Shown here in pieces: positions 1-64,000 of a DNA stretch of 64,000 bases. The stretch covers positions 3,058,001-3,122,000 of the forward strand of contig JABFRN010000001.1 in NCBI GenBank assembly GCA_013141175.1. The letters are read 5' to 3'. How positions within the stretch are numbered: the first letter of the stretch is position 1; every line of letters starts with the position of its first letter. Origin of the DNA: Lysobacter sp. (GTDB lineage: Bacteria; Pseudomonadota; Gammaproteobacteria; Xanthomonadales; Xanthomonadaceae). Under the pieces are notes generated by a model that did not search any database, was not told where the DNA came from, and saw only the letters and a list, made by a program, of their open reading frames with translations. The position numbers and the translations under genes are program-made.

Positions 1-2103
1 ATGCGCGGCGTGGCCAGCGGCGGCGACGGCAACCACTCCGGCCCGTTGCCCAGCGTCGGCATCTATCTCGACGAGCAGCCGATCACCACCATCCAGGGCG
101 CGCTGGACCTGCACGTCTACGACATCGAACGCGTCGAAGCGCTGTCCGGCCCGCAGGGCACGCTGTACGGCGCCAGCTCCGAATCCGGCACCCTGCGCAT
201 GATCACGCGCAAACCCGACACTGCGGGTTTCTCCGCCGGCTACGGCCTCGAGGTCAACGCCATCGATGGCGGCGGCTTCGGCCATGTCGCCGAAGGCTTC
301 GTCAACGTGCCGGTCTCGGCGAACACCGCGATCCGTCTCGTCGGCTGGCAGAAGAAGGACGCCGGTTGGATCGACAATGTGTTCGGCGAACGCACGTATC
401 CCACATCGGGCATCACCCAGAACAATGCCGACCGGGTCGAAGACAATTACAACGATGTCGATACGGTCGGTGCGCGTCTCGCGTTGAAGATCGATCTCAA
501 CGACAACTGGACGATCACCCCCACCATCATGGGCCAGCGCCAGAAGGTCAACGGCAACTTCGCCTACGACGACACCGTCGGCAAGCGCGAAATCAGCCAC
601 GCCTACGCCGAGTCCGGCGACGACCGCTGGGCGCAGGCCGCGCTGACCGTGCAGGGCAAGATCGGCAATTTCGACCTGACCTACGCCTTCGCCCACCTCA
701 AGCGCGATGTCGATACCGAAACCGACTACAGCGACTATGGTTTCTGGTACGACACGCTGTTCGGTTACGGCGCGTATTTCTACGACGACAACGGCGATCT
801 GGTGAATCCGGCGCAGTACATCCAGGGTGTCGACGGCTACAAGAAGACCAGTCACGAACTGCGTATCGCTTCGCCGCAGGATCAGCGCCTGCGCTTCGTC
901 GCCGGTCTGTTCTGGATGGACCAGTCGCACGATATCGAACAGCGTTACCGCATCGACAACCTGGCCTCCTCGCTGTCCGTGCGCGGCTGGGAAGACACCA
1001 TCTGGTTGACGCAGCAGGAGCGCAAGGATCACGACGAGGCGATCTTCGGCGAGCTCGCGTTCGATTTCACCGACAAGCTCACCGGTACCGTCGGGCTCCG
1101 CCATTTCCGCGCCGACAATGCGCTGAAGGGCTTCTTCGGTTTCGCCAACGGGTATTCCTCTCAGGGTAGCCAGCCACCGCAGAACCGCTACGGCGAGGCC
1201 GCGTGCATCGTGCAGTACGGCGCCGATCCGGCGAACTGGCCGTCCTTCAACGGCGCGCCCTGCGAAGTGTTCGACAAGGACGTGCAGGAGAAGAGCACGC
1301 TCGGCAAAGCGAATCTGTCGTACAAATTCGCACCGAACCGGATGATGTACTTCACCTGGTCCGAAGGTTACCGACCGGGCGGCATCAACCGCCGCGGTAC
1401 GCTTCCGCCGTACATCACCGAATTCCTGACCAATTACGAAGTCGGCTGGAAGACCTCCTGGCTCGACAATCGCTTGACCTTCAACGGTGCGGCGTTCCGT
1501 CAGATCTGGGACGACTTCCAGTTCTCGGTACTGGGCCAGAACGGTCTGACCGAGATCCGCAACGCCAACCAGGCGCGCATCCAGGGGCTCGAACTGGACG
1601 TGAACTGGGCCGCGACCTACAACCTGCGGCTCACGGCGGGCCTCGGCATCTACGATGCGGAGCTCACCGAGAACTACTGCGGCGAAGTCGATGCCGATGG
1701 CAACCCGATCACCGATTGCACCGACCCGCAGGCGCCGAAAGGCACGCGTTTGCCGGTCACGGCGGATTACAAGGGCAACCTGACCGCGCGCTACACCTTC
1801 GATATCGCCGATTACGAAGCCTATTGGCAGAGTTCGGTCGTGCACGAGGGGCGCCGGACTTCGGATCTGCGCATTCTCGAACGCGGCATCCTCGGCGACC
1901 TGCCGTCCTACAGCCTCGTCGATTTCGCCATCGGCGTGCGCAAGAACGACTGGTCGGTGGATTTCTACATCAAGAATCTGCTCGATGAGAATGCGCAGTA
2001 CGGACGCAATGTGCAGTGCCCGGAAACCGTGTGCGCCGCTCAGGTCTACAGCGTAGCGGGGCAGCCGCGTACCTTCGGCATCAAGTTCAGCCAGAACTTC
2101 TGA
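1..2103 (+). CDS. TonB-dependent outer-membrane receptor, 5' end outside the window
   Basis: Visible are 700 residues of a TonB-dependent receptor, which imports a substrate such as an iron chelate or glycan fragment through the outer membrane using TonB energy. The visible part opens inside the plug domain: the line GIYLDEQPI, then DIERVEALSGPQGTLYG, is the usual end of a plug (about residues 20-60). The rest is an aromatic-rich beta-barrel ending in a terminal Phe (FSQNF), as outer-membrane barrels do. The signal peptide, TonB box and first part of the plug are missing, so the ATG at position 1 is probably internal. The short D/Y-rich loops resemble the large, poorly substrate-assigned receptor family of xanthomonads and sphingomonads. 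The substrate cannot be told from sequence. A terminator follows at once. Confidence 0.9.
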   Translation: MRGVASGGDGNHSGPLPSVGIYLDEQPITTIQGALDLHVYDIERVEALSGPQGTLYGASSESGTLRMITRKPDTAGFSAGYGLEVNAIDGGGFGHVAEGFVNVPVSANTAIRLVGWQKKDAGWIDNVFGERTYPTSGITQNNADRVEDNYNDVDTVGARLALKIDLNDNWTITPTIMGQRQKVNGNFAYDDTVGKREISHAYAESGDDRWAQAALTVQGKIGNFDLTYAFAHLKRDVDTETDYSDYGFWYDTLFGYGAYFYDDNGDLVNPAQYIQGVDGYKKTSHELRIASPQDQRLRFVAGLFWMDQSHDIEQRYRIDNLASSLSVRGWEDTIWLTQQERKDHDEAIFGELAFDFTDKLTGTVGLRHFRADNALKGFFGFANGYSSQGSQPPQNRYGEAACIVQYGADPANWPSFNGAPCEVFDKDVQEKSTLGKANLSYKFAPNRMMYFTWSEGYRPGGINRRGTLPPYITEFLTNYEVGWKTSWLDNRLTFNGAAFRQIWDDFQFSVLGQNGLTEIRNANQARIQGLELDVNWAATYNLRLTAGLGIYDAELTENYCGEVDADGNPITDCTDPQAPKGTRLPVTADYKGNLTARYTFDIADYEAYWQSSVVHEGRRTSDLRILERGILGDLPSYSLVDFAIGVRKNDWSVDFYIKNLLDENAQYGRNVQCPETVCAAQVYSVAGQPRTFGIKFSQNF

Positions 2104-2130
2104 CCCGGCCCATCGGTGTCAATCGCGATC

Positions 2131-2160
2131 GACAGGCCGCCTTCGGGCGGCCTGTCTGTT
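2131..2160 (+). terminator. Rho-independent terminator after the TonB receptor gene
   Basis: An 11-bp perfect stem (GACAGGCCGCC / GGCGGCCTGTC) with a TTCG tetraloop, followed by TGTTTG. It lies 27 bases after the receptor stop codon. Confidence 0.8.
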
Positions 2161-2213
2161 TGAGGCGATTGCCTCGTTGCCTGGGCGAGCCTGCCGCCGG
2201 GGCGGTTGCGGCG

Positions 2214-2247
2214 GCATAAAAAACGGGGCGCTTTGGGCGCCCCGTTT
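2214..2247 (-). terminator. Terminator of the Bax-inhibitor-1 family gene
   Basis: An 11-bp stem (AAACGGGGCGC / GCGCCCCGTTT, loop TTTGG). Read on the minus strand it is followed by a run of T residues, and it lies about 30 bases past the stop codon of the minus-strand gene. Confidence 0.8.
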
Positions 2248-2274
2248 CGTTTCAGCGACAGTGTTGCGGCTGCT

Positions 2275-3033
2275 TCAGCGGCGCAGCTTCGACAGCAGGC
2301 GCAGCAGTTCGAGGTACAGCCACACCAGCGTGACCATCAGGCCGAAGGCGCCATACCACTCCATGTACTTCGGAGCGCCGGCTTCGACGCCGCTTTCGAT
2401 GAAGTCGAAGTCCATGACCAGATTCAGCGACGCGACCACCACGACGAACAGGCTGAAGCCGATGCCGATCAGGCCCGAGTCGTGGATGAAGGGGATCTTG
2501 ATGCCGAACAGGCCGAGCACGATCGTGGCGATATAGATCAGCGCGATGCCGCCGGTCGCCGCCGCCACGCCGAGCTTGAAGTTCTCGGTCGCCTTGATCA
2601 GCCCGGAGCGGTAGGCGAAGAGCAGGGCGAACATGATGCCGAAGGTCAGCATCACCGCCTGCAGCACGATGCCCTGGAACTGGGCGTTGTAGATGGCGGA
2701 GATCGCGCCGAGGAACAAGCCTTCGACCAGCGCGTAGAGCGGCGCAGTGACCGGCGACCATTCCTTCTTGAAGACCGTGACCATGGCCAGGATGAAGCCA
2801 CCGATGCCGCCACCGAGCAGGTAGCCCATCGATCCGGGGGCGACTTCGCCGGTCGGGGTCATGGTCTGCGACCATGCGAAGGCGGCGGTGAGGACTGTCA
2901 TCAACAACAGCATGCCGGTCTTGTTGACCGTGCCGTTCAGGCTCATGGTGCCCTGATCGCCGGCGACGACGCTGCCGCTGCTGAGGTCGAGGAAGGTGGA
3001 ATCTTTGAGGGCCGGGTTGCTACTGCGCAGCAT
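2275..3033 (-). CDS. Bax inhibitor-1/YccA family membrane protein
   Basis: A 252-residue integral membrane protein with seven hydrophobic segments (about residues 40-56, 69-88, 95-118, 125-145, 153-177, 187-207 and 226-247). The soluble N-terminus of about 38 residues is rich in Ser and Asn, as in the longer bacterial BI-1 branch (BaxI_1 type). The family forms pH-sensitive calcium-leak channels or partners of membrane proteases; YccA in E. coli is a modulator of FtsH. The role here is unproven. The ATG at 3033 is chosen because TCAAGGAGACACC supplies a good Shine-Dalgarno just before it. A longer in-frame extension runs back over the tRNA-Pro gene and has no such site. The gene is monocistronic with its own terminator. 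Confidence 0.88.
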   Translation of the reverse strand: MLRSSNPALKDSTFLDLSSGSVVAGDQGTMSLNGTVNKTGMLLLMTVLTAAFAWSQTMTPTGEVAPGSMGYLLGGGIGGFILAMVTVFKKEWSPVTAPLYALVEGLFLGAISAIYNAQFQGIVLQAVMLTFGIMFALLFAYRSGLIKATENFKLGVAAATGGIALIYIATIVLGLFGIKIPFIHDSGLIGIGFSLFVVVVASLNLVMDFDFIESGVEAGAPKYMEWYGAFGLMVTLVWLYLELLRLLSKLRR

Positions 3034-3197
3034 GGTGTCTCCTTGAAAGACGTCGGGCGTCTGCGGATTCGAGGTTGAAACGCAAGGATACCGCCAGTGG
3101 CGCCATGTTGTCCGCGTTGACAGCGCGCCCCGGGCTTCGGACAATGCTCGGCCGGTCGGGTGCGGATGGTTCATCGTCTCTGGCCGCCGCTCATCGG

Positions 3198-3274
3198 CGG
3201 GGTATAGCGCAGTCTGGTAGCGCGCCTGCTTTGGGAGCAGGATGTCGGGGGTTCGAATCCCTCTACCCCGACCA
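3198..3274 (+). tRNA. tRNA-Pro (anticodon TGG)
   Basis: 77 nt. The acceptor stem CGGGGTA pairs with TACCCCG, the anticodon loop is TTTGGGA, the T arm contains GTTCGAATC, and the 3' CCA is encoded. It is first in a run of five tRNA genes. Confidence 0.97.
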
Positions 3275-3332
3275 ATCCAAGGCTTTTCGACTGGTGTGTT
3301 CCAATCCATCCGCACGGCTATCATGCGCGCAT

Positions 3333-3409
3333 GCGCCCGTAGCTCAACCGGATAGAGCACCGGCCTTCTAAGCCGGCGGTTGCAGGTTCGATTCCTGCCG
3401 GGCGCGCCA
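3333..3409 (+). tRNA. tRNA-Arg (anticodon TCT)
   Basis: 77 nt. The acceptor stem GCGCCCG pairs with CGGGCGC, the anticodon loop CTTCTAA is closed by CCGGC/GCCGG, the T loop is GTTCGATTC, and CCA is encoded. Confidence 0.97.
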
Positions 3410-3501
3410 ATGCGGTATGCGGTACAGGCTCGACAGGATGGTCGGGCGGCGGGAGACCAGGAGGCGATCCCGCGCGAATTCAGCGTTTTTTTCGTTTCAG
3501 T

Positions 3502-3579
<78 letters not shown>

Positions 3580-3604
3580 TTGTTTTTGTTACACTCGTTT
3601 CATC

Positions 3605-3680
3605 GGGCCGTTAGCTCAGTTGGTAGAGCAGTTGACTCTTAATCAATAGGTCGAAGGTTCGAATCCTTCACGGCCCACCA
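3605..3680 (+). tRNA. tRNA-Lys (anticodon CTT)
   Basis: 76 nt. The acceptor GGGCCGT pairs with ACGGCCC, the anticodon loop is CTCTTAA, the T loop is GTTCGAATC, and CCA is encoded. Its last 24 bases are nearly repeated about 100 bases downstream. Confidence 0.97.
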
Positions 3681-3778
3681 CGTTATTTGAAGCAAGCCAA
3701 GGACCGCGATCGCTTTACGATTCATCAGCCGCAGGCGCGGTGTTGGCATTGGTGTCTGCCAAGAGCGTGTCGTAGACC

Positions 3779-3802
3779 GGTTCCAATCCTTGACGGCCCA
3801 CC
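3779..3802 (+). repeat. Second copy of the tRNA-Lys 3' end (att-like)
   Basis: These 24 bases repeat the tRNA-Lys 3' end at 3656-3679 with two substitutions. The copy starts at the T-loop GGTTC and runs through ACGGCCCACC. The 98 bases between the copies hold no gene. A displaced tRNA 3' end is the typical scar of integration at a tRNA gene, but it could also be the rest of a decayed second tRNA gene. Confidence 0.7.
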
Positions 3803-3812
3803 GGTTCCAGCG

Positions 3813-3840
3813 AACGCCCGGCTCATGCCGGGCGTTTTTT
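3813..3840 (+). terminator. Terminator at the end of the first tRNA group
   Basis: A 10-bp stem (AACGCCCGGC / GCCGGGCGTT, loop TCAT) followed by TTTT. It separates the tRNA-Pro-Arg-His-Lys group from tRNA-Leu. Confidence 0.85.
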
Positions 3841-3868
3841 GTTCATGCGCCTGGCACAGCATTACAAT
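3839..3868 (+). promoter_or_regulatory. Sigma-70 type promoter of tRNA-Leu
   Basis: TTGTTC at 3839-3844 and TACAAT at 3863-3868 are separated by 18 bases. The predicted start lies two or three bases before the tRNA-Leu gene. It directly follows the preceding terminator. Confidence 0.5.
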
Positions 3869-3877
3869 GGAAACAGC

Positions 3878-3963
3878 GCGAGAGTGGCGGAATTGGTAGA
3901 CGCACTGGATTTAGGTTCCAGCGGGTAACCCCCGTGCGGGTTCGAGTCCCGCCTTTCGCACCA
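3878..3963 (+). tRNA. tRNA-Leu (anticodon TAG)
   Basis: 86 nt with the long variable arm of a class II tRNA. The acceptor GCGAGAG pairs with CTTTCGC (one G-T pair), the anticodon loop is TTTAGGT, and CCA is encoded. Confidence 0.97.
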
Positions 3964-4178
3964 GACAGAAATGCATGCTTCACGTGACCGGAGTCTCCCT
4001 CCGTCGCAGGGGCCCGCCGCGAAACTGGCGGGAAACCCCGTAATCGGCGAAACTATCGCGTTGCGCTGGGACGGGCCGCCTCGGGCGCCCACGGCGGGTC
4101 TCTCCACCCGCCCGACCAAACGAAATCAACCACCATCACGGGCCGCGGGTGAGAGCGCGGCAGCAGGAGTCGTCACCA

Positions 4179-5483
4179 ATGCAAGTTTCAGTCGAATCCG
4201 TGGGTAACCTCGAACGCCGCATGACCTTGCGCGTGCCGACCCAGCACGTCGAGGGCCAGATCGGAGGCCGCCTGCGCGAAATCGCCCGCACCGCCAAAAT
4301 CAAGGGCTTCCGCCCCGGCAAGGTGCCGGCCAAGGTGATCGAGCAGCGTTATGGTGCGCAGGTGCGCAGCGAGGTCGTCGACGAGCTGTTGCAGAAAGGC
4401 TTCGATCAGGGCATCCGCGAAAACGAACTGCGCCTTGCCGGCGCTCCCCGGATCGAGCCGTCCCCCGAAGCGGGCGCGGACGAGCTGGCTTTCGTCGCAG
4501 TGTTCGAGGTGGTGCCGGAATTCGGCGAGATCGATGTCGCCGGCCTCCAGGTGGTGCGCAATACCGCCGAGGTGACCGAGGACGACATCGACCGGATGAT
4601 CGAAAACCTCCGTTTGCAGCGGCGCAGCTGGACCCTGGTGAACCGTGCCGCCCAGTCCGGCGATGCCGCCGATGTGGAAACCTGGTCGGTGATCGATGGC
4701 GAACGCCTGCCGGCCGAAGGCGCCGAGCGCGGCGTCACCGTGATCGGATCCGGCGCCATGTTCGTCGACATCGAGAACGCGCTGATCGGCATGAATGCCG
4801 GCGAAGAGAAGTCCCTCGCCGTCGATTTCCCGGAAAACTGGCGCGTTCCGCAGCTCGCGGGCAAACATGCCGCCGTTCACGTCAAGATCGAGCAGATCTC
4901 CGAGCCCTTCCTGCCCGAGGTGGATGCGGAATTCATCAAGAGCTTCGGCGTGAAGTCGGCCGATATCGCCCAGTTCCGCACCGAAATCCGCAACAACCTC
5001 GAACGCGAGCTCAAGGGCGCGCTGATGAACCGCCTGCGCCGCGAAGTCGGCGAACAGCTGATCGTCGCGTACGCGCACGTCGAAATGCCGGCGGGCGTGG
5101 TCGAGAACGAGGCGCGTGCCATGGTCGCCCAGACCGTCGATCAGGCGCGTCGTCAAGGCCGCGAGATCGAAGCGCCCGCCGAGGCTTACCGCGATTTCAT
5201 CGAGCCGGCGCGCAAGCGCATCACCGTGGCGCTCCTGGTCGGGGAGATCGCCCGCCGCAACCAGCTGACGCTCGACCCGAAGCGCCTGAACGAAACGCTG
5301 CGTCTCATCGCGTCCACCTACGAAGAGCCGCAGCAGGTCATTGATTTGTACCGCAACGACCGCCAGCTCATGTCCAGTCTGCAGAACCGCGTGATGGAAG
5401 AGCAGGTCATCGACTGGATCGCCGAGCGCGCGACGCACACCGACATGCCGCTCAGCTTCCAGGAAGCGATCGCTCCGCAGTGA
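4179..5483 (+). CDS. tig: Trigger factor, ribosome-bound chaperone
   Basis: 434 residues, the usual length. Trigger factor binds ribosomal protein L23 at the exit tunnel and shields nascent chains in the cytoplasm; its middle domain is an FKBP-type prolyl isomerase. The ribosome-docking signature GFRPGKVP is at residues 43-50. The isomerase domain spans about 155-245, and the helical C-terminal chaperone arms follow. The ATG at 4179 is preferred because AGGAG lies 10 bases upstream and the protein then begins MQVSVES, as in relatives. It heads the tig-clpP-clpX-lon-hupB block common in proteobacteria. The 215 bases between tRNA-Leu and this gene hold only its leader, with no clear promoter seen. 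Confidence 0.98.
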
Positions 5484-5553
5484 TCCGCAATGTTTTTGGC
5501 ACTACCCCGCGCATCCCTGCGCGGATTTTCGCAACGCACAGGTGGCGCAACGC

Positions 5554-6183
5554 ATGAACAGTCTTGAGACCAGAGCTCTGAATCTCGTTCCGATGGTGGT
5601 CGAACAGACCAGTCGCGGCGAGCGCGCTTACGACATCTATTCCCGTCTGCTGAAGGAGCGCGTGATCTTCCTGGTCGGCGGTATCGACGATTACATGGCC
5701 AATGTCATCGTCGCCCAGCTCCTGTTTCTCGAAGCCGAAAACCCGGAGAAGGACATCAGTCTGTACATCAACTCGCCCGGTGGCATCGTCACCGCCGGCA
5801 TGGCGATCTACGACACCATGCAGTTCATCAAGCCCGACGTGAGCACGATCTGCGTCGGCCAGGCGGCCAGCATGGGTGCGCTTCTGCTCACCGCCGGCGC
5901 CAAGAACAAGCGGTACGCCTTGCCGAATTCGCGGGTGATGATCCATCAGCCGCTGGGTGGTTTCCAGGGCCAGGCGACGGACATCGACATCCATGCCCGC
6001 GAGATCCTGTCCATGCGCCAACGCCTGAACGAGATCCTCTCGCACCATACCGGTCAGTCGCTGGATACCATCGCCCGGGATACCGAGCGCGACAATTTCA
6101 AGAGCGCCGAGGCTTCCCGCGACTACGGTCTGGTCGACCACGTCCTCGAACGTCGCCCTGAAGACTCGATTCAGCCGGCTTAA
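5554..6183 (+). CDS. clpP: ATP-dependent Clp protease proteolytic subunit
   Basis: 209 residues. ClpP forms the two-ring serine protease chamber fed by ClpX or ClpA. The catalytic triad is visible: Ser106 in GQAASMGAL, His131 in MIHQPLGG and Asp180 in ERDNFKSAE. The ATG at 5554 is chosen because AGGTGG lies 8 bases upstream; a GTG four codons earlier (5542) lies inside that site and is less likely. It is 70 bases after tig and about 100 bases before clpX, so co-transcription is possible. The SspB adaptor encoded at 57.4 kb would deliver ssrA-tagged substrates to this protease. Confidence 0.98.
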
Positions 6184-6284
6184 GTTACTGATTCTCATGG
6201 CTATCCTGGTTTCCGCCGCAACTTGCTTGCGGTCGGGACCCCGGATGCTATCCTCCCGACACCAGCGTAGATAACGACAGCAGC

Positions 6285-7565
6285 ATGAGCGAAGACCGGC
6301 AAGGCCGCAGCGGCGACAGCAACAAGATCCTCTATTGCTCGTTCTGCGGGAAAAGCCAACACGAGGTGCGCAAGCTGATTGCGGGCCCGAGCGTGTTCAT
6401 CTGCGACGAATGCGTCGAGTTGTGCAACGACATCATTCGTGAAGAGCTCGAAGAGAAAGCCCAGGCGACGCGCAGCCACCTGCCGAAGCCGAAGGAAATC
6501 CTCGAAGTCCTCGACCAGTACGTGATCGGGCAGCCGCGCGCCAAGAAAACCCTGGCGGTGGCGGTCTACAACCACTACAAGCGGATCGAGAGCCGTCAGA
6601 AGAACGACGACATCGAGCTGGCCAAATCGAACATCCTGCTGATCGGTCCGACCGGCTCGGGCAAGACGCTGTTGGCCGAAACCCTGGCCCGGCTGCTCAA
6701 CGTGCCGTTCACCATCGCCGACGCCACCACGCTCACCGAGGCGGGTTATGTCGGCGAGGACGTCGAGAACATCATCCAGAAGCTGCTGCAGAAGTGCGAC
6801 TACGATGTCGAGAAGGCGCAGCAGGGCATCGTCTACATCGACGAAATCGACAAGATTTCGCGCAAGAGCGAAAACCCGTCGATCACCCGCGATGTGTCCG
6901 GCGAAGGCGTGCAGCAGGCACTGCTCAAGCTGATCGAAGGCACGGTCGCCAGCGTTCCGCCGCAGGGCGGTCGCAAGCATCCGCAGCAGGAATTCCTGCA
7001 GGTCGACACCCGCAACATCCTGTTCATCGTCGGCGGTGCGTTCGCCGGCCTCGACAAGATCATCCAGCAGCGCAGTACCGAAGCGGGCGGGATTGGTTTT
7101 GGCGCCAAGCTCAAGAGCTCCGAGCGCAAGGCCGATGTCAGCAAGGTGCTGTTCGATGTCGAGCCGGAGGATCTGATCAAGTTCGGCCTGATTCCCGAAT
7201 TCGTGGGCCGCCTCCCGGTGGTCGCGACTCTGGAAGAGTTGGACGAGACCGCGCTGGTGAAGATCCTCACCGAGCCCAAGAACGCGATCAGCAAGCAGTT
7301 CCGCAAGCTGTTCGAGATGGAAGGCGTCGAGCTGGAATTCCGCGCCGATGCGTTGACGGCGATCGCGCGCAAGGCGCTCAAGCGCAAGACCGGCGCGCGT
7401 GGCCTGCGCACCATCGTCGAATCGGTGCTGCTCGATACGATGTACGACCTGCCGTCGCTGGAGAACGTCAGCAAGGTGGTGGTCGACGAGTCCGTGATCG
7501 AGCACAAGTCCGAGCCGTACCTGATCTACCAGACGCCGCCGAGCAAAGTCGCATCCGCCGAATAA
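6285..7565 (+). CDS. clpX: ATP-dependent Clp protease ATP-binding subunit ClpX
   Basis: 426 residues. This AAA+ unfoldase recognises tagged proteins and threads them into ClpP. In order: a zinc-binding N-domain with Cys18, Cys21, Cys40 and Cys43; Walker A GPTGSGKT (121-128); pore loop GYVG (154-157); Walker B IVYIDE (182-187); and the ClpP-docking loop IGF (270-272). The length and every functional motif are intact. In the gap before it, TTGCGG (6227) and TATCCT (6249) with a 16-base spacer could be a weak promoter of its own. Confidence 0.98.
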
Positions 7566-7613
7566 ACCGGTGCTTTTCGGGGTTGCGCGCGGCGCAAACG
7601 ATTGATTCCCATC

Positions 7614-7641
7614 GCACGGCCCGCCACTCGGCGGGCCGTGC
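7614..7641 (+). terminator. Strong hairpin between clpX and lon
   Basis: A 12-bp perfect stem (GCACGGCCCGCC / GGCGGGCCGTGC) with loop ACTC. The following TTGCAT is not a good T tract, so it may pause or attenuate rather than fully terminate transcription. Confidence 0.55.
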
Positions 7642-7729
7642 TTGCATCCGGTCGCGCATGACCCCATAACGGTGCCGAAGGTCATCCGTCCGCCGTGGCG
7701 ATGGCCGCGAATCGTCGACCGGAGCCCAC

Positions 7730-10186
7730 ATGACCACCGAATTGCCCGCCAGCGCCCTTCCCGAATTGCCCGTGCTGCCGCTGCGCGATGTCGTGGTGTT
7801 TCCGAGCATGGTCATCCCGCTGTTCGTCGGTCGCGAGAAATCGATCAAGGCGCTCGATCTTGCGATGGACCAGGACAAGCGCATCCTGCTCGTCGCGCAG
7901 AAATCGCCGGAGACCGACGATCCCGCTGCCGGCGATCTGTACGACATCGGCACACTCGCCCAGGTGCTGCAGTTGCTGAAGCTGCCCGATGGCACCATCA
8001 AAGTGCTGGTGGAAGGCGTTTCGCGCGTGCGTCTCAAGCATGTGCGCGAAGTCGATGGCGCGCTAGCCGGCCATGCGGATCTTCTCGAAACCGATGAGCC
8101 GCGCGAACCGCGCGAGGTCGAGGCCATCGTGCGCTCGCTGATGGGTTTGTTCGAGCAGTACATCAAGACCAATCGCAAGCTGCCGCCGGAGTTGATGCAG
8201 ACGTTGTCCGGCATCGACGAACCGAATCGGCTCGCCGACACCATTTCCGCGCACCTCAGCGTGCGCCTTGCCGAAAAGCAGCGGTTGCTCGAAGCGGTCG
8301 ATGTCGGGCAGCGGCTCGAATTGCTGGTCGGTCTTGTCGACGGTGAGATCGACGTGCAGCAACTGGAGAAACGCATCCGCGGACGCGTGAAGTCGCAGAT
8401 GGAGAAAAGCCAGCGCGAGTACTACCTCAACGAGCAGATGAAGGCGATCCAGAAGGAACTGGGCGAACTCGACGATGCGCCGAACGACATCGAAGAACTG
8501 ACCCGCAGGATCGCGGCGGCCGGCATGCCCAAGCCGGTCGAAACCAAGGCGAAATCCGAACTCAACAAGCTCAAGCAGATGTCGCCGATGTCGGCCGAGG
8601 CTGCGGTCGTGCGCAACTATCTCGACTGGATACTGGGTGTGCCGTGGAAGAAGCGCACCAAGATCCGCAAGGATCTGAAAGCCGCGCAGGAAACCCTGGA
8701 TGCCGATCACTACGGCCTGGACAAGGTGAAAGAGCGCATCCTCGAATATCTGGCGGTGCAGACGCGGGTCAAGCAGATGAAGGGCGCGATCCTGTGCCTC
8801 GTCGGCCCGCCCGGCGTGGGCAAGACATCGCTCGGCCAGAGCATCGCCAAAGCGACCAACCGCAAGTTCGTGCGCATGTCGCTCGGCGGCGTGCGCGACG
8901 AAGCCGAAATCCGCGGTCATCGACGGACCTATGTCGGCTCTATGCCGGGACGCATCGTGCAGAATCTCAACAAGATCGGCAGCAAGAACCCGCTGTTCGT
9001 CCTCGACGAAATCGACAAGATGTCGATGGATTTCCGCGGCGATCCGTCGGCGGCGCTGCTGGAAGTGCTCGATCCCGAACAGAACAACGCGTTCAACGAT
9101 CACTATCTTGAAGTGGATCTCGATCTGTCCGAAGTGATGTTCGTGGCCACGTCCAACTCGCTGAACATTCCCGGCCCGCTGCTCGACCGTATGGAAGTGA
9201 TCCGTATCCCCGGTTACACCGAGGAAGAGAAGCTCAACATCGCCGAGCGCTACCTGTTCCCCAAACAGCTCAAAGCGAATGGCCTGAAAATCACCGAGTT
9301 GAAGATCGCCGAAGATGCCATCCGCGACATCGTGCGGTATTACACGCGCGAATCCGGCGTGCGCAACCTCGAACGCGAGATTTCCAAGATCTGCCGGAAG
9401 GTGGTGAAGGAGATCGCGCTGGCCGGTCCGCAGAAATCGGGCAAGGGCGCCAAGGCGGTCGCTGTCGCGTCGAAGAATCTCGACAAATATCTCGGCGTGC
9501 GTCGTTTCGATTTCGGTCGCGCCGAGAACGACAACGAGATCGGCATGGTCACCGGTCTGGCCTGGACCGAGGTCGGCGGCGATCTGCTGCAGATCGAATC
9601 GACGTTGATGCCGGGCAAGGGCCAGTTGATCCTGACCGGCCAGCTCGGCGATGTGATGAAAGAGTCGGCATCGGCGGCGCTGTCCGTCGTCCGTTCGCGC
9701 GCGGAGCGGCTCGGCATCGATGTGGACTTCCTGCAGAAGCTCGACGTCCATCTGCACGTGCCCGATGGCGCGACGCCGAAGGACGGTCCCAGCGCGGGTG
9801 CCGCGATGACCACCGCACTGGTGTCGGCGCTGACCAAGGTGCCGGTGCGTTCGGACATCGCCATGACCGGTGAAATCACCCTGCGCGGCAAGGTCACCGC
9901 GATCGGCGGTTTGAAGGAGAAGCTGCTTGCCGCGCTGCGCGGCGGCATCCGAACCGTGCTGATACCGGAAGAGAACCGCAAGGATCTCGCCGATATTCCG
10001 AAGACGGTGACCGATCAGATCGATATCATTCCGGTTCGCTGGATCGACGAAGTGCTGGATCTCGCGTTGGAGCATCCGATCGCGCCGTCTTCCGCAAAGA
10101 AGGATGCGAAGAAAGCAGCGCGTCCAGTCGCCCACAAGGCGGGCAAGCCGGGCACGGCGAATCGTCGCGAAGAACGCAAACACTGA
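7730..10186 (+). CDS. lon: Lon ATP-dependent protease
   Basis: 818 residues, the full length of bacterial LonA. It degrades misfolded and selected regulatory proteins in the cytoplasm. An N-terminal substrate-binding domain (about 12-205) is followed by a coiled-coil stretch (220-260), an AAA+ module with Walker A GPPGVGKT (359-366), and the protease domain with the Ser688-Lys731 dyad (PKDGPSAG and GLKEK). The tail is Lys/Ala-rich and poorly conserved. ATG 7730 has GGAG 5-8 bases upstream. A hairpin separates it from clpX, so it may have its own promoter; no confident heat-shock promoter was recognised. Confidence 0.98.
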
Positions 10187-10233
10187 ACAGCGCGTTTACA
10201 TGCTGTTTTCAAGTATTTTTACGACGCTTTCGG

Positions 10234-10262
10234 TTGCGCCGACCTCACCTCGCTGGTATAAC
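10234..10262 (+). promoter_or_regulatory. Sigma-70 promoter of hupB
   Basis: TTGCGC at 10234-10239 and TATAAC at 10257-10262 with the optimal 17-base spacer, about 110 bases before the hupB start. This suggests separate transcription of hupB from lon. Confidence 0.65.
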
Positions 10263-10372
10263 GGGCGCCTGTTGGTGCGGGATTTCCCGCATCTTTTCCG
10301 AGGTCGGGCGCGCGAAGTCGCGATTCGTCGACACACCTCTTTTCTTCTCAATCCTTTAATGGGAGTTCCAAC

Positions 10373-10645
10373 ATGAACAAAGCCGAGCTTATCGACGCGA
10401 TCGCCGCCAACGCGGAACTGTCCAAGGCCGATGCGGGGCGCGCGCTCGATGCCACGGTCGCCGCCATCTCCAAGGCACTGCAGAAGGGCGACACCGTGAC
10501 CGTGATCGGCTTCGGCTCCTTCGTGGTCCGCGAGCGCGCCGCGCGTACGGGCCGCAACCCGAAGACCGGCGAAGAAATCAAGATCGCGGCGTCCAAGAAT
10601 CCGGTGTTCAAGGCTGGCAAAGCCCTGAAGGATGCCGTAAACTAA
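10373..10645 (+). CDS. hupB: DNA-binding protein HU-beta
   Basis: 90 residues, standard for HU. It forms dimers that bend and wrap DNA without sequence specificity and helps organise the nucleoid. The family signature runs from GFGSF (about residue 46) through the [12 protein letters not shown] beta-arm tip (about 58-69), ending in the conserved helix with [21 protein letters not shown] Shine-Dalgarno precedes ATG 10373. The position directly after lon is conserved across gammaproteobacteria. Confidence 0.97.
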
Positions 10646-10661
10646 TTGGCTCTTCTCGTTG

Positions 10662-10736
10662 GGGTGCTTAGCTCAGCGGTAGAGCGTCTCCTTTACACGG
10701 AGAGGGTCGGGGGTTCGAAACCCTCAGCACCCACCA
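10662..10736 (+). tRNA. tRNA-Val (anticodon TAC)
   Basis: 75 nt. The acceptor GGGTGCT pairs with AGCACCC, the anticodon loop is TTTACAC between TCTCC and GGAGA, and CCA is encoded. It starts 17 bases after hupB. Confidence 0.97.
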
Positions 10737-10829
10737 AGGTGCGAAGTGACCGGAAAGTATTCCGTTCGGTCGCCGAACTGCGATAAAATCCGCAGTGCAA
10801 CATGCAGTAAAAACCAAGGGTTACAACGC

Positions 10830-10906
10830 GGAGTGGTAGTTCAGTCGGTTAGAATGCTGGCCTGTCACGCCGGAGGTCGCGGGTTCGAGTCCCGTCCACT
10901 CCGCCA
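10830..10906 (+). tRNA. tRNA-Asp (anticodon GTC)
   Basis: 77 nt. The acceptor GGAGTGG pairs with CCACTCC, the anticodon loop is CTGTCAC, and CCA is encoded. A TAAAAT box at 10784-10789 could be the -10 of its own promoter. Confidence 0.97.
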
Positions 10907-10948
10907 ATTCCCTCGAATACGAAAGCTGTCGCCATCAGGCGGGGGCAG

Positions 10949-10980
10949 GAAGGCACCGGAAACGGTGCCTTCGTCGTTTT
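10949..10980 (+). terminator. Terminator after the tRNA-Val/tRNA-Asp pair
   Basis: A 10-bp stem (GAAGGCACCG / CGGTGCCTTC) with a GAAA tetraloop, followed by GTCGTTTT. Confidence 0.8.
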
Positions 10981-11096
10981 CGCGCCCGGTCGGCGGGACA
11001 AGGGCCGGATTCGCGACATCTCCTTGCGATCGGGGCATGCCGCAGCGCGCCCGCTCGGGCTACACTTAGCGGCTCCTCATTCGGCACCGATCGCCA

Positions 11097-13079
11097 ATGC
11101 TGCAAGCCCTACGTGAAAAATCTTCCGGCTGGATCGCCACCGTCATTCTCGGGCTGTTGGTGATCCCTTTCGCCTTCTTCGGCATGGAACAATATCTGTT
11201 CCAGCGTAGCGAGACCTTCGCCGCCAAGATCGAAGCCCCGCCTACCTGGTGGCGCACCGCGCCCGATTGGTGGGTGGTGCGCAAGGCCTTCTGGCAGAAA
11301 GAGGAAATCAGCGTCGACGACTTCCGCAGCGCGTTCGAGCGCGTGCGCCAGAGTCAGCGCGCTTCCGCTGGCGAGAACTTCAATGTCAGCGAATTCGAGA
11401 GCATCGACAACAAACGTCGCATCCTCGAGCTGCTGGTCGACGAGCGGGTGATGCGCATGTCGACCGATCGCGAAGGTTTCGCGATCGGCGATGCGCAGGT
11501 CCGCAAGGCCATCGAATCGATCCCCGACTTCCAGGTCGACGGCAAATTCGATCTGCAGCGTTACCGGTTGATGCTGGCATCGCGCGCACCGCCGATGACG
11601 GCGACCCAGTTCGATGACCAGATCCGCGAGGACCTGAAACAGCAGATGCTGACCCGTCAGTTGCAGGGGTCCGCGTTCGTGACCAATGCCGAAGGCCAGC
11701 GTCTGATCGCGCTGCTTGGCGAAAAACGCGACGTGTCCTTCGCCGTGCTGCCCACGCCACCCGCGGATACCGCACCGGTGGCGGCAGCCGAGATCGCGAG
11801 CTGGTACAAGGCGCATCCGCAGGACTTCCGATCGCCGGAAATGGTGACGATCGAATATGTCGACATCGATGGAGCGGCACTGCCGTTGCCGGCAGCCATC
11901 GACGAGAACAGTCTCAAGACGCAATACGAGCAGGACAAGGCGCGTTTCGTCGAGCCCGAGCAACGCCTCACCTCGCATATCCTGGTGAAGGTGGATGCTG
12001 CGGCCGATGCCGCTGCACGCAAGGCCGCCGAGGCCAAGGCGCAGGATATTCTGAAGAAGGTGAAGGCGGCGGGTGCCGACTTTGCCGCGCTGGCGCGGCA
12101 GTATTCGGAAGACGAGGGCTCCAAGGATGGCGGCGGAGATCTCGGTTGGATCGCCAAGAACGGCCAGATGATCAAGCCCTTCGAGGACGCGGTGTTCGCG
12201 ACCGCGGCGGGCACGATTTCCGGCCCCACCAAGACCGACTTCGGCTGGCACATCATCCAAGTCCGTGAAATGAAGCCCGGGCATGAAAAACCGTTCGAGG
12301 ACGCGCGCCCGGAATTGGAACGCATGTTGGCCGAAACCGCCCGCGAGCGCGCTTTCAACGACCTGACCGGTACGCTGGTCGATGAAGTATTGAAGAGTCC
12401 GACCACGCTGGCGCCAGCGGCGCGGGCCGCAAACTTGCCGGTGCAGAAGCTCGGTCCGTTCGCGCGTGGCCAGGCGACGGGCATCGCCGCCAATCCAGCG
12501 GTGATTCGCGCAGCCTTCTCGGAGGACCTGAAGCAGAACCGCCAGGTCAGCGATCCGATCGAGATCGCACCCAACCACAGCGTGTTGATCCGGGTGGTCG
12601 AACATACCCCGGACCGCGTGCAGCCGTTGGACAAGGTCGGCCCGCAAGTCGTCGCCGCTGTGCGTGCCGATCGCGCGCGCAAGGCGATCGAGGCCGAGGG
12701 GGAAGCCGTACTCGCGCGCTTGAAGAAGGGCGAATCGCTGGCGACGATCGCCAACGAGAAAAAATGGATCGTCACGAACATGCCGGGTATGCAGCGCGGT
12801 GCGCCGATGCCCTCGGCGGACGCCAACGAAGCTTATTTCCAGGTGTCGCCGCCCGCAGCGGGCAAACGTTCGCCCGGCAAGGTCCTCTCGCAGGACGGCC
12901 AGATGGTCGTGTTCGAGGTGACCAAGGTTGCGCAAGGCGACAACAGCGAAATCACGCCGGAAATCCGTGCGAACTTCCTGCGCGAGCTTGCGCCGAGGAT
13001 CGGCGAACAGGATGCGCTGTCGGTCGGCAAGGCCGAACGCAAGCGGATGAAGGTGCAGTTCGCGGAAGATCGCCTGTAG
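11097..13079 (+). CDS. ppiD: PpiD-like periplasmic chaperone, parvulin-type peptidyl-prolyl isomerase
   Basis: 660 residues. PpiD is anchored in the inner membrane and helps proteins leaving the Sec translocon to fold in the periplasm. A single N-terminal transmembrane helix lies at about residues 12-30. A SurA-like helical chaperone region with an aromatic-rich segment after the helix (WWRTAPDWWVV) follows. The parvulin domain is at about 290-390, with SHILVK, GGDLGW and FGWHIIQV. A second, poorly conserved chaperone region completes the protein. The start ATG gives the family opening MLQALREKSSGW, although no strong Shine-Dalgarno is seen. It follows the lon-hupB-tRNA order seen in relatives. 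Confidence 0.95.
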   Translation: MLQALREKSSGWIATVILGLLVIPFAFFGMEQYLFQRSETFAAKIEAPPTWWRTAPDWWVVRKAFWQKEEISVDDFRSAFERVRQSQRASAGENFNVSEFESIDNKRRILELLVDERVMRMSTDREGFAIGDAQVRKAIESIPDFQVDGKFDLQRYRLMLASRAPPMTATQFDDQIREDLKQQMLTRQLQGSAFVTNAEGQRLIALLGEKRDVSFAVLPTPPADTAPVAAAEIASWYKAHPQDFRSPEMVTIEYVDIDGAALPLPAAIDENSLKTQYEQDKARFVEPEQRLTSHILVKVDAAADAAARKAAEAKAQDILKKVKAAGADFAALARQYSEDEGSKDGGGDLGWIAKNGQMIKPFEDAVFATAAGTISGPTKTDFGWHIIQVREMKPGHEKPFEDARPELERMLAETARERAFNDLTGTLVDEVLKSPTTLAPAARAANLPVQKLGPFARGQATGIAANPAVIRAAFSEDLKQNRQVSDPIEIAPNHSVLIRVVEHTPDRVQPLDKVGPQVVAAVRADRARKAIEAEGEAVLARLKKGESLATIANEKKWIVTNMPGMQRGAPMPSADANEAYFQVSPPAAGKRSPGKVLSQDGQMVVFEVTKVAQGDNSEITPEIRANFLRELAPRIGEQDALSVGKAERKRMKVQFAEDRL

Positions 13080-13108
13080 CCCACGCAGCATTCGCGGCGG
13101 GTGGACAG

Positions 13109-13140
13109 GAAAGAGCCCGGCATTGCCGGGCTCTTTCGTT
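13109..13140. terminator. Bidirectional terminator between ppiD and fabI
   Basis: A 13-bp perfect stem (GAAAGAGCCCGGC / GCCGGGCTCTTTC, loop ATT) between two convergent genes. It can serve both strands. Confidence 0.8.
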
Positions 13141-13164
13141 GTCGAAGGCGGAATCGGCGATGGT

Positions 13165-13950
13165 TTATTCGATGCCTGTCATGCCCAGGATGTTGTAACC
13201 GGCATCGACGTAGGTGATCTCGCCGGTCATGCCCGCGGCCAGATCCGAGCACAGGAATGCGGCGACGTTGCCGACATCCTCGATGGTGACCGTGCGGCGC
13301 AGCGGCGCGTTCTGTTCGACATGCCCGAGGATCTTGCGGAAACCGGCGATACCGGCCGCAGCGAGGGTCTTGATCGGGCCTGCGGAAATCGCGTTCACGC
13401 GCGTGCCTTCCGGGCCGAGGTTGTAGGCGAGGTAGCGCACGGTGGCTTCGAGGCTGGCCTTGGCCACGCCCATGACGTTGTAGCCGGCCAGTGCGCGTTC
13501 GGCGCCGAGATAGGTGAGGGTGAGGATCGAGCCCTTGCGGCCGGCCATCATCGGCTGCGCCGCCTTGGACATCGCCGCCAGCGAATACGCCGAGATGTCG
13601 TGCGCCATCGCGAAATTCTCGCGGGTCAGGCCCTCGAGGAACTGGCCGGTGATCGCTTCGCGCGGTGCGAAGGCGATGGCGTGGATCAGGATGTCGAAAC
13701 CATCCCAATGCTTGCCGAGTTCGGCGAAACAGGCGGCGATCTGCGCGTCGTCGCTCACGTCCAGCGGCAGCACGATGTTGGAACCGTATTCGGCCGCCGC
13801 GCTTTCGACGCGGGTCTTGAGCTTTTCGTTCTGATAGGTGAAGGCCAGCTCCGCGCCTTCGCGGTGCATGGCTTCGGCGATGCCGGACGCGATGGAGCGC
13901 TCGCTGGCGATGCCGGTGATCAGGGCGCGTTTGCCTTGCAGAAACCCCAT
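13165..13950 (-). CDS. fabI: Enoyl-[acyl-carrier-protein] reductase (NADH)
   Basis: 261 residues, the length of FabI. It catalyses the last step of each fatty-acid elongation round, reducing trans-2-enoyl-ACP, and is the target of triclosan-type inhibitors. An atypical short-chain dehydrogenase fold is indicated by the divergent cofactor motif [13 protein letters not shown] (13-25) and the FabI triad Tyr147, Tyr157 and Lys164 ([20 protein letters not shown]). ATG 13950 gives the canonical [13 protein letters not shown]. The gene converges on ppiD; gloB, also on the minus strand, lies 79 bases upstream. Confidence 0.97.
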
Positions 13951-14029
13951 GGTCGTCTCGCGTTTTGTTCGGAACGCCAAGTGTGCCACGCGCAGTCGAC
14001 CATGGGCTGCCGTATGGGTACCGATCGCC

Positions 14030-14818
14030 TCAACCCCGGAAGACATCCTTCCAGCGCCGCAGTTCGGCGAAAGTCTCGATCCGATCCGCAGGCATGCGTT
14101 CGATGCGGGAGGCGATGGCGTCGCGGATGGCGGGCGAATCGCAGCGGAGGAACGGATTGGTCGCGATTTCCATTGCGATCGTACTGGGCAGGGTCGGCTT
14201 CGATGCGGCACGCAGCGTGCGGACCGCGTCGGCGCGCTCGCGCAGCGCGGGGTTGTCGGGATCGACCGTCAGCGCGAACGCGGCGTTGGCCAGCGTGTAT
14301 TCGTGGGTGCAACACACACGGGTGTCGCCCGGCAGTGCCGCGAGACGGTCGAGCGAGCCGAGCATCTGTGCCGGCGTGCCCTCGAACAGCCGCCCGCAGC
14401 CGAGGCTGAACAGGGTGTCGCCGCAAAAGAGCAGGCCTTCGCCGGGATCGTCGCCATTGCGATCGCTGTGGAAGGCGATGTGACTGCGGGTATGGCCGGG
14501 GACTTCGAGCACATCGAAGCGCCAATCGCCGATCCGGACGACATCGCCATCGCCCGCACGCTCGGTGGCGATCCCGATGCGCGCATCGTGCGGCGCATGG
14601 ATCGCGAGATCCGGCCAATGCCGATGGAGTTGCGCGAGTCCGCCGATGTGGTCGGCGTGGTGATGGGTGACCAGGATGCCGATCGGCTGCAGACCTTCGG
14701 CGGCGGCCGTCAGGACCGGGCCGGCATCGCCCGGATCGACGAACAGCGCGCGGCCGTCGTCGCCGACCAGGCTCCAGATGTAGTTGTCGTCGAAGGCGGG
14801 CAGGGCGAGCAGGCGCAT
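14030..14818 (-). CDS. gloB: Hydroxyacylglutathione hydrolase (glyoxalase II)
   Basis: 262 residues. It hydrolyses S-D-lactoylglutathione to D-lactate and glutathione, the second step of methylglyoxal detoxification. The metallo-beta-lactamase metal site THHHADH is at residues 51-57. Further ligands are visible in [16 protein letters not shown] and CTHEYT, and the C-terminal substrate-binding helices are present. It stands divergently from a methyltransferase-rnhA-dnaQ cluster, the same arrangement as gloB/yafS-rnhA-dnaQ in E. coli. Only about 60 bases separate the two starts, so the promoters probably overlap. Confidence 0.95.
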
Positions 14819-14878
14819 GGGGATCCGTCAGGCGTTCGAATGGGGCATGTCGGCGGAGCGGCGGCTTACAATGGCCGG

Positions 14879-15541
14879 ATGCCCGCATTGTCCCACCAAG
14901 CCCCGCACGCCGCCGCGAAACAGTGGTTTCTGTTACCGGTCGGGCAGGCGGTCCTCGACAGCGAACATACGGTCGTCGCCGACGCCCTTGCCGCGCATCC
15001 GGTGGTCGGCCTGCCGTGGCTGTGGCTGGCGCCGACCCTCACGGCCGAAGTTCCCGAAGGCCGTGGATTGCGCCTGATCGCCTCGGCCGATGGATGGCGC
15101 GGCCCGATGGTGTGCCGGTTGCCCTTGCCGTTGGCCAGCGAATCACTGGGCGCGGTGGTGTTGCAGCATGTGCTCGATGGCGACCGCGCCGAATCCGCCG
15201 CCCTGATCGAAGAATGCGCGCGGGTATTGGTGCCGGGCGGTCGACTCGGGCTGTTGGCGCTGAATCCACTGTCGCCGTATCGAGTGCGCTGGTATGGCAG
15301 CGGCCAGTCCGCCTGCGATCCCTCGACCTGGCGCCGCCTGTTGTCCGATGCCGGTCTGATCCCGGAGCCGGTCGCCCAGGGCGTCGGACCGCAATGGTCG
15401 CCCACGGCATCGCCCAGCCTGCAATCGGGGCCGGGACTGCGTGCGGCTTATCTGCAGCGTGCCGAGAAGCGCGCTTTCCCGATGACGCCGATGCGTTTGC
15501 GCAAGCCGATGGCCTTGTCCGATGGAGTCTCTGCCGCTTGA
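14879..15541 (+). CDS. Class I SAM-dependent methyltransferase-like protein (YafS position)
   Basis: 220 residues. It resembles the YafS-type methyltransferases found between gloB and rnhA. The SAM fold is degenerate: the glycine-rich loop is not clear, but a motif like post-I/motif IV ([12 protein letters not shown]) and the strand [20 protein letters not shown] (motif V/VI, about residues 110-130) are readable. The substrate is unknown. A perfect TACAAT box at 14868-14873 lies so close to the ATG that the transcript may be leaderless; an in-frame ATG at 14840 would put the -10 inside the gene. The stop overlaps a TTG that may start rnhA. Confidence 0.75.
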
Positions 15542-15597
15542 AGCCCGATGACACCAAGCCCGCCGCCACGAAGCCTGCATCCAAGAAGCCCGCTGCG

Positions 15598-16065
15598 ATG
15601 AAGCATGTCGAAATCCACACCGATGGCGCCTGCCTCGGCAATCCCGGTCCAGGCGGCTGGGCCGCACTGCTGCGCTACAACGAGCGCGAGCGCGAGCTTG
15701 CCGGCGGCGAGTCGTTGACCACCAACAACCGCATGGAATTGATGGCGGCGATCGTCGGGCTGGAGACACTGAGCGAACCCTGCGCGGTCATGCTGGTCAC
15801 CGATTCGCAGTATGTCCGGCAAGGCATCACCGAATGGATGCCGAACTGGGTACGCCGGCACTGGAAAACCGCCGGCGGCGATCCGGTGAAGAACCGCGAC
15901 CTCTGGGAACGCCTGCACGCCGCGACATTGCGGCACGACATCGACTGGCGCTGGGTGAAAGGCCATTCCGGCGATCCCGACAACGAGCGCGTCGATACGC
16001 TGGCGCGCGACCAAGCGCTCGCATACAAGCAAGCGGATCAACAACAGGGCGGCGTCCGCGCATGA
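15598..16065 (+). CDS. rnhA: Ribonuclease HI
   Basis: 155 residues from this ATG. It cuts the RNA strand of RNA-DNA hybrids during replication and R-loop removal. The active site is complete: Asp9 ([11 protein letters not shown]), Glu47 (NRMELMA), Asp69 (VTDSQYV), His123 and Asp133 (DNERVD). The ATG matches the usual family start but has a poor Shine-Dalgarno. A TTG at 15538, with GGAG 10 bases upstream and overlapping the previous stop, would add 20 Lys/Pro/Ala-rich residues. The gene overlaps dnaQ by ATGA, so the two are translationally coupled. Confidence 0.95.
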
Positions 16066-16778
16066 GACAGATCGTCCTCGATACCGAAACCACCGGGCTG
16101 GAGTGGAAGAAGGGCAACCGCGTGGTCGAAATCGGCTGCGTCGAGCTGAACGAACGCCGGCCCACCGGCCGCACGTATCAGCAGTACATCCACCCGGACC
16201 GCGAATTCGAGCCCGGTGCCCAGGAAGTGACCGGACTGACCCTCGAATTCCTTGCCGACAAACCGCGATTCGCCGAAATCGCCGACACCTTCCTCGAATT
16301 CGTCGATGGCGCGGAACTGATCATCCACAACGCGGCGTTCGACGTCGGTTTTCTCGACAACGAATTGTCGCTGCTGGGCGCGCAATACGGTCGCCTGCGC
16401 GACCGGGTCAGCGGCATCGAAGACTCGCTCGACATGGCGCGCAAGCGCTATCCGGGCCAGCGAAACTCGTTGGATGCGCTGTGCAAACGGCTCGGCGTGG
16501 ACAACGCGCATCGCCATCTGCACGGCGCGCTGCTCGACGCGCAGCTGCTGGTGGACGTGTACCTGGCGCTGACGTCGGGACAGAGCGAAATCGGTTTCGG
16601 TGCGCCTGCCGGCAATGACGACGGTGCCCGGAAAACGGCAGTCGCGTTCGATGTCATGGCTTTGGAGGCCGCCACACGCAGCAGGGTACATGTCAGCGAT
16701 GACGAACAGGCCGCGCACCTGCTGCGTTTGGAAGCGATCCGCAAGAAGGCGGGGCACTGCGTGTGGGATGCGGTTTGA
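16062..16778 (+). CDS. dnaQ: DNA polymerase III epsilon subunit (proofreading exonuclease)
   Basis: 238 residues. It is the 3'-5' proofreading exonuclease of the replicative polymerase core. The DEDDh motifs are visible: ExoI DTETTGL (7-13), ExoII in [16 protein letters not shown] and ExoIII in [14 protein letters not shown]. The C-terminal tail that binds the alpha subunit is present, and the length is typical. The start codon overlaps the rnhA stop (ATGA). The rnhA-dnaQ pairing is classic in gammaproteobacteria, although they are divergent in E. coli and co-directional here. Confidence 0.96.
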
Positions 16779-16828
16779 GCGCGTTCAGGCGTTCATGGCG
16801 CGTCGTCATGCGCTCCCCCACCTGCGGC

Positions 16829-16834
16829 TACAAT
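16829..16834 (+). promoter_or_regulatory. Probable -10 box of the rml operon promoter
   Basis: TACAAT in the context GGCTACAATGGCC, 35 bases before the rmlB start. No good -35 is seen at the matching distance. The same context, with one extra T, precedes the methyltransferase gene at 14868. Confidence 0.4.
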
Positions 16835-16868
16835 GGCCGAATTCTTCATATTTAACAGGAGCATGCGC

Positions 16869-17924
16869 GTGTCGACATGGCTTGTGACCGGCGGTGCCGG
16901 CTTCATCGGTGGGAATTTCGTGCTGGATGCCGTCGACAGCGGCGTTCGGGTCATCAATCTGGACGCGCTGACCTACGCCGGCAATCTCGATACGCTCGCC
17001 GCGCTGGCCGGCAATCCCGCGCATGTATTCGTGAAAGGCGACATCGGCGACCGCGACCTGCTGGCGGAACTGTTCGCCGAACACCGGCCCGATGCGGTGA
17101 TCAACTTCGCTGCCGAGAGTCACGTCGACCGTTCGATCGATGGCCCCGCCGCGTTCGTGCAGACCAATGTCGTCGGTACGCTGGGCCTGCTCGAATGCGC
17201 CCGCGACTACTGGAAAAGCCTCGAAGGCCCGGGTCGCGATGCATTCCGTTTCCTGCACGTGTCCACGGATGAAGTCTACGGTTCGCTCGGCGACACCGGC
17301 AAGTTCACCGAGACCACGCCCTACGCCCCGAATTCGCCGTATTCCGCATCCAAGGCGGCGTCCGACCATCTGGTCCGCGCCTTCCACCATACCTACGGTT
17401 TGCCGGTCCTCACCACCAACTGTTCCAACAACTACGGCCCGTACCAGTTTCCGGAAAAGCTCATTCCGCTGATCATCGCCAAAGCGCTGGCCGGCGAGTC
17501 GCTGCCGGTCTACGGCGACGGCCGCAACGTACGCGATTGGCTGTACGTGGGCGATCACTGCAGCGCGATCCGAGCGGTGCTCGAACGCGGGCGCGTCGGC
17601 GAGGTCTACAACGTCGGCGGCGATGCCGAACGCGAAAATATCGTGGTCGTGAAGACGATCTGCGCATTGCTGGATCAACGCCATCCGCTTGCCGATGGCC
17701 GGGCGCGCGAATCGCTGATCACTTATGTCAAGGACCGTCCCGGCCACGACCGCCGCTACGCCATCGATGCTTCGAAACTGCAGGGCGAACTCGGCTGGAT
17801 GCCGTCGATGACCTTCGAGCAGGGCATCGCACGTACCGTCGACTGGTATCTCGATCAGCAGGCATGGGTCAATCGCGTGCTCGACGGCAGCTATCGCCTG
17901 GAACGCATCGGAGGCGTGGCATGA
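16869..17924 (+). CDS. rmlB: dTDP-glucose 4,6-dehydratase
   Basis: 351 residues from the GTG at 16869. It is the second enzyme of dTDP-L-rhamnose synthesis, converting dTDP-glucose to the 4-keto-6-deoxy sugar with bound NAD. The protein begins [17 protein letters not shown] with the Rossmann loop, followed by the catalytic segment STDEVYG and the Tyr-x3-Lys pair in YSASKAASD. The GTG is preferred because AGGAG (16857-16861) is 7 bases upstream; an ATG two codons earlier would leave only one base of spacing. It is first gene of rmlBACD, which supplies rhamnose for O-antigen and other surface glycans. Confidence 0.96.
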
Positions 17925-18808
17925 CCGCGCGCAAAGGCATCATTCTCGCGGGCGGTTCCGGCACGCGCCTGTATCCGATCACCCAGGCGATCAGCAAGCA
18001 ACTGCTGCCGGTCTACGACAAACCGATGATCTATTACCCGCTCAGTGTCCTGATGCTGGCGGGTATCCGCGAAGTGCTGGTGATCAATACGCCGCACGAA
18101 CAGGCGCTGTTCAAGGCGCTGCTCGGCGACGGCTCGCAGTGGGGCATGCGCATCGAATACGCGGCGCAACCGAGCCCGGACGGGTTGGCGCAGGCCTATC
18201 TGATCGGCCGCGAATTCGTCAACGGCCAACCCAGCTGCCTGATGCTGGGCGACAACATCTTTCACGGCCCGGGACTGACCCACATGCTCAAGGAAGCCGA
18301 CGCCCTGCAAGATGGCGCGACCGTCTTCGGCTACTGGGTCAGCGATCCGGAGCGCTATGGCGTGGCCGAATTCGACGCCGGCGGCAAAGTGATCGGCCTC
18401 GAGGAAAAGCCCGCAAAGCCGAAATCGCATTACGCCGTGACCGGCCTGTATTTCTACGACGGCCGCGCCAGCGATTTCGCAGCGGATCTCAAGCCGTCTC
18501 CTCGCGGTGAGTTGGAAATCACCGATCTCAACCGGCGTTATCTCGACGAGGGTTCGCTGCATCTGCAGCAGCTCGGCCGTGGCTATGCATGGCTGGATAC
18601 CGGCACGCACCAGTCGCTGCTCGAAGCTTCGAATTACATCGAAACCATCGAAGCACGACAGGGGCTGCGCGTGTGCTGCCCCGAGGAAATCGCCTGGAGC
18701 AACGGCTGGATCGATGCCGCGCAGTTGGAAGCGTTGGCCAAGCCGCTGGCCAAGAACGGCTATGGTCAATACCTGCTCGGCCTTGCCGAGCGCGGTTTCG
18801 TTCCGTGA
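17921..18808 (+). CDS. rmlA: Glucose-1-phosphate thymidylyltransferase
   Basis: 295 residues. It couples glucose-1-phosphate and dTTP to make dTDP-glucose, the first step of the rhamnose pathway, and is feedback-inhibited by dTDP-rhamnose in the family. The nucleotidyl-transferase signature [11 protein letters not shown] is at about residues 10-20, and [16 protein letters not shown] follows. The metal-binding LGDNIFHG and the sugar-binding GLEEKP are also present. It overlaps rmlB by ATGA. Confidence 0.97.
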
Positions 18809-18821
18809 GTGCTGCGTACGC

Positions 18822-19382
18822 ATGAAGATCATCGAAACCGATCTGCCGGGCTGCGTCGTGATCGAACCGCAGGTGTTCGGCGACAGCCGTGGATTTTTCT
18901 TCGAATCGTTCAACCGCGACAAATTCCTTGCGCACGGCCTGGCAATTCCGGAATTCGTGCAGGGCAACGTTTCGTCGTCCGCACGCGGCGTGCTGCGCGG
19001 CCTGCACTATCAATGGCCGAAGCCGCAGGGCAAATTCGTGTCGGTGATCGAAGGCGAGGTGTGGGACGTGGCGGTCGATATCCGTCGCGGTTCGCCGACC
19101 TTCGGCCGCTGGACCGCCGTATTGCTGAACGACCGGAACCGCCGCCATTTCTGGATTCCCGCCGGCTTCGCGCATGGTTTCGTGACCTTGAGCGAGCGAG
19201 CGGTGTTCACCTACCTGTGCACCGAAACCTACGACCGCGACGCCGATGCCGGCGTGCGCTGGAACGATGCCGCGTTCGCCATCGACTGGCCGGTCACGGC
19301 GCCGGTTCTGTCCGACAAGGACGCGAAAGCGCCATTCCTCGCCGATATCGCCGAAGAACGCTTGCCGTGCCGCGTCGGCTGA
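18822..19382 (+). CDS. rmlC: dTDP-4-dehydrorhamnose 3,5-epimerase
   Basis: 186 residues, a cupin-fold epimerase acting third in dTDP-L-rhamnose synthesis. Conserved RmlC features are visible: DSRGFFFESFN near residue 22, the active-site region ARGVLRGLHYQ containing the catalytic His, VWDVAVDIRRGSPTFG, and the aromatic-rich AHGFVTLSE. It starts 13 bases after rmlA. The length is normal. Confidence 0.97.
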   Translation: MKIIETDLPGCVVIEPQVFGDSRGFFFESFNRDKFLAHGLAIPEFVQGNVSSSARGVLRGLHYQWPKPQGKFVSVIEGEVWDVAVDIRRGSPTFGRWTAVLLNDRNRRHFWIPAGFAHGFVTLSERAVFTYLCTETYDRDADAGVRWNDAAFAIDWPVTAPVLSDKDAKAPFLADIAEERLPCRVG

Positions 19383-19392
19383 GGGCGCCCGC

Positions 19393-20289
19393 ATGAAGAT
19401 CCTGTTGTTCGGCGCCAATGGCCAGGTGGGACACGAACTGCGTCGCAGCCTTGCGCCGCTGGGCGGGATCGTCGCCACCACGCGCAGCGGCAGGCTCGAT
19501 GATGGGGCTCGCTGCGAAGTCGCCGATTTCGACGCGCCGGATGCTTTGCCGGCATTGATCGAGCGCATCGCCCCGGATGTCGTCGTCAACGCAGCCGCCT
19601 ACACCGCGGTCGATCGCGCGGAATCGGATCGCGATGCCGCATTCCGCGCGAACGCGGAAGCGCCGCAGCGCATCGCCGAAGCCTGCGCCGCGCGCGATGC
19701 GCTGCTGGTGCATTACTCCACGGATTATGTGTTCGACGGCACCGGCAAGCGGCCGTATCGCGAGGATGATCCGGCATCGCCGCTCGGTGTCTACGGCGAA
19801 AGCAAGCGTGCCGGCGAACTGGCGATTCAAGCCAGCGGCGCCCGCCACATGATTTTCCGCACGGCCTGGGTGTACGCAGCGCACGGCAAGAATTTCATGC
19901 GCACGATGCTGCGTCTGGCCGCGGAGCGCGACGAGCTGCGCGTGGTCGCCGATCAGATCGGCACGCCGACGCCCGCAGCGTTGATCGCGGATGTGACGTC
20001 GGCCGTGCTCGCGGGCCCTTACAGCCACAGCGGTCTCTGGCACCTCACCGCGTCCGGCGAAACCAGCTGGCATGGGTTCGCCGAAGCCATCGTCGGATCC
20101 GCGCACGCTCGCGGGTTGCTTGCCACCGCGACTCGCGTCGTGCCGATTGCGACGAGCGACTACCCGACGCCAGCTCGACGACCAGCCTATTCGCGCCTCG
20201 ATACGACGCGTCTTTCATCCGATTTCGCGCTCGATCTTCCCGACTGGCGAGTAGCCTTGACGAAGACGATCGCTGAACTCGTGCCTTGA
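19393..20289 (+). CDS. rmlD: dTDP-4-dehydrorhamnose reductase
   Basis: 298 residues. It is an SDR-family reductase that makes dTDP-L-rhamnose. The cofactor loop FGANGQVG is at about residues 6-13, VNAAAYTAVDRAE lies in the middle, STDYVFDG follows, and the Tyr-x3-Lys pair is in YGESKRAGE. It closes rmlBACD, 10 bases after rmlC. The operon is complete, and no extra transferase gene follows it, so the sugar's acceptor is not revealed here. Confidence 0.97.
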   Translation: MKILLFGANGQVGHELRRSLAPLGGIVATTRSGRLDDGARCEVADFDAPDALPALIERIAPDVVVNAAAYTAVDRAESDRDAAFRANAEAPQRIAEACAARDALLVHYSTDYVFDGTGKRPYREDDPASPLGVYGESKRAGELAIQASGARHMIFRTAWVYAAHGKNFMRTMLRLAAERDELRVVADQIGTPTPAALIADVTSAVLAGPYSHSGLWHLTASGETSWHGFAEAIVGSAHARGLLATATRVVPIATSDYPTPARRPAYSRLDTTRLSSDFALDLPDWRVALTKTIAELVP

Positions 20290-20333
20290 CCCACAAGCAG
20301 AACCACTGTACTCCGAGCCATATAGGAAATTTC

Positions 20334-22313
20334 ATGAAACTCATCGCTGGTGCCCTTTCTGCTGTAATGCTCCTGCTGCCGGTTGCGGTGGTCGCGCAAA
20401 CCGTCAAGCCGCACGACATCGAGGATTTCATACGCGAGGATAAATTCAGAGACATCGCGGTGTCGCCGAAGGGCACATACATTGCGGTGACCGTGCCGGC
20501 CGAAGACAAGACCGTGCTGCTGTTGCTCAAGCCGGGCGATTCCAACCCGCCGACGCGGATCAACGTCGCCGGCAAGAAAACCCATATCGTGGATGTCATC
20601 TGGGTGAGCGATGACCGTCTGATTTATTCGGTGGCATTGAAAGACCAGTTGGACGAGAAGCCCAGCTACACCGGCGAATTGTTCGCGATCAATGCGGACG
20701 GCTCGAAGTCCAAACAACTGGCGGGCTATATCCGGGACGATGCGATGATCGTCGGCCGTGCCGGTGGTCAGGCGGCCAAGGAAACCGTGTTCATGTCCAT
20801 CATCAACACGCTTCCGGACGACGACGAAAATGTCATCGCCTCGGTGTACCGCAACGGATCGGACTACACGACGGTCGAGCGGGTCAACGTCTATAGTGGC
20901 ACGCGCTTGCGACTTTCCCAGGCGCCAGTCACGAACGCCAATTTCATCACCGACAACACCGGCTTTGCCCGCTTCGTGGTAGGCGCCAGGAAGGATCAAT
21001 TCTCGAAGCTCTACCACCGCAAATCGGAAGACGACAAGTGGGAGCTGATCAACGATGAGGGCGTCAGCGGCAAGGTGGTTTCGCCGATCGGCTTTTCCGC
21101 CGACAACAGCGTCGCCTATCTCGTCAGTCAGGAAAAGACCGGACCGGATGTCGTCCTCGAATACGACGTCGCGACAGGCACATCCAAAGTCGTGGCCCGT
21201 GATGCGTTGGCGGATCCGACGGGTCGGATCAACGCCGTCGGAAAGCGTCACATCATCGGCGTCTACTACGCCGGTTCGACCCCGCGTTACGAGTATTTCG
21301 CGCCGGATTCGGCGGATGCGAAGGCTCATCGCGCGCTGCAGAAGGCGTTTCCAGGTCAGGTGATCGTCGCCAGATCGGAAGCCACCGCGAAGAAAGAAGT
21401 GCTGATCTACGCATACGGCGATCGCGAGCCGGGCGGTTATTACGCGATGAATCTCGAAACCCGCAAGGTATCCCCGGTGATGTACACCGCAGACTGGCTC
21501 GACCCCCAGCGACTGGGCACCATGCGCGACATGGTGTTCGAGGCCCGCGATGGTCGCAAGATTCCAGTCCTGCTGACGTTGCCGCCGGGGAGCAACGGCA
21601 AGAATCTGCCGCTCGTGGTCCACCCTCACGGCGGCCCATACGCTGGAGACGAGTGGAGCTACAACGTCGATGTGCAGGTGCTCGCCGCGCACGGTTATGC
21701 GGTGCTGCAAGTCAACTTCCGCGGTTCCACAGGCTACGGTCGGGAACACGAGTTCGCCGGCTATAAACAGTGGGGGCTGAAGATGCAGGACGACCTGACC
21801 GATGCCACGCGCTGGGCGATCGCGCAGGGTGTCGCCGACAAGGATCGCATCTGCATCTTCGGCGCCAGCTACGGCGGTTATGCCTCGTTGATGGGAGTGG
21901 CGAAAGAGCCTGCGCTGTACAAGTGCGCCGTTGGCCAGGTCGGCGTTTACGATCTTGGACGGTTCAAATCGGAAGATTCGCTCAGAAGCGACAATCTGCG
22001 GCGATACCACGAGGAGGTGATGAACGATGGCGAGCTCAGCCCGCTTTCGCCCAACCACATCGCCGACAGGATCAAGGTGCCCGTTTTTCTGTCTTCTGGC
22101 CATGAAGATGCGAGAGTGCCGATCGAGCATAGCGAGATGATGGAAACGGCGCTCAAGAAAGCCGGCGTACCGGTCGAAACCCTTTATTTCAAGACCGAAG
22201 GCCATGGCATCTACAAGCTCGAGCATCGGCGCGAGTTCTACGCCAAGTTGCTGATGTTTCTGCAGAAGAACATCGGCGGACGCGCACCGCTGGTGGTCGC
22301 CCCCGCCAAGTGA
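20334..22313 (+). CDS. Secreted S9-family serine peptidase (prolyl-oligopeptidase type), copy 1
   Basis: 659 residues with a signal peptide (MKLIAGALSAVMLLLPVAVVAQT), so periplasmic or exported. It has a beta-propeller region followed by an alpha/beta-hydrolase peptidase domain at about 400-659. The catalytic triad reads Ser512 in GASYGGY, Asp592 in GHEDARVP and His624 in EGHGIY. The family cleaves small peptides, often after proline or with aminopeptidase specificity; the substrate is not predictable. ATG 20334 has AGGA 7 bases upstream. It is followed by a close paralogue, an apparent tandem duplication. Confidence 0.93.
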   Translation: MKLIAGALSAVMLLLPVAVVAQTVKPHDIEDFIREDKFRDIAVSPKGTYIAVTVPAEDKTVLLLLKPGDSNPPTRINVAGKKTHIVDVIWVSDDRLIYSVALKDQLDEKPSYTGELFAINADGSKSKQLAGYIRDDAMIVGRAGGQAAKETVFMSIINTLPDDDENVIASVYRNGSDYTTVERVNVYSGTRLRLSQAPVTNANFITDNTGFARFVVGARKDQFSKLYHRKSEDDKWELINDEGVSGKVVSPIGFSADNSVAYLVSQEKTGPDVVLEYDVATGTSKVVARDALADPTGRINAVGKRHIIGVYYAGSTPRYEYFAPDSADAKAHRALQKAFPGQVIVARSEATAKKEVLIYAYGDREPGGYYAMNLETRKVSPVMYTADWLDPQRLGTMRDMVFEARDGRKIPVLLTLPPGSNGKNLPLVVHPHGGPYAGDEWSYNVDVQVLAAHGYAVLQVNFRGSTGYGREHEFAGYKQWGLKMQDDLTDATRWAIAQGVADKDRICIFGASYGGYASLMGVAKEPALYKCAVGQVGVYDLGRFKSEDSLRSDNLRRYHEEVMNDGELSPLSPNHIADRIKVPVFLSSGHEDARVPIEHSEMMETALKKAGVPVETLYFKTEGHGIYKLEHRREFYAKLLMFLQKNIGGRAPLVVAPAK

Positions 22314-22338
22314 GTCGCGGATCGCCCTGAACATACAT

Positions 22339-22358
22339 CCGGCGCCTTCGGGCGCCGG
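22339..22358 (+). terminator. UUCG-loop hairpin between the two S9 peptidase genes
   Basis: An 8-bp stem (CCGGCGCC / GGCGCCGG) with a TTCG loop and no T tract. It may stabilise the 3' end or terminate weakly. Confidence 0.45.
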
Positions 22359-22432
22359 CCATGACTGGCAGCACGGGTGCCGGGCCATGGGTATCCGGTA
22401 GAGTCCGCGCCAGATTAGACCGGGATTCCGCC

Positions 22433-24457
22433 ATGCACCCACGTTCCGTACTGCTTGCCGCTTCACTGCTGTTGTCCACTGTCGCGCAGGCGCAGGCGCA
22501 GGCGCCTGCGTCTCCGACGACGCAGGCGGCGCCCCACAACATCGCGGATTTCATCCGCGACGACCGTTTCGTCGACGTGAAGATTTCGCCGAAGGGGACC
22601 TACGTCGCCGCCACCGTGCCGTTGACCGACGACGACAAGACGGTGATGGTGATTCTGAAACCCGGCCAGAAAGAGCCGTACGGCCACGTCACGCTGAAGG
22701 AGCCGAACACCCATGTCGCCCAGTTCTGGTGGATCAGCGACAACCGTCTGCTGTTCACCATCGGTGAGCGCGCGGGTGGCCTCGAACAGCCGGTGAGCTA
22801 CGGCGAAATCTGGGGTACGAATGCGGATGGTTCCAAACAGGGAATCGTCGCCGGGGCCAGGGCCAGCACCTCCGCGTCCCGCTCGGGCGGCAAAGCGCGC
22901 GCAGAATCCGTGTCGATCGAGATGGTCGATACGCTGATCGACGACGACGACAATGTGCTGGTGACCGTCACGCCGTTCGCTTCCGGAGAAATTCCGTTCA
23001 CCACGCTCGAACGCATGAACGTGTTCACCGGCACGCGCAAGCCGGTGGCGCGCGCGCCCGTGCGCGGCGCGTCGTTCCTCACCGATCTCAGTGGTCGGGC
23101 CAGGTTCGCCTCCGGCATCAACCGCGACTACGAATCGGTGCTGTACTACCGCAAGGACGACAAGTCGGAATGGAAGGTGATCAACGACGAGTCGATCAGC
23201 GGCAATGCGATCTCGGCCCTCGGCTTCAGCGCCGATAACGCGACCGCATACCTGCAGGCGGAAGAAAAAGAAGGCCCCGACTCGCTGCGCGCTTTCGATG
23301 TCGCGACCGAAACGATGAAGCAGGTCGCACGCGACGAGATCGTCGAACCCTCGGCGCTGGTGCGCGGCGTCGGCAAGCGCTATCCGATCGGCGTTCTGTT
23401 CTGGGGCGCACGTCGTCCGCGCTTCGAGTATTTCGACCCGGATTCGGCCGACGCCAAACTGCATCGCATGCTGCAGTCGAAGTTCGATGGCGATGTGGTG
23501 TATCCGATCTCGTCCACCGTCGACGGTCACTACGTCCTGCTGGAAGTCGCCAGCGACCGCAACCCCGGCGAGCTGTACATTTTCGATACGCAGGCCAAGA
23601 AGATCGATCCGTTCATGAATCGCGCCGATTGGCTCGATCGCAAACGCCTCGGCAAGAGCCAGTCGGCCTATTTCAAGAGCCGCGACGGCGTCGACATCGA
23701 CGTGTTGTTGACCACGCCCGCCGGCAGCGACGGCAAGAACATGCCGCTGATCGTCCATCCGCATGGTGGTCCGTTCGGCCTTCAGGACAGTTGGGGCTAC
23801 GACCGCGACGTGCAAATGATGGTCGCGCACGGCTATGCGGTGCTGCAGGTGAATTTCCGCGGCTCCGGCGGCTACGGCAAGCAGTTCCAGGAGCTGGGTC
23901 AGAAACAGTGGGGCCTGACCATGCAGGACGATCTCACCGACGCCACGCATTGGGCGATCCGCGAGGGCATCGCCGACCGCAACCGCATCTGCATCTACGG
24001 CGCCAGCTACGGCGGTTACGCTTCGCTGATGGGCGTGGCCAAGGAGCCGGACCTGTACAAATGCGCGGTCGGTTACGTCGGCGTCTACGATCTGAACATG
24101 CTCTGGGGCCGCGGCGATATCAGCCAGTCCTCCTACGGCAAGGATTTCCTCGCCGAGAATCTCGGCAAGCAGGATCTCAACGCCTCATCGCCGAACAAGC
24201 TTGTATCGCGGATCAAGGTGCCTGTATTCCTCGCCGCCGGTGGCGCCGATGTGCGCGCGCCGCAGTCGCATTCCGAAGCGATGGAGAAAGCATTGAAGGC
24301 CGCGGGCAAGCCGGTCGAGTCGATGTATTTCTCCACGGAAGGCCACGGTTTCGTGAAGGAAGAGCACCAGATCGCCTACTTCGCCAAACTGTTCCAGTTC
24401 TTCGAGCGGCATATCGGCGGCCGGGCGCCGGTCGTGCCGGCGCCGAAGAAAAAATAA
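22433..24457 (+). CDS. Secreted S9-family serine peptidase (prolyl-oligopeptidase type), copy 2
   Basis: 674 residues. A signal peptide ends in an Ala/Gln-rich stretch (TVAQAQAQAPAS). It has the same architecture as its upstream neighbour, with triad Ser525 (GASYGGY), Asp606 (GGADVRAP) and His638 (EGHGF). The two are strikingly alike around the active site (QWGLxMQDDLTDAT, then GASYGGYASLMGVAKEP) and diverge most in the propeller. That pattern suggests shared catalysis but different substrate selection. A strong terminator follows. Confidence 0.93.
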   Translation: MHPRSVLLAASLLLSTVAQAQAQAPASPTTQAAPHNIADFIRDDRFVDVKISPKGTYVAATVPLTDDDKTVMVILKPGQKEPYGHVTLKEPNTHVAQFWWISDNRLLFTIGERAGGLEQPVSYGEIWGTNADGSKQGIVAGARASTSASRSGGKARAESVSIEMVDTLIDDDDNVLVTVTPFASGEIPFTTLERMNVFTGTRKPVARAPVRGASFLTDLSGRARFASGINRDYESVLYYRKDDKSEWKVINDESISGNAISALGFSADNATAYLQAEEKEGPDSLRAFDVATETMKQVARDEIVEPSALVRGVGKRYPIGVLFWGARRPRFEYFDPDSADAKLHRMLQSKFDGDVVYPISSTVDGHYVLLEVASDRNPGELYIFDTQAKKIDPFMNRADWLDRKRLGKSQSAYFKSRDGVDIDVLLTTPAGSDGKNMPLIVHPHGGPFGLQDSWGYDRDVQMMVAHGYAVLQVNFRGSGGYGKQFQELGQKQWGLTMQDDLTDATHWAIREGIADRNRICIYGASYGGYASLMGVAKEPDLYKCAVGYVGVYDLNMLWGRGDISQSSYGKDFLAENLGKQDLNASSPNKLVSRIKVPVFLAAGGADVRAPQSHSEAMEKALKAAGKPVESMYFSTEGHGFVKEEHQIAYFAKLFQFFERHIGGRAPVVPAPKKK

Positions 24458-24476
24458 CCGCGCGGATCGCTCGCGA

Positions 24477-24510
24477 CAAAAAAACCGACGCCTCGCAGCG
24501 TCGGTTTTTT
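24477..24510. terminator. Bidirectional terminator between the S9 peptidase and pyrH genes
   Basis: An 11-bp stem (AAAACCGACGC / GCGTCGGTTTT, loop CTCGCA) with a T run on the plus strand and an A run on the other side. It serves both convergent genes. Confidence 0.88.
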
Positions 24511-24550
24511 CGTGCGCATGGGTGATTGCTGTCGCGCCGAAAATCCAGTT

Positions 24551-25273
24551 TCAGCGCCCCGGCGTGACCAGCGTTCCGATCTTCTCGCCGCGCAGGATGC
24601 GCAGCAGCACGCCGGGCTGGCTCATGTCGAAGATGCGCAGCGGCAGGCGGCTGTCGCGGCACAGCGCGAAGGCGGCGGTGTCCATCACCTGCAGGTCGCG
24701 GGAGATCACTTCGTCGTAGGTCAGCGTGTCGTAGCGCACCGCGTCGTCGTGTTTCTTCGGATCCTTGTCGTAGACGCCGTCGACCTTGGTCGCCTTGAGC
24801 AGCAGATCGGCGCCGATCTCGATCGCGCGCAGCGCCGCGCCGGAATCGGTGGTGAAGAACGGGTTGCCGGTGCCGGCGGCGAAAATGGTGATGCGACCTT
24901 TTTCGAGATGGCGCACGGCGCGGCGGCGGATGTAGTCCTCGCAGACGTCGTTGATCTTGATCGCGCTCATCACCCGGCAGCGCGCGCCGAGCTTTTCCAG
25001 CGAATCCTGCATCGCCAGCGCGTTGATCACGGTGGCGAGCATGCCCATCTGGTCGCCGGTCACCCGGTCCATGCCGCCAGCGGCCAGGCCGGCGCCGCGG
25101 AAGATGTTGCCGCCGCCGATGACCAGCGCGATCTCGGCACCCGCGTCGCGGGCTTCGATGACTTCGCGGGCGAGGCGGCCGATGACTTTGGGGTCGATGC
25201 CGTAGTCCTCGTCGCCCATCAGGGCCTCGCCGGAGAGTTTGAGCAGGACGCGGCGGTAAGCGAGATTGGACAT
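24551..25273 (-). CDS. pyrH: Uridylate kinase (UMP kinase)
   Basis: 240 residues. It phosphorylates UMP to UDP in pyrimidine nucleotide synthesis; the bacterial enzyme is a hexamer of the amino-acid-kinase fold. [11 protein letters not shown] (about 10-20), IGGGNIFRG (about 52-60), [14 protein letters not shown] and the [11 protein letters not shown] segment are all canonical. In most bacteria pyrH sits between tsf and frr. Here the next minus-strand gene upstream is a cupin, so the usual cluster is not seen inside the window. Confidence 0.97.
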
Positions 25274-25334
25274 GACGGACTCCGGAGGCGTGGCAAACCG
25301 GTGGATTCTAACGCGCCACGGGAAGAGTTCCGAC

Positions 25335-25700
25335 TCAGCCCGCCGGCTCGTACACCGCGTAAAGCTTCCGCGCGGGTTCCAGCACTTCCCAGATGCCGGA
25401 GAAACCCGCTGGAATCACGAAGCTGTCGCCAGCGGCGACTACGGTTTCCCGGCCGTCGTCGCCGGTCATGCGGGCTTTGCCCGCGAGCATGTGACACAGC
25501 TCGTGTTCGGTGTAATGCACGCGCCACGCGCCCACACCGCCCTCCCAGATCCCGCAATGGAAGGCCTGGTCGGCGCTGGAGTAGGCATTGGCCGTGGCCT
25601 GGGTCGGCTGGCCCGAGATCAACCGTTCGGCGGCCACAGGCGAGCGGGGCGCTCCGGCGGTGCCGTGGGGAATCGGCAGGATTCGCAGAATCGACGGCAT
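25335..25700 (-). CDS. Cupin-domain protein (DUF861/EutQ-like)
   Basis: 121 residues forming a single small cupin barrel. The readable motif is the second half, [15 protein letters not shown], and the first-half Glu/His region [20 protein letters not shown]. Proteins of this cupin_3 type often bind a metal and act on small molecules, but no substrate can be named. It lies 61 bases upstream of pyrH on the same strand and divergent from the AIM24 gene. The promoter must lie within the 95 bases between them. Confidence 0.8.
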
Positions 25701-25795
25701 GGCGGCTTCCGGCTATGACTTCCCGGCATGGTGCCGGAGCGCGTCTGCGACGACAATGCCGGCTTCCCACCGCATTCCACTGGAGAACACCGCGT

Positions 25796-26491
25796 ATGGC
25801 CGTCAAGACCCTGCAGGAATTCCTGTCCGCTTCGAAAGAGAAAGACCTCTCCGGCGACGCCTTCGAGCTGGAAAGCTCGCACATGCTCGAAGCGCGCGTC
25901 GATGGCCTGGTCCTGGCCAAGGCCGGCTCGATGATCGCGCGCAAGGGCAACATCAAATTCACCCGTCAGGGCCTGCTCGATCAGGGGCTCGGCGGTCTGC
26001 TCAAGAAGACGCTCACCGGCGAGGGCATGTCGCTGATGAAGATCGAAGGCCAGGGCCGCGTCTATCTGGCCGACATCGGCAAGAAGATCACCCTGCTGCG
26101 CCTCAACGGCGAGTCCATCTTCGTCAACGGCAACGACGTGCTGGCGATCGAATCGACGATTTCCCACGACATCACGATGATGCGCAAGGCGGCCGGGATG
26201 ATGGCCGGCGGGCTGTTCAACGTGAAGCTCAGCGGCCACGGCCTGGTGGCGATCACCGCGCACTACGAGCCGCTGACGCTGCCGGTCAATGCGTCGACCG
26301 GCCCGGTGTTCACCGATCCGAACGCGACGGTCGCATGGTCGGGCGGCCTGTCGCCGGACATCGTCACCGACATCAACCTGCGCACGCTGATGGGCCGTGG
26401 TTCGGGCGAAAGCATCCAGCTGCGCTTCGCCGGCGAAGGCTGGGTGGTGGTGCAGCCGTACGAAGAAGTGGTGTTCCAGCATCAGCAATAA
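25796..26491 (+). CDS. AIM24 family protein
   Basis: 231 residues of the TIGR00266/AIM24 family, which folds as a trimeric beta-prism. The mitochondrial member supports inner-membrane organisation; bacterial functions are unknown. Characteristic stretches are LEARVDGLVLAKAGSMIARKG (about residues 31-51), the Gly-rich GGLLKKTLTGEGMSLMKIEG and AGEGWVVVQPYEE near the C-terminus. There is no signal peptide, so it is cytoplasmic. The start follows the divergent cupin gene. Confidence 0.85.
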   Translation: MAVKTLQEFLSASKEKDLSGDAFELESSHMLEARVDGLVLAKAGSMIARKGNIKFTRQGLLDQGLGGLLKKTLTGEGMSLMKIEGQGRVYLADIGKKITLLRLNGESIFVNGNDVLAIESTISHDITMMRKAAGMMAGGLFNVKLSGHGLVAITAHYEPLTLPVNASTGPVFTDPNATVAWSGGLSPDIVTDINLRTLMGRGSGESIQLRFAGEGWVVVQPYEEVVFQHQQ

Positions 26492-26545
26492 GGCGCTACA
26501 GCGCAGGCATTGGTCCTTATTGCAGGCCGAGGCAAAGCAGAGTCG

Positions 26546-26968
26546 ATGACACAGATCGTCGAAGCGATGAACGCCGAAGAGACCGCTCGGGTGGAAGCCC
26601 AGCGGTCCTGGGTGCGCGATCACTACGCAGCCGAAGCGCGCTGCGGATACGACACCGTCGAAGGCAAACTCGTCCTGCTCGACGCGATCCTGGGCAACGG
26701 TTGGATCGATGCGACCGACACCCTCAAGCTCCAGTGTCTGGGCATCGCTTTCGGCGATGCGATGGCCCAACGGCTTGGTCTGCATTGGGTCACCGTCGAA
26801 GACGCGTACGGACGCGATCCGGCCTTGAAGCGCGACGACACCAGTCTGCTCGCGTTTCCCTTGACTTCGATCTCGAAGCGCATCGAACGCGGCGACACCG
26901 TCGATGTCCGCGCATTGTTCGAGTCGGCATGTTCTGCGATCGAGCAGGCCATGCGCGACGGCGCCTGA
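26546..26968 (+). CDS. DUF3806 domain protein
   Basis: 140 residues. The pattern GIAFGDAMAQRLGLHWVTVE followed by DAYGRDPALK matches DUF3806, a small cytoplasmic domain of unknown role. It begins with an acidic helix. The ATG at 26546 is chosen over a TTG 12 codons upstream, which lacks a ribosome-binding site. It lies 54 bases after the AIM24 gene in the same direction, so it may be co-transcribed. Confidence 0.75.
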   Translation: MTQIVEAMNAEETARVEAQRSWVRDHYAAEARCGYDTVEGKLVLLDAILGNGWIDATDTLKLQCLGIAFGDAMAQRLGLHWVTVEDAYGRDPALKRDDTSLLAFPLTSISKRIERGDTVDVRALFESACSAIEQAMRDGA

Positions 26969-27037
26969 ATCGTGCTGCAGCGCAAGCGCGCGCATGGCAA
27001 GATCGCCAGCGAACCCGGACCGAGAGGATCTACCGCG

Positions 27038-28927
27038 ATGAAACGTCTTTCGATCTGGCGCTCACCGGCCGCTGCCGCGCTCGCGGCAATGCTGTGCATG
27101 GCCTCGATGACGGCGTCGGCCGCCGGCAAGCCTGCAGCGCCGATGGTCTACCCCCCGAACTGGTGGGTCGGCATGCGCGATACGCGGCTGCAGGTGATGG
27201 TGCAGGGGGCCGGCATCGGCGCGAGCGAAGCGACGCTCGTCGAGAATCCACGCGCACGCATCGTCAAGGTCACGCGCGGCGACAGCCCGAACTATCTGTT
27301 CATCGATCTGGACATCGCCGCCGCCGCCAATCCCGGCGAACTCGCCTTCCGCTTCGCGCGCAAGGACGGCGACATCACGCTGCGCTATCCGCTGCTGGCG
27401 CGCGCGCCGGGCTCCGCCGATCGACGCGGTTTCGACACGCGCGATGTCATCCTCAATCTCATGCCCGACCGTTTCGCCAACGGCGACCCGCGCAACGACC
27501 GTGTCGCCGGTTACGCCGATGCCGCCGACCGCCACGAGCCCGGCGGTCGGCACGGTGGCGACCTGCGCGGCATGACCGATCATCTCGATCACATCGCCGG
27601 CATGGGTTACACCATGGTCTGGCCGACGCCGCTGATCGAGAACGCACAGCCCGAATACTCGTATCACGGCTACGCCGCCACCGATCTCTACCGCATCGAT
27701 CCGCGCTACGGCAGCAATGCCCAGTACCGCGATTTCGTGGCCGCCGCTCGCGGCAAGGGCATCGGCGTGATCCAGGACGTGGTGCCGAACCACATCGGCG
27801 ATGCGCATCCGTGGGTGAAGGATCCACCGACCGCCGACTGGATCACCCTGGGCGGTCGCTTCGAGCCCACGCACCACGGCCGCACCGCCGTCGCCGATCC
27901 GTATGCCGCGCAGGTCGATCGCGACGATTTCACCCAGGGCTGGTTCGTGGCCTCGATGCCCGATCTCAACCAACGGCAGCCGCTGCTCGCCACCTATCTC
28001 ACCCAGAACGCGATCTGGTGGATCGAATACGCCGGCCTGTCCGGGCTGCGCGTCGACACCTTCGGTTATTCGGACAATGCCTTTCTCGCGGAGTGGACGC
28101 AGCGCATCCGCAGCGAGTATCCGAAGTTCTCGATGGTCGGCGAGGAATGGAGCGCGAACGCCAGCGTCGTCGCCCGCTGGCAGAATGGCTGGGTCTACGG
28201 CAAACCCGGCATGCCGAACATGATGGATTTCCCGCTCAGCGAAACCCTGCGCAGCGCGCTGGCCGAACCCGAAAGCGACTACAGCGGCGGACTGCGTCGA
28301 CTGTACGAAACGATGGTCAACGACCGCCTGTACACCGCGCCCACCGCGCTGGTGGCCTTCGAGGGCAACCATGACATGCCGCGTCTGTACAGCGTGCTCG
28401 GCGAGAACTTCGACAGCTACAAGACCGCGCTGGTGTATCTCGCGACCGCGCCGCGCATCCCGCAGCTGTATTACGGCACCGAAATACTGATGACCAGCCC
28501 GACCACCCGCGACGATGCCGCCGCACGCCGCGACTTCCCCGGCGGCTGGCCCGGCGATCGCATCAACGCCTTCACCGGCGAAGGCCTGACACCACGCCAG
28601 ACCGAAGCGCAGACCTGGCTGCGCACATTGCTCAACTGGCGCAAGACCGCGACCGCCGTGCACCAGGGCCGCTTCCTGCACTACCTGCCGCGCGACGGCG
28701 TCTACGTCTATTTCCGCGACAATGGCGCGCAACGATTGATGATCGTGCTGAGCCGCAACGATGCAGCGGTCGAACTGCCGCTCGACCGGTTCGCCGAAGG
28801 CCTCAAGGGCGCCACCGCCGCGCGTAATGCGCTCACCGGCGCATCGGTTGAAATCGGTGCAACGCTCGCAGTTCCCGCGCACGCGGCGCTGATCCTTGAG
28901 CTGTGCACGCCCGCGCGGGCCTGCTGA
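27038..28927 (+). CDS. Secreted GH13 cyclomaltodextrinase/neopullulanase-like glycosidase
   Basis: 629 residues with a signal peptide (cleavage after about residue 28). It should hydrolyse alpha-1,4 linkages in cyclodextrins or maltodextrins in the periplasm or outside the cell. An N-terminal cyclomaltodextrinase domain opens PPNWWVGMRDTRLQVMVQG. The GH13 barrel carries nucleophile Asp340 (GLRVDTFGY), acid Glu369 (VGEEW) and Asp446 (EGNHDMP). A C-terminal beta-domain ends the protein. GAGAGG precedes ATG 27038. No other starch-use gene is nearby; the partial TonB receptor at the left end is too far away to assign as a partner. Confidence 0.92.
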   Translation: MKRLSIWRSPAAAALAAMLCMASMTASAAGKPAAPMVYPPNWWVGMRDTRLQVMVQGAGIGASEATLVENPRARIVKVTRGDSPNYLFIDLDIAAAANPGELAFRFARKDGDITLRYPLLARAPGSADRRGFDTRDVILNLMPDRFANGDPRNDRVAGYADAADRHEPGGRHGGDLRGMTDHLDHIAGMGYTMVWPTPLIENAQPEYSYHGYAATDLYRIDPRYGSNAQYRDFVAAARGKGIGVIQDVVPNHIGDAHPWVKDPPTADWITLGGRFEPTHHGRTAVADPYAAQVDRDDFTQGWFVASMPDLNQRQPLLATYLTQNAIWWIEYAGLSGLRVDTFGYSDNAFLAEWTQRIRSEYPKFSMVGEEWSANASVVARWQNGWVYGKPGMPNMMDFPLSETLRSALAEPESDYSGGLRRLYETMVNDRLYTAPTALVAFEGNHDMPRLYSVLGENFDSYKTALVYLATAPRIPQLYYGTEILMTSPTTRDDAAARRDFPGGWPGDRINAFTGEGLTPRQTEAQTWLRTLLNWRKTATAVHQGRFLHYLPRDGVYVYFRDNGAQRLMIVLSRNDAAVELPLDRFAEGLKGATAARNALTGASVEIGATLAVPAHAALILELCTPARAC

Positions 28928-28940
28928 GCGGCACAGCCTC

Positions 28941-28964
28941 CTGTGGGAGCGGTGGACGCCGCGA
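28941..28964 (+). repeat. REP-like palindrome, copy 1
   Basis: CTGTGGGAGCG then GGTGGACGCCGCGA: a GTGG head followed by an imperfect palindrome, the form of RAYT-associated REP elements. Copies are also at 28977, 29782 and 48997. Confidence 0.65.
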
Positions 28965-28976
28965 TACCCTCGCTTC

Positions 28977-29000
28977 CTGTAGGAGCGACGGAATTCGCGG
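28977..29000 (+). repeat. REP-like palindrome, copy 2
   Basis: CTGTAGGAGCGACGGAATT then CGCGG. Same layout as copy 1, 36 bases away, with a GTAG head. Confidence 0.6.
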
Positions 29001-29046
29001 CACACCCTCACCGCCGCCGCATCCGTCCCGAAAGCCCAGCGAGTTT

Positions 29047-29727
29047 CCTTCTCCCCGTGCCCGCACGGGGAGAAGGTGGCCGAAGGCCGGATGAGGGGCG
29101 CTTTTCGTGCAGCATTGCCACAGCCCCGCCCCTCATCCGTCGCTGCGCGCCACCTTCTCCCCGCAAGCGGGGAGAAGGAAAACCATATGGCTCCCCCGCA
29201 GGCAGAGAGAAGGAAAGCCGTATGGCTCCCCCGGAGGCAGGGAGAATGAAACGCGCACCGCTCTCCCTCTCCCCGCGCACCGCGCGGGGAGAGGGTGGCC
29301 GAAGGCCGGGTGAGGGGCGCTTTTCGTGAAGCGCGGCAACAGCCCGCCCTCATCCGGCGCTTTGCGCCACCTTCTCCCCGCTGAGCGGGGAGAAGGAAAA
29401 CCATATGGCCCCCCGCAGGTGGAGAGAAGGAAACGCACACCGCTCACCCTCTCCCCGCGCACCGCGCGGGGAGAGGGTGGCCGAAGGCCGGGTGAGGGGC
29501 GCTTTTCGTGAAGCGCGGCAACAGTTCGCCCCTCATCCGTCGCTGCGCGCCACCTTCTCCCCGCAGGCGGGGAGAAGGAAACCATATGGCTCGCCCGCAG
29601 GCAGGGAGCAGGAAAACCATATGGCTCTCCCGCAGGTGGAGAGAAGGAAACGCGCACCGCTCTCCCTCTCCCCGCGCACCGCGCGGGGAGAGGGTGGCCG
29701 AAGGCCGGGTGAGGGGCGCTTTTCGCG
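29047..29727 (+). repeat. Tandem array of long G-rich intergenic repeats, left of the hsd operon
   Basis: One partial unit (about 29047-29110) and three longer units (about 29128-29330, 29344-29510 and 29528-29727). Each runs CTCATCCGxCGC..GCGCCACC, a CTTCTCCCCGC hairpin, one or two copies of an inner motif with AAACCATATGGCT, CTCTCCCCGCGCACCGCGCG, then GGTGGCCGAAGGCCGG and TGAGGGGCGCTTTTCG. The inner CCATATGG motif occurs five times in variant forms. Short open frames here merely read through the repeats. The 967 bases between the GH13 gene and hsdM hold only this array and REP copies. Confidence 0.85.
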
Positions 29728-29731
29728 TGAC
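29703..29731 (+). repeat. Left half of the inverted repeat framing the hsd operon
   Basis: 29 bases starting GGCCGGGTGAGGGGC and ending CGCGTGAC, the last bases of the left array. They match the reverse complement of 38651-38679 at 26 of 29 positions. The match continues past the repeat's usual end into GCGTGA. Confidence 0.75.
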
Positions 29732-29781
29732 TATTCAGAACCATCACCCCGAGGCACAGCCGCGTCATCGGCAGACGCTCG

Positions 29782-29804
29782 TGTAGGAGCGACACAAGTC
29801 GCGA
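29782..29804 (+). repeat. REP-like palindrome, copy 3
   Basis: TGTAGGAGCGAC then ACAAGTCGCGA, palindromic around ACAA. It lies between the long-repeat array and hsdM. Confidence 0.6.
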
Positions 29805-29894
29805 TCAACCTTCCCGCCGCAGCGTCATCATCAGCAGCGCTGCATCGACGATACCGCTTGCAAAAAAGCCTCCAGTGGTTTGCCATACCCGGCT

Positions 29895-32348
29895 ATGGCA
29901 CTCAAAAAATCCGAACTCTATTCTTCCCTCTGGGCCAGCTGCGACGAATTGCGTGGCGGTATGGACGCCAGTCAGTACAAGGATTACGTCCTCGTGCTGC
30001 TGTTCGTCAAATACATCAGCGACAAATACGCCGGCCAGTCCTTCGCGCCCATTACTGTTCCCAAGGGCGCAAGCTTCAAGGACATGGTCGCGCTCAAGGG
30101 CAAAAGCGACATCGGCGATCAGATCAACAAGAAGATCATCGAGCCGTTGGTCAAATCCAACAAACTATCCGAAATGCCGGACTTCAACGACCCTGCCAAG
30201 CTCGGCAGCGGCAAGGAGATGGTCGACCGTCTCACCAACCTCATCGCCATCTTCGAGAACCCGGCGCTCGATTTCTCCAAGAACCGCGCTGATGGCGACG
30301 ATATCCTCGGCGATGCCTACGAATATCTGATGCGTCACTTCGCCACCGAGAGCGGCAAGAGCAAGGGCCAGTTCTACACCCCTGCCGAAGTCAGCCGGGT
30401 CATGGCGCAACTGCTCGGTATCGCTACAGCCAAGACCACCAACAACACGACCGTCTACGACCCCACCTGCGGTTCGGGCTCACTGCTGCTCAAAGTTGGC
30501 GACGCAGCCACCGCCAAGGTCACGCTGTACGGGCAGGAGAAAGATTCAGCCACCAGCGGCTTGGCGCGCATGAACATGATTCTGCACGACAAGCCTGGTG
30601 CGGAGATCCGGCAGGGCAATACGCTGGTCAATCCGCTGTTCGTCGACAACGCCGGCAAGCTCAAAACCTTCGACTACGTGGTCGCCAATCCACCCTTCAG
30701 CGACAAACGCTGGAGCACCGGTCTCGATCCCGACCACGACCCGCACGAGCGCTTCAAACACTTCGGCACGCCGCCCGCCAAGCAGGGCGACTATGCCTAT
30801 CTGCTGCACATCCTGCGCTCGCTGAAGAGCACCGGCAAAGGCGCCTGCATCCTCCCGCACGGCGTGCTGTTTCGCGGCAATGCCGAAGGCGTGATCCGCA
30901 AGAATCTCATCCAGCGCGGTTACATCCAGGCCATCATCGGCTTGCCTGCGAATCTGTTCTACGGCACCGGCATTCCCGCCTGCATCGTCGTGCTCGACAA
31001 GAAAGACACGCAGGCGCGCAAGGGCATCTTCATGATCGATGCGGCCAAGGGCTTCCGCAAGGACGGCCCGAAGAACCGCCTGCGCGAACAGGACATCCAT
31101 CGCATCGTCGATACCTTCACCCGGCAGCGCGATATTCCCGGCTATGCGCGCATGGTGCCGATCAAGGAAATCGCCGAGGCCAGGAACGACTACAACCTCA
31201 ATCTGCCGCGCTACATCGACAGCAGCGAGCCGGAAGACCTGCAGGACATCAGTGCCCATCTGCGCGGCGGCATCCCCAACCGCGATATCGATGCCCTCGA
31301 TGCCTATTGGCAGGTGATTCCCGCCGTGCGCGCCGCGTTGTTCAAGAAAGCCGACCGTGCCGGCTACAGTCAACTGCGCGTTGCGGCTGCCGACATCAAG
31401 TCCATCATCTTCGGCCACGACGAGTTCACCGCGTTCAATGCCACCGCCACCAAGCGCTTCGCCAAATGGGCGAAGACGGCAAAAACCGAGCTGCGCGAGT
31501 TCGGAAAGAAGGACCACCCCAAGGCACTGATCGAAAGCCTGTCCGAAGCGCTGCTTTCCGCCTTCGAACGCGCGCCGCTGCTGGATGCCTACGACATTTA
31601 CCAGCATCTGATGGACTACTGGGAAGCGTCGATGCAGGACGATGCCTACCTCATCGCCGCCGATGGCTGGCGCATCGCTGCGCAGCCGCAGTTGATCGTT
31701 GAAGACAAGGCCAAAAAGACCAAAACAAAGCCTGATTTCGTGTCGGGAAAGAAGAAATACGTCGCTGAACTGATTCCGCCCGCGCTGGTCATCGCCCGCT
31801 ATTACCCGAAACAGCAGGCCGCCATCGACGCGCTGGAAGCCGAGCTCGCCGCTATCGAACAGCAGATCGAAGAGCTGACCGAAGAGCACGGCGGCGAGGG
31901 CGGACTGTTGGAAGATGCTAAGAACGATAAGGACAAACTCACCAAAGCCTCGGTCGCCGCGCGTCTGAAGGAGATCGGCAAGTCAGACCCTGATTTCGCT
32001 GACGAACGCAAAGTGCTGCGGGCCTATCTCGCCCTCGTTGAAAATGAAAGCGATACCGATGGTGAGCTCGAGGCCGCGCAGGAGGCGCTGATCGTCAAGG
32101 TGGCTACCAAGTACGCGCAGCTCAGCGAGGATGAGATCAAGACTTTGGTAGTCGATGACAAGTGGTTAGCGATGCTGGCCGCTGCCGTACAGGGCGAGTT
32201 GGATCGTGTTTCGCAAACACTAACCGGTCGTGTACGCCAGTTGGCTGAACGCTATTCCGCGCCGCTGCCGCAGATCACTGACGAAGTTGCCACCCTCGCC
32301 GCTCGCGTGGAACAACATCTCGTGAAGATGGGCGCCTCATGGAACTGA
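29895..32348 (+). CDS. hsdM: Type I restriction-modification system, DNA methyltransferase subunit
   Basis: 817 residues. HsdM makes N6-methyladenine at the site chosen by HsdS and is part of both the modification and the restriction complex. An N-terminal helical HsdM domain (about 1-140) precedes the methylase core with SAM motif I DPTCGSGSLL (Asp189) and the catalytic NPPF (Asn265). The protein is some 300 residues longer than classic HsdM; the extra C-terminus includes a predicted coiled coil (about 635-660) rich in Glu and Ala. ATG 29895 is chosen over a TTG five codons upstream for the family start MALKKSELYSSLW. It overlaps hsdS by 10 bases. Confidence 0.95.
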   Translation: MALKKSELYSSLWASCDELRGGMDASQYKDYVLVLLFVKYISDKYAGQSFAPITVPKGASFKDMVALKGKSDIGDQINKKIIEPLVKSNKLSEMPDFNDPAKLGSGKEMVDRLTNLIAIFENPALDFSKNRADGDDILGDAYEYLMRHFATESGKSKGQFYTPAEVSRVMAQLLGIATAKTTNNTTVYDPTCGSGSLLLKVGDAATAKVTLYGQEKDSATSGLARMNMILHDKPGAEIRQGNTLVNPLFVDNAGKLKTFDYVVANPPFSDKRWSTGLDPDHDPHERFKHFGTPPAKQGDYAYLLHILRSLKSTGKGACILPHGVLFRGNAEGVIRKNLIQRGYIQAIIGLPANLFYGTGIPACIVVLDKKDTQARKGIFMIDAAKGFRKDGPKNRLREQDIHRIVDTFTRQRDIPGYARMVPIKEIAEARNDYNLNLPRYIDSSEPEDLQDISAHLRGGIPNRDIDALDAYWQVIPAVRAALFKKADRAGYSQLRVAAADIKSIIFGHDEFTAFNATATKRFAKWAKTAKTELREFGKKDHPKALIESLSEALLSAFERAPLLDAYDIYQHLMDYWEASMQDDAYLIAADGWRIAAQPQLIVEDKAKKTKTKPDFVSGKKKYVAELIPPALVIARYYPKQQAAIDALEAELAAIEQQIEELTEEHGGEGGLLEDAKNDKDKLTKASVAARLKEIGKSDPDFADERKVLRAYLALVENESDTDGELEAAQEALIVKVATKYAQLSEDEIKTLVVDDKWLAMLAAAVQGELDRVSQTLTGRVRQLAERYSAPLPQITDEVATLAARVEQHLVKMGASWN

Positions 32349-33604
32349 GCTCCTGCTACAAGCAGACCGATGCTGGCATGATCCCGGAGGAGTGGGAAGC
32401 AATATCCATTTTCGACCTTTCTGATCGCAGAAAGGAATTGTTTGACGACGGCGACTGGATCGAGGCCGAGTATCTGACCAGCAGCGGCATTAGGCTCATC
32501 CAAACTGGAAACATTGGTGAGGGGCAGTTCACCGACAAAGAATCCAAGAAATACATCTCTGAAGAGTCGTTCAAGAAGCTCGGATGCAAAGCTCTCCAAG
32601 TTGGTGACCTCTTGATCTGTCGATTGGCCGAACCAGCAGGAAGGGCATGCATTCTTCCCTACATCGGCGAGGAAAGAATCATCACCGCCGTAGATGTCAC
32701 GATCTTCCGTCCGCCATCATCTCTTGCAGATCGTCGATATTTGGTGAACGTATTTAGCACGCCTCGCTGGTTTCAGTTCGTCAACGAGCGGTGCGGCGGT
32801 TCAACTCGTACTAGGATCGCAAGAGGCGAGCTTGGGAAAATCAAGATTCCGCTTCCACCCATCCCCGAACAACGCGCCATCGCTGAGGCCTTGGGCGACA
32901 TGGATGCGCTGCTGGGTGCGCTAGACCGGATCATCGCCAAGAAGTGCGACCTTAAACAGGCCGCAATGCAACAGCTCCTGACGGGCCAAACTCGTCTCCC
33001 CGGCTTCCACGGCGAGTGGCAGTTGAAGCGACTGGGGGATGTGGCTGACATACGAAGTGGCGGTACTCCAAGTACGGCTGAAGCACTTTTTTGGGATGGC
33101 GATGTTCCATGGTGTACGCCGACGGATATCACTGCGCTGCATGGGTATAAATATCTTGGTGAAACGAGTCGAATGATCACGCAGCTTGGCCTGAAAGCGA
33201 GTTCAGCTGAAATGATCCCGGCCCATTCAATCGTGATGACGTCGCGGGCTACGATCGGAGAATGTGCGATCAATACAGTCCCAGTCTCGACAAATCAGGG
33301 GTTCAAGAACTTTATTCCATTTCAGACGATCGACGTGGATTTCCTCTATTACCTCCTTACAACGCAGAAGCATGGATTCATCAGCTTGTGCGGCGGCAGC
33401 ACCTTCCTTGAAATCGGCAAGACTCAGCTAGTTTCGTATCAAGTCCGGCTGCCTGCCTCAAAAGATGAACAAGCTGCCATCGGCAAAATTCTGAGCGACA
33501 TGGACGCCGAGCTCTCCGCACTCGAACAACGCCGCAACAAGACCCGCGACCTGAAACAAGCGATGATGCAGGAACTGCTCACCGGAAGGACCCGCCTCGT
33601 ATGA
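32339..33604 (+). CDS. hsdS: Type I restriction-modification system, specificity subunit
   Basis: 421 residues with two target-recognition domains. Each is followed by a conserved helical spacer: PPIPEQRAIAEALGDMDALL (about 172-191) through KQAAMQQLLTGQTRL, and ASKDEQAAIGKILSDMDAEL through KQAMMQELLTGRTRL at the C-terminus. This internal duplication is the hallmark of HsdS, and the two domains read the two halves of a bipartite site. The recognition domains are noticeably AT-richer than flanking genes, typical of exchangeable modules. It overlaps hsdM (10 bases) and the next gene (ATGA). Confidence 0.95.
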   Translation: MELSSCYKQTDAGMIPEEWEAISIFDLSDRRKELFDDGDWIEAEYLTSSGIRLIQTGNIGEGQFTDKESKKYISEESFKKLGCKALQVGDLLICRLAEPAGRACILPYIGEERIITAVDVTIFRPPSSLADRRYLVNVFSTPRWFQFVNERCGGSTRTRIARGELGKIKIPLPPIPEQRAIAEALGDMDALLGALDRIIAKKCDLKQAAMQQLLTGQTRLPGFHGEWQLKRLGDVADIRSGGTPSTAEALFWDGDVPWCTPTDITALHGYKYLGETSRMITQLGLKASSAEMIPAHSIVMTSRATIGECAINTVPVSTNQGFKNFIPFQTIDVDFLYYLLTTQKHGFISLCGGSTFLEIGKTQLVSYQVRLPASKDEQAAIGKILSDMDAELSALEQRRNKTRDLKQAMMQELLTGRTRLV

Positions 33605-34524
33605 CCGCCCACTACCGTCTGATGCTGGGCCAAGGCAGCGTGCATGCCGACGCCTGCTTTGCCGGCAACTTCATTGGCACCGATTACGACATCCATCAGG
33701 ACCTCACCCCGCATTTGACCGATGAGTGGCGCGCGTTCAACAAAGCCTTCATCCCGATCTTTTTGGCTCGGCACCCGGACAAAACAAAAATCGGCGCAGG
33801 CTTGGCTTGCGGCGCGCTGTGGACGGTGTCGAAGGGCTTGCAGCGCGGCGACCGGGTCTGGTGCCCAGACGGTACCGGCCGGTATCGCGTTGGCGAAGTA
33901 AGCGGCGACTACAGCTACGTGCCGGACAAAATCCTGCCGCATCGTCGCCCGGTGACGTGGCTGAATGTCGCCATCGACCGCGCGGCCATGAGCGAGACGC
34001 TGCGCAACTCGGCAGGGTCCATCGGCACCGTCAGCAATATCAGCCGCCACCACGAGGAACTGACCCGACTGCTGGGCGGCGTCTCCGTGCCGACGCTGAT
34101 CGCAACCGACGCCACGATTGAAGATCCGTCCTCATTCGCCCTTGAAGAACACCTGGAAGCTTTTCTGGTCAAGAACTGGCCGCATACCGAACTGGGCCGC
34201 GACTTTGATCTTTACGAAGAAGACGGTGAAATCGCCCAGCAGTACCAGACCGATACCGGCCCCTTGGATCTGTTGGCCATCAGCAAAGACCGTAAAGTCC
34301 TGCTGGTGATCGAGCTGAAGAAAGGCCGCGCCAGCGACGCTGTCGTCGGGCAGACGCTGCGCTACATGAGCTATGTGCAGGACGTGCTTGCCGAAGAAGG
34401 GCAGACGGTGCGGGGCGCGATCATCGCGCATGAGGATGACGCGCGCATCCGGCGTGCGCTGACGATGACGCCGAACATCGTCTTCTATCGCTATCAGGTG
34501 AGTTTCAAACTTGTAAAGGCATGA
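33601..34524 (+). CDS. NucS/DUF91-type nuclease with an EVE/Mrr-like N-terminal domain
   Basis: 307 residues, in two parts. The N-terminal half (about 1-160), with GDRVWCPDGTGRYRVGEV, HRRPVTWL and RNSAGSIGTVSNIS, resembles the modified-base-sensing EVE-like or Mrr-type N-domains of restriction enzymes. The C-terminal half (about 175-300) resembles the NucS catalytic domain with a PD-(D/E)xK site: Asp223 (GPLDLL), Glu238 and Lys240 (VIELKKG), and Gln251. It starts by ATGA overlap with hsdS and ends one base before hsdR, so it is made with the type I complex. It is not a standard subunit. A modification-dependent nuclease or accessory is inferred. The fold calls are from pattern reading only. 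Confidence 0.75.
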   Translation: MTAHYRLMLGQGSVHADACFAGNFIGTDYDIHQDLTPHLTDEWRAFNKAFIPIFLARHPDKTKIGAGLACGALWTVSKGLQRGDRVWCPDGTGRYRVGEVSGDYSYVPDKILPHRRPVTWLNVAIDRAAMSETLRNSAGSIGTVSNISRHHEELTRLLGGVSVPTLIATDATIEDPSSFALEEHLEAFLVKNWPHTELGRDFDLYEEDGEIAQQYQTDTGPLDLLAISKDRKVLLVIELKKGRASDAVVGQTLRYMSYVQDVLAEEGQTVRGAIIAHEDDARIRRALTMTPNIVFYRYQVSFKLVKA

Positions 34525-34525
34525 C

Positions 34526-37500
34526 ATGGACAGCATCGGCCAAACGGAACGCACCACCCAGAACCGCATACTCGCGCTGTTCCGCGACGAACTGGGCTAC
34601 CGCCCGCTCGGCGATTGGACCGACCGCTCCAGCAACAGCAATATCGAAGAGGGTCTGCTCACGGCATACCTGAGCGAGGCGGGCTATGCGCCGCCGCAGA
34701 TCGGCCGTGCCCTGCATCTGCTGCGCACCGAGGCGCACAACCCCAACCGCAGCCTGTATGACAACAACAAAGCGGTCTACAGCCTGTTGCGATACGGCGT
34801 GCCGGTGAAGATGGAGGCAGGCAAGGTCACCGAGTCGGTAAAGCTGATCGACTGGGCGCAGCCGCTGAACAACGATTTCGCGATCGCCGAAGAAGTCACC
34901 CTGAACAACGGTTTGGGAGGACACGAGCGGCGGCCCGATCTGGTGCTGTACATCAACGGCATTGCGATCGGCGTAATCGAGCTGAAAAACAGCCGCACGT
35001 CCATCGGCAACGGCATCCGCCAGAATCTGTCGAACCAGCTGCCGGCGTTCAATGCCTGGTTCTTCAGCACGGTGCAGTTCGTCTTCGCCGGTAACGATTC
35101 GGAAGGACTGCAATACGGCACTGTTGGAACGCAGGAAAAATATTTCCTGAAATGGAAGGAAGACGAGGCCGACAACAGCCGCTTCAAGATCGACAAGTAC
35201 CTGCTGAAAATCTGCGACAAAGCCCGCCTGATCGAATTGATGCACGATTTCGTAATTTTCGACGGCGGAGTGAAGAAGCTGCCGCGCGTGCACCAGTATT
35301 TTGGACTCAAGGCCGCGCAGGCACACGTCCATGCCTATAAGGGCGGCATTCTCTGGCACACCCAGGGCAGCGGCAAGAGCATCGTGATGGTGCTGCTGGC
35401 CAAGTGGATTCTGGAGAACAAGCCGAATGCGCGGGTGCTGATCGTCACCGATCGCGACGAACTGGACAAGCAGATCGAGGGTGTCTTCAACGAATCCGGC
35501 GAACCGATCAAGCGCACCAGCAGCGGACGCGACCTCATGCAGCAGTTGGGGCAGGCCGCGCCGCGCTTGCTGTGTTCGCTGGTACACAAGTTCGGGCGCA
35601 GGGATGTGGATGATTTCGAGGCCTTCATCAAGGAGCTGACCGCGCAACCCTGCCCAACGGTGGGTGAGCTGTTCGTCTTCGTCGACGAGTGCCACCGCAC
35701 CCAGAGCGGCAAGCTGCACCGCACCATGAAGGCGCTGATGCCCAACGCGGTGTTCATCGGCTTCACCGGCACCCCGCTGTTGAAGAAAGACGCGCAGACC
35801 AGCCGCGAGGTCTTTGGCGACGATATCCACACCTACAAATTCAGCGAAGGCGTCGAGGACGGCGTCGTGCTGGACCTGATCTACGAGGCGCGGGATATCG
35901 AACAGAGCCTGGGCTCGCAGGACAAGATCGATGCATGGTTCGATGCCAAGACCAAAGCGCTGAATCGCTGGCAAAAAGCCGCGCTGCGCGAACAGTGGGG
36001 CACGATGCAGAATGTACTGAGTTCGCGCTCGCGCATGGATCGCGTGGTCAGCGACATCGTATTCGACTTCGGCGTCAAGCCGAGACTCAACAACCAGCGT
36101 GGCAATGCGATTCTGGTGGCATCGAGTATTTACGAAGCGTGCAAATACTACGAACTTCTTCAGAAGACCTTATTCAAAGGCAAGTGCGCAGTTGTCACGT
36201 CTTACAACCCACAAGCGAAGGATGTGACGCTGGAGGAGACAGGCGCCAACACCCAGACCGACAAGCAGTTTCTCTACGACACGTATAAAGCGCTGTTGCA
36301 GGGCGTGGACGCGCAGCCGGGCAAGTCGAAAACCGAAGTCTACGAGGACAATGTCAAGAAGCTGTTCAAAGAGCAGCCAGCCAACATGAAGTTGCTGGTG
36401 GTGGTTGACAAGTTGCTGACCGGCTTCGACGCGCCAAGCTGTACCTATCTCTATATCGACAAAAGCATGCAGGACCATGGCCTGTTCCAGGCGATCTGCC
36501 GCGTCAATCGTCTGGACGGCGACGACAAGGGCTTCGGCTACATCGTCGACTACAAGGACCTGTTCAAGAAACTGGTCAACGAAAAGGGCACAGGCGCGCT
36601 GCAGGTGTATTCATCGGAACTGGATCGCAGTGCCGATGGCGCAGCGCCAGATGTGCTGTTGCAGGACCGGCTGGCCAAAGGCCGAGAGCGGCTGGACGGC
36701 GCATTGGAAGCCTTGGCGCTGATCTGCGAGCCCGTGAAACCGCCGAAGAGCGAGCTGGAGCAGATTCATTACTTCTGCGGCAACGTCGAATTGCCCGCCG
36801 ATCTCCTCGAACATGAACCCCAGCGCGTCGCGCTTTACACCGCCACCGTTGCGCTGGTGCGCGCGTATGCCGCCATCGCCGATGATCTTGCAGAAGCGAA
36901 GTACAGCGCTGAAGACATCGGTCGGATCAAGAAGGATGTTCAAAGTTATTTGAACCTGCGCGAGATCATCCGCAAGGCCAGCGGCGAGGCCATCGACCTC
37001 AAAGCGTATGAGGCCGACATGCGGCACTTGATCGACACGTATATCGAGGCCGATGAGCCACGGCTGATCTCCGCGTTCGGCGACATGCCGTTGCTGGAGA
37101 TGATCGTGAAATCCGGTATCGCGAATGCGATCGCCAGCTTGCCGGACGGGATCAAAGGCAGCAGGGATGCTGTTGCGGAGACCATCGCCAACAATGTCCG
37201 CAGCAAGATCATTCAGGAGCATTTGAACAATCCGGCCTACTACGACCGGATGTCGAAGCTGCTGGAAGAGATCATCGCGGATCTGAAAGCCCGGCGGTTG
37301 GACTACGAGGCCTATCTGAAGAAGATCGCCGAGATCGCCAGGCAGGTCCAAAGCGGCGAGGATGATGAGACGCCTCACATGCTCAAGAACAAGGCCTGGC
37401 TGCGCGCGATCTACGACAATCTGCGGATCGATGTCGCGCCAGCCGTGGAGAATGCTATCCGAGAGCCGCGCGAGTCATATGCAGTTTCCGACGATGCCCG

Positions 37501-37675
37501 TTTGTCGATGGCACTGGTGATCGACGAGACGGTGAGAAAAGTGCGGCCGGATGACTGGCGCGGAAATCAGGCGAAAGAAAACGAAATCAAGCGCGCTTTG
37601 CTGCCGGTTCTCTACAACGATATCGAGGAAGTCGAGCGCATTTTCGAGATCATCCGGGCTCAGAAAGAATACTGA
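34526..37675 (+). CDS. hsdR: Type I restriction-modification system, restriction (motor/nuclease) subunit
   Basis: 1049 residues. HsdR translocates DNA with an SF2 helicase motor and cleaves unmodified DNA at a distance from the site. The N-terminal nuclease shows Asp138, Glu152 and Lys154 (ERRPDLVLY, VIELKN). Walker A is HTQGSGKS (278-285, Lys284) and the DEAD-like box is VDECH (Asp387). Later helicase motifs include GFTGTPLLKKD and the arginine-finger region ICRVNRLDGDDKGFGYIVDY in the middle. The C-terminal helical part contacts HsdM. Start and stop are tight with both neighbours, and all key residues are intact. Confidence 0.95.
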   Translation: MDSIGQTERTTQNRILALFRDELGYRPLGDWTDRSSNSNIEEGLLTAYLSEAGYAPPQIGRALHLLRTEAHNPNRSLYDNNKAVYSLLRYGVPVKMEAGKVTESVKLIDWAQPLNNDFAIAEEVTLNNGLGGHERRPDLVLYINGIAIGVIELKNSRTSIGNGIRQNLSNQLPAFNAWFFSTVQFVFAGNDSEGLQYGTVGTQEKYFLKWKEDEADNSRFKIDKYLLKICDKARLIELMHDFVIFDGGVKKLPRVHQYFGLKAAQAHVHAYKGGILWHTQGSGKSIVMVLLAKWILENKPNARVLIVTDRDELDKQIEGVFNESGEPIKRTSSGRDLMQQLGQAAPRLLCSLVHKFGRRDVDDFEAFIKELTAQPCPTVGELFVFVDECHRTQSGKLHRTMKALMPNAVFIGFTGTPLLKKDAQTSREVFGDDIHTYKFSEGVEDGVVLDLIYEARDIEQSLGSQDKIDAWFDAKTKALNRWQKAALREQWGTMQNVLSSRSRMDRVVSDIVFDFGVKPRLNNQRGNAILVASSIYEACKYYELLQKTLFKGKCAVVTSYNPQAKDVTLEETGANTQTDKQFLYDTYKALLQGVDAQPGKSKTEVYEDNVKKLFKEQPANMKLLVVVDKLLTGFDAPSCTYLYIDKSMQDHGLFQAICRVNRLDGDDKGFGYIVDYKDLFKKLVNEKGTGALQVYSSELDRSADGAAPDVLLQDRLAKGRERLDGALEALALICEPVKPPKSELEQIHYFCGNVELPADLLEHEPQRVALYTATVALVRAYAAIADDLAEAKYSAEDIGRIKKDVQSYLNLREIIRKASGEAIDLKAYEADMRHLIDTYIEADEPRLISAFGDMPLLEMIVKSGIANAIASLPDGIKGSRDAVAETIANNVRSKIIQEHLNNPAYYDRMSKLLEEIIADLKARRLDYEAYLKKIAEIARQVQSGEDDETPHMLKNKAWLRAIYDNLRIDVAPAVENAIREPRESYAVSDDARLSMALVIDETVRKVRPDDWRGNQAKENEIKRALLPVLYNDIEEVERIFEIIRAQKEY

Positions 37676-38391
37676 TGGCGACGCAGATCGAATTGGCTGG
37701 AATTGTTCTGGATGTCGTCAAGAAAGACATCAAGAACATCCATTTGAGTGTCTATCCTCCGACCGGAAGAGTCAGGATATCGGCGCCTATACGCATGAGC
37801 GTGGAGACCATCAGGTTGTTTGCAATTTCGAAGCTGGCCTGGATCAAGCAGCAGCAGGCAATATTGCGGGAGCAGGAGAGGGAGAGCCCGCGTGAATATC
37901 TGGACCGCGAAAGCCATTTTGTGTGGGGGCGTCGCTATTTGCTGAAAGTGGTCGAAGAGGATGCCGCGCCCGGGGTGCAGTTGCAGCACTCGAAATTGAT
38001 TTTGCGAATGAGGGCAGGATCACAGGAATCGTTGCGTGCTGCAGTTTTGGCGGATTGGTATCGTCGGATACTGAAAGTCGAGGCCGCTGCGCGAATCGCA
38101 GAATGGCAACGTCGGCTCAATGTTCAGGTCGATGGATTCTACGTACAGCAGATGAAGACCCGCTGGGGTAGCTGCAATCCCGGTGCCGGAACGATTCGAT
38201 TGAACACCGAGTTGGCCAAGAAGCCAAAAGAGTGCCTCGACTATATCGTCCTGCACGAGATGATCCATTTGCTCGATTCGACGCATGGCCCGGGATTCGT
38301 CGCGCTGATGGATCGCTTCATGCCCGCATGGCGGGAAACGCGGAATTTGTTGAATAGCTTGCCTGCGCGGCATGAGCAGTGGAGCTATTGA
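37675..38391 (+). CDS. YgjP-type (M48/SprT-like) zinc metallopeptidase
   Basis: 238 residues. The zinc site HEMIH (194-198) with a third His at 204 (DSTHGPGF), and the upstream signature KTRWGSCNPGAGTIRLN (about 161-177), are those of the YgjP/DUF45 family. There is no signal or transmembrane segment. The start shares one base with the hsdR stop (TGATG), so it is the last gene of the hsd operon. Such genes are often found with type I systems, and a role in processing HsdR or another subunit has been suggested only by association. Codon use is less GC-biased than in core genes. Confidence 0.85.
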   Translation: MATQIELAGIVLDVVKKDIKNIHLSVYPPTGRVRISAPIRMSVETIRLFAISKLAWIKQQQAILREQERESPREYLDRESHFVWGRRYLLKVVEEDAAPGVQLQHSKLILRMRAGSQESLRAAVLADWYRRILKVEAAARIAEWQRRLNVQVDGFYVQQMKTRWGSCNPGAGTIRLNTELAKKPKECLDYIVLHEMIHLLDSTHGPGFVALMDRFMPAWRETRNLLNSLPARHEQWSY

Positions 38392-38650
38392 AGCCATAGA
38401 AAGTCTGTGCACATTGTGTCTGACGGAGTATGTTGCCCCCTTGCCGCTCATGCAGAACCACGGTGAAGCTCGATAAGGGTTGGTCTTCATGCTGCAACTT
38501 GCCGAATACACCCGCTTCCAACCCTGCCCTGTGATATGCACATGAGGAGGTGCAAAGCGTCGCGGCTTGCGCCACTCCCACAGAACAGCAACAACAGGCT
38601 TGTTCATCGCTGCACAGATATTTCGGACGATATTTCTGGGCGTAGCGGGC

Positions 38651-38679
38651 ATCACGCAAAAAGCGCCCCTCATCCGGCC
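38651..38679 (-). repeat. Right half of the inverted repeat framing the hsd operon
   Basis: Read on the minus strand these 29 bases match 29703-29731 with three substitutions. They begin the right-hand repeat array. The 260 bases between ygjP and this site contain no convincing gene; a minus-strand open frame there has no recognisable domain. Confidence 0.75.
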
Positions 38680-38864
38680 TTCGGCCACCTTCTCCCCGCT
38701 GAGCGGGGAGAAGGAAGGCAATTCGAGCGTGGCTGTGCGGTGCTTTGTTCCTTCTCCCCGCTGCGCGGGAAGAAGGAAAGCAATCGCGAGCGTGGTGTGT
38801 GCTGTGCTTTATCCCTTCTCCCCGCCCTGCGGGGAGAAGGGGGCGCGCAGCGCCGGATGAGGGG
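38657..38864 (+). repeat. Right array of long intergenic repeats
   Basis: Three CTTCTCCCCGC..GCGGGGAGAAGG hairpins separated by two copies of a 30-35 base inner spacer with GCGAGCGTGG or TCGAGCGTGG and GTGCTTT. The array is bounded by CTCATCCGGC and GCCGGATGAGGGGC. The inner spacer differs from that of the left array. The 3' end of the DUF559 gene lies inside it. Confidence 0.8.
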
Positions 38865-39201
38865 CAAGCAGCGCGGCAGCAATCACAGCCAGCGCATCAT
38901 CCATCCGAAGCAGTACATCGTCGTTCCATAAGCGGATCACCCGATAGCCCAACTGCTGGAGACGCTGGGTGCGGGCGTTGTCGTACGTCTGCTGGTCGAG
39001 ATGCTGGCTGCCGTCCAGTTCGATGATCAGATGGGCCTGCAGGCAGACGAAGTCCGGATAGAAGCGATCGATCCGATGCTGGCGACGGAATTTGCAGCCG
39101 AGCAGGCGGCGGTCGCGAAGATGTTGCCAGAGCTTGCGTTCGGCATCGGTTTGCAGGCGACGCAGATTGCGTTCGCGGATGTGGGGTTGTGGGCCGCGCA
39201 T
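38809..39201 (-). CDS. DUF559 (Vsr-like endonuclease fold) protein with a repeat-derived tail
   Basis: 130 residues. The DUF559 core shows the restriction-endonuclease-like pattern: Asp50 (FYPDFVC), Glu61-x-Asp63 (IIELDGSQH) and His67, the arrangement seen in Vsr-type mismatch nucleases. The substrate is unknown. AGGAG eight bases before ATG 39201 fixes the start; a start nine codons upstream lacks it. The last 18 or so residues (APHPALRAPFSPQGGEKG) are encoded by the intergenic repeat, so the original stop has been replaced. It is divergent from the hsd cassette and close to a toxin-antitoxin pair. Confidence 0.8.
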   Translation of the reverse strand: MRGPQPHIRERNLRRLQTDAERKLWQHLRDRRLLGCKFRRQHRIDRFYPDFVCLQAHLIIELDGSQHLDQQTYDNARTQRLQQLGYRVIRLWNDDVLLRMDDALAVIAAALLAPHPALRAPFSPQGGEKG

Positions 39202-39287
39202 CGGGTTGCTCCTGGGTGGGCAGGGCATCGTGGCGGTGTGGAGAGTACGAGGGTATCGGTGTTGTCTGACGTTGGTGTCGGGAAAGC

Positions 39288-39340
39288 CCGCCCCTCATCC
39301 GGCGCTTCGCGCCACCTTCTCCCCGCCCTGCGGGGAGAAG
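39288..39340 (+). repeat. Solo copy of the long intergenic repeat
   Basis: CCCCTCATCCGGCGC through the CTTCTCCCCGCCCTGCGGGG hairpin and AGAAGGGG. It lies between the DUF559 and doc genes. The rest of that 267-base gap shows no gene. Confidence 0.75.
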
Positions 39341-39468
39341 GGGAGCCAGGGGGAGCGAGGCGCTTCATCGGCTTGCTTTTCTTCCGATGCTGCGTGGACC
39401 TTCTTAATGCTTTGGAGTGGTTCCGAACGCTATGCGTGAAGCTCTGAGTGCTGTGCGTCAGGCACCGG

Positions 39469-39897
39469 TTATCGCGAATATGCCGCAGGACTTTCGTTGA
39501 CGGCATTGTCGGTGTCGAGCACGAGGTGCGCGCGCAACCACGTGGTGAGTTCGTCTTCGGTGAGGTTGCCTTCGGCGAGCTTCAGCATGGTGATGTATTT
39601 CTCTTCGTCCGATGCGATGAGCCGGGCGTCGTTGAGCGCGAGGAAGACGCGATAGCAGACGTGTGCCGTCCGTTTATTGCCGTCGACGAACGGATGATTG
39701 CGCGCCAGACCGAAGGCAAGACTGGCGGCCAGCGCCGCGAGATCCGGTGGTGGGTCGCCGTATGCGAACAACTGCTGTGGCCTCGCCAGTGCGGAATCGA
39801 GCAGGGCTTCGTCGCGTACGCCGGTGCCCCCGCCGTGTTCGGCGAGCTGGCGCTCGTGGATGGCAAGAGCGAGGGTTTTTTCGATCCAGACGATCAT
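39469..39897 (-). CDS. doc: Doc/Fic-family toxin of a type II toxin-antitoxin pair
   Basis: 142 residues. The Fic-type signature HPFVDGNKR (68-76) is complete, with the catalytic His68, Asp72 and Arg76. In phage P1 Doc this fold phosphorylates elongation factor Tu and stops translation. The Doc form normally has HxFxDANKR; here Gly73 replaces Ala, as in AMP-transferring Fic proteins, so the transferred group is uncertain. It starts 16 bases after the antitoxin stop and would be co-expressed. The usual partner is Phd, but here it is an AbrB-type protein. Confidence 0.88.
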   Translation of the reverse strand: MIVWIEKTLALAIHERQLAEHGGGTGVRDEALLDSALARPQQLFAYGDPPPDLAALAASLAFGLARNHPFVDGNKRTAHVCYRVFLALNDARLIASDEEKYITMLKLAEGNLTEDELTTWLRAHLVLDTDNAVNESPAAYSR

Positions 39898-39913
39898 GAT
39901 GGCCTCCCTCTTC

Positions 39914-40135
39914 TTATTGCGCGAGCTTGTGCAGGACGTGGCGGTCCTCGCGCATGACCTGTTCGGCCACTTCCATCTGCGCGGCGAGCTGCGGGTCGTA
40001 GCGGGTCAATTTGATGCCGTCGGGGGTTTCCAGCGCGTAGAGTTCGTCGCCTTTTTCCAGGCGCAGGCGGGCCAGCAGTTCTTTGGGCAGGATCACGCCG
40101 GCGGAATTGCCGATGCTGCTGATCTTCAGTTTCAT
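39914..40135 (-). CDS. AbrB/MazE-type antitoxin
   Basis: 73 residues. The N-terminal half is a swapped-hairpin AbrB domain (MKLKISSIGNSAGVILPKEL, then LEKGDELYALE). The acidic, flexible C-terminus probably blocks the toxin. Antitoxins of this class also repress their own promoter, and two palindromes overlap the promoter just upstream. It is first gene of the pair. Confidence 0.88.
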   Translation of the reverse strand: MKLKISSIGNSAGVILPKELLARLRLEKGDELYALETPDGIKLTRYDPQLAAQMEVAEQVMREDRHVLHKLAQ

Positions 40136-40165
40136 GGCTTGCTCACAGAATGTAGTTATAACAAA

Positions 40166-40197
40166 CGTAATACTACGGATGATTTCCGTAATTGCAA
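40166..40197 (-). promoter_or_regulatory. Promoter and probable operator of the AbrB-Doc pair
   Basis: On the minus strand TTGCAA (40197-40192) and TAGTAT (40175-40170) are 16 bases apart. Two inverted repeats overlap this region: TACGGA/TCCGTA (40174-40179 and 40185-40190) and CGTA/TACG (40166-40169 and 40174-40177). They are well placed for autorepression by the antitoxin. The area is AT-rich against a GC-rich background. The remaining 215 bases to corA hold a short direct repeat (40253-40281, GGGCCGAATGAAAC twice) and no gene. Confidence 0.55.
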
Positions 40198-40412
40198 GCC
40201 AGCGCGCCGCGTTTCATGGCGGTCGCAATGCCGTCCGACCGGCGCCCGCCATGGGCCGAATGAAACGGGCCGAAATGAAACATCCGGTTTCAGATCGGCG
40301 ACAAGTCATTGATGTGGCTGGCTTGGGTGATGTCGGTCCTGCAGGAATGGCGCGGTGCGCGATCTCGCCATCTCGGGTCTGGGCCCGTCCCCCGGTCGAG
40401 TCCGGTGCAGGC

Positions 40413-41423
40413 TTACAGCCACTTCACCTTTTTCAGATACCGGTACAGCGCGAAGCAGAAGACGGTGACGCCGCCGATCAGGATCCAGTAGCTGTTCGTG
40501 CCGGCGAGTTCGGGCATGTGCTCGAAGTTCATGCCGTACCAGCTGGTGACGAGGGTCGGCGCGGCGAGCAGTGCGGCCCAGCCGGCGAGCTTCTTCACCA
40601 CTTCGCCCTGGTTGATGGTGACCAGCGACAGGTTGACGCTCATCGCGGCGCTGAGCATTTCGCGCAGGGTGTCGATGGCGTCGTTGAGGCGCACGACGTG
40701 ATCGAGCACGTCGCGGAAGTAGAGCTTGGCTTCGTCCGTCACCTGGGTCATCTGGGTGCGGGTGAGCTGGGCGAGGATGTCCTGCAGCGGCGCCACGGCG
40801 AGTCGGAGCTGGGTGAGTTCTTTCTTCAGCTCGTAGAGTTTGACGATGGTTTCGCGGCGGAATTCGGCGGCGAAGATGTCGTGCTCCAGCACGTTGAGCT
40901 CGTCGCGGAACTCGTTGACGATCGGCTGGTAGTTGTCGACGATGAAATCGAGGATGCCGTACAGCGCGAACGCGGGTCCTTGCGCCAACAGCTCCGGCTC
41001 GCGCTCGAAGCGGGCGCGGACATGACGGTAGGACAGCGACGCGCCGTGGCGCACGGTGATCAGATAGCGGGAGCCGACGAAGGCATGGGTTTCGCCGAAA
41101 CGGACATGGCCATCGAGCAGTTGCGACGTGTGCACGGCGAGGAACAGCGAGTTGCCGTAGGCCTCGATCTTCGGCCGCTGGTGCGCGTGCTGGGCGTCTT
41201 CGATCGCGAGATCGTGCAGGCCGAACTCCTCCTGCAGCTTGTCGAGCAGTGATTCCTCGGGCTCGTACAGGCCGACCCAGACGAAGCTGCCGTCGTCGAT
41301 GGCGAGGGCGTCGCTGATCTGGTCGAGACCGATATCGACGCGCGCGCCGTTGCGGTACACGGCGCAATTGACGACGCATTGCGGCAGCGTCGGAGCGGAG
41401 GTGGGTTTGGTCATGGTGGGCAT
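40413..41423 (-). CDS. corA: CorA magnesium/cobalt transporter
   Basis: 336 residues. CorA is a pentameric inner-membrane Mg2+ channel. A large cytoplasmic domain with a long helix precedes two C-terminal transmembrane helices (about 280-300 and 313-330). The selectivity motif YGMNF lies at the end of the first (GMN at 297-299), followed by the charged loop EHMPEL. ATG 41423 is used; an alternative ATG lies three codons later, and neither has a strong Shine-Dalgarno. It is downstream of the DUF4105 gene on the same strand. Confidence 0.93.
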   Translation of the reverse strand: MPTMTKPTSAPTLPQCVVNCAVYRNGARVDIGLDQISDALAIDDGSFVWVGLYEPEESLLDKLQEEFGLHDLAIEDAQHAHQRPKIEAYGNSLFLAVHTSQLLDGHVRFGETHAFVGSRYLITVRHGASLSYRHVRARFEREPELLAQGPAFALYGILDFIVDNYQPIVNEFRDELNVLEHDIFAAEFRRETIVKLYELKKELTQLRLAVAPLQDILAQLTRTQMTQVTDEAKLYFRDVLDHVVRLNDAIDTLREMLSAAMSVNLSLVTINQGEVVKKLAGWAALLAAPTLVTSWYGMNFEHMPELAGTNSYWILIGGVTVFCFALYRYLKKVKWL

Positions 41424-41499
41424 CGTGCCGGGAAGGTTCGGTTCCGGCAAGGTGGCCCGCTGCAGAAGCACGGCGTAGGAGGGCGGTTGCGGATGCGGC

Positions 41500-42714
41500 C
41501 TACGGGGTGCGCTCTGGCGAAGAGGGGTGCAACCAGGCGATGCCGAACGCGGCGTGGATCGGCATCAGCAGCGCGATCCAGTGTGCGTTGGCCTGCGGAA
41601 CGGCAACGACCCAGTGCAGGAACGGCGCGAGCAAGGCGAAGCTCACTGTCGCCATCAACGCCAATCGGAACAGCCGCCCGGCCGACCGCCCGCGCGCGAG
41701 TCGCCAGCCGCCGGGCAGCAGCAGCCACGACAGCGGGCTGAGCAGCATCAGATTGTGGTTGGCCCAGCCGAAGCGGTGTTCGGTGCCGAGCCAGATCGCC
41801 AGCATCAGCGTGCCGAGCAGGGCGGCGGCGAACCAGAACGGCAGCGCGAGGCTTGCGGCGATGCGCGGACGGCGCAGCTGCAGCCACGACCATACTGCGG
41901 CGATGGCAAGGCCGGCGAGCAGCCAGCGCCACAAGGCGCGCTGGAATTCCGGTGGCTCGGGCGCGATCCGGTGCGGCGCGACGGTTTCTTCGCTGAACAC
42001 CAGTGGACGGCCGTCGGGGCGTTTCGCTTCGCGCAGGCTGGCGGCCAGCCGCATCGGCACGTACGCCTCTTCCCAGCGCGACATCGGCTGGTCGGACAAT
42101 GGGCCGAGGCCGATATCGAAGCCCAGCCACATCCAAGGCGCGGGCGATGCGAGTCGCACCGCTTCGCTGCGGAAGGTGTTGCCCTGCGAACGCGCGGTGA
42201 GCTGCGGTTTCAGCGTGCCGCCGAGCGCGCGGTCGATCGCGTCGCGCACGCGCGTGGCGCAGTTGTCGATGAAATAGTCGTAGCGGTAACGCGCGTTCTC
42301 GGGCCTGGCGTTCTCGGCCAGCGCGGCGGCCATCGCTTCGGCCTGCGCGTCGTCGAGATCGAGCCACTGGATCGATACACCGCGACCGCTGTCGAGGTAG
42401 TACTGCAGATCGTCGCGCCAGCGCAGCCGGGCGAGGTAATAGCGCATGTCGCCCTTGACGAAGCGGCCGGTGAACCCGGCTTCGCCCATGTCGAAGAAGC
42501 CGAAGTTGTACGACAGCGGTTCGCTCCGCGAAATGCCGCCGTCGTCGGAATCCTCGACGACGATCGCGTTGTGGCCGAAGCGCTCGAAGAAGATCTCGCC
42601 CGGCTGCATGGTGGCGATGCCGATCCGCGGCGCGGCCTGCGCGACCGACACGCAGCAGAGCAACGCCAGCCACAGCAGCGCGGCGAAGCGCGCGCGCAGG
42701 CGATCAAGCCGCAT
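41500..42714 (-). CDS. DUF4105 (Lnb-type) membrane protein
   Basis: 404 residues. A signal peptide (to about residue 28) leads a periplasmic DUF4105 domain with the conserved His48 (FERFGHNAIVV) and Cys152 (FIDNCATRVRDAID), likely catalytic. Four or five transmembrane helices follow (about 255-385). Pfam now relates this domain to Lnb, a lipoprotein N-acyltransferase unlike Lnt; that function has been shown only for some members. Its start overlaps the corC end by 11 bases, so it is the last gene of phoH-ybeY-corC, exactly where lnt stands in E. coli. Lipoprotein acylation is therefore a reasonable inference. Confidence 0.8.
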   Translation of the reverse strand: MRLDRLRARFAALLWLALLCCVSVAQAAPRIGIATMQPGEIFFERFGHNAIVVEDSDDGGISRSEPLSYNFGFFDMGEAGFTGRFVKGDMRYYLARLRWRDDLQYYLDSGRGVSIQWLDLDDAQAEAMAAALAENARPENARYRYDYFIDNCATRVRDAIDRALGGTLKPQLTARSQGNTFRSEAVRLASPAPWMWLGFDIGLGPLSDQPMSRWEEAYVPMRLAASLREAKRPDGRPLVFSEETVAPHRIAPEPPEFQRALWRWLLAGLAIAAVWSWLQLRRPRIAASLALPFWFAAALLGTLMLAIWLGTEHRFGWANHNLMLLSPLSWLLLPGGWRLARGRSAGRLFRLALMATVSFALLAPFLHWVVAVPQANAHWIALLMPIHAAFGIAWLHPSSPERTP

Positions 42715-43603
42715 GCACGCTCACATGCAGGGTATGCAGGCGTCGTGCGTCCGCGCGCGCGACCCGGAAACCGAAGCGGCCGAGCGTGAGCTCTTCGCCG
42801 GCCTCGGGCAGATGACCGATGGCGGCGGTGATCAGCCCGCCGATGGTGTCGTATTCGTCGTCGTCGAAATCGGCGCCGAAACGCGCGTTGAAATCCGAAA
42901 TGGGGGTCAGCGCGTCGACCAGGTACTGGCCGTCGGCCTGGGCGGCGATCAGCGCGTTCGGGTCTTCGGCATCGTCGTGTTCGTCGTCGATCTCGCCGAC
43001 GATCTGCTCCAGCACGTCCTCGATGGTGACCAGACCGGCGACACCGCCGTATTCGTCGATCACGATCGCCATGTGGTTGCGCGACTGGCGGAACTCGCGC
43101 AGCAGGATGTCGAGGCGCTTGGATTCGGGTACCAGCACCGCCGGACGCAGCAGTTCGCGCACCGTGCTGGGGCCGTTGTCGGTGACCACGCCACGCAGCA
43201 GGTCTTTCGCAAGCAGGATGCCGAGGATTTCGTCGCGGTCCTCGCCGTGCACCGGGAAACGCGAATGGCCGGACTCGACCACGTCCTTCATCAGCGCGAG
43301 GAATTTGCCGTCGACCGGCAGCACCACCATCTGCGCGCGCGGGATCATGATGTCGCCGACGCTCATGTCGGAAATGCCGACCGCGCCTTCCATGATCCGC
43401 AGGGTGTCGGCATCGATCACGCCGTCGGCCTGCACGTCGCGCAGCAGCTCGACCAGGTCTTCCTGATTGTCCGGTTCGCCGGAGATCGCCGCGCTCAGGC
43501 GCGACAGCCACGAGCGGCGCTTGTCGACCTTCTTCTCGGCAGGCACCTTGTCGGCGGCTTTAGCACCTTCCGGCGCGGGGGTCGTACTGTCGTCCTCTGG
43601 CAT
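42704..43603 (-). CDS. corC: CorC/HlyC-type CBS-domain protein
   Basis: 299 residues. It has a disordered, charged N-terminus (1-35). A pair of CBS domains (about 75-200), with DIMIPRAQMVVLP and FRQSRNHMAIVIDEYGGVAGLVTIEDVLEQIVGEI, precedes the CorC_HlyC domain (about 215-290). There is no DUF21 membrane part, so this is the soluble YbeX/CorC form linked to magnesium and cobalt homeostasis and to ribosome maturation. It stands third in the phoH-ybeY-corC series. Confidence 0.93.
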   Translation of the reverse strand: MPEDDSTTPAPEGAKAADKVPAEKKVDKRRSWLSRLSAAISGEPDNQEDLVELLRDVQADGVIDADTLRIMEGAVGISDMSVGDIMIPRAQMVVLPVDGKFLALMKDVVESGHSRFPVHGEDRDEILGILLAKDLLRGVVTDNGPSTVRELLRPAVLVPESKRLDILLREFRQSRNHMAIVIDEYGGVAGLVTIEDVLEQIVGEIDDEHDDAEDPNALIAAQADGQYLVDALTPISDFNARFGADFDDDEYDTIGGLITAAIGHLPEAGEELTLGRFGFRVARADARRLHTLHVSVHAA

Positions 43604-43688
43604 TGCAGTCTTGGCGTCGCCCGGTGGGCGGAGGCATCAGTTTAGCGTGTCCGGGCGGGTGGGGGCTCGGGCATGGGCCGAAAAGCGC

Positions 43689-44180
43689 TCAGTCCTGGAC
43701 CCGGTAGGGGTCCGCGATGTCCAGTTCGGCCAGGATCTCCCGCTCCAGCTGCTCCATGCACTCGGCCTCGCGTTCGTCCTGATGGTCCATGCCGAGCAGG
43801 TGCAGGACGCCGTGCACGGTGAGATGGGCGTAGTGGTGGGCGACAGGCTTGCCCTGTTCCCCGGCTTCGCGGGCGACCACCGGCGCGCACAGCACGATGT
43901 CGCCCATCAGCGGCAGGATCACGCCCTTGGGCAGTTTCACGCCCTCGGCCATGTCGGCCGGGAAGCTCAGCACATTGGTGGCGTAGTCCTTGCCGCGATA
44001 GTGGCGGTTGAGCGCGCGGCCCTCGTCCTCGCCCACCACCCGGATCGCCAGATCGGCTTCGCGGATGCGCCCCTGCAGCGCGGTGGCGACCCAGCGCCGG
44101 AAACTCGTCGCTGCGGGCACGCCGGTGCGTGGCGTGGCGTAACCCACGGCGACATCGAGACGGACGGGGCCTTGGGTCAT
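43689..44180 (-). CDS. ybeY: Endoribonuclease YbeY
   Basis: 163 residues. YbeY is a zinc-dependent RNase needed for 16S rRNA 3'-end maturation and 70S ribosome quality control. The metal motif HGVLHLLGMDH (His123, His127, His133) is intact, preceded by the conserved TNVLSFP and LMGDIVLCAP. It overlaps phoH by four bases (ATGA) and is separated from corC by 85 bases. Confidence 0.96.
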   Translation of the reverse strand: MTQGPVRLDVAVGYATPRTGVPAATSFRRWVATALQGRIREADLAIRVVGEDEGRALNRHYRGKDYATNVLSFPADMAEGVKLPKGVILPLMGDIVLCAPVVAREAGEQGKPVAHHYAHLTVHGVLHLLGMDHQDEREAECMEQLEREILAELDIADPYRVQD

Positions 44181-45184
44181 TGCGGTTTCTCCGCGGCTGC
44201 GGTTTGCTCGGCGCTCTGCTTCTCGTATGCGCGCACGATCTTCGCCACCAGCGGATGGCGCACCACGTCGCGGGCTTCGAAGAACGTGAAACTCACGCCT
44301 TCCACATCGTGGAGCACATCGATGGCATCGCGCAGCCCGGATTTGATGTGCTTGGGCAGATCGATCTGGGTGAGGTCGCCGGTCACCACCGCCGTGCTGC
44401 CGAAGCCCAGCCGGGTGAGGAACATCTTCATCTGTTCGATGGTGGTGTTCTGCGCTTCGTCGAGGATCACGAAGGCGTCGTTGAGCGTGCGTCCGCGCAT
44501 GTAGGCCAGCGGCGCGATCTCGATGACGTTCTTTTCCAGCAGCTTCGCGACCTTGTCGACGCCCAGCATTTCGTACAGCGCGTCGTACAGCGGGCGCAGG
44601 TACGGGTCGACCTTCTGCGACAGGTCGCCCGGCAGGAAGCCGAGTTTTTCGCCGGCTTCCACCGCCGGGCGCACCAGGATGATGCGCTGGATGCGCGCGG
44701 TGTTCAGCGCTTCGACCGCCATCGCCACGGCGAGGAAGGTCTTGCCGGTGCCGGCCGGGCCGACGCCGAAATTGATGTCGTGGGTGGCGATGAGGTGCAG
44801 GTATTTCTGTTGGTTCGCACCGCGTCCGCGCACGGTGCCGCGCTTGACCTTCACCGCGACGTCCTGCGGCTGGTAGGCGGGGGGATTGGCGGCGCGGCTG
44901 TCGTCGTTGCCGAGTCGCAGATGGATCGCCTGCGCGTCGAACGTGATGTCGGCGGATTCGTCGTACAGCGCCCGCAGCAGTTTTTCCGCATGCGCGACCA
45001 CTGCATCGTCGTTGCCATCGACGCGGAACAGGTTGCCGCGGTTGGCGATCTGCACGCCCAGCCGCAGTTCGACCTGGCGCAGGTGGGCGTCGAAAGGCCC
45101 GGTCAGATTGGCCAGCCGTTCCGGATCGGCGGGGTCGAGCGCGAATTCGCGGCTGTGGGGGCTTCGTGCGTTGTTTTGCATCAT
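44177..45184 (-). CDS. ybeZ: PhoH-like ATPase (YbeZ)
   Basis: 335 residues. This cytoplasmic P-loop NTPase partners with YbeY in RNA metabolism. A KH-like N-terminal region (about 35-100) is followed by Walker A GPAGTGKT (142-149), the VRPAVEAGEKLGFLPGDL segment and Walker B FVILDEAQNTT. The start at ATG 45184 gives the family beginning MQNNARSPHSREFALDP; further in-frame ATGs at 45211 and 45217 are possible. The gene diverges from the TetR/efflux operon across about 90 bases. Confidence 0.94.
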   Translation of the reverse strand: MMQNNARSPHSREFALDPADPERLANLTGPFDAHLRQVELRLGVQIANRGNLFRVDGNDDAVVAHAEKLLRALYDESADITFDAQAIHLRLGNDDSRAANPPAYQPQDVAVKVKRGTVRGRGANQQKYLHLIATHDINFGVGPAGTGKTFLAVAMAVEALNTARIQRIILVRPAVEAGEKLGFLPGDLSQKVDPYLRPLYDALYEMLGVDKVAKLLEKNVIEIAPLAYMRGRTLNDAFVILDEAQNTTIEQMKMFLTRLGFGSTAVVTGDLTQIDLPKHIKSGLRDAIDVLHDVEGVSFTFFEARDVVRHPLVAKIVRAYEKQSAEQTAAAEKPQ

Positions 45185-45248
45185 CGAAGCGTAGCGTGCA
45201 CGGCCGGACATGACCATTCCGACCAGCGGCAGGGTGTCTGCGTAGACA

Positions 45249-45268
45249 TTAATTAATCGATCAATTAA
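45249..45268. promoter_or_regulatory. 20-bp palindrome, probable TetR operator
   Basis: TTAATTAATCGATCAATTAA is palindromic at 18 of 20 positions around TCGA. It lies 9 bases before the first ATG of the TetR gene and 64 bases before the PhoH start. It is very AT-rich in a GC-rich context. TetR proteins usually repress from such a site beside their own gene. Confidence 0.6.
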
Positions 45269-45277
45269 ATTAACGAC

Positions 45278-45992
45278 ATGTCCCGTACAGCCCCCGGCAG
45301 CGCCCGTTGGCCCGCCGAAAAGAACGCGCAATGCCGCAGTCGCCCGGCGTCGCCCGCCCGGACGCCCGTCGGGTGATGGGCGCGACCTGCGCCAGACGCT
45401 GCTCGACGCCGCCGTCGCCTGCTTTGCGCGGCAGGGGATCGCCGGCAGTTCGCTGCGTGCGATCGCGACCGAAGCCGGCGCCACGCCGGCGCTGCTGCAT
45501 TACTACTTCGGCGGCAAGGATGCGCCGATGGACGCGCTCATCGCGGCGGTCATCGAGGAAAAACTGATGCCGGTGATGCAAAGCCTGCGCGATCCGCTGC
45601 TGCAGGCCGACGATGATCCGAAAACATTGATCCGGGGTTTCGTGCGCAGCGTGATCGCGACCGCATGGGCGCATCCGTGGCTGCCGCAGCTGTGGGTGCG
45701 CGAAGTGCTGCACGAAGGCGGCGGCCTGCGCCGGCTGATGTTCGATCGCATCGGTCCGCTGCTGCCGCAGCTGCTGGCCGAACGCTTTTCGCGACTGCAG
45801 GCCGAGGGGCGTTTGAACCCACGGCTCGATCCGCGCTTGCTGGTGCCGTCGCTGATCGGGCAGACCATGTTCATGGCGGCCAGCGCGCCGATCTGGCGCG
45901 GTGTTTTCGATGCCGGCGATGTGGGCGCGGACGCGCTCTGCGACCACGTGCTGGCCCTGCTCGAATCCGGTCTGGAGTTGCGCGATGTCTAG
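45278..45992 (+). pseudogene. TetR-family regulator, apparently frameshifted near the N-terminus
   Basis: A full TetR protein is readable in one frame to 45992. The HTH is LRQTLLDAAVACFARQG through SSLRAIATEAGATPALLHYYFGGKDAP, followed by the ligand-binding helices. That frame, open from 45246, has no ATG, GTG or TTG before the HTH. The natural start ATG 45278 (MSRTAPGSARWPAEKNA) is in another frame and stops at 45376. Removing one base near the AAAA at 45318-45321 joins the two into a normal regulator. It is either a real frameshift mutation or an assembly error. The position before HlyD-ABC genes matches CecR of the E. coli ybh operon. Confidence 0.7.
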
Positions 45993-46932
45993 ATACTGTC
46001 TGCCCGCCATGTTGCTGGCATGTTCGCTCGTCGGCTGTACCGCGGAAGCGCCGCAGGCGCTGGGCACGCTCGAATACGACCGCATCAGCCTGCCCGCGCC
46101 ATCCGTGGAGCGCATCGTTTCGATCGAAGTGCGCGAGGGCGACCGGGTGAAGGCCGGCGCTGTCGTGATGACGCTCGAACGCACCCGCATCGCCGCGCAG
46201 ACCGATGTCGTGCAGGCGCAGGCGCAGCAGCAGCGCGATGCCTTGGCCGAAGTCGAAGCCGGGACGCGCAGCGAACAGGTCGCGCAGGCGCGCGCCCGAC
46301 TCGCCGCCGCACAGGCGCAGGCCCGCGACGCACGCGCCTATTTCGCGCGCGTGCAGCCGTTGGGCCAGCGCAGATTGATCGCGGCGGTCGAAGTCGACCG
46401 TGCCCGCGCCGCCGCCGACAGCGCCGATGCCAACGTGCGCAACGCACAGGCGTCGCTTGAAGAACTGGAAAACGGCGCGCGACGCGAGCGCATCGCGCAG
46501 GCGCAGTCGGCAGTCCGTGCGGCCGACGCACAGGTCGCGGCGCAGGCGGTGACGCTCGACAAACTGAAGATCGTCGCGCCGCGCGACGGACGCATCGACA
46601 GTCTGCCGTACAAGCTCGGCGACCAGGCGCCGCTGGGTGCGCCACTGGCGATCATGCTGGTCGGCGATGCGCCGTACGCCCGCGTCTACGTGCCCGAACC
46701 GATGCGGGCGAGCGTGAAGATCGGCGACCGCGCGACGGTGCATATCGACGGCAAGGCAGGGATGTCCGGGCACGTGCGCGCGATCCGCAGCGAACCGAGC
46801 TTCACGCCGTACTACGCGCTGAGCGGCAAGGATGCGGCACGGTTGAGCTATCTCGCCGAAATCGTCCTGGAGGGCGGCGACGATCTGCCTCCGGGCCTGC
46901 CGGTGCGGGTCGAATTCGTGGCGGAAAAATAG
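45985..46932 (+). CDS. HlyD-family periplasmic adaptor, predicted lipoprotein (YbhG-like)
   Basis: 315 residues. It links an inner-membrane ABC exporter to an outer-membrane channel. A lipoprotein signal with lipobox LVGC (Cys18) opens the protein. A split biotinyl-lipoyl domain (about 35-65 and 195-225) surrounds a long Ala/Gln-rich coiled-coil hairpin (about 70-190), then comes a beta-barrel. The start lies inside the last codons of the TetR gene (8-base overlap), so the genes are coupled. Most YbhG relatives have an uncleaved helix; lipid anchoring is the variant seen here. Confidence 0.88.
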   Translation: MSRYCLPAMLLACSLVGCTAEAPQALGTLEYDRISLPAPSVERIVSIEVREGDRVKAGAVVMTLERTRIAAQTDVVQAQAQQQRDALAEVEAGTRSEQVAQARARLAAAQAQARDARAYFARVQPLGQRRLIAAVEVDRARAAADSADANVRNAQASLEELENGARRERIAQAQSAVRAADAQVAAQAVTLDKLKIVAPRDGRIDSLPYKLGDQAPLGAPLAIMLVGDAPYARVYVPEPMRASVKIGDRATVHIDGKAGMSGHVRAIRSEPSFTPYYALSGKDAARLSYLAEIVLEGGDDLPPGLPVRVEFVAEK

Positions 46933-46936
46933 CGCG

Positions 46937-47890
46937 ATGGACGCAGGACTCGCCATCCGTGCCCGTGGCCTCAGCAAGCGCTTCGGCGCATTGCTCGCGG
47001 TCGATCGCGTGGATCTCAGCGTGCCGCGCGCCAATGTCTACGGTTTTCTCGGGCCGAACGGATCCGGGAAATCAACCACCATCCGCATGCTGTGCGGTCT
47101 GCTCACGCCGAGCGAGGGCGACATCGATGTGCTCGGTTACAGCATTCCGCAGGAGTCCGAAGCGCTGCGCCGGCACATCGGCTACATGACCCAGAAATTC
47201 GCGCTGTACGAAGACCTGACCGTGCGCGAGAACCTGGAATTCATGGCCGCAGTGCAGGGCTTGTCGCGCGCGCAGCGCAAAGCGCGCATCGACGAACTGG
47301 TCGACGCCTACAATTTCACCGACCGTCAGAAGCAACTCGCCGGCACGATGAGCGGCGGGCAGAAGCAGCGCCTCGGATTGGCCTGCGCCATCGTCCACAA
47401 ACCCGAGCTGCTGTTCCTCGACGAGCCGACCAGCGCGGTCGATCCCGAATCGCGCCGCGATTTCTGGGAAAAACTCTTCGACCTCGCCGACGCCGGCACC
47501 ACGATCCTGGTGTCCACGCACTACATGGACGAGGCCGAGCGCTGCCATCGCATCGCGATTCTCGAAACCGGCCGTCTGGTCGCCGATGGCACGCCGGCCG
47601 AGCTCACGCGCGCACTGGTCGGGCGCACGATGGGCGTGCGTGCGCGCGAGCCGCGCAAGGTGCAGGCCGCGCTGCACGCGGCGCCGGGCGTGCTCAGCGT
47701 CGCCCAGATCGGCAACGAATTGCGGGTGCTGGTCGAGCCCGGCGGCGATGCCGCGCAGTTGCAGGCGCGGCTGCGTGCGTCGGCGATCGACGCCGAAGTC
47801 GCGGCCATCGAACCGAATCTCGAGGACGTGTTCGTTTCGGCGACGCATCGCGCCGTAACAACGGATCGGCATGCGGAGAGGGCGGCATGA
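46937..47890 (+). CDS. ABC exporter ATP-binding protein (YbhF-like, single domain)
   Basis: 317 residues. Walker A is GPNGSGKS (39-46), the ABC signature is MSGGQKQRL and Walker B is LLFLDEP. A C-terminal extension of about 90 residues is typical of ABC-2 drug/polysaccharide exporters. E. coli YbhF has two fused ATPase domains; this one has a single domain and must work as a dimer. It starts five bases after the HlyD stop and overlaps the permease start by ATGA. Confidence 0.93.
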   Translation: MDAGLAIRARGLSKRFGALLAVDRVDLSVPRANVYGFLGPNGSGKSTTIRMLCGLLTPSEGDIDVLGYSIPQESEALRRHIGYMTQKFALYEDLTVRENLEFMAAVQGLSRAQRKARIDELVDAYNFTDRQKQLAGTMSGGQKQRLGLACAIVHKPELLFLDEPTSAVDPESRRDFWEKLFDLADAGTTILVSTHYMDEAERCHRIAILETGRLVADGTPAELTRALVGRTMGVRAREPRKVQAALHAAPGVLSVAQIGNELRVLVEPGGDAAQLQARLRASAIDAEVAAIEPNLEDVFVSATHRAVTTDRHAERAA

Positions 47891-48981
47891 CATTCGCGCG
47901 GATCATCGCGGTGATGATGAAAGAACTCCGCCAGATGCGCCGCGACCGCTTGACCGCGGCGATGATGATCGGCATTCCGACCATCCAGCTGATGCTGTTC
48001 GGATTCGCGATCAACCCCGACGTGCGCAATCTGCCTGCCGCGATCGCCGACATGGCCGACAGCGCCGGCTCGCGCGCGCTGGTGCAGGACATGCTCGCGA
48101 CCGGCATCGTCCGCCAGACCGCGTCCGCGCGCACACCGCAGGAACTGCAGGTGTTGCTCAATCGCGGAAGGATCAAGATCGGCATCGTGATTCCGCCGGA
48201 TTACGAGCGCCGCAAACTCGACGGGCGCGAAGCGGTGCAGGTGATCGTGGACGGCAGCGACACCACGGTGCAGGCCACGGCGCGACAGCTCGCGGCGATG
48301 CCGCTCGATGGCGGCAGCGGCACGTCGTCGAAAAGCGGCGCGACGCCGATCAGCGTGCTGTCGCTGTACAACCCCGAGCGCCGCGCGGCGGTGAACGTGG
48401 TGCCGGGCTTGATCGGCGTGATCCTCACCATGACCATGGTGATGTTCACCGCGATGGCGATCGTGCGCGAACGCGAGCGCGGCAATCTTGAACTGCTGAT
48501 CACCACGCCGGTGTCCAGCGCCGAACTGATGATCGGCAAGGTGGTGCCCTACATCGGCGTGGGCCTGATCCAGACCACGGTGGTCCTGTCGCTGGGCATG
48601 ACCGTCTTCGACGTGCCGGTGCGCGGGCATCTGGTCGATGTCTACGGCGCGGCGATGCTGCTGATCGTGGCGAATCTCACCCTGGGGCTGCTGGTATCGA
48701 CCAAGGCCCAGACCCAGTTCCAGTCGATGCAGATGGCGTTCTTCCTGTTCCTGCCGTCGATTCTCCTGTCGGGTTTCATGTTCCCCTTCGACGGCATGCC
48801 GGTGGCGGCGCAGTGGATCGCTGAAGTATTGCCGCTCACCCATTTCGTGCGCCTCATCCGCGGCGTGATGCTGCGCGGCGCGAACCTGTTCGAGCTGTGG
48901 CCGGATGTGCTGGCGCTGCTGGCTTTCACCGCCATCATGATGACGCTGGCGATTTCGCGGTTCCGCAAGCGCTTGGATTGA
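47887..48981 (+). CDS. ABC-2 type exporter permease (YbhS/YbhR-like)
   Basis: 364 residues. One N-terminal transmembrane helix (about 20-42) is followed by a large extracytoplasmic region (about 43-165) and a block of five helices (about 170-362). ERERGNLELLITTPVS is the coupling-helix segment typical of ABC-2 permeases. E. coli has two permease genes (ybhS, ybhR); only one follows here, so a homodimer is expected. It is the last gene of the operon. Relatives export drugs or cholate-like compounds; the substrate here is unknown. Confidence 0.92.
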   Translation: MTFARIIAVMMKELRQMRRDRLTAAMMIGIPTIQLMLFGFAINPDVRNLPAAIADMADSAGSRALVQDMLATGIVRQTASARTPQELQVLLNRGRIKIGIVIPPDYERRKLDGREAVQVIVDGSDTTVQATARQLAAMPLDGGSGTSSKSGATPISVLSLYNPERRAAVNVVPGLIGVILTMTMVMFTAMAIVRERERGNLELLITTPVSSAELMIGKVVPYIGVGLIQTTVVLSLGMTVFDVPVRGHLVDVYGAAMLLIVANLTLGLLVSTKAQTQFQSMQMAFFLFLPSILLSGFMFPFDGMPVAAQWIAEVLPLTHFVRLIRGVMLRGANLFELWPDVLALLAFTAIMMTLAISRFRKRLD

Positions 48982-48996
48982 CTCGGGATGCCGCTT

Positions 48997-49020
48997 CTGT
49001 GGGAGCGGCGGGAGCCGCGA
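48997..49020 (+). repeat. REP-like palindrome, copy 4
   Basis: CTGTGGGAGCGGCGGGAGCC then GCGA, the same element as at 28941, 16 bases after the exporter operon. Confidence 0.65.
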
Positions 49021-49145
49021 TCCAGGTCGGCGATCCCTGGTCGGCGATGGCGGCGCGCATGCCGCCACGCATTGCGCTACGCTGCCACCGCCGCAGGCAG
49101 GTGAAGGCACGACCTTTCCGGTGCCGCATCCAAGGGGAAATCGCG

Positions 49146-49580
49146 ATGACGATGACATTCGCCCGCATACGCATTCTGCTGGTCGCCTTGGCGCTCGCCG
49201 CATCGGCGGCTGTCGCGCTGGCGCAATCCCAAGCCTCGCAAGGTGCCGCTGCTGCAGACACCAGTCCGAGAACGCCGCCGGAGCGCATCGATCGCCCTGC
49301 GCCGGGTGTCGCAACGGCCGAGGCGTCGGGACTGCCCGGGGCAGGCCCCCGCAAACCGACATATCCGGTGGTGAAAGACGCGCGCCTCGTCGCCAGCCCC
49401 AAGGTGCGTTACCTCGGCCCGCCGGGTACCACCAGTCCCTTCGACAGCACCAACATGACCGAGAACCAGTGCCGCGACATGGAACGCTGCCAGGTCGTGC
49501 AGGGGCAGGGCCCGTCGTATGCGACATGGTGCCGCTGCGGCAAGGGCAAGTTGACGACATTCACTTATATCCACGATTGA
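49146..49580 (+). CDS. Small secreted protein of unknown function
   Basis: 144 residues with a clear signal peptide (ILLVALALAASAAVALAQ). The mature part is Pro/Ala-rich and disordered to about residue 95, then has a Cys cluster at the end (CRDMERCQVVQG and TWCRCGKG), so a small disulfide-stabilised domain is likely. I do not recognise a family. An in-frame ATG two codons later is an alternative start. It lies between an efflux operon and the DUF2252 gene, both in the same direction. Confidence 0.6.
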   Translation: MTMTFARIRILLVALALAASAAVALAQSQASQGAAAADTSPRTPPERIDRPAPGVATAEASGLPGAGPRKPTYPVVKDARLVASPKVRYLGPPGTTSPFDSTNMTENQCRDMERCQVVQGQGPSYATWCRCGKGKLTTFTYIHD

Positions 49581-49666
49581 GTACATCCACGATCGAGTGG
49601 TCAGACCCGGCATCGCGTTCGCCAAGTGCCATCGCACTGACATCTGCCGCTGCTACAAAGCAGCGG

Positions 49667-51061
49667 ATGGATATCAACAGGATGATGACGATGCGCAGGT
49701 TCACGATGTCGATGTTTTGCGGGCTGGTGTGCGCGGTATCAGGCGCGGCTTCGCAGGCGTATGCGGCGACGCCGCGCGCGAGTTGGGTGGTTGCCGAAGT
49801 GTATGGCTACAACCATCCGTACGCCGCGACCGCCAGCAATGAGCTGGACGTCAAGATGGCGACGATGTCGCTGAGTGCGTACAACTTCTACCGTGGCACC
49901 GATCACATCTTCTTCCGCGACATGCTCACCCGGCCGGCTTCCGCCTACGCCACCAGTCAGACCGGCTACGCCTGGATCGGTGGCGACGCCCATCTGGGCA
50001 ACTTCGATGCCTCCCGCGACAGCGGTGGCAAGTCGGTGTTCAAGGTCTCGGACTTCGACGAAGGCTATCTCGGCCAGTACGTGTGGGATGTGCGCCGGCT
50101 CGCGGCCAGCATGGTCTTGGCGGGCCGCGAAAACGGTCTGGCCGACAGCGATATCCGAGCTGCGATCGATACGATGACCGGCGCCTACGCCGACAAGATG
50201 AGCGACTTCAAAGGCAGCAGCGCCGAGCTGGCTTTTCAACTCACGCCCGGCAACACCACCGGTGCGGTGGACGACACCATCGTCAAAGCCGACGGCAAGA
50301 CCCGTTCAAGCCTGTTGTCGAAATACACGCAACTCAGCGGTAGCGCCCGCGTGTTCCAGAATCTTTCCAATCTGGCGCCGGTCCCGGCGGCCACATACAG
50401 CGATATTTCCGGCGCGATGGCTGCATATGTGAATTCCATCGCAGCCTCCAAGCGCTACGCCGCCGCCTACTACGGGGTCAAGGACATCCACCAGAAACTC
50501 GGCTCCGGTGTCGGCAGCCTCGGCAAACTGCGCTACTACATCCTGATCCAAGGACCATCTTCGGCGACGACCGATGATGTGATCCTCGAAATGAAGCAAG
50601 AAGCGACCAGCGTGGTTGCGACGGTGAACAACGGCCAGTTGCCGACTTGGGCCTACGGTTATCACGAAGGCGGGCGGGTGTCGAAGAGCGCCAAGGCGCA
50701 GCTCATCAACGTCGATGTGTTGACCGGTTACACCACGGTGGCAGGCAAACCGTATTACCTGCACGAAAAATCCCCATATCAGGAAGATTTCGACTACACC
50801 TTGCTCAGCACCGCAGGCAAGCTGAATACAGCCGCCGCCTACCTTGGCCAAGCCTTGGCTTCGGCACACGCGGTATCGGACCAGGATTACGACGCCACTA
50901 TCGTGACCTACAGCATCGACAAACAGGTGGCCGACGCGATCACCAGCAAGAGTGGGCTGAAGACCGAGATCGCGAACTTCGCTTTCGATTATGCGGCACA
51001 AGTGCAGTTGGATTGGCAGGCCTTTGTCGCGGCTTACAACAACGGCACGCAGTTGTATTGA
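49667..51061 (+). CDS. Secreted DUF2252 family protein
   Basis: 464 residues with a signal peptide (FCGLVCAVSGAASQAYA). DUF2252 proteins have a kinase/aminoglycoside-phosphotransferase-like pattern. GGDAHLGNFDASRD (about 106-119) looks like the catalytic HGDxHxxN loop, and FKVSDFDEG (about 125-133) like the metal-binding DFG/D motif. Export is odd for an ATP-using enzyme, so catalysis and substrate are open. Several ATGs (49667, 49682, 49685, 49691) precede the signal core, and the first is used. The 155 bases after the gene hold nothing recognisable. Confidence 0.8.
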   Translation: MDINRMMTMRRFTMSMFCGLVCAVSGAASQAYAATPRASWVVAEVYGYNHPYAATASNELDVKMATMSLSAYNFYRGTDHIFFRDMLTRPASAYATSQTGYAWIGGDAHLGNFDASRDSGGKSVFKVSDFDEGYLGQYVWDVRRLAASMVLAGRENGLADSDIRAAIDTMTGAYADKMSDFKGSSAELAFQLTPGNTTGAVDDTIVKADGKTRSSLLSKYTQLSGSARVFQNLSNLAPVPAATYSDISGAMAAYVNSIAASKRYAAAYYGVKDIHQKLGSGVGSLGKLRYYILIQGPSSATTDDVILEMKQEATSVVATVNNGQLPTWAYGYHEGGRVSKSAKAQLINVDVLTGYTTVAGKPYYLHEKSPYQEDFDYTLLSTAGKLNTAAAYLGQALASAHAVSDQDYDATIVTYSIDKQVADAITSKSGLKTEIANFAFDYAAQVQLDWQAFVAAYNNGTQLY

Positions 51062-51216
51062 TTTTCACGGGACCCGCTGCCGGGTACGCATGACGGTCGT
51101 GGAAGGTCGTGGAAAGTCACTGGGCGAACCCAATCGCGCAGTCCGGATGTCGCCACGCGGCATGCGGGCCATGAGCTGAACCGGCAGCAGTCGATCGATT
51201 GAGTGTCCGGTTCTGC

Positions 51217-52626
51217 TCAGCTCGCCAGCCGCCCCCGCAGCGAATTGCTCATCGCCTCCGTCACCACCACATCCACGAACTGCCCGGTCAGCTTCACGCC
51301 CGCCGGCGCCGGAAAATTCACGAAACGCATGTTCTCGGTGCGGCCGGTGAGTTCGCCCGGATCTTTCTTCGACGGCCCTTCGACCAGAACGGTTTGGGTA
51401 CTGCCGATCATCGCCTGCGAGATGCGCCTGGCGTTCGCGCTGATGGTGGCCTGCAGACGCGCGAGGCGTGCGTGCTTCTCCTCGTTGCCGACGGTGTCTT
51501 CGATGTCGGCGGCGGGCGTGCCCGGGCGGCGCGAGTAGATGAAGGAATAGCTCTGATCGAAGCCGATGTCTTCGATGAGTTTCATCGTCTTCTCGAATTC
51601 GGCTTCGGTTTCGCCGGGAAATCCGACGATGAAGTCGGAGCTGATCGAGATGTCCGGACGCACCGCGCGCAGTTTTCGGATCTTCTGCTTGAATTCCAGC
51701 GCGGTGTAGCCGCGCTTCATCGCCGAGAGCACGCGGTCGCTGCCGGACTGCACCGGCAGGTGCAGATAGTTCGCGAGCTGCGGCACGTCGCGGTAGGCCT
51801 CGATCAGCGAGTCGCTGAATTCGAGAGGATGCGAGGTGGTGAAGCGGATGCGGTCGAGGCCGTCGATTTCGGCGAGGGTGCGGATCAGCAGGCCGAGGTC
51901 GGCGACTTCGCCTTCGCCCTCGCTTTCAATCGACGCGATGGGTCCGCGATAGGCGTTGACGTTCTGGCCGAGCAGATTGACCTCGCGCACGCCCTGGGCG
52001 GCGAGTTGGGCGACTTCGACCAGCACATCCTCGAACGGGCGGCTGACTTCTTCGCCGCGCGTGTACGGCACCACGCAGAAGCTGCAGTACTTCGAGCAGC
52101 CTTCCATGATCGAGACGAAGGCGGTCGGGCCTTCGGCGCGGGGCTCGGGCAGGCGGTCGAACTTCTCGATCTCGGGGAAGCTGATGTCGACCTGCGGCTG
52201 GCCGGTCTCGCGCTTGGCGCGCAGCAGGTCGGGCAGGCGGTGCAGGGTCTGCGGGCCGAACACCAGATCGACATAGGGCGCGCGCTTGAGGATGGCCGCG
52301 CCTTCCTGGCTGGCGACGCAGCCGCCGACGCCGATCACCACCGGCCGTTCGCCGCCCTTCAGTTTGCGCCAGCGGCCGAGCTGGCTGAACACCTTCTCCT
52401 GCGCTTTTTCGCGGATCGAGCAGGTATTGATCAGGATCACGTCGGCTTCATCGACGTTCTCGGTGATGACCATGCCTTCTTCGGCGCTGAGGACTTCGGC
52501 CATCTTGGCCGAGTCGTACTCGTTCATCTGACAGCCGTGGGTCTCGATGAACAGTTTTTTCGGTGCGGGTGTTTTCGGCGCGGCGGCGGGGTGTGCGGTG
52601 ACGGCAGGAGCAAACGTGTCGGTCAT
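51217..52626 (-). CDS. miaB: tRNA-2-methylthio-N6-dimethylallyladenosine synthase
   Basis: 469 residues. MiaB is a radical-SAM enzyme that adds the methylthio group to i6A37 of tRNAs reading UNN codons. The N-terminal UPF0004 domain has Cys32, Cys69 and Cys103 for one cluster. The radical-SAM CxxxCxxC (GCSKYCSFC, Cys177, Cys181, Cys184) holds the other. A TRAM domain closes the protein (about 405-469). The ATG at 52626 starts [10 protein letters not shown]; longer in-frame starts add sequence not found in relatives. It is divergent from the transglycosylase gene. Confidence 0.95.
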
Positions 52627-52781
52627 GGGCGTGTCCGGGGCGCGGCGGTGATTCCGGGCCGGAAAGGTGGGAAGAGGCATCAGTGTAAGCCGGAGCGTCT
52701 CCGGCGTCCGCGAGTGATGGCGGTTGCCGTTTGACAATCAAACACTTGGCAAACCTTTCGAATCCGGGGACACTCCCGCGC

Positions 52782-53720
52782 ATGACTTCGGGCAAGACGA
52801 TCCTCAGGTGCGGGCTGTGGCTGGCGTTGGTGCTGGCAGCGCCCGCATTCGCCGGCACGGTCTACCGCTGCGAGAGTCCCGATGGCAGCCGCACTTACGG
52901 CAGCAAACGGGTCAAGGGCGCCAAGTGCAGCGTGATCAGCAGCTATACGCCGTCGCCTGCCGCCGTGCGCAGCGCCCCGGTCAGCGTCACCACCGCCCGC
53001 TCGGCGAGTGAAGCGCCCGCGGCCGGCGGGGGCATCGCTCCGACGCCGACGGCCGGTTCCTCTACGTTGCCAGAGGGCACGGTGACCGGAACGCCGACGG
53101 TGGCGATGACGGCCATCCCGCGTCAGGGCACGTCCCGGCGCGTCGAGGGACAGGTCTACTCCTATATCAAGGACGGCGTACGCAACTACACCAGCAAGCA
53201 GCCCAAGGGCGTGGCCGGTGCGACGGCGATCCGGTCGATCCGCTACAGCTTCCTCGAAACCTGTTACGCCTGCGCACCGCTGCCGGGCGTGAACTTCGGC
53301 ACCCTGCGGCTCAATGTCGCCGCCTACGCGGCCGAAATCCGCACCGCCGCGACCCAGCATGGCGTCGATGAGGCCATCGTCCGCGCGATCATCCATGCCG
53401 AGTCCTCGTTCAACCCCAACGCGCGGTCGCGGGTCGGTGCGCAGGGCCTGATGCAGCTGATGCCGCCCACCGCGCGCCGCTTCGGGGTGAGCAACGCCTA
53501 CGACCCCACCCAGAACATCCATGGTGGGGTGCAGTATCTGGCCTGGTTGCTCAAGCGCTACAACGGCGATCTCACCCTTGCCGCTGCCGGTTACAACGCG
53601 GGCGAGGGTGCCGTGGACAAGTACAGGGGCGTGCCGCCGTACAGCGAAACCCGTCGTTATGTCGAGCGGGTTCGGGTCCTCGCCGAGCGCTATCGCGGCA
53701 TGCTGGCCGGGCGCGGCTGA
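52782..53720 (+). CDS. Lytic transglycosylase (SLT type) with a DUF4124 N-terminus
   Basis: 312 residues. A signal peptide (WLALVLAAPAFAG) leads a DUF4124-like domain (TVYRCESPDGSRTYG). A Ser/Thr/Pro/Ala linker (about 60-120) and then the SLT catalytic domain (about 190-300) follow. The catalytic Glu207 lies in IHAESSFNPNARS, followed by GAQGLMQLMP and AAAGYNAGEGAV. It cuts the peptidoglycan glycan strand to leave 1,6-anhydro ends, in the periplasm. The start is ATG 52782; a TTG further upstream adds residues without a signal-like feature. Confidence 0.93.
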   Translation: MTSGKTILRCGLWLALVLAAPAFAGTVYRCESPDGSRTYGSKRVKGAKCSVISSYTPSPAAVRSAPVSVTTARSASEAPAAGGGIAPTPTAGSSTLPEGTVTGTPTVAMTAIPRQGTSRRVEGQVYSYIKDGVRNYTSKQPKGVAGATAIRSIRYSFLETCYACAPLPGVNFGTLRLNVAAYAAEIRTAATQHGVDEAIVRAIIHAESSFNPNARSRVGAQGLMQLMPPTARRFGVSNAYDPTQNIHGGVQYLAWLLKRYNGDLTLAAAGYNAGEGAVDKYRGVPPYSETRRYVERVRVLAERYRGMLAGRG

Positions 53721-53816
53721 GCGCCCCGGGCGTTTCGGCGCCCTTCGAAACTTCCGTTCCGCTTCCTCCCGCCTCCGGTCCGGCGCGACTTGTTGTGGGC
53801 GCGGGACAGGTAAACA

Positions 53817-53846
53817 TTGTCGGCCGATTCAGCGTTCCGTTACACT
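53817..53846 (+). promoter_or_regulatory. Probable promoter of the petABC operon
   Basis: TTGTCG (53817-53822) and TACACT (53841-53846) with an 18-base spacer, about 80 bases before petA. Confidence 0.45.
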
Positions 53847-53924
53847 TTGTCGTCTTTGCCGGCCGGCTTCGGGAACGAAACCGGCCGACAGTCCAAATGT
53901 AGCCTACGTTTTGCGGAGTGCCGG

Positions 53925-54566
53925 ATGGCAACTAAAGTCGTAAGCGGGTCTGATCACCCCCAGGGTGACGGCGCGCAACCGGTGGACGCGGGGCGTCGCC
54001 GCTTCCTGACCGTGTCCACCGCTGTGGTGGGTGCCGTCGGTGTTGCCGGTGCCTCGGTGCCGTTCATCAAGTCCTGGATGCCGAGCGCCCGAGCCAAATT
54101 GGCCGGCGCGCCGATTTCGGTCGATATCAGCGCACTCGCGCCCGGGCAGCAGCTCGTCGTGAAGTGGCGGGGCCAGCCGGTCTTCGTCTCGCACCGCACG
54201 AAGGCGATGCTGGACGCTCTTCCCGGGATGAATGCGCTGGTCGCCGATCCGTCCTCGGAGAACACGGACCAGCAGCCGAAATACGCGCAGAACGAGTTCC
54301 GTTCGATCAAGCCGGAGTTCCTGGTGCTGATCGGGGTCTGCACCCATCTGGGTTGCGCGCCCGACTTCCTGCCGGAAGTGAAGCCGCAGGTCTTCGACGC
54401 CGACTGGAAGGGCGGTTACTTCTGCCCCTGCCACAAGTCGCGCTACGACCTGTCCGGCCGCGTCTACAAGTCGCAGCCGGCGCCGGCCAACCTGCCGGTC
54501 CCGCCGTATCGGTTCGACAACGACAGCACGCTTGTCATCGGTCTCGATCCGCAAGGGAGCGCATAA
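53925..54566 (+). CDS. petA: Ubiquinol-cytochrome c reductase iron-sulfur subunit (Rieske)
   Basis: 213 residues. It carries the Rieske [2Fe-2S] cluster of the bc1 complex and passes electrons from quinol to cytochrome c1. The Tat-type signal RRRFLT is followed by an uncleaved membrane helix (about 30-48). The cluster ligands are Cys139 and His141 (CTHLGC) and Cys167/Cys169-His170 (CPCH). GGAG 7 bases before ATG 53925 sets the start. It is first gene of petABC, three bases before petB. Confidence 0.97.
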   Translation: MATKVVSGSDHPQGDGAQPVDAGRRRFLTVSTAVVGAVGVAGASVPFIKSWMPSARAKLAGAPISVDISALAPGQQLVVKWRGQPVFVSHRTKAMLDALPGMNALVADPSSENTDQQPKYAQNEFRSIKPEFLVLIGVCTHLGCAPDFLPEVKPQVFDADWKGGYFCPCHKSRYDLSGRVYKSQPAPANLPVPPYRFDNDSTLVIGLDPQGSA

Positions 54567-54569
54567 GTC

Positions 54570-55841
54570 ATGTCGAACATCCTCATGCGTACCGCCGACA
54601 ACGTGATGGAATGGGTCAACTACCGCGCGCCGGGGTTGATGCCGTTCTACCGCAAGCACATGTCCGAGTACTACGCGCCGAAGAACTTCAACCTCTGGTA
54701 CATCTTCGGCATCCTGGCCACGGTCGTGCTGGTCAACCAGATCGTGACCGGCATCTTCCTGACCATGCATTTCAAGCCGAGCGCGGCGGAAGCCTTCGCC
54801 TCGGTCGAATACATCATGCGCGACGTCGATGGCGGGAACTACATCCGCTACATGCACAGTACCGGCGCCTCGATGTTCTTCATCGTCGTGTACCTGCACA
54901 TGTTCCGCGGCCTGATGTACGGCTCGTACCAGAAGCCGCGCGAGCTGGTCTGGATCCTCGGCATGCTGATCTACCTCGTGCTGATGGCCGAAGCCTTCAT
55001 GGGCTACGTGCTGCCTTGGGGACAGATGTCGTACTGGGGCGCCAAGGTGATCATCTCGCTGTTCGGCGCGATCCCCTACATCGGCACTTCGCTGACAGAA
55101 TGGATCATGGGCGATTTCAACCCGGGCGACGCCACCCTCAACCGCTTCTTCGCGCTGCACGTCATCGCGATGCCGCTGGTGCTGCTGCTGCTGGTGGTCC
55201 TGCATCTGGGCGCGCTGCATGAAGTGGGTTCGAACAACCCCGATGGCGTCGAGATCAAGAAGGGCCCGAAGGGCAACCGCTGGTCGCCCACGGCGCCGGC
55301 CGATGGCGTGCCTTTCCATCCGTACTACACGGTCAAGGACACGTTCTTCGTCGGCTGCTTCCTGATCGTCGCGGCGTTCATCATGTTCTTCGCCCCGACC
55401 TTCGGCGGCTGGTTCCTGGAGCACGACAATTTCACCGAAGCCAATCCGCTCGTTACTCCTTTGCACATCAAACCGGTGTGGTACTTCACCCCCTACTACG
55501 CGATGTTGCGCGTGGTGCCGTCGTTCTTCGGCATCAAGCTGTGGGGCGTGCTGGTGATGTTCGGCGCGATCGTGATGCTGTTCCTGGTGCCGTGGCTGGA
55601 CCGGGCCAAGGTCAAGTCGATCCGCTATCGCGGCACGCTGTACAAGGTCATGCTCGCGATCTTCGCGATCTCCTTCGTCTGGCTGGCCAAGATCGGCGCC
55701 GGCCCGGGCACCGACCCGGTCGAGACGATCATCGGCCGCGTGCTGACTTTCCTCTACTTCGCCTTCTTCATCACCATGCCGGTGTGGACGAAGCTCGACA
55801 AGACCAAGCCGGTTCCGGAACGGGTGACGATGCATGATTAA
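54570..55841 (+). CDS. petB: Cytochrome b of the bc1 complex
   Basis: 423 residues, a full-length fused cytochrome b with eight transmembrane helices. It holds the two b-hemes and both quinone sites. The heme-binding region is around SVEYIMRDV, HSTGASMFFIVVYLHMFRGL and LHVIAMPLVLLLLVVLHLGAL. The conserved Qo-site segment appears as the PEWY variant KPVWYF, which replaces the mitochondrial Pro-Glu-Trp-Tyr. It overlaps petC by eight bases. Confidence 0.96.
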   Translation: MSNILMRTADNVMEWVNYRAPGLMPFYRKHMSEYYAPKNFNLWYIFGILATVVLVNQIVTGIFLTMHFKPSAAEAFASVEYIMRDVDGGNYIRYMHSTGASMFFIVVYLHMFRGLMYGSYQKPRELVWILGMLIYLVLMAEAFMGYVLPWGQMSYWGAKVIISLFGAIPYIGTSLTEWIMGDFNPGDATLNRFFALHVIAMPLVLLLLVVLHLGALHEVGSNNPDGVEIKKGPKGNRWSPTAPADGVPFHPYYTVKDTFFVGCFLIVAAFIMFFAPTFGGWFLEHDNFTEANPLVTPLHIKPVWYFTPYYAMLRVVPSFFGIKLWGVLVMFGAIVMLFLVPWLDRAKVKSIRYRGTLYKVMLAIFAISFVWLAKIGAGPGTDPVETIIGRVLTFLYFAFFITMPVWTKLDKTKPVPERVTMHD

Positions 55842-56610
55842 GCCATCCACGATGAAGTCTTCGATGAAGCCTTCGCTCCTCGGCCGTGCTGCGCTGCTGC
55901 TGTCTGGCCTCGTGCTGTCGTTTTCGGCGCTTGCCAATACAGCGGGCGGTTTGATGCAGGCCGGTACCGATCTGGAAGACAAGGCCTCGCTGCAGCGCGG
56001 CGCGCAATCGTTCATGAACTACTGCGCCGGCTGCCATTCGCTGAAATACATGCGCTATTCGCGGATCGCCGAAGACCTCGGGCTGAGCGAAGACCAGGTG
56101 ATGAACAACCTGAACTTCACCGGTGCGAAATTCGGTGAGCAGATCGTCAGCCCGATGCCCGCTGTCCACGCCGAGAAGTGGTTCGGCAAGGCGCCGCCGG
56201 ACCTGAGCGTGATCTCGCGCGTCCGCGGCAGCGACTGGATCTATACCTACCTCAAGTCGTTCTACCTCGACGAATCGCGCCCGCTGGGCTGGAACAACAA
56301 ACTGTTCCCGAACGCGTCGATGCCGAACCCGCTGTGGGAAATGCAGGGTCTGCAGCGCGCGCTGTACGGCAAGAAGGATCCGAAGACCGGCGAAGCCGCG
56401 GTCGAGCGCCTCGAAGTCGCCCAGGCCGGTTCGCAGAACGCGGAAGAGTTCGACCGCACCGCGCGCGATATCAGCGCGTTTCTCGAGTATGTCGGCGAGC
56501 CGGGCGCGATCAAGCGCCAGCAGGCCGGTGTCTGGGTGATCCTGTTCCTGACGTTCTTCACCCTGATGGCGTGGCTGCTCAAGAAGGAATACTGGCGCGA
56601 CGTACATTGA
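55834..56610 (+). CDS. petC: Cytochrome c1 of the bc1 complex
   Basis: 258 residues. It accepts electrons from the Rieske protein and passes them to soluble cytochrome c. It has a signal peptide, the heme motif CAGCH (64-68), the distal Met region NPLWEMQG and a C-terminal anchor helix (about 232-252, VWVILFLTFFTLMAWLLKKEYW). ATG 55834 overlaps the petB end; ATGs at 55852 and 55864 are alternatives that would still leave a signal peptide. Confidence 0.96.
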   Translation: MIKPSTMKSSMKPSLLGRAALLLSGLVLSFSALANTAGGLMQAGTDLEDKASLQRGAQSFMNYCAGCHSLKYMRYSRIAEDLGLSEDQVMNNLNFTGAKFGEQIVSPMPAVHAEKWFGKAPPDLSVISRVRGSDWIYTYLKSFYLDESRPLGWNNKLFPNASMPNPLWEMQGLQRALYGKKDPKTGEAAVERLEVAQAGSQNAEEFDRTARDISAFLEYVGEPGAIKRQQAGVWVILFLTFFTLMAWLLKKEYWRDVH

Positions 56611-56687
56611 TGGCGCGGCGCGCCTTCGCGCGACGATCACCTGCAGGGGCGGCCGGCTTGTCCGGTCGCTTTTGTTCTTGAGGATGG

Positions 56688-57320
56688 ATGGCGAGTCTGC
56701 GTATGCGAAATGCCCTGACCCTGTTTTCTTCCGTCGACGACGTGCTCTGTCATCGCGTCCGCCTGGTGCTGGCCGCCAAGGGCGTGACCTACGATCTGGT
56801 TTCGGTGGATCCCCAGAATCCGCCCGAGGATCTGATCGACCTGAATCCCTATCACTCGGTGCCGACCCTGGTCGAACGCGACCTCGTGCTCTACGCGGCA
56901 TCGGTGGTCAGCGAATATCTGGATGAGCGGTATCCGCACCCGCCGTTGATGCCGATCGATCCGCTGTCGCGCGCGCGCCTGCGCCTGGCGATGCTGCGCA
57001 TCGAGCACGACTGGGTGCCGCAGGTGCAGGCGGTGCAGTTCGGCAACCGGCAGCAGGCCGAAGCCGGTCGCAAGCGCTTGAAGGAACTGCTCACCGCTGC
57101 GGTGCCGCTGTTCAAGGCCAGCAAGTTCTTCCTCAACAACGAAATGAGCCTCGCCGACTGCGCGATGGCGCCGATCGTCTGGCGCCTGCCGGCGCTCGAT
57201 GTGCCGCTGCCGACCGACGGCAAGGTGATCGAGGATTACGGCAACCGCATCTTCCGGAATCCGGGTTTCGTCCGCAGTCTGACCCATCAGGAAAAGAACC
57301 TGCGCGAGCTGCCGGCCTGA
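56688..57320 (+). CDS. sspA: Stringent starvation protein A
   Basis: 210 residues with a glutathione-S-transferase fold that does not conjugate glutathione. SspA binds RNA polymerase and changes transcription under stress. The N-terminal thioredoxin-like part reads CHRVRLVLAAKGVTYD and HSVPTLVERDLVLYAASVVSEYLDERYPHPPLMP, the latter including the surface pocket PHPPL typical of SspA. A helical C-terminal domain follows. The order petABC-sspA-sspB is conserved in gamma- and betaproteobacteria. Confidence 0.95.
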   Translation: MASLRMRNALTLFSSVDDVLCHRVRLVLAAKGVTYDLVSVDPQNPPEDLIDLNPYHSVPTLVERDLVLYAASVVSEYLDERYPHPPLMPIDPLSRARLRLAMLRIEHDWVPQVQAVQFGNRQQAEAGRKRLKELLTAAVPLFKASKFFLNNEMSLADCAMAPIVWRLPALDVPLPTDGKVIEDYGNRIFRNPGFVRSLTHQEKNLRELPA

Positions 57321-57420
57321 TGGTCGCCCTGGCGCCGCTGGTCGGGACATCGATCTGTCGGAGCGATCGCCGCGCGGCGAAGGCCTGCGCAGCCCGGAAA
57401 TGCGGGAGTAGACTGCCCGC

Positions 57421-57870
57421 ATGAGCGACGGAATCTCGCCTCGCATGACCAGTTTCCGCCCTTACCTGCTGCGGTCCCTGTACGCATGGATCGCCGACAA
57501 CGACATGACGCCGCATCTGCTGGTCGACGCGGCGCGTCCCGGCGTGCAGGTGCCGGCGTCCGCGGTGAACGACGGCAAGGTCGTGCTCAACGTCGCCGCG
57601 CGCGCGGTTTCGGGCTTGGAGATGGGCAATGACGGGATCGCGTTCACCGCGCGATTCCGCGGCGTCAGTCATCCGGTGTGGGTGCCGATGGCCGCAGTGC
57701 TGGCGATCTATGCCCGCGAAACCGGGCAGCTCATGCCGCTGCCGGAGGAGATCGAGGATCCCGCGTCGGCCCAGGCCGAAAGCGTCGATGCTCATTCCGG
57801 GGACGCGGACGGCGGCGATGACCATGCGCCGCCGCCCAGGCGCGGCAATCATCTGCGCGTGGTGAAATAG
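57421..57870 (+). CDS. sspB: SspB, specificity adaptor for ClpXP
   Basis: 149 residues. SspB tethers ssrA-tagged proteins to ClpX and speeds their degradation. The folded substrate-binding domain spans about 9-110. A flexible acidic linker (about 115-138) ends in the ClpX-docking motif RGNHLRVVK at the extreme C-terminus (compare RGGRPALRVVK in E. coli). The clpP and clpX genes are in the same window, but about 50 kb away. It starts 100 bases after sspA. Confidence 0.96.
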   Translation: MSDGISPRMTSFRPYLLRSLYAWIADNDMTPHLLVDAARPGVQVPASAVNDGKVVLNVAARAVSGLEMGNDGIAFTARFRGVSHPVWVPMAAVLAIYARETGQLMPLPEEIEDPASAQAESVDAHSGDADGGDDHAPPPRRGNHLRVVK

Positions 57871-57957
57871 CGACGGTCGAGATCCCATCGCGCCGTCGAT
57901 CGCGCGCCGCTTCGAATCGCAGACTGCAGGGGGCAGTGTCCGATGGCAACCATGGTT

Positions 57958-58284
57958 TCAATCCAGCGTGATGCGACTCGCGGCCTCCACCGGGCCGCTG
58001 AAAGACACCAGTCGCTCGCCACGCAGCACCAGACGCGCGACATGCCGGTCGGTGCCGTCCTGCGAGTATTCGAAACGGAAGCTGCGTTCGAAACCGAGCC
58101 GGCCGTCTTCGCCGCGTCGAAGACGCAGCCCGGTCGCGTGCACGGTCTGGTCGATCAATTGCACTCCGGCCGTGCGGCAGGCGTCGCCGCCGAGCAGGAT
58201 CGCCTGTTCGGCGGCGGCGCGCGAAGCGCTCCAGAATGCGAACCCCATCGCACCCAGAATCATCAGGATCAGTAAAGTCGGCAT
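57958..58284 (-). CDS. DUF3301 membrane-anchored protein
   Basis: 108 residues. An N-terminal hydrophobic helix (MPTLLILMILGAMGFAFW) is followed by a short soluble domain with the DUF3301 signature ACRTAGVQLIDQTVHATGLRL and RRFRFEYS-like FERSFRFEYSQDG. Its function is unknown. It lies divergently 61 bases from the FHA gene and convergently with sspB. Confidence 0.78.
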   Translation of the reverse strand: MPTLLILMILGAMGFAFWSASRAAAEQAILLGGDACRTAGVQLIDQTVHATGLRLRRGEDGRLGFERSFRFEYSQDGTDRHVARLVLRGERLVSFSGPVEAASRITLD

Positions 58285-58345
58285 TCCCGTAATCTGCGGC
58301 CCACGAGCCGCAGATGCAATCCCCGTCACTGGAGTCAGATCGCCC

Positions 58346-59104
58346 ATGAAGCTCGTATTCGCCGCCGGCGAATTCCCACCTCTCCTGCTGCAGCAGGGTG
58401 TCAAGCGCATCGGCTCGGCCGTGGATGCCGACATCGCCCTTCGCGACCCCGAGATCCTGCCGCAGCACTGCGAGCTCCATGTCAACCCGCAGGGCGTGAT
58501 GCTGAAGATCGCGCGCGGCGCGACGGTGACGGTCAACCAGCGCCCGGCCGATGGTCTGATTTCGCTGCGGGTCGGCGACCTGATCGGATTCGCGGGCGTG
58601 CAGGCTTCGATCATGGCGCTCGATGCGCCGCGCCCGCCCAGCCCGGCGCCAGAGCTCGACGACGTCGGCGCCACCACCGTTCGCGCGGCGCTGCCGAAAT
58701 ACGCCTTGCGCTCGCAGACCGGTCGGATGCTGGGTCGCAGCTATCCCCTGACCGGCGCGACTTTCGTCGGTCGCGCACCGGATTGCCAGCTTCGCCTGGA
58801 TGACTCCAACCTTTCGCGCAAGCACGCCAAACTGATTCCCACCAACGAGGGCGTGGTGATCGAAGATCTCGGTTCGACCAACGGCAGCTTCCACAACGGC
58901 AAGCGCGTACAGCGCGCGGTGGCCAAGGCCGGCGACGAAATCGGTTTCGACACGCTGCGTTTCCGGTTGCTGGAATTGGGCGCGGAAGGCGTGCACGCGA
59001 TCGAAAACACGGCACCATCGCGTGCCGGATTGTCTCGTTGGGTATTCGGTCTGCTGGGCGTGATCGCAGCGACTGTCGTGGTCGTACTGCTCTGGCAGCG
59101 CTGA
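58346..59104 (+). CDS. Tandem FHA-domain protein with a C-terminal membrane anchor
   Basis: 252 residues. A degenerate FHA domain (about 5-95: IGSAVDADIALRDPEI) is followed by a canonical one (about 118-215: VGRAPDCQLRLDD, LSRKHAKL, LGSTNGSFHNGKRV), which should bind phosphothreonine. A transmembrane helix closes the protein (about 228-249). The FHA domains are therefore cytoplasmic, anchored by the tail. No Ser/Thr kinase or phosphatase gene is nearby. A partner cannot be named. Confidence 0.88.
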   Translation: MKLVFAAGEFPPLLLQQGVKRIGSAVDADIALRDPEILPQHCELHVNPQGVMLKIARGATVTVNQRPADGLISLRVGDLIGFAGVQASIMALDAPRPPSPAPELDDVGATTVRAALPKYALRSQTGRMLGRSYPLTGATFVGRAPDCQLRLDDSNLSRKHAKLIPTNEGVVIEDLGSTNGSFHNGKRVQRAVAKAGDEIGFDTLRFRLLELGAEGVHAIENTAPSRAGLSRWVFGLLGVIAATVVVVLLWQR

Positions 59105-59129
59105 GGGTCGATGCGTTGACCGCCCGCTT

Positions 59130-60011
59130 TCAGCCCGGCGGCGGCCCCAGCTTCAAGGACAGATCGATCGCGCGGACATGCTTGGTCAAGCCGCCGATGG
59201 AAATGCAGTCCACACCGTCCTCGGCGATCCCGCGCAGCGTGGTCATGTCCACGCCGCCGGAAACCTCCAGCGGAATGCGTCCGTCGAACGGCGCGGATTT
59301 CGCGATCCGCACCGCGTCGCGGCGCGTCGCGGCGTCGAAGTCGTCGATCAGGATCCGCGTGCAGCCTTCGCGCAGCGCCTCTTCCAGTTGCGCCAGCGTT
59401 TCCACCTCCACGATCAGCGGCAGCGTCGGATGCATCGCGCGCGCCGCGTGGATCGCGCCCGCGAGCGAACCCGCCGCGCGGATGTGGTTTTCCTTGAGCA
59501 TCACCGTGTCGTAGAGACCGATGCGGTGGTTGGTTCCGCCGCCGACGCGCACCGCGTATTTCTGCGCCAGGCGCAGCCCGGGAAGGGTCTTGCGGGTGTC
59601 GAGGATCTTCGCGCCGGTGCCGTGCACCGCGTCGACGTAGCCTGCGGTGACGGTAGCGGTGCCGCTCAATGTCTGCAGAAAATTCAGCGAGGCGCGCTCG
59701 GCACTGACCAGCGCGCGGCTGCGCCCGGCGAGCGTGGCGATCACGGTGCCCTTGGCGACGCGGTCGCCTTCTGCGATGCGCCAGTCGATACCCACGCCAG
59801 GATCGAGCGCGCGATGGCAGGCGTCGAACCATGGACGCCCGCAGACCACCGCGTCCTCCTTGCACAGCAGATACGCGATGTCCGGACCGTCGGGCAGCAG
59901 CGCGGCGGTGACGTCGCCGCTGCCGAGGTCTTCGGCCAACGCCGCAGCAACGTTCGCGGCGATGACCGCCGCCGGTGGCGGCGCGATTCTCGTGTGCGTG
60001 TCCACGCTCAC
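59130..60011 (-). CDS. nadC: Nicotinate-nucleotide pyrophosphorylase (carboxylating)
   Basis: 293 residues. It converts quinolinate and PRPP to nicotinate mononucleotide in NAD synthesis. Motifs include ERASLNFLQTLSGTAT, the PRPP/quinolinate-binding KILDTRKTLPGLR and HRIGLYDTVMLKENH. The start is a GTG at 60011 that overlaps the stop of the upstream Trm112 gene (GTGA), so translation is coupled. No better ATG exists nearby. Confidence 0.95.
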   Translation of the reverse strand: MSVDTHTRIAPPPAAVIAANVAAALAEDLGSGDVTAALLPDGPDIAYLLCKEDAVVCGRPWFDACHRALDPGVGIDWRIAEGDRVAKGTVIATLAGRSRALVSAERASLNFLQTLSGTATVTAGYVDAVHGTGAKILDTRKTLPGLRLAQKYAVRVGGGTNHRIGLYDTVMLKENHIRAAGSLAGAIHAARAMHPTLPLIVEVETLAQLEEALREGCTRILIDDFDAATRRDAVRIAKSAPFDGRIPLEVSGGVDMTTLRGIAEDGVDCISIGGLTKHVRAIDLSLKLGPPPG

Positions 60012-60268
60012 AGCCCTTCCACCGCCGCGACCGGGATGCCTTCTTCGATCAACAGCACCGGGATGCCATCGTCGATGCGGTAAATGGTTTTGCGGTCGCG
60101 GGTGATCAGCGCCTCGCGGATCGTTTCGGTCTGTGGCGTGTCATCGACGCGCTTGACGCTGCCTGCGGCGATGGCGCGGTTCAACGCCTCCAGACCGGGC
60201 TTGTCGAGCAGCGCCAGCGGTTGGCGGGTGGCGGGACAGACGAGGAGATCGAGCAACTTGCGGTCCAT
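60008..60268 (-). CDS. Trm112/YcaR-like small protein
   Basis: 86 residues, UPF0434/Trm112 family. Only one Cys ([11 protein letters not shown]) of the zinc-type motif remains, as in many bacterial forms. The C-terminal [15 protein letters not shown] is typical. In eukaryotes Trm112 activates methyltransferases; the bacterial role is unclear. It is the first gene of a two-gene unit with nadC and diverges from purE. Confidence 0.88.
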
Positions 60269-60339
60269 TCGATGAAGCCGGGGGTGAAGTGCCGCTAGAA
60301 TACCGTTTTGCAGCAGGCGTGACGCCGCAGGGTGGGGCC

Positions 60340-60843
60340 ATGGCAGACACAGACAACCGGCCCCTGGTCGGCGTGGTGATGGGCTCGCGCTCCGACTGGG
60401 AGACGATGCAGCACGCCGTGTCCAGACTCGAAGCGCTGGGTGTGCCGCACGAGGTCCGCGTGGTATCCGCGCACCGCACGCCGGATGTCCTCTTCGAATA
60501 CGCTGCCACCGCGCGACAGCGCGGTCTTCGCGCGATCATCGCCGGCGCGGGTGGCGCTGCGCATCTGCCCGGCATGCTCGCGTCCAAGACTGCGGTTCCG
60601 GTGCTCGGTGTTCCGGTGCAGAGCAAGGCGCTGAACGGCATGGATTCGCTGCTGTCGATCGTGCAGATGCCGGCCGGCATTCCCGTCGCGACCTTCGCCA
60701 TCGGCAATGCGGGCGCCGCGAATGCCGGGCTGTTCGCTGCGGCGATGCTGGCGGCCGATCATCCGCGGATCGGCGCTGCGCTCGATGCGTACCGCGCCAA
60801 ACAGACGCAGGATGTCTGCGACAACGACGATCCACGCCGATGA
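60340..60843 (+). CDS. purE: N5-carboxyaminoimidazole ribonucleotide mutase
   Basis: 167 residues. It is a class I PurE that moves the carboxylate of N5-CAIR to form CAIR in purine synthesis. The substrate-binding GSRSDWETM and the catalytic [13 protein letters not shown] are clear, followed by [14 protein letters not shown] and [16 protein letters not shown] 60340 is used rather than an upstream in-frame codon. TAGAAT at 60296-60301 is a possible -10. It overlaps purK by ATGA. Confidence 0.96.
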
Positions 60844-61976
60844 CGACCGTCGGTATTCTCGGCGGGGGCCAGTTGGCGCGCATGCTCGCGCTGTCCGGCG
60901 CGCCGTTGGGCTTGCGTTTCCGCGTGCTCGATACCGTCGCCGACGCCTGTGCCGGCCAGTTCGCACCGCTGATCGTCGGCGATTACCGCGACCGGGCCGC
61001 ATTGGCCGAGTTCGCATCGCAGGTCGATGTCGCCACCTTCGATTTCGAGAATGTGCCCGCCGAATCCGCGCAGTGGCTGAGCGAGCGCGTGCCGGTGTTT
61101 CCGAATCCGCGCGCGCTGTCGATCGCGCAGGACCGCCTCGTCGAGAAAACCCTGTTCCGCGAACTCGGCATTCCGGTGCCGGATTTCGCCGATGTCGCGG
61201 ATCGCGCCGCGCTCGAGGCCGCCATCGCCCGTATCGGTGTGCCGTGCATCCTGAAAACCCGCCGGCTCGGCTACGACGGCAAAGGCCAGTTCCGGATCAA
61301 ATCCGCTGGCGATGTCGATGCCGCCTGGGATGCGCTCGGGACGCAGGCCGAGACCGTGGGCTTGATCCTCGAAGCGTTCGTGCCGTTCGAGCGCGAGTTG
61401 AGCGTGGTTGCCGTGCGCGGTCGCGACGGCGCGTTCCGCACTTGGCCACTGACCGAGAACTGGCACGTCGACGGCGTGCTGTCCGCGAGCCTCGCGCCCG
61501 CCCGTGTCGACGACGCGCTCGCCCGGACCGCGCTCGCGCATGCGCAAGCGCTGGGCGAGGCGCTGGATTATGTCGGCGTGTTCGCACTGGAGCTGTTCTG
61601 CCGCGATGGCGTGCTGCTGGCGAACGAACTCGCGCCGCGCGTCCACAACTCCGGCCACTGGACCATCGAAGGCAGCGAGACTTCGCAATTCGAGAACCAT
61701 CTGCGCGCGGTGCTCGGTCTGCCGCTGGGCGATACGCGCATGATCGGCCATGCCTGCATGCTCAACTGGATCGGCGCGATGCCCGATGCGAATGCGGTTC
61801 TGCGCGAACCGTGCGGACATTGGCACGATTACGGCAAGGAACCCCGCGCGGGCCGCAAGGTCGGCCATGCGACATTGCGCGCAGGCACGACACACGAACT
61901 GGCTGCCGCGCTGGCGCGCATCGGCGAGACGCTGGGGCGCGCGGATATCGTCGCGCACGCGGCCGGCATCGGCTGA
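60840..61976 (+). CDS. purK: N5-carboxyaminoimidazole ribonucleotide synthase
   Basis: 378 residues, an ATP-grasp enzyme that makes N5-CAIR from AIR, bicarbonate and ATP for PurE. The N-terminal loop is [11 protein letters not shown]. The ATP-grasp region includes [14 protein letters not shown], and [20 protein letters not shown] near 275 closes the active site. It is coupled to purE by a four-base overlap. Confidence 0.96.
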
Positions 61977-61990
61977 CGGAGGAGCAGGGT

Positions 61991-63058
61991 ATGGCAGGCA
62001 CGCGGACATGGGCGGCGGTCGGAGGCGTGCTGGTGGTGGCGCTGGGCATCGTGGTCGCGATGCGCTACTTCATGCCGCAGGACGGGAAGAAGCCTTCGGT
62101 ATCGACGACCGGCGATGCCATCGGCGCTGTCGGTTCTCGCGACACGAAGCGGCAAGAAGAAGAGGTTGCCGCACAGGTGCGGACAGGGCATGCCGCTTCG
62201 ATGGCGAAGTCGACCGCACCGTTGCCGCCGTTGGATGCGCCGCTGTCGGCGATCGTGCGCGAACTGAAACCGCGCGCGGAGGCCGGCGATGCGCGCGCGC
62301 TGTGCCGGCTGGCCGTCGAATACCGTTATTGCGTGGACTTGCAGGACCGCATGCAGATGATCGAGAGCGGCGTCGCACGCGCGCAGCAGAGCGCCGAGAA
62401 CGGCCGGCGCAGGGGCTGGGGTTCTCCGGAGCGGATGGCATCGGCATTCGAGGAAACGAACCGGCTCTACCAGCACTGCGAAGGTGTCGAGACGCCGTCT
62501 TCGACCGAGATCGTGCGCTACATGCGCGAATCCGCGACGGCGGGGCATCCGCAGGCGGCGAGCTATTACGCCTCGGGCGATATGTTCAGCGGCAGCGACA
62601 TGTTGGACAACCTGTCCGAACTCGCGTTGTACCGCGACAACGCCGAATCGATCGCCCTTGCCGCCGTCGCGCAGGGCGATCTGCGCGCCGCCTGGGAGCT
62701 CGCCCAGGCCTACGCCAGCGCTCCCGACGACCGGCGTCGCCCGCTGTTGGCGCAGGCGGTCGATCCGCAGCCGGCGACCGGGCTGGCGCTGCTGTACGCG
62801 CTGCGCACTTCGATCGGGAATGCGGGCGCGGCCGGCGCCCTTGATGTCCAGTCGCTCATGCCGCGCGTGCAGGAACGCATCGCGTCTCTGGAGCAGCGGC
62901 TGCCTTCCGCCGACGTCGCGCGTGCGCGCAATCAGCCGGCGAAGATCGGAAACGACGCCGGCGCGGGCATCCCCGGCGCCGGCGCGTTGCAACGGCTCAG
63001 CGGCGCGATAGCGTCACGCGGTCGCGGTGGAGACTGGTCGCGCGATATCTGCGACTGA
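61991..63058 (+). CDS. Membrane-anchored protein of unknown function downstream of purK
   Basis: 355 residues. One N-terminal helix (about 5-27) anchors a soluble, probably periplasmic, helical domain. EAGDARALCRLAVEYRYC and ATAGHPQAASYYASGD look like loosely spaced Sel1/TPR-type helices with conserved Cys residues, but I do not claim the family. GGAGCAGGG directly before ATG 61991 is a strong ribosome-binding site. It lies 14 bases after purK, so it may be co-transcribed although no purine role is evident. Confidence 0.65.
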   Translation: MAGTRTWAAVGGVLVVALGIVVAMRYFMPQDGKKPSVSTTGDAIGAVGSRDTKRQEEEVAAQVRTGHAASMAKSTAPLPPLDAPLSAIVRELKPRAEAGDARALCRLAVEYRYCVDLQDRMQMIESGVARAQQSAENGRRRGWGSPERMASAFEETNRLYQHCEGVETPSSTEIVRYMRESATAGHPQAASYYASGDMFSGSDMLDNLSELALYRDNAESIALAAVAQGDLRAAWELAQAYASAPDDRRRPLLAQAVDPQPATGLALLYALRTSIGNAGAAGALDVQSLMPRVQERIASLEQRLPSADVARARNQPAKIGNDAGAGIPGAGALQRLSGAIASRGRGGDWSRDICD

Positions 63059-63071
63059 GCTTTTCGGGCTT

Positions 63072-63500
63072 TCAGCGGCAGCGTCCGTAACGATCCGGCG
63101 ACGCACCCGGCCCGCCTTTCCTGCCCGGAGGATTTTCCCAGTTCGTGCCGCGTCCGCCCGCGCGGCCCGGTGGATTGCCGTCGTTGTCGCGCCAGCAGCG
63201 GCTGCTCTGGTTCCACCAGCCATAGCGCGGATGCCAGTACCCGAAGTTCGCATTGAAGTAATAGCCGCCGTCGACGATGGCGAACTTGTAGCGGGTCTTG
63301 CCGTGACGGTAGTAGCGGTAATCCGGCGATGCGCCAGGGCCGCCGCGCCAGCCGGGCGGATTTTCCCAGTTGGTGCCGGGGCCGCCGGCCGGGCCGGGCG
63401 GGTTGTTGTCGCGGTCATGGCTGCGCGCGCAGGCAGTACCGGTGAAAGCGAGCGCGAGCGTCAGGGCGAACGCGGACAGCAGGGATCTGGACGATGTCAT
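63072..63500 (-). CDS. Small exported Gly/Pro-rich protein with a duplicated segment
   Basis: 142 residues with a signal peptide (about 1-25). A 31-33 residue Gly/Pro/Asn/Trp-rich block occurs twice (about 30-60 and 104-136), both containing GTNWENPPG and GGPGASPD. Between them lies an aromatic-rich core (YRYYRHGKTRYKFAIVDGGYYFNANFGYWHPRYGWW) of possible beta structure. I recognise no family. It converges on the preceding gene with only 13 bases between the stops. Confidence 0.65.
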   Translation of the reverse strand: MTSSRSLLSAFALTLALAFTGTACARSHDRDNNPPGPAGGPGTNWENPPGWRGGPGASPDYRYYRHGKTRYKFAIVDGGYYFNANFGYWHPRYGWWNQSSRCWRDNDGNPPGRAGGRGTNWENPPGRKGGPGASPDRYGRCR

Positions 63501-63631
63501 CGGGTGGCTCCGTGTGCGTGGAAGACCACCGGGAAATGCCTGCGAGGGCCATGGCGTTGACGCTGCAGTCGCGATCGTTCATCGGACGGTCGGTTTGCGT
63601 TGCCTGCGTCACTGCCCGCAAAAAGCAGGCG

Positions 63632-63660
63632 CAAAAAAACGGCCGGGTTTCCCCGGCCGT
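63632..63660 (-). terminator. Terminator of the superoxide dismutase gene
   Basis: A 9-bp stem (ACGGCCGGG / CCCGGCCGT, loop TTTC) followed on the minus strand by seven T residues, 24 bases past the sodB stop. Confidence 0.88.
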
Positions 63661-63684
63661 TCGCGATTCACAAGAATGCTTCGA

Positions 63685-64000
63685 TCACTTCATCTGCGCA
63701 GTGACGAAATCCCAGTTGACCAGGTTCCAGAACGCTTCGACGTACTTCGGGCGCGCGTTGCGGTAGTCGACGTAGTAGGCGTGTTCCCACACATCGCAGG
63801 TGAGCAGCGGGGTGTCCTCGCCGGTCAGCGGAGTGGCGGCGTTGGAGGTGCTCGCCAATGCGAGCGAGCCATCCGGACGCTGCACCAGCCAGCCCCAGCC
63901 CGAGCCGAAGGTGCCGACGGTGGTCTTGGTGAATTCTTCCTTGAATTTGTCGAAGCTGCCGAACGCGGCGTTGATGGCATCGGCCAGTTTGCCGGACGGT
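63685..64000 (-). CDS. sodB: Iron-type superoxide dismutase, C-terminal part
   Basis: 105 C-terminal residues of a Fe/Mn superoxide dismutase; the start lies beyond the window. GSGWGWLV and the metal-binding [20 protein letters not shown] with the following WNLVNWDFV are diagnostic. The pattern fits the iron form better than the manganese form. It removes superoxide in the cytoplasm as a dimer. The first two metal-binding His residues are not in the visible part. Confidence 0.93.

Follow-up and report, generated by a model that had tools for sequence, protein, structure and literature searches.

In the part of its description on which we draw, the EVE-HNH enzyme VcaM4I flips 5mC or 5hmC into a pocket formed by P24, W82 and Y130 (PMC7897488). 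EVE-McrB and EVE-PD(D/E)XK architectures were described as type IV by Bell et al. 2020, who also reported EVE genes, standalone or in PIN-GNAT-EVE form, close to type I systems; the sections of that paper used here, section 9 included, make no mention of a NucS-like partner between hsdS and hsdR (PMC7641849). The defence candidate PDC-S02 has been counted in surveys; rumen genomes contained 2715 copies of it (PMC13356809) and 39 strains in a Pseudomonas panel carried it (PMC10855318), and the portions of both surveys available to us give no mechanism for it.

In the 64,000-nucleotide stretch of Lysobacter sp. DNA analysed here (the window), a gene for a predicted reader-nuclease protein lies between hsdS and hsdR of a type I operon (Table 1). 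Below we consider what the two halves of the embedded protein resemble, how firmly its gene is tied to type I operons, and which role best fits both.

An intact gene in the hsdS-hsdR gap

The embedded gene begins with ATG, is intact and encodes 307 aa. It is the third in the order hsdM-hsdS-embedded gene-hsdR-metallopeptidase, all on the forward strand, and the last of these, a YgjP-like gene, is the constant downstream partner of the window's hsdR family. The hsdS stop and the embedded-gene ATG share 4 nt (ATGA, 33601-33604), and a single base separates the embedded-gene TGA (34522-34524) from the hsdR ATG at 34526; the reading frame, its coordinates and its overlapping or touching ends are exactly those given in an earlier note made from the sequence alone. 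Sigma-70-like sites numbered 0 against 3.1 in shuffled sequences, in a search that is uninformative for the window's organism, and terminator-like matches numbered 13 against 8.9.

Table 1. Features of the type I operon and of the embedded gene in the window
Feature	Position	Strand	Basis
hsdM, 817 aa, N6 DNA methylase	29895..32348	+	Pfam, PADLOC
hsdS, 421 aa, stop overlapping embedded-gene ATG	32339..33604	+	ORF, Pfam
Embedded gene, predicted EVE/YTH-like reader domain and NucS-like PD-(D/E)XK nuclease, PADLOC PDC-S02	33601..34524	+	ORF, NucS_C, PDLC04824
Predicted N-terminal EVE/YTH-like domain, residues 1-165; conserved Y104, H114, R116, W120	33601..34095	+	VIA fold match, profile relatives, conserved columns
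C-terminal NucS-like nuclease domain, about residues 174-306	34120..34518	+	NucS_C; VIA match to EndoMS
Catalytic-type Asp223 codon	34267..34269	+	invariant 15/15; aligned with NucS
E238-L-K240 codons (ExK motif)	34312..34320	+	invariant 15/15; aligned with NucS
Gln251 codon	34351..34353	+	invariant 15/15; aligned with NucS Gln
hsdR, 1049 aa, HSDR_N nuclease and SWI2/SNF2 motor	34526..37675	+	ORF, Pfam
YgjP/SprT-like metallopeptidase gene, 238 aa	37675..38391	+	Pfam

The earlier note knew of no defined name for this combination of genes, but the embedded protein does have one. PADLOC model PDLC04824 matches residues 1-306 with profile positions 1-307 of 308 (E 2.3e-145, 481.6 bits), and a second PDC-S02 model, PDLC04799, also matches over the full length (E 9e-144). 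Its family is already on record as the PDC-S02 defence candidate, a name that carries no mechanism. Since all three of the Mrr_cat relatives that were scanned are matched over their whole length by other PDC-S02 models, two nuclease types with the same kind of N-domain fall under the one label.

Fourteen relatives from several phyla, with 50-76% identity, were found. Nine pairs were compared for dN/dS; dS is saturated in five of them, and the other four give 0.048-0.122, with 0.048 for L008-L013, the sole close pair with a usable dS. The spread of the relatives together with this last value argues that the reading frame is not a chance one, and sequence comparison points to purifying selection on the embedded gene. 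Close to home it is scarce. It was not matched in 10 congeners; among 58 near relatives there is a single match, to the C-half only (G448), and a similar HsdR (48-50% identity) in two; among 398 genomes of the phylum the full-length gene occurs only in its own genome, the 14 other matches being partial. Given this rarity, the operon looks acquired. As to a viral origin, no relative was found in viral_contigs (8 pattern matches, 0 confirmed) or in phages.

A predicted reader fused to a NucS-like nuclease

The C-terminal half is the more readily recognised. The Pfam model NucS_C spans residues 210-278 (E 3e-7; 30.9 bits against a curated cut-off of 24) and matches 13 of 13 members of the gene family. 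D223, E238, K240 and Q251 are unchanged in all 15 sequences, the window's own counted, and the first three are also invariant in a 13-sequence alignment that again includes it. In the full predicted model, residues 180-302 match EndoMS with a VIA Z of 12.3. The NucS-like PD-(D/E)xK half with Asp223, Glu238 and Lys240, proposed in the earlier note, is thus borne out. The name of a true, mismatch-repair NucS was considered and rejected, the protein scoring 34.0 and 18.6 bits against equivalog cut-offs of 216 and 252.

For the N-terminal half, Pfam reports no model at E<=1, nor at E<=10, so that the EVE reading needs evidence from fold and profile comparison. The predicted models used for the N-domain have a pLDDT of 77 and 75.5, which is middling confidence. 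Against a yardstick by which VIA searches with models lacking a clear match usually peak at Z 7 to 8, VcaM4I tops the matches both of the N-domain model (Z 10.1, 3.6 Å, 126 aligned residues) and of the N-half of the full model (Z 9.8). The remaining listed N-half rows are MJECL36 (Z 9.7), PH1033, which we take to be of the EVE/DUF55 type, and YTH structures (listed Z 8.1-9.6), the latter numerous and several of them in complex with m6A RNA. VcaM4I leads the next rows by less than one Z, so that the fold may be that of either an EVE or a YTH domain. With Foldseek, the N-domain alone gave nothing at E<=0.001, the best match being a YTH domain at 9.3e-3. Membership in the Pfam EVE family itself was rejected: PF01878 is unreported at E<=10 in any of 13 members, and a direct comparison by hhalign with 25 EVE domains from proteobacteria gives a weak result, with a probability of 5.9% and an E of 0.0064. 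We have accordingly filed the domain as EVE/YTH-like, and its predicted fold is that of EVE/YTH domains of the PUA superfamily.

Profile relatives of the domain point in the same direction. A profile of the N-domain alone yielded 18 non-self matches in the 398 genomes, 17 of them with a resolved reading frame, and of these seven carry Mrr_cat and ten AAA_5; our reading of the latter ten is that they are McrB-type. As families, Mrr_cat and AAA_5 proteins are known to act on modified DNA. The N-domain had been called EVE/Mrr-like, and the structural match to such sensors that the claim called for is present, with VcaM4I first and sequence relatives inside Mrr_cat and AAA_5 proteins. Among the conserved columns, Y104 (13/13 and 15/17), W120 (13/13 and 17/17) and an aromatic residue at position 29 (13/13) are candidates for base-pocket residues. 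The company that these N-domain relatives keep, together with a nuclease half nearest to NucS/EndoMS, a DNA enzyme, makes it highly improbable that the protein is an RNA-directed effector, in which the YTH-like domain would read modified RNA, for instance tRNA, rRNA or the mRNA of a phage, and RNA or RNA-DNA hybrids would be the substrate of the nuclease. Such a role would nevertheless agree with the many YTH domains among the structural matches, several bound to m6A RNA, and with the YTH-like domains of CoCoNuTs, which are predicted RNA sensors in the part of that study used here (PMC11090510).

Gene and type I operon across loci

The gene was placed at 15 independent loci. Ten of these are in type I operons and four are elsewhere; at the remaining one the gene lies in an hsd relic. 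The coupling to type I systems, read off a single operon in the earlier note, therefore recurs across genomes, ten of 15 against four of 15, with the relic in addition. This count omits L014, where the gene is a remnant; match H7, on an A. gerneri plasmid, which is in two pieces with broken genes on an island shared with L030; matches H2-H6, whose scores equal that of H1; 13 plasmid matches (H9-H21), none of which covers more than half of the query and of which H9, H10, H13 and H15 were viewed; and the weaker matches of the 398-genome and 58-relative searches. It retains L032, annotated as 249 aa with a match that begins at residue 68. At L002, likewise retained, hsdS was read by eye as a 298-aa reading frame at the contig start, for which no HsdS match is reported.

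The hsd operons that hold the gene contain three HsdR families, the other two being only 23% (L002) and 28% (L030) identical to that of the window. The gene copies of L002 and L003 are 76% identical to the window's, as is that of L004, and yet adjoin an EcoAI-family HsdR. When the gene tree was compared with HsdR type, 8 of its 12 inner branches were without resolution, and for this reason we used only the group of L006, L008, L012 and L013 (support 95/97), of which L013 has no adjoining hsd.

One explanation of such a position is a guard akin to PrrC: the type I complex would hold the nuclease inactive and, once HsdR or HsdM is blocked by an anti-restriction protein of a phage, release it so that the infected cell is crippled. 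PrrC is, in the parts of its literature drawn on here, a latent nuclease of the EcoprrI type IC operon that the complex sequesters and that is freed on T4 infection (PMC3874165, PMC2610378), and the window gene shares with it the kind of position and the touching ends. However, PrrC orthologues are, in the same sources, invariably linked to type IC, whereas four of the 15 loci lie away from hsd and one in a relic, and the gene keeps company with three HsdR families. The embedded protein, moreover, brings its own reader-type domain and matches no AAA/ABC ATPase model (Pfam, E<=1). We regard a guard as unlikely.

Two loci show that gene and operon can outlast each other, one in each direction. 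In L007, an intact gene is flanked by what is left of hsdS (32 codons) and of hsdR (15 codons); its genome record, a 1.8-Mb metagenome assembly of unstated completeness, has 0 matches to HSDR_N and 0 to HsdM_N. In L014, hsdM, hsdS, hsdR and the YgjP gene are kept, and of the embedded gene there remain 28 codons, in frame behind hsdS. These loci bear directly on the idea, raised in the earlier note, that the protein tunes HsdR. An accessory of this kind might, for example, supply stalled complexes with an additional nuclease or restrict self DNA that is hemimethylated or damaged. The one-base junction to hsdR, found at six of the ten loci in hsd operons and once with an EcoAI-family HsdR, is what might be expected of such an accessory. 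It is distinctly unlikely all the same: the type I genes of L014 do without the gene, relatives of the window's hsd operon have other cargo in the gap or none, and the relatedness of the gene copies does not track HsdR type. Together with the three HsdR families that accompany the gene and its persistence in L007, where hsd is nearly gone, these observations weaken the tuning idea. With ten of 15 copies in type I operons, and with HsdR/HsdM encoded elsewhere in three of the four searched genomes whose copy lies outside a full hsd operon, an interaction in trans is possible.

In related type I operons elsewhere, the place between hsdS and hsdR is taken by GmrSD, Zeta, AlbA_2, Abi_2, AbiEii, or a SMODS cyclase with SLATT (CBASS-type). 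Taken with the L007/L014 pair, this variety suggests that the embedded gene is an exchangeable and self-sufficient piece of cargo, and that its product is not a subunit of HsdR. It also suggests exchange at the hsdS-hsdR gap, with defence genes turning over there and the type I enzyme staying. The promiscuity of the slot and the decay in L014 might be expected of a mere passenger, a defence-island gene that rides along in the slot and now does little. This we consider very unlikely, given purifying selection in the four pairs with unsaturated dS, an invariant active site and intact reading frames in widely separated phyla.

Proposed function and comparison with known systems

Overall, we think it rather probable that the embedded protein is a self-sufficient type IV-like nuclease acting against modified DNA and carried as swappable cargo of the hsdS-hsdR slot. 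At the level of prediction, a reader fused to a nuclease is the architecture of a type IV enzyme. The N-domain would flip a modified base from duplex DNA into an aromatic pocket, and capture of the base would license the C-domain to cut nearby. Unmodified phage DNA would then fall to HsdR, and DNA whose base modification blocks type I cutting would fall to the embedded protein. Its touching gene ends probably couple its translation to that of hsdS and hsdR, and the two activities would then be made and moved together. Because the gene adjoins N6-adenine methyltransferases with differing HsdS subunits, the target of the reader is probably different from the host's own 6mA mark. A two-sided sensor would be a more intimate arrangement: the reader would dock with M2S-R and read the DNA that HsdS scans, and one translocating machine would cut unmodified DNA with HsdR or wrongly modified DNA with the NucS-like domain. 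A docked reader could be exchanged between type I families if, as this arrangement supposes, the docking surface is generic; we find such a two-sided sensor very unlikely. A type IV-like enzyme in the hsdS-hsdR gap would close a main escape from type I restriction, base modification, within one transcription unit. With the evidence from fold and profile comparison, the NucS branch of PDC-S02 becomes a direct biochemical hypothesis, that of a base-flipping reader licensing a NucS-like cut.

Known systems resemble this one in part. With PrrC/EcoprrI it shares a nuclease gene within a type I operon, and with DarTG2 a toxic gene between hsdS and hsdR of such an operon (PMC12255303), as far as the available portions of these reports go; however, PrrC is an anticodon nuclease and DarTG2 a toxin-antitoxin pair, both unrelated to the embedded protein. 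NucS/EndoMS has the C-terminal fold and the active-site residues, but the embedded protein carries an EVE/YTH-like N-domain and falls far under the NucS equivalog cut-offs. From PADLOC PDC-S02 (PDLC04824, PDLC04799) it is no different at the sequence level. VcaM4I, a modification-dependent EVE-HNH enzyme, is the best structural match of the N-half and follows the same plan of reader plus nuclease, although its nuclease is HNH rather than NucS-like PD-(D/E)XK and identity in the structural alignment is 12-14%. The architecture class of the embedded protein is that of the EVE-PD(D/E)XK proteins of Bell et al., which are predicted, in the sections drawn on here, to be modification-dependent (PMC7641849).

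The two halves of the embedded protein

The C-terminal half of the protein encoded between hsdS and hsdR resembles NucS. The Pfam family NucS_C covers residues 210-278 above its cut-off and matches 13/13 family sequences scanned. In VIA-align this half superimposes on the mismatch endonuclease EndoMS (Z 12.3, 2.6 Å, 110 residues) and on the Pyrococcus abyssi enzyme 2vld (Z 12.1). D223, E238, K240 and Q251 line up with the Asp, Glu, Lys and Gln of 2vld (NucS) in a profile alignment and are invariant in all 15 sequences. Identity with NucS itself was rejected, the NucS equivalog models scoring 34.0 of 216 and 18.6 of 252 bits.

No Pfam family matched residues 1-170. AlphaFold2 predicts much the same strands and helices whether the whole protein (pLDDT 77.2, pTM 0.47) or residues 1-165 alone (pLDDT 75.5, pTM 0.72) are modelled. 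For both modelled N-halves the best VIA match is VcaM4I, an EVE-HNH modification-dependent enzyme (Z 9.8 with the whole model, 10.1 with the N-domain alone); the next rows are PH1033 (Z 10.0) and MJECL36 (Z 9.7), which we take to be EVE/DUF55-type proteins, and YTH domains reach Z 8.1-9.6 with the whole model and 8.9-9.5 with the N-domain model. Since these values lie near one another, VIA does not tell EVE from YTH for this predicted fold. Foldseek matches to the N-domain were weak (best E 9.3e-3).

Sequence evidence independent of the fold comes from a scan of 398 genomes with an N-domain-only profile. It found 18 matches besides the window's own, one of which (L112) was left without an assigned ORF. 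The other 17 relatives carry either Mrr_cat (7) or AAA_5 (10), the latter being read as McrB-type ATPases. G83, D84, G102, Y104, R116, V118 and W120 are common to most members of both sequence sets, the family and the N-domain relatives. Against 25 ordinary EVE domains the N-domain scored weakly (probability 5.9%). The VIA matches, the Mrr_cat and AAA_5 relatives and the weak score against ordinary EVE domains lead us to predict that the N-half is an EVE/YTH-like reader of the Mrr/McrB kind.

Two PADLOC models, PDLC04824 and PDLC04799, both labelled PDC-S02, cover the embedded protein end to end, and other PDC-S02 models do the same for the Mrr_cat relatives L104, L105 and L109 (three scanned of the seven). 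The label thus spans two nucleases that share one type of reader. As far as their accessible text goes, published surveys list or count PDC-S02, one placing it under 'DNA modification systems other', and give no mechanism where they mention the term. Embedded candidates were introduced in a preprint (doi 10.1101/2024.01.29.577857), the idea being cited as 'guilt-by-embedding'.

The hsd operon and its variable slot

The start codon of the embedded gene overlaps the hsdS stop by four bases, and just one base lies between its stop and the hsdR ATG. According to Pfam, hsdM, hsdS, hsdR and a YgjP-like metallopeptidase gene stand in line with it. Their G+C contents (hsdM 0.593, hsdS 0.534, embedded gene 0.606, hsdR 0.581, peptidase gene 0.543), set against 0.635 for the window, are consistent with an acquired operon. 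The operon is flanked on either side by imperfect direct and inverted repeats, their units about 50-60 bases long, which may delimit an acquired island; blastn of both flanks against the whole window found no further copies.

The window's HsdR family (PDLC03044) has 16 matches in 15/299 genomes. Besides the window, 13 of these were extended; G157 and G251, near contig starts, were not. Both hsdS and hsdR lie on the stretch in ten loci, and in eight of these the slot is occupied: AlbA_2 in L050, Zeta in L051, L053 and L057, GmrSD with AlbA_2 in L052, GmrSD_N in L060, a 253-aa ORF (domains not scanned) in L061, and the embedded gene in the window. The slot holds no gene in L059 and a gap of about 1 kb with no clear gene in L055; hsdS was not seen in L054, L056, L058 and L062. 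Among 13 plasmid loci viewed, out of 33 records with a similar HsdR, the gap carries cargo in six (L066, L067, L069, L071, L073, L074) and none in seven. The cargo of L074, an Aeromonas plasmid, is a SMODS cyclase and an annotated SLATT protein, presumably the make-up of a CBASS system.

Whatever the cargo, hsdR has a YgjP/SprT-like metallopeptidase gene behind it in 13/13 extended chromosomal stretches and in all 13 plasmid loci viewed (12 annotated as SprT family, one as 'metal-dependent hydrolase'). Insertions occur in a second place as well, between hsdM and hsdS, where L051 and L003 have an extra 276-284-aa ORF that looks KilA-N-like by eye only.

Coordinates of the embedded gene, its remnant and neighbouring features
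Feature	Position	Strand	Remark
Embedded gene	33601-34524	+	intact 307-codon ORF
Remnant of embedded gene in L014	L014:8980-9066		behind hsdS, same ATGA overlap; read from sequence
Metallopeptidase gene	37675-38391
Flanking repeats	29046-29725, 38646-38865, 39285-39342
SMODS cyclase and SLATT protein	L074:5609-7493		between hsdS and hsdR
ORF between hsdM and hsdS	L051:5865-6719, L003:5708-6538
ORF between hsdS and embedded gene	L006:8240-8977, L012:8241-8972
Protein with NucS-like domain	L101:7398-8477

Distribution of the gene and reciprocal loss

The search for relatives used patterns derived from the window protein, so its reach is limited to near relatives. Of the 13 loci that it returned, 12 are full length; these 12, the window, L030 (an Acinetobacter plasmid lineage) and L032 (a Paenarthrobacter plasmid, annotated at 249 aa and shorter at the N-end) make up 15 independent loci, of which ten lie in a type I operon, one (L007) in an hsd relic and four elsewhere. 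The window's own hsd family accompanies the gene in seven (window, L004, L006, L008, L009, L011, L012), L002 and L003 have it preceding an EcoAI-family hsdR (the hsdS of L002 read by eye only), and L030 pairs it with a third HsdR, which shares 28% identity with the window's. In six of the ten type I loci (window, L003, L004, L008, L011, L012) the spacing between the gene's stop and the hsdR ATG is exactly one base; it is two bases in L006 and more in L002, L009 and L030. Extra cargo accompanies the gene in L004 (an AAA_13 protein), L030 (Abi_2) and L011 (an AlbA_2-like ORF, by eye).

In L006 and L012 hsdS is followed first by a similar ORF of 243-245 aa and then by the embedded gene; neither Pfam nor NCBIfam has a match for the L006 copy. 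The same NucS-like domain also occurs in a 359-aa protein of a Paracoccus plasmid (L101), whose gene lies in an EcoAI-type operon, between its hsdM and hsdS genes; the N-half of this protein matched no PADLOC model at E<=1e-5.

As one case each way shows, the embedded gene can survive the decay of the type I genes, and they can survive its decay. The gene is intact in L007, which comes from a metagenome assembly of Dehalococcoidia. Before it stand the final 32 codons of an hsdS (78% identity, E 4e-10), and one base behind its stop the opening 15 codons of an hsdR follow (87% to L006, E 0.003). The 18.9-kb locus yielded no longer hsd match, and the genome record no HSDR_N or HsdM_N match. Conversely, L014 (Gallionellaceae) retains hsdM, hsdS, hsdR and the peptidase gene, and the embedded gene is reduced to a 28-codon in-frame remnant made up of seven codons from its beginning, 17 from its middle (88%, E 1.4e-5) and a further four up to a stop; HipA_2, DUF3037 and AbiEii genes follow it in the gap.

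No hsd gene adjoins the embedded gene in L005, L032, L010 and L013, the last two on short contigs; the genomes of L005, L010 and L013, all three searched, have type I genes elsewhere. L013 is nested with L006, L008 and L012 in the tree (support 95/97), and its dN/dS against L008 is 0.048, approximate given a dS of 1.8. Among nine pairs compared, dS was saturated in five and dN/dS was 0.048-0.122 in the other four.

Proposed mode of action and relation to known systems

What the data support directly is two folds (one of them predicted), an invariant active site, the coupling to type I genes and the reciprocal loss. The EVE domain of VcaM4I flips 5mC or 5hmC into a pocket formed by P24, W82 and Y130 (PMC7897488); by analogy, the N-domain of the embedded protein would flip a modified base and the C-domain would then cut. 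The HsdS proteins beside the gene differ (30-40% identity) and the adjoining methyltransferases are of the 6mA type. Since a reader of self-6mA would endanger its host, 6mA in the host's own HsdS contexts is probably not the trigger. The main precedent for another mode is PrrC, described as a latent nuclease embedded in a type I operon and held by the complex (PMC3874165, PMC2610378). Such restraint fits the embedded gene less well than base flipping and cleavage, because the gene occurs with three HsdR families and also without hsd.

In the accessible literature, leaving aside the preprint 10.1101/2024.01.29.577857, which may treat it, we found no account of an Mrr/McrB-type reader in the NucS branch of PDC-S02, of the embedded gene with three HsdR families or of reciprocal loss of embedded gene and hsd. 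Already known are predicted EVE-PD(D/E)XK type IV enzymes and EVE genes near type I systems (PMC7641849), as well as embedded genes between hsdS and hsdR (PMC12255303); the protein family itself is likewise already known, as PDC-S02 of PADLOC.
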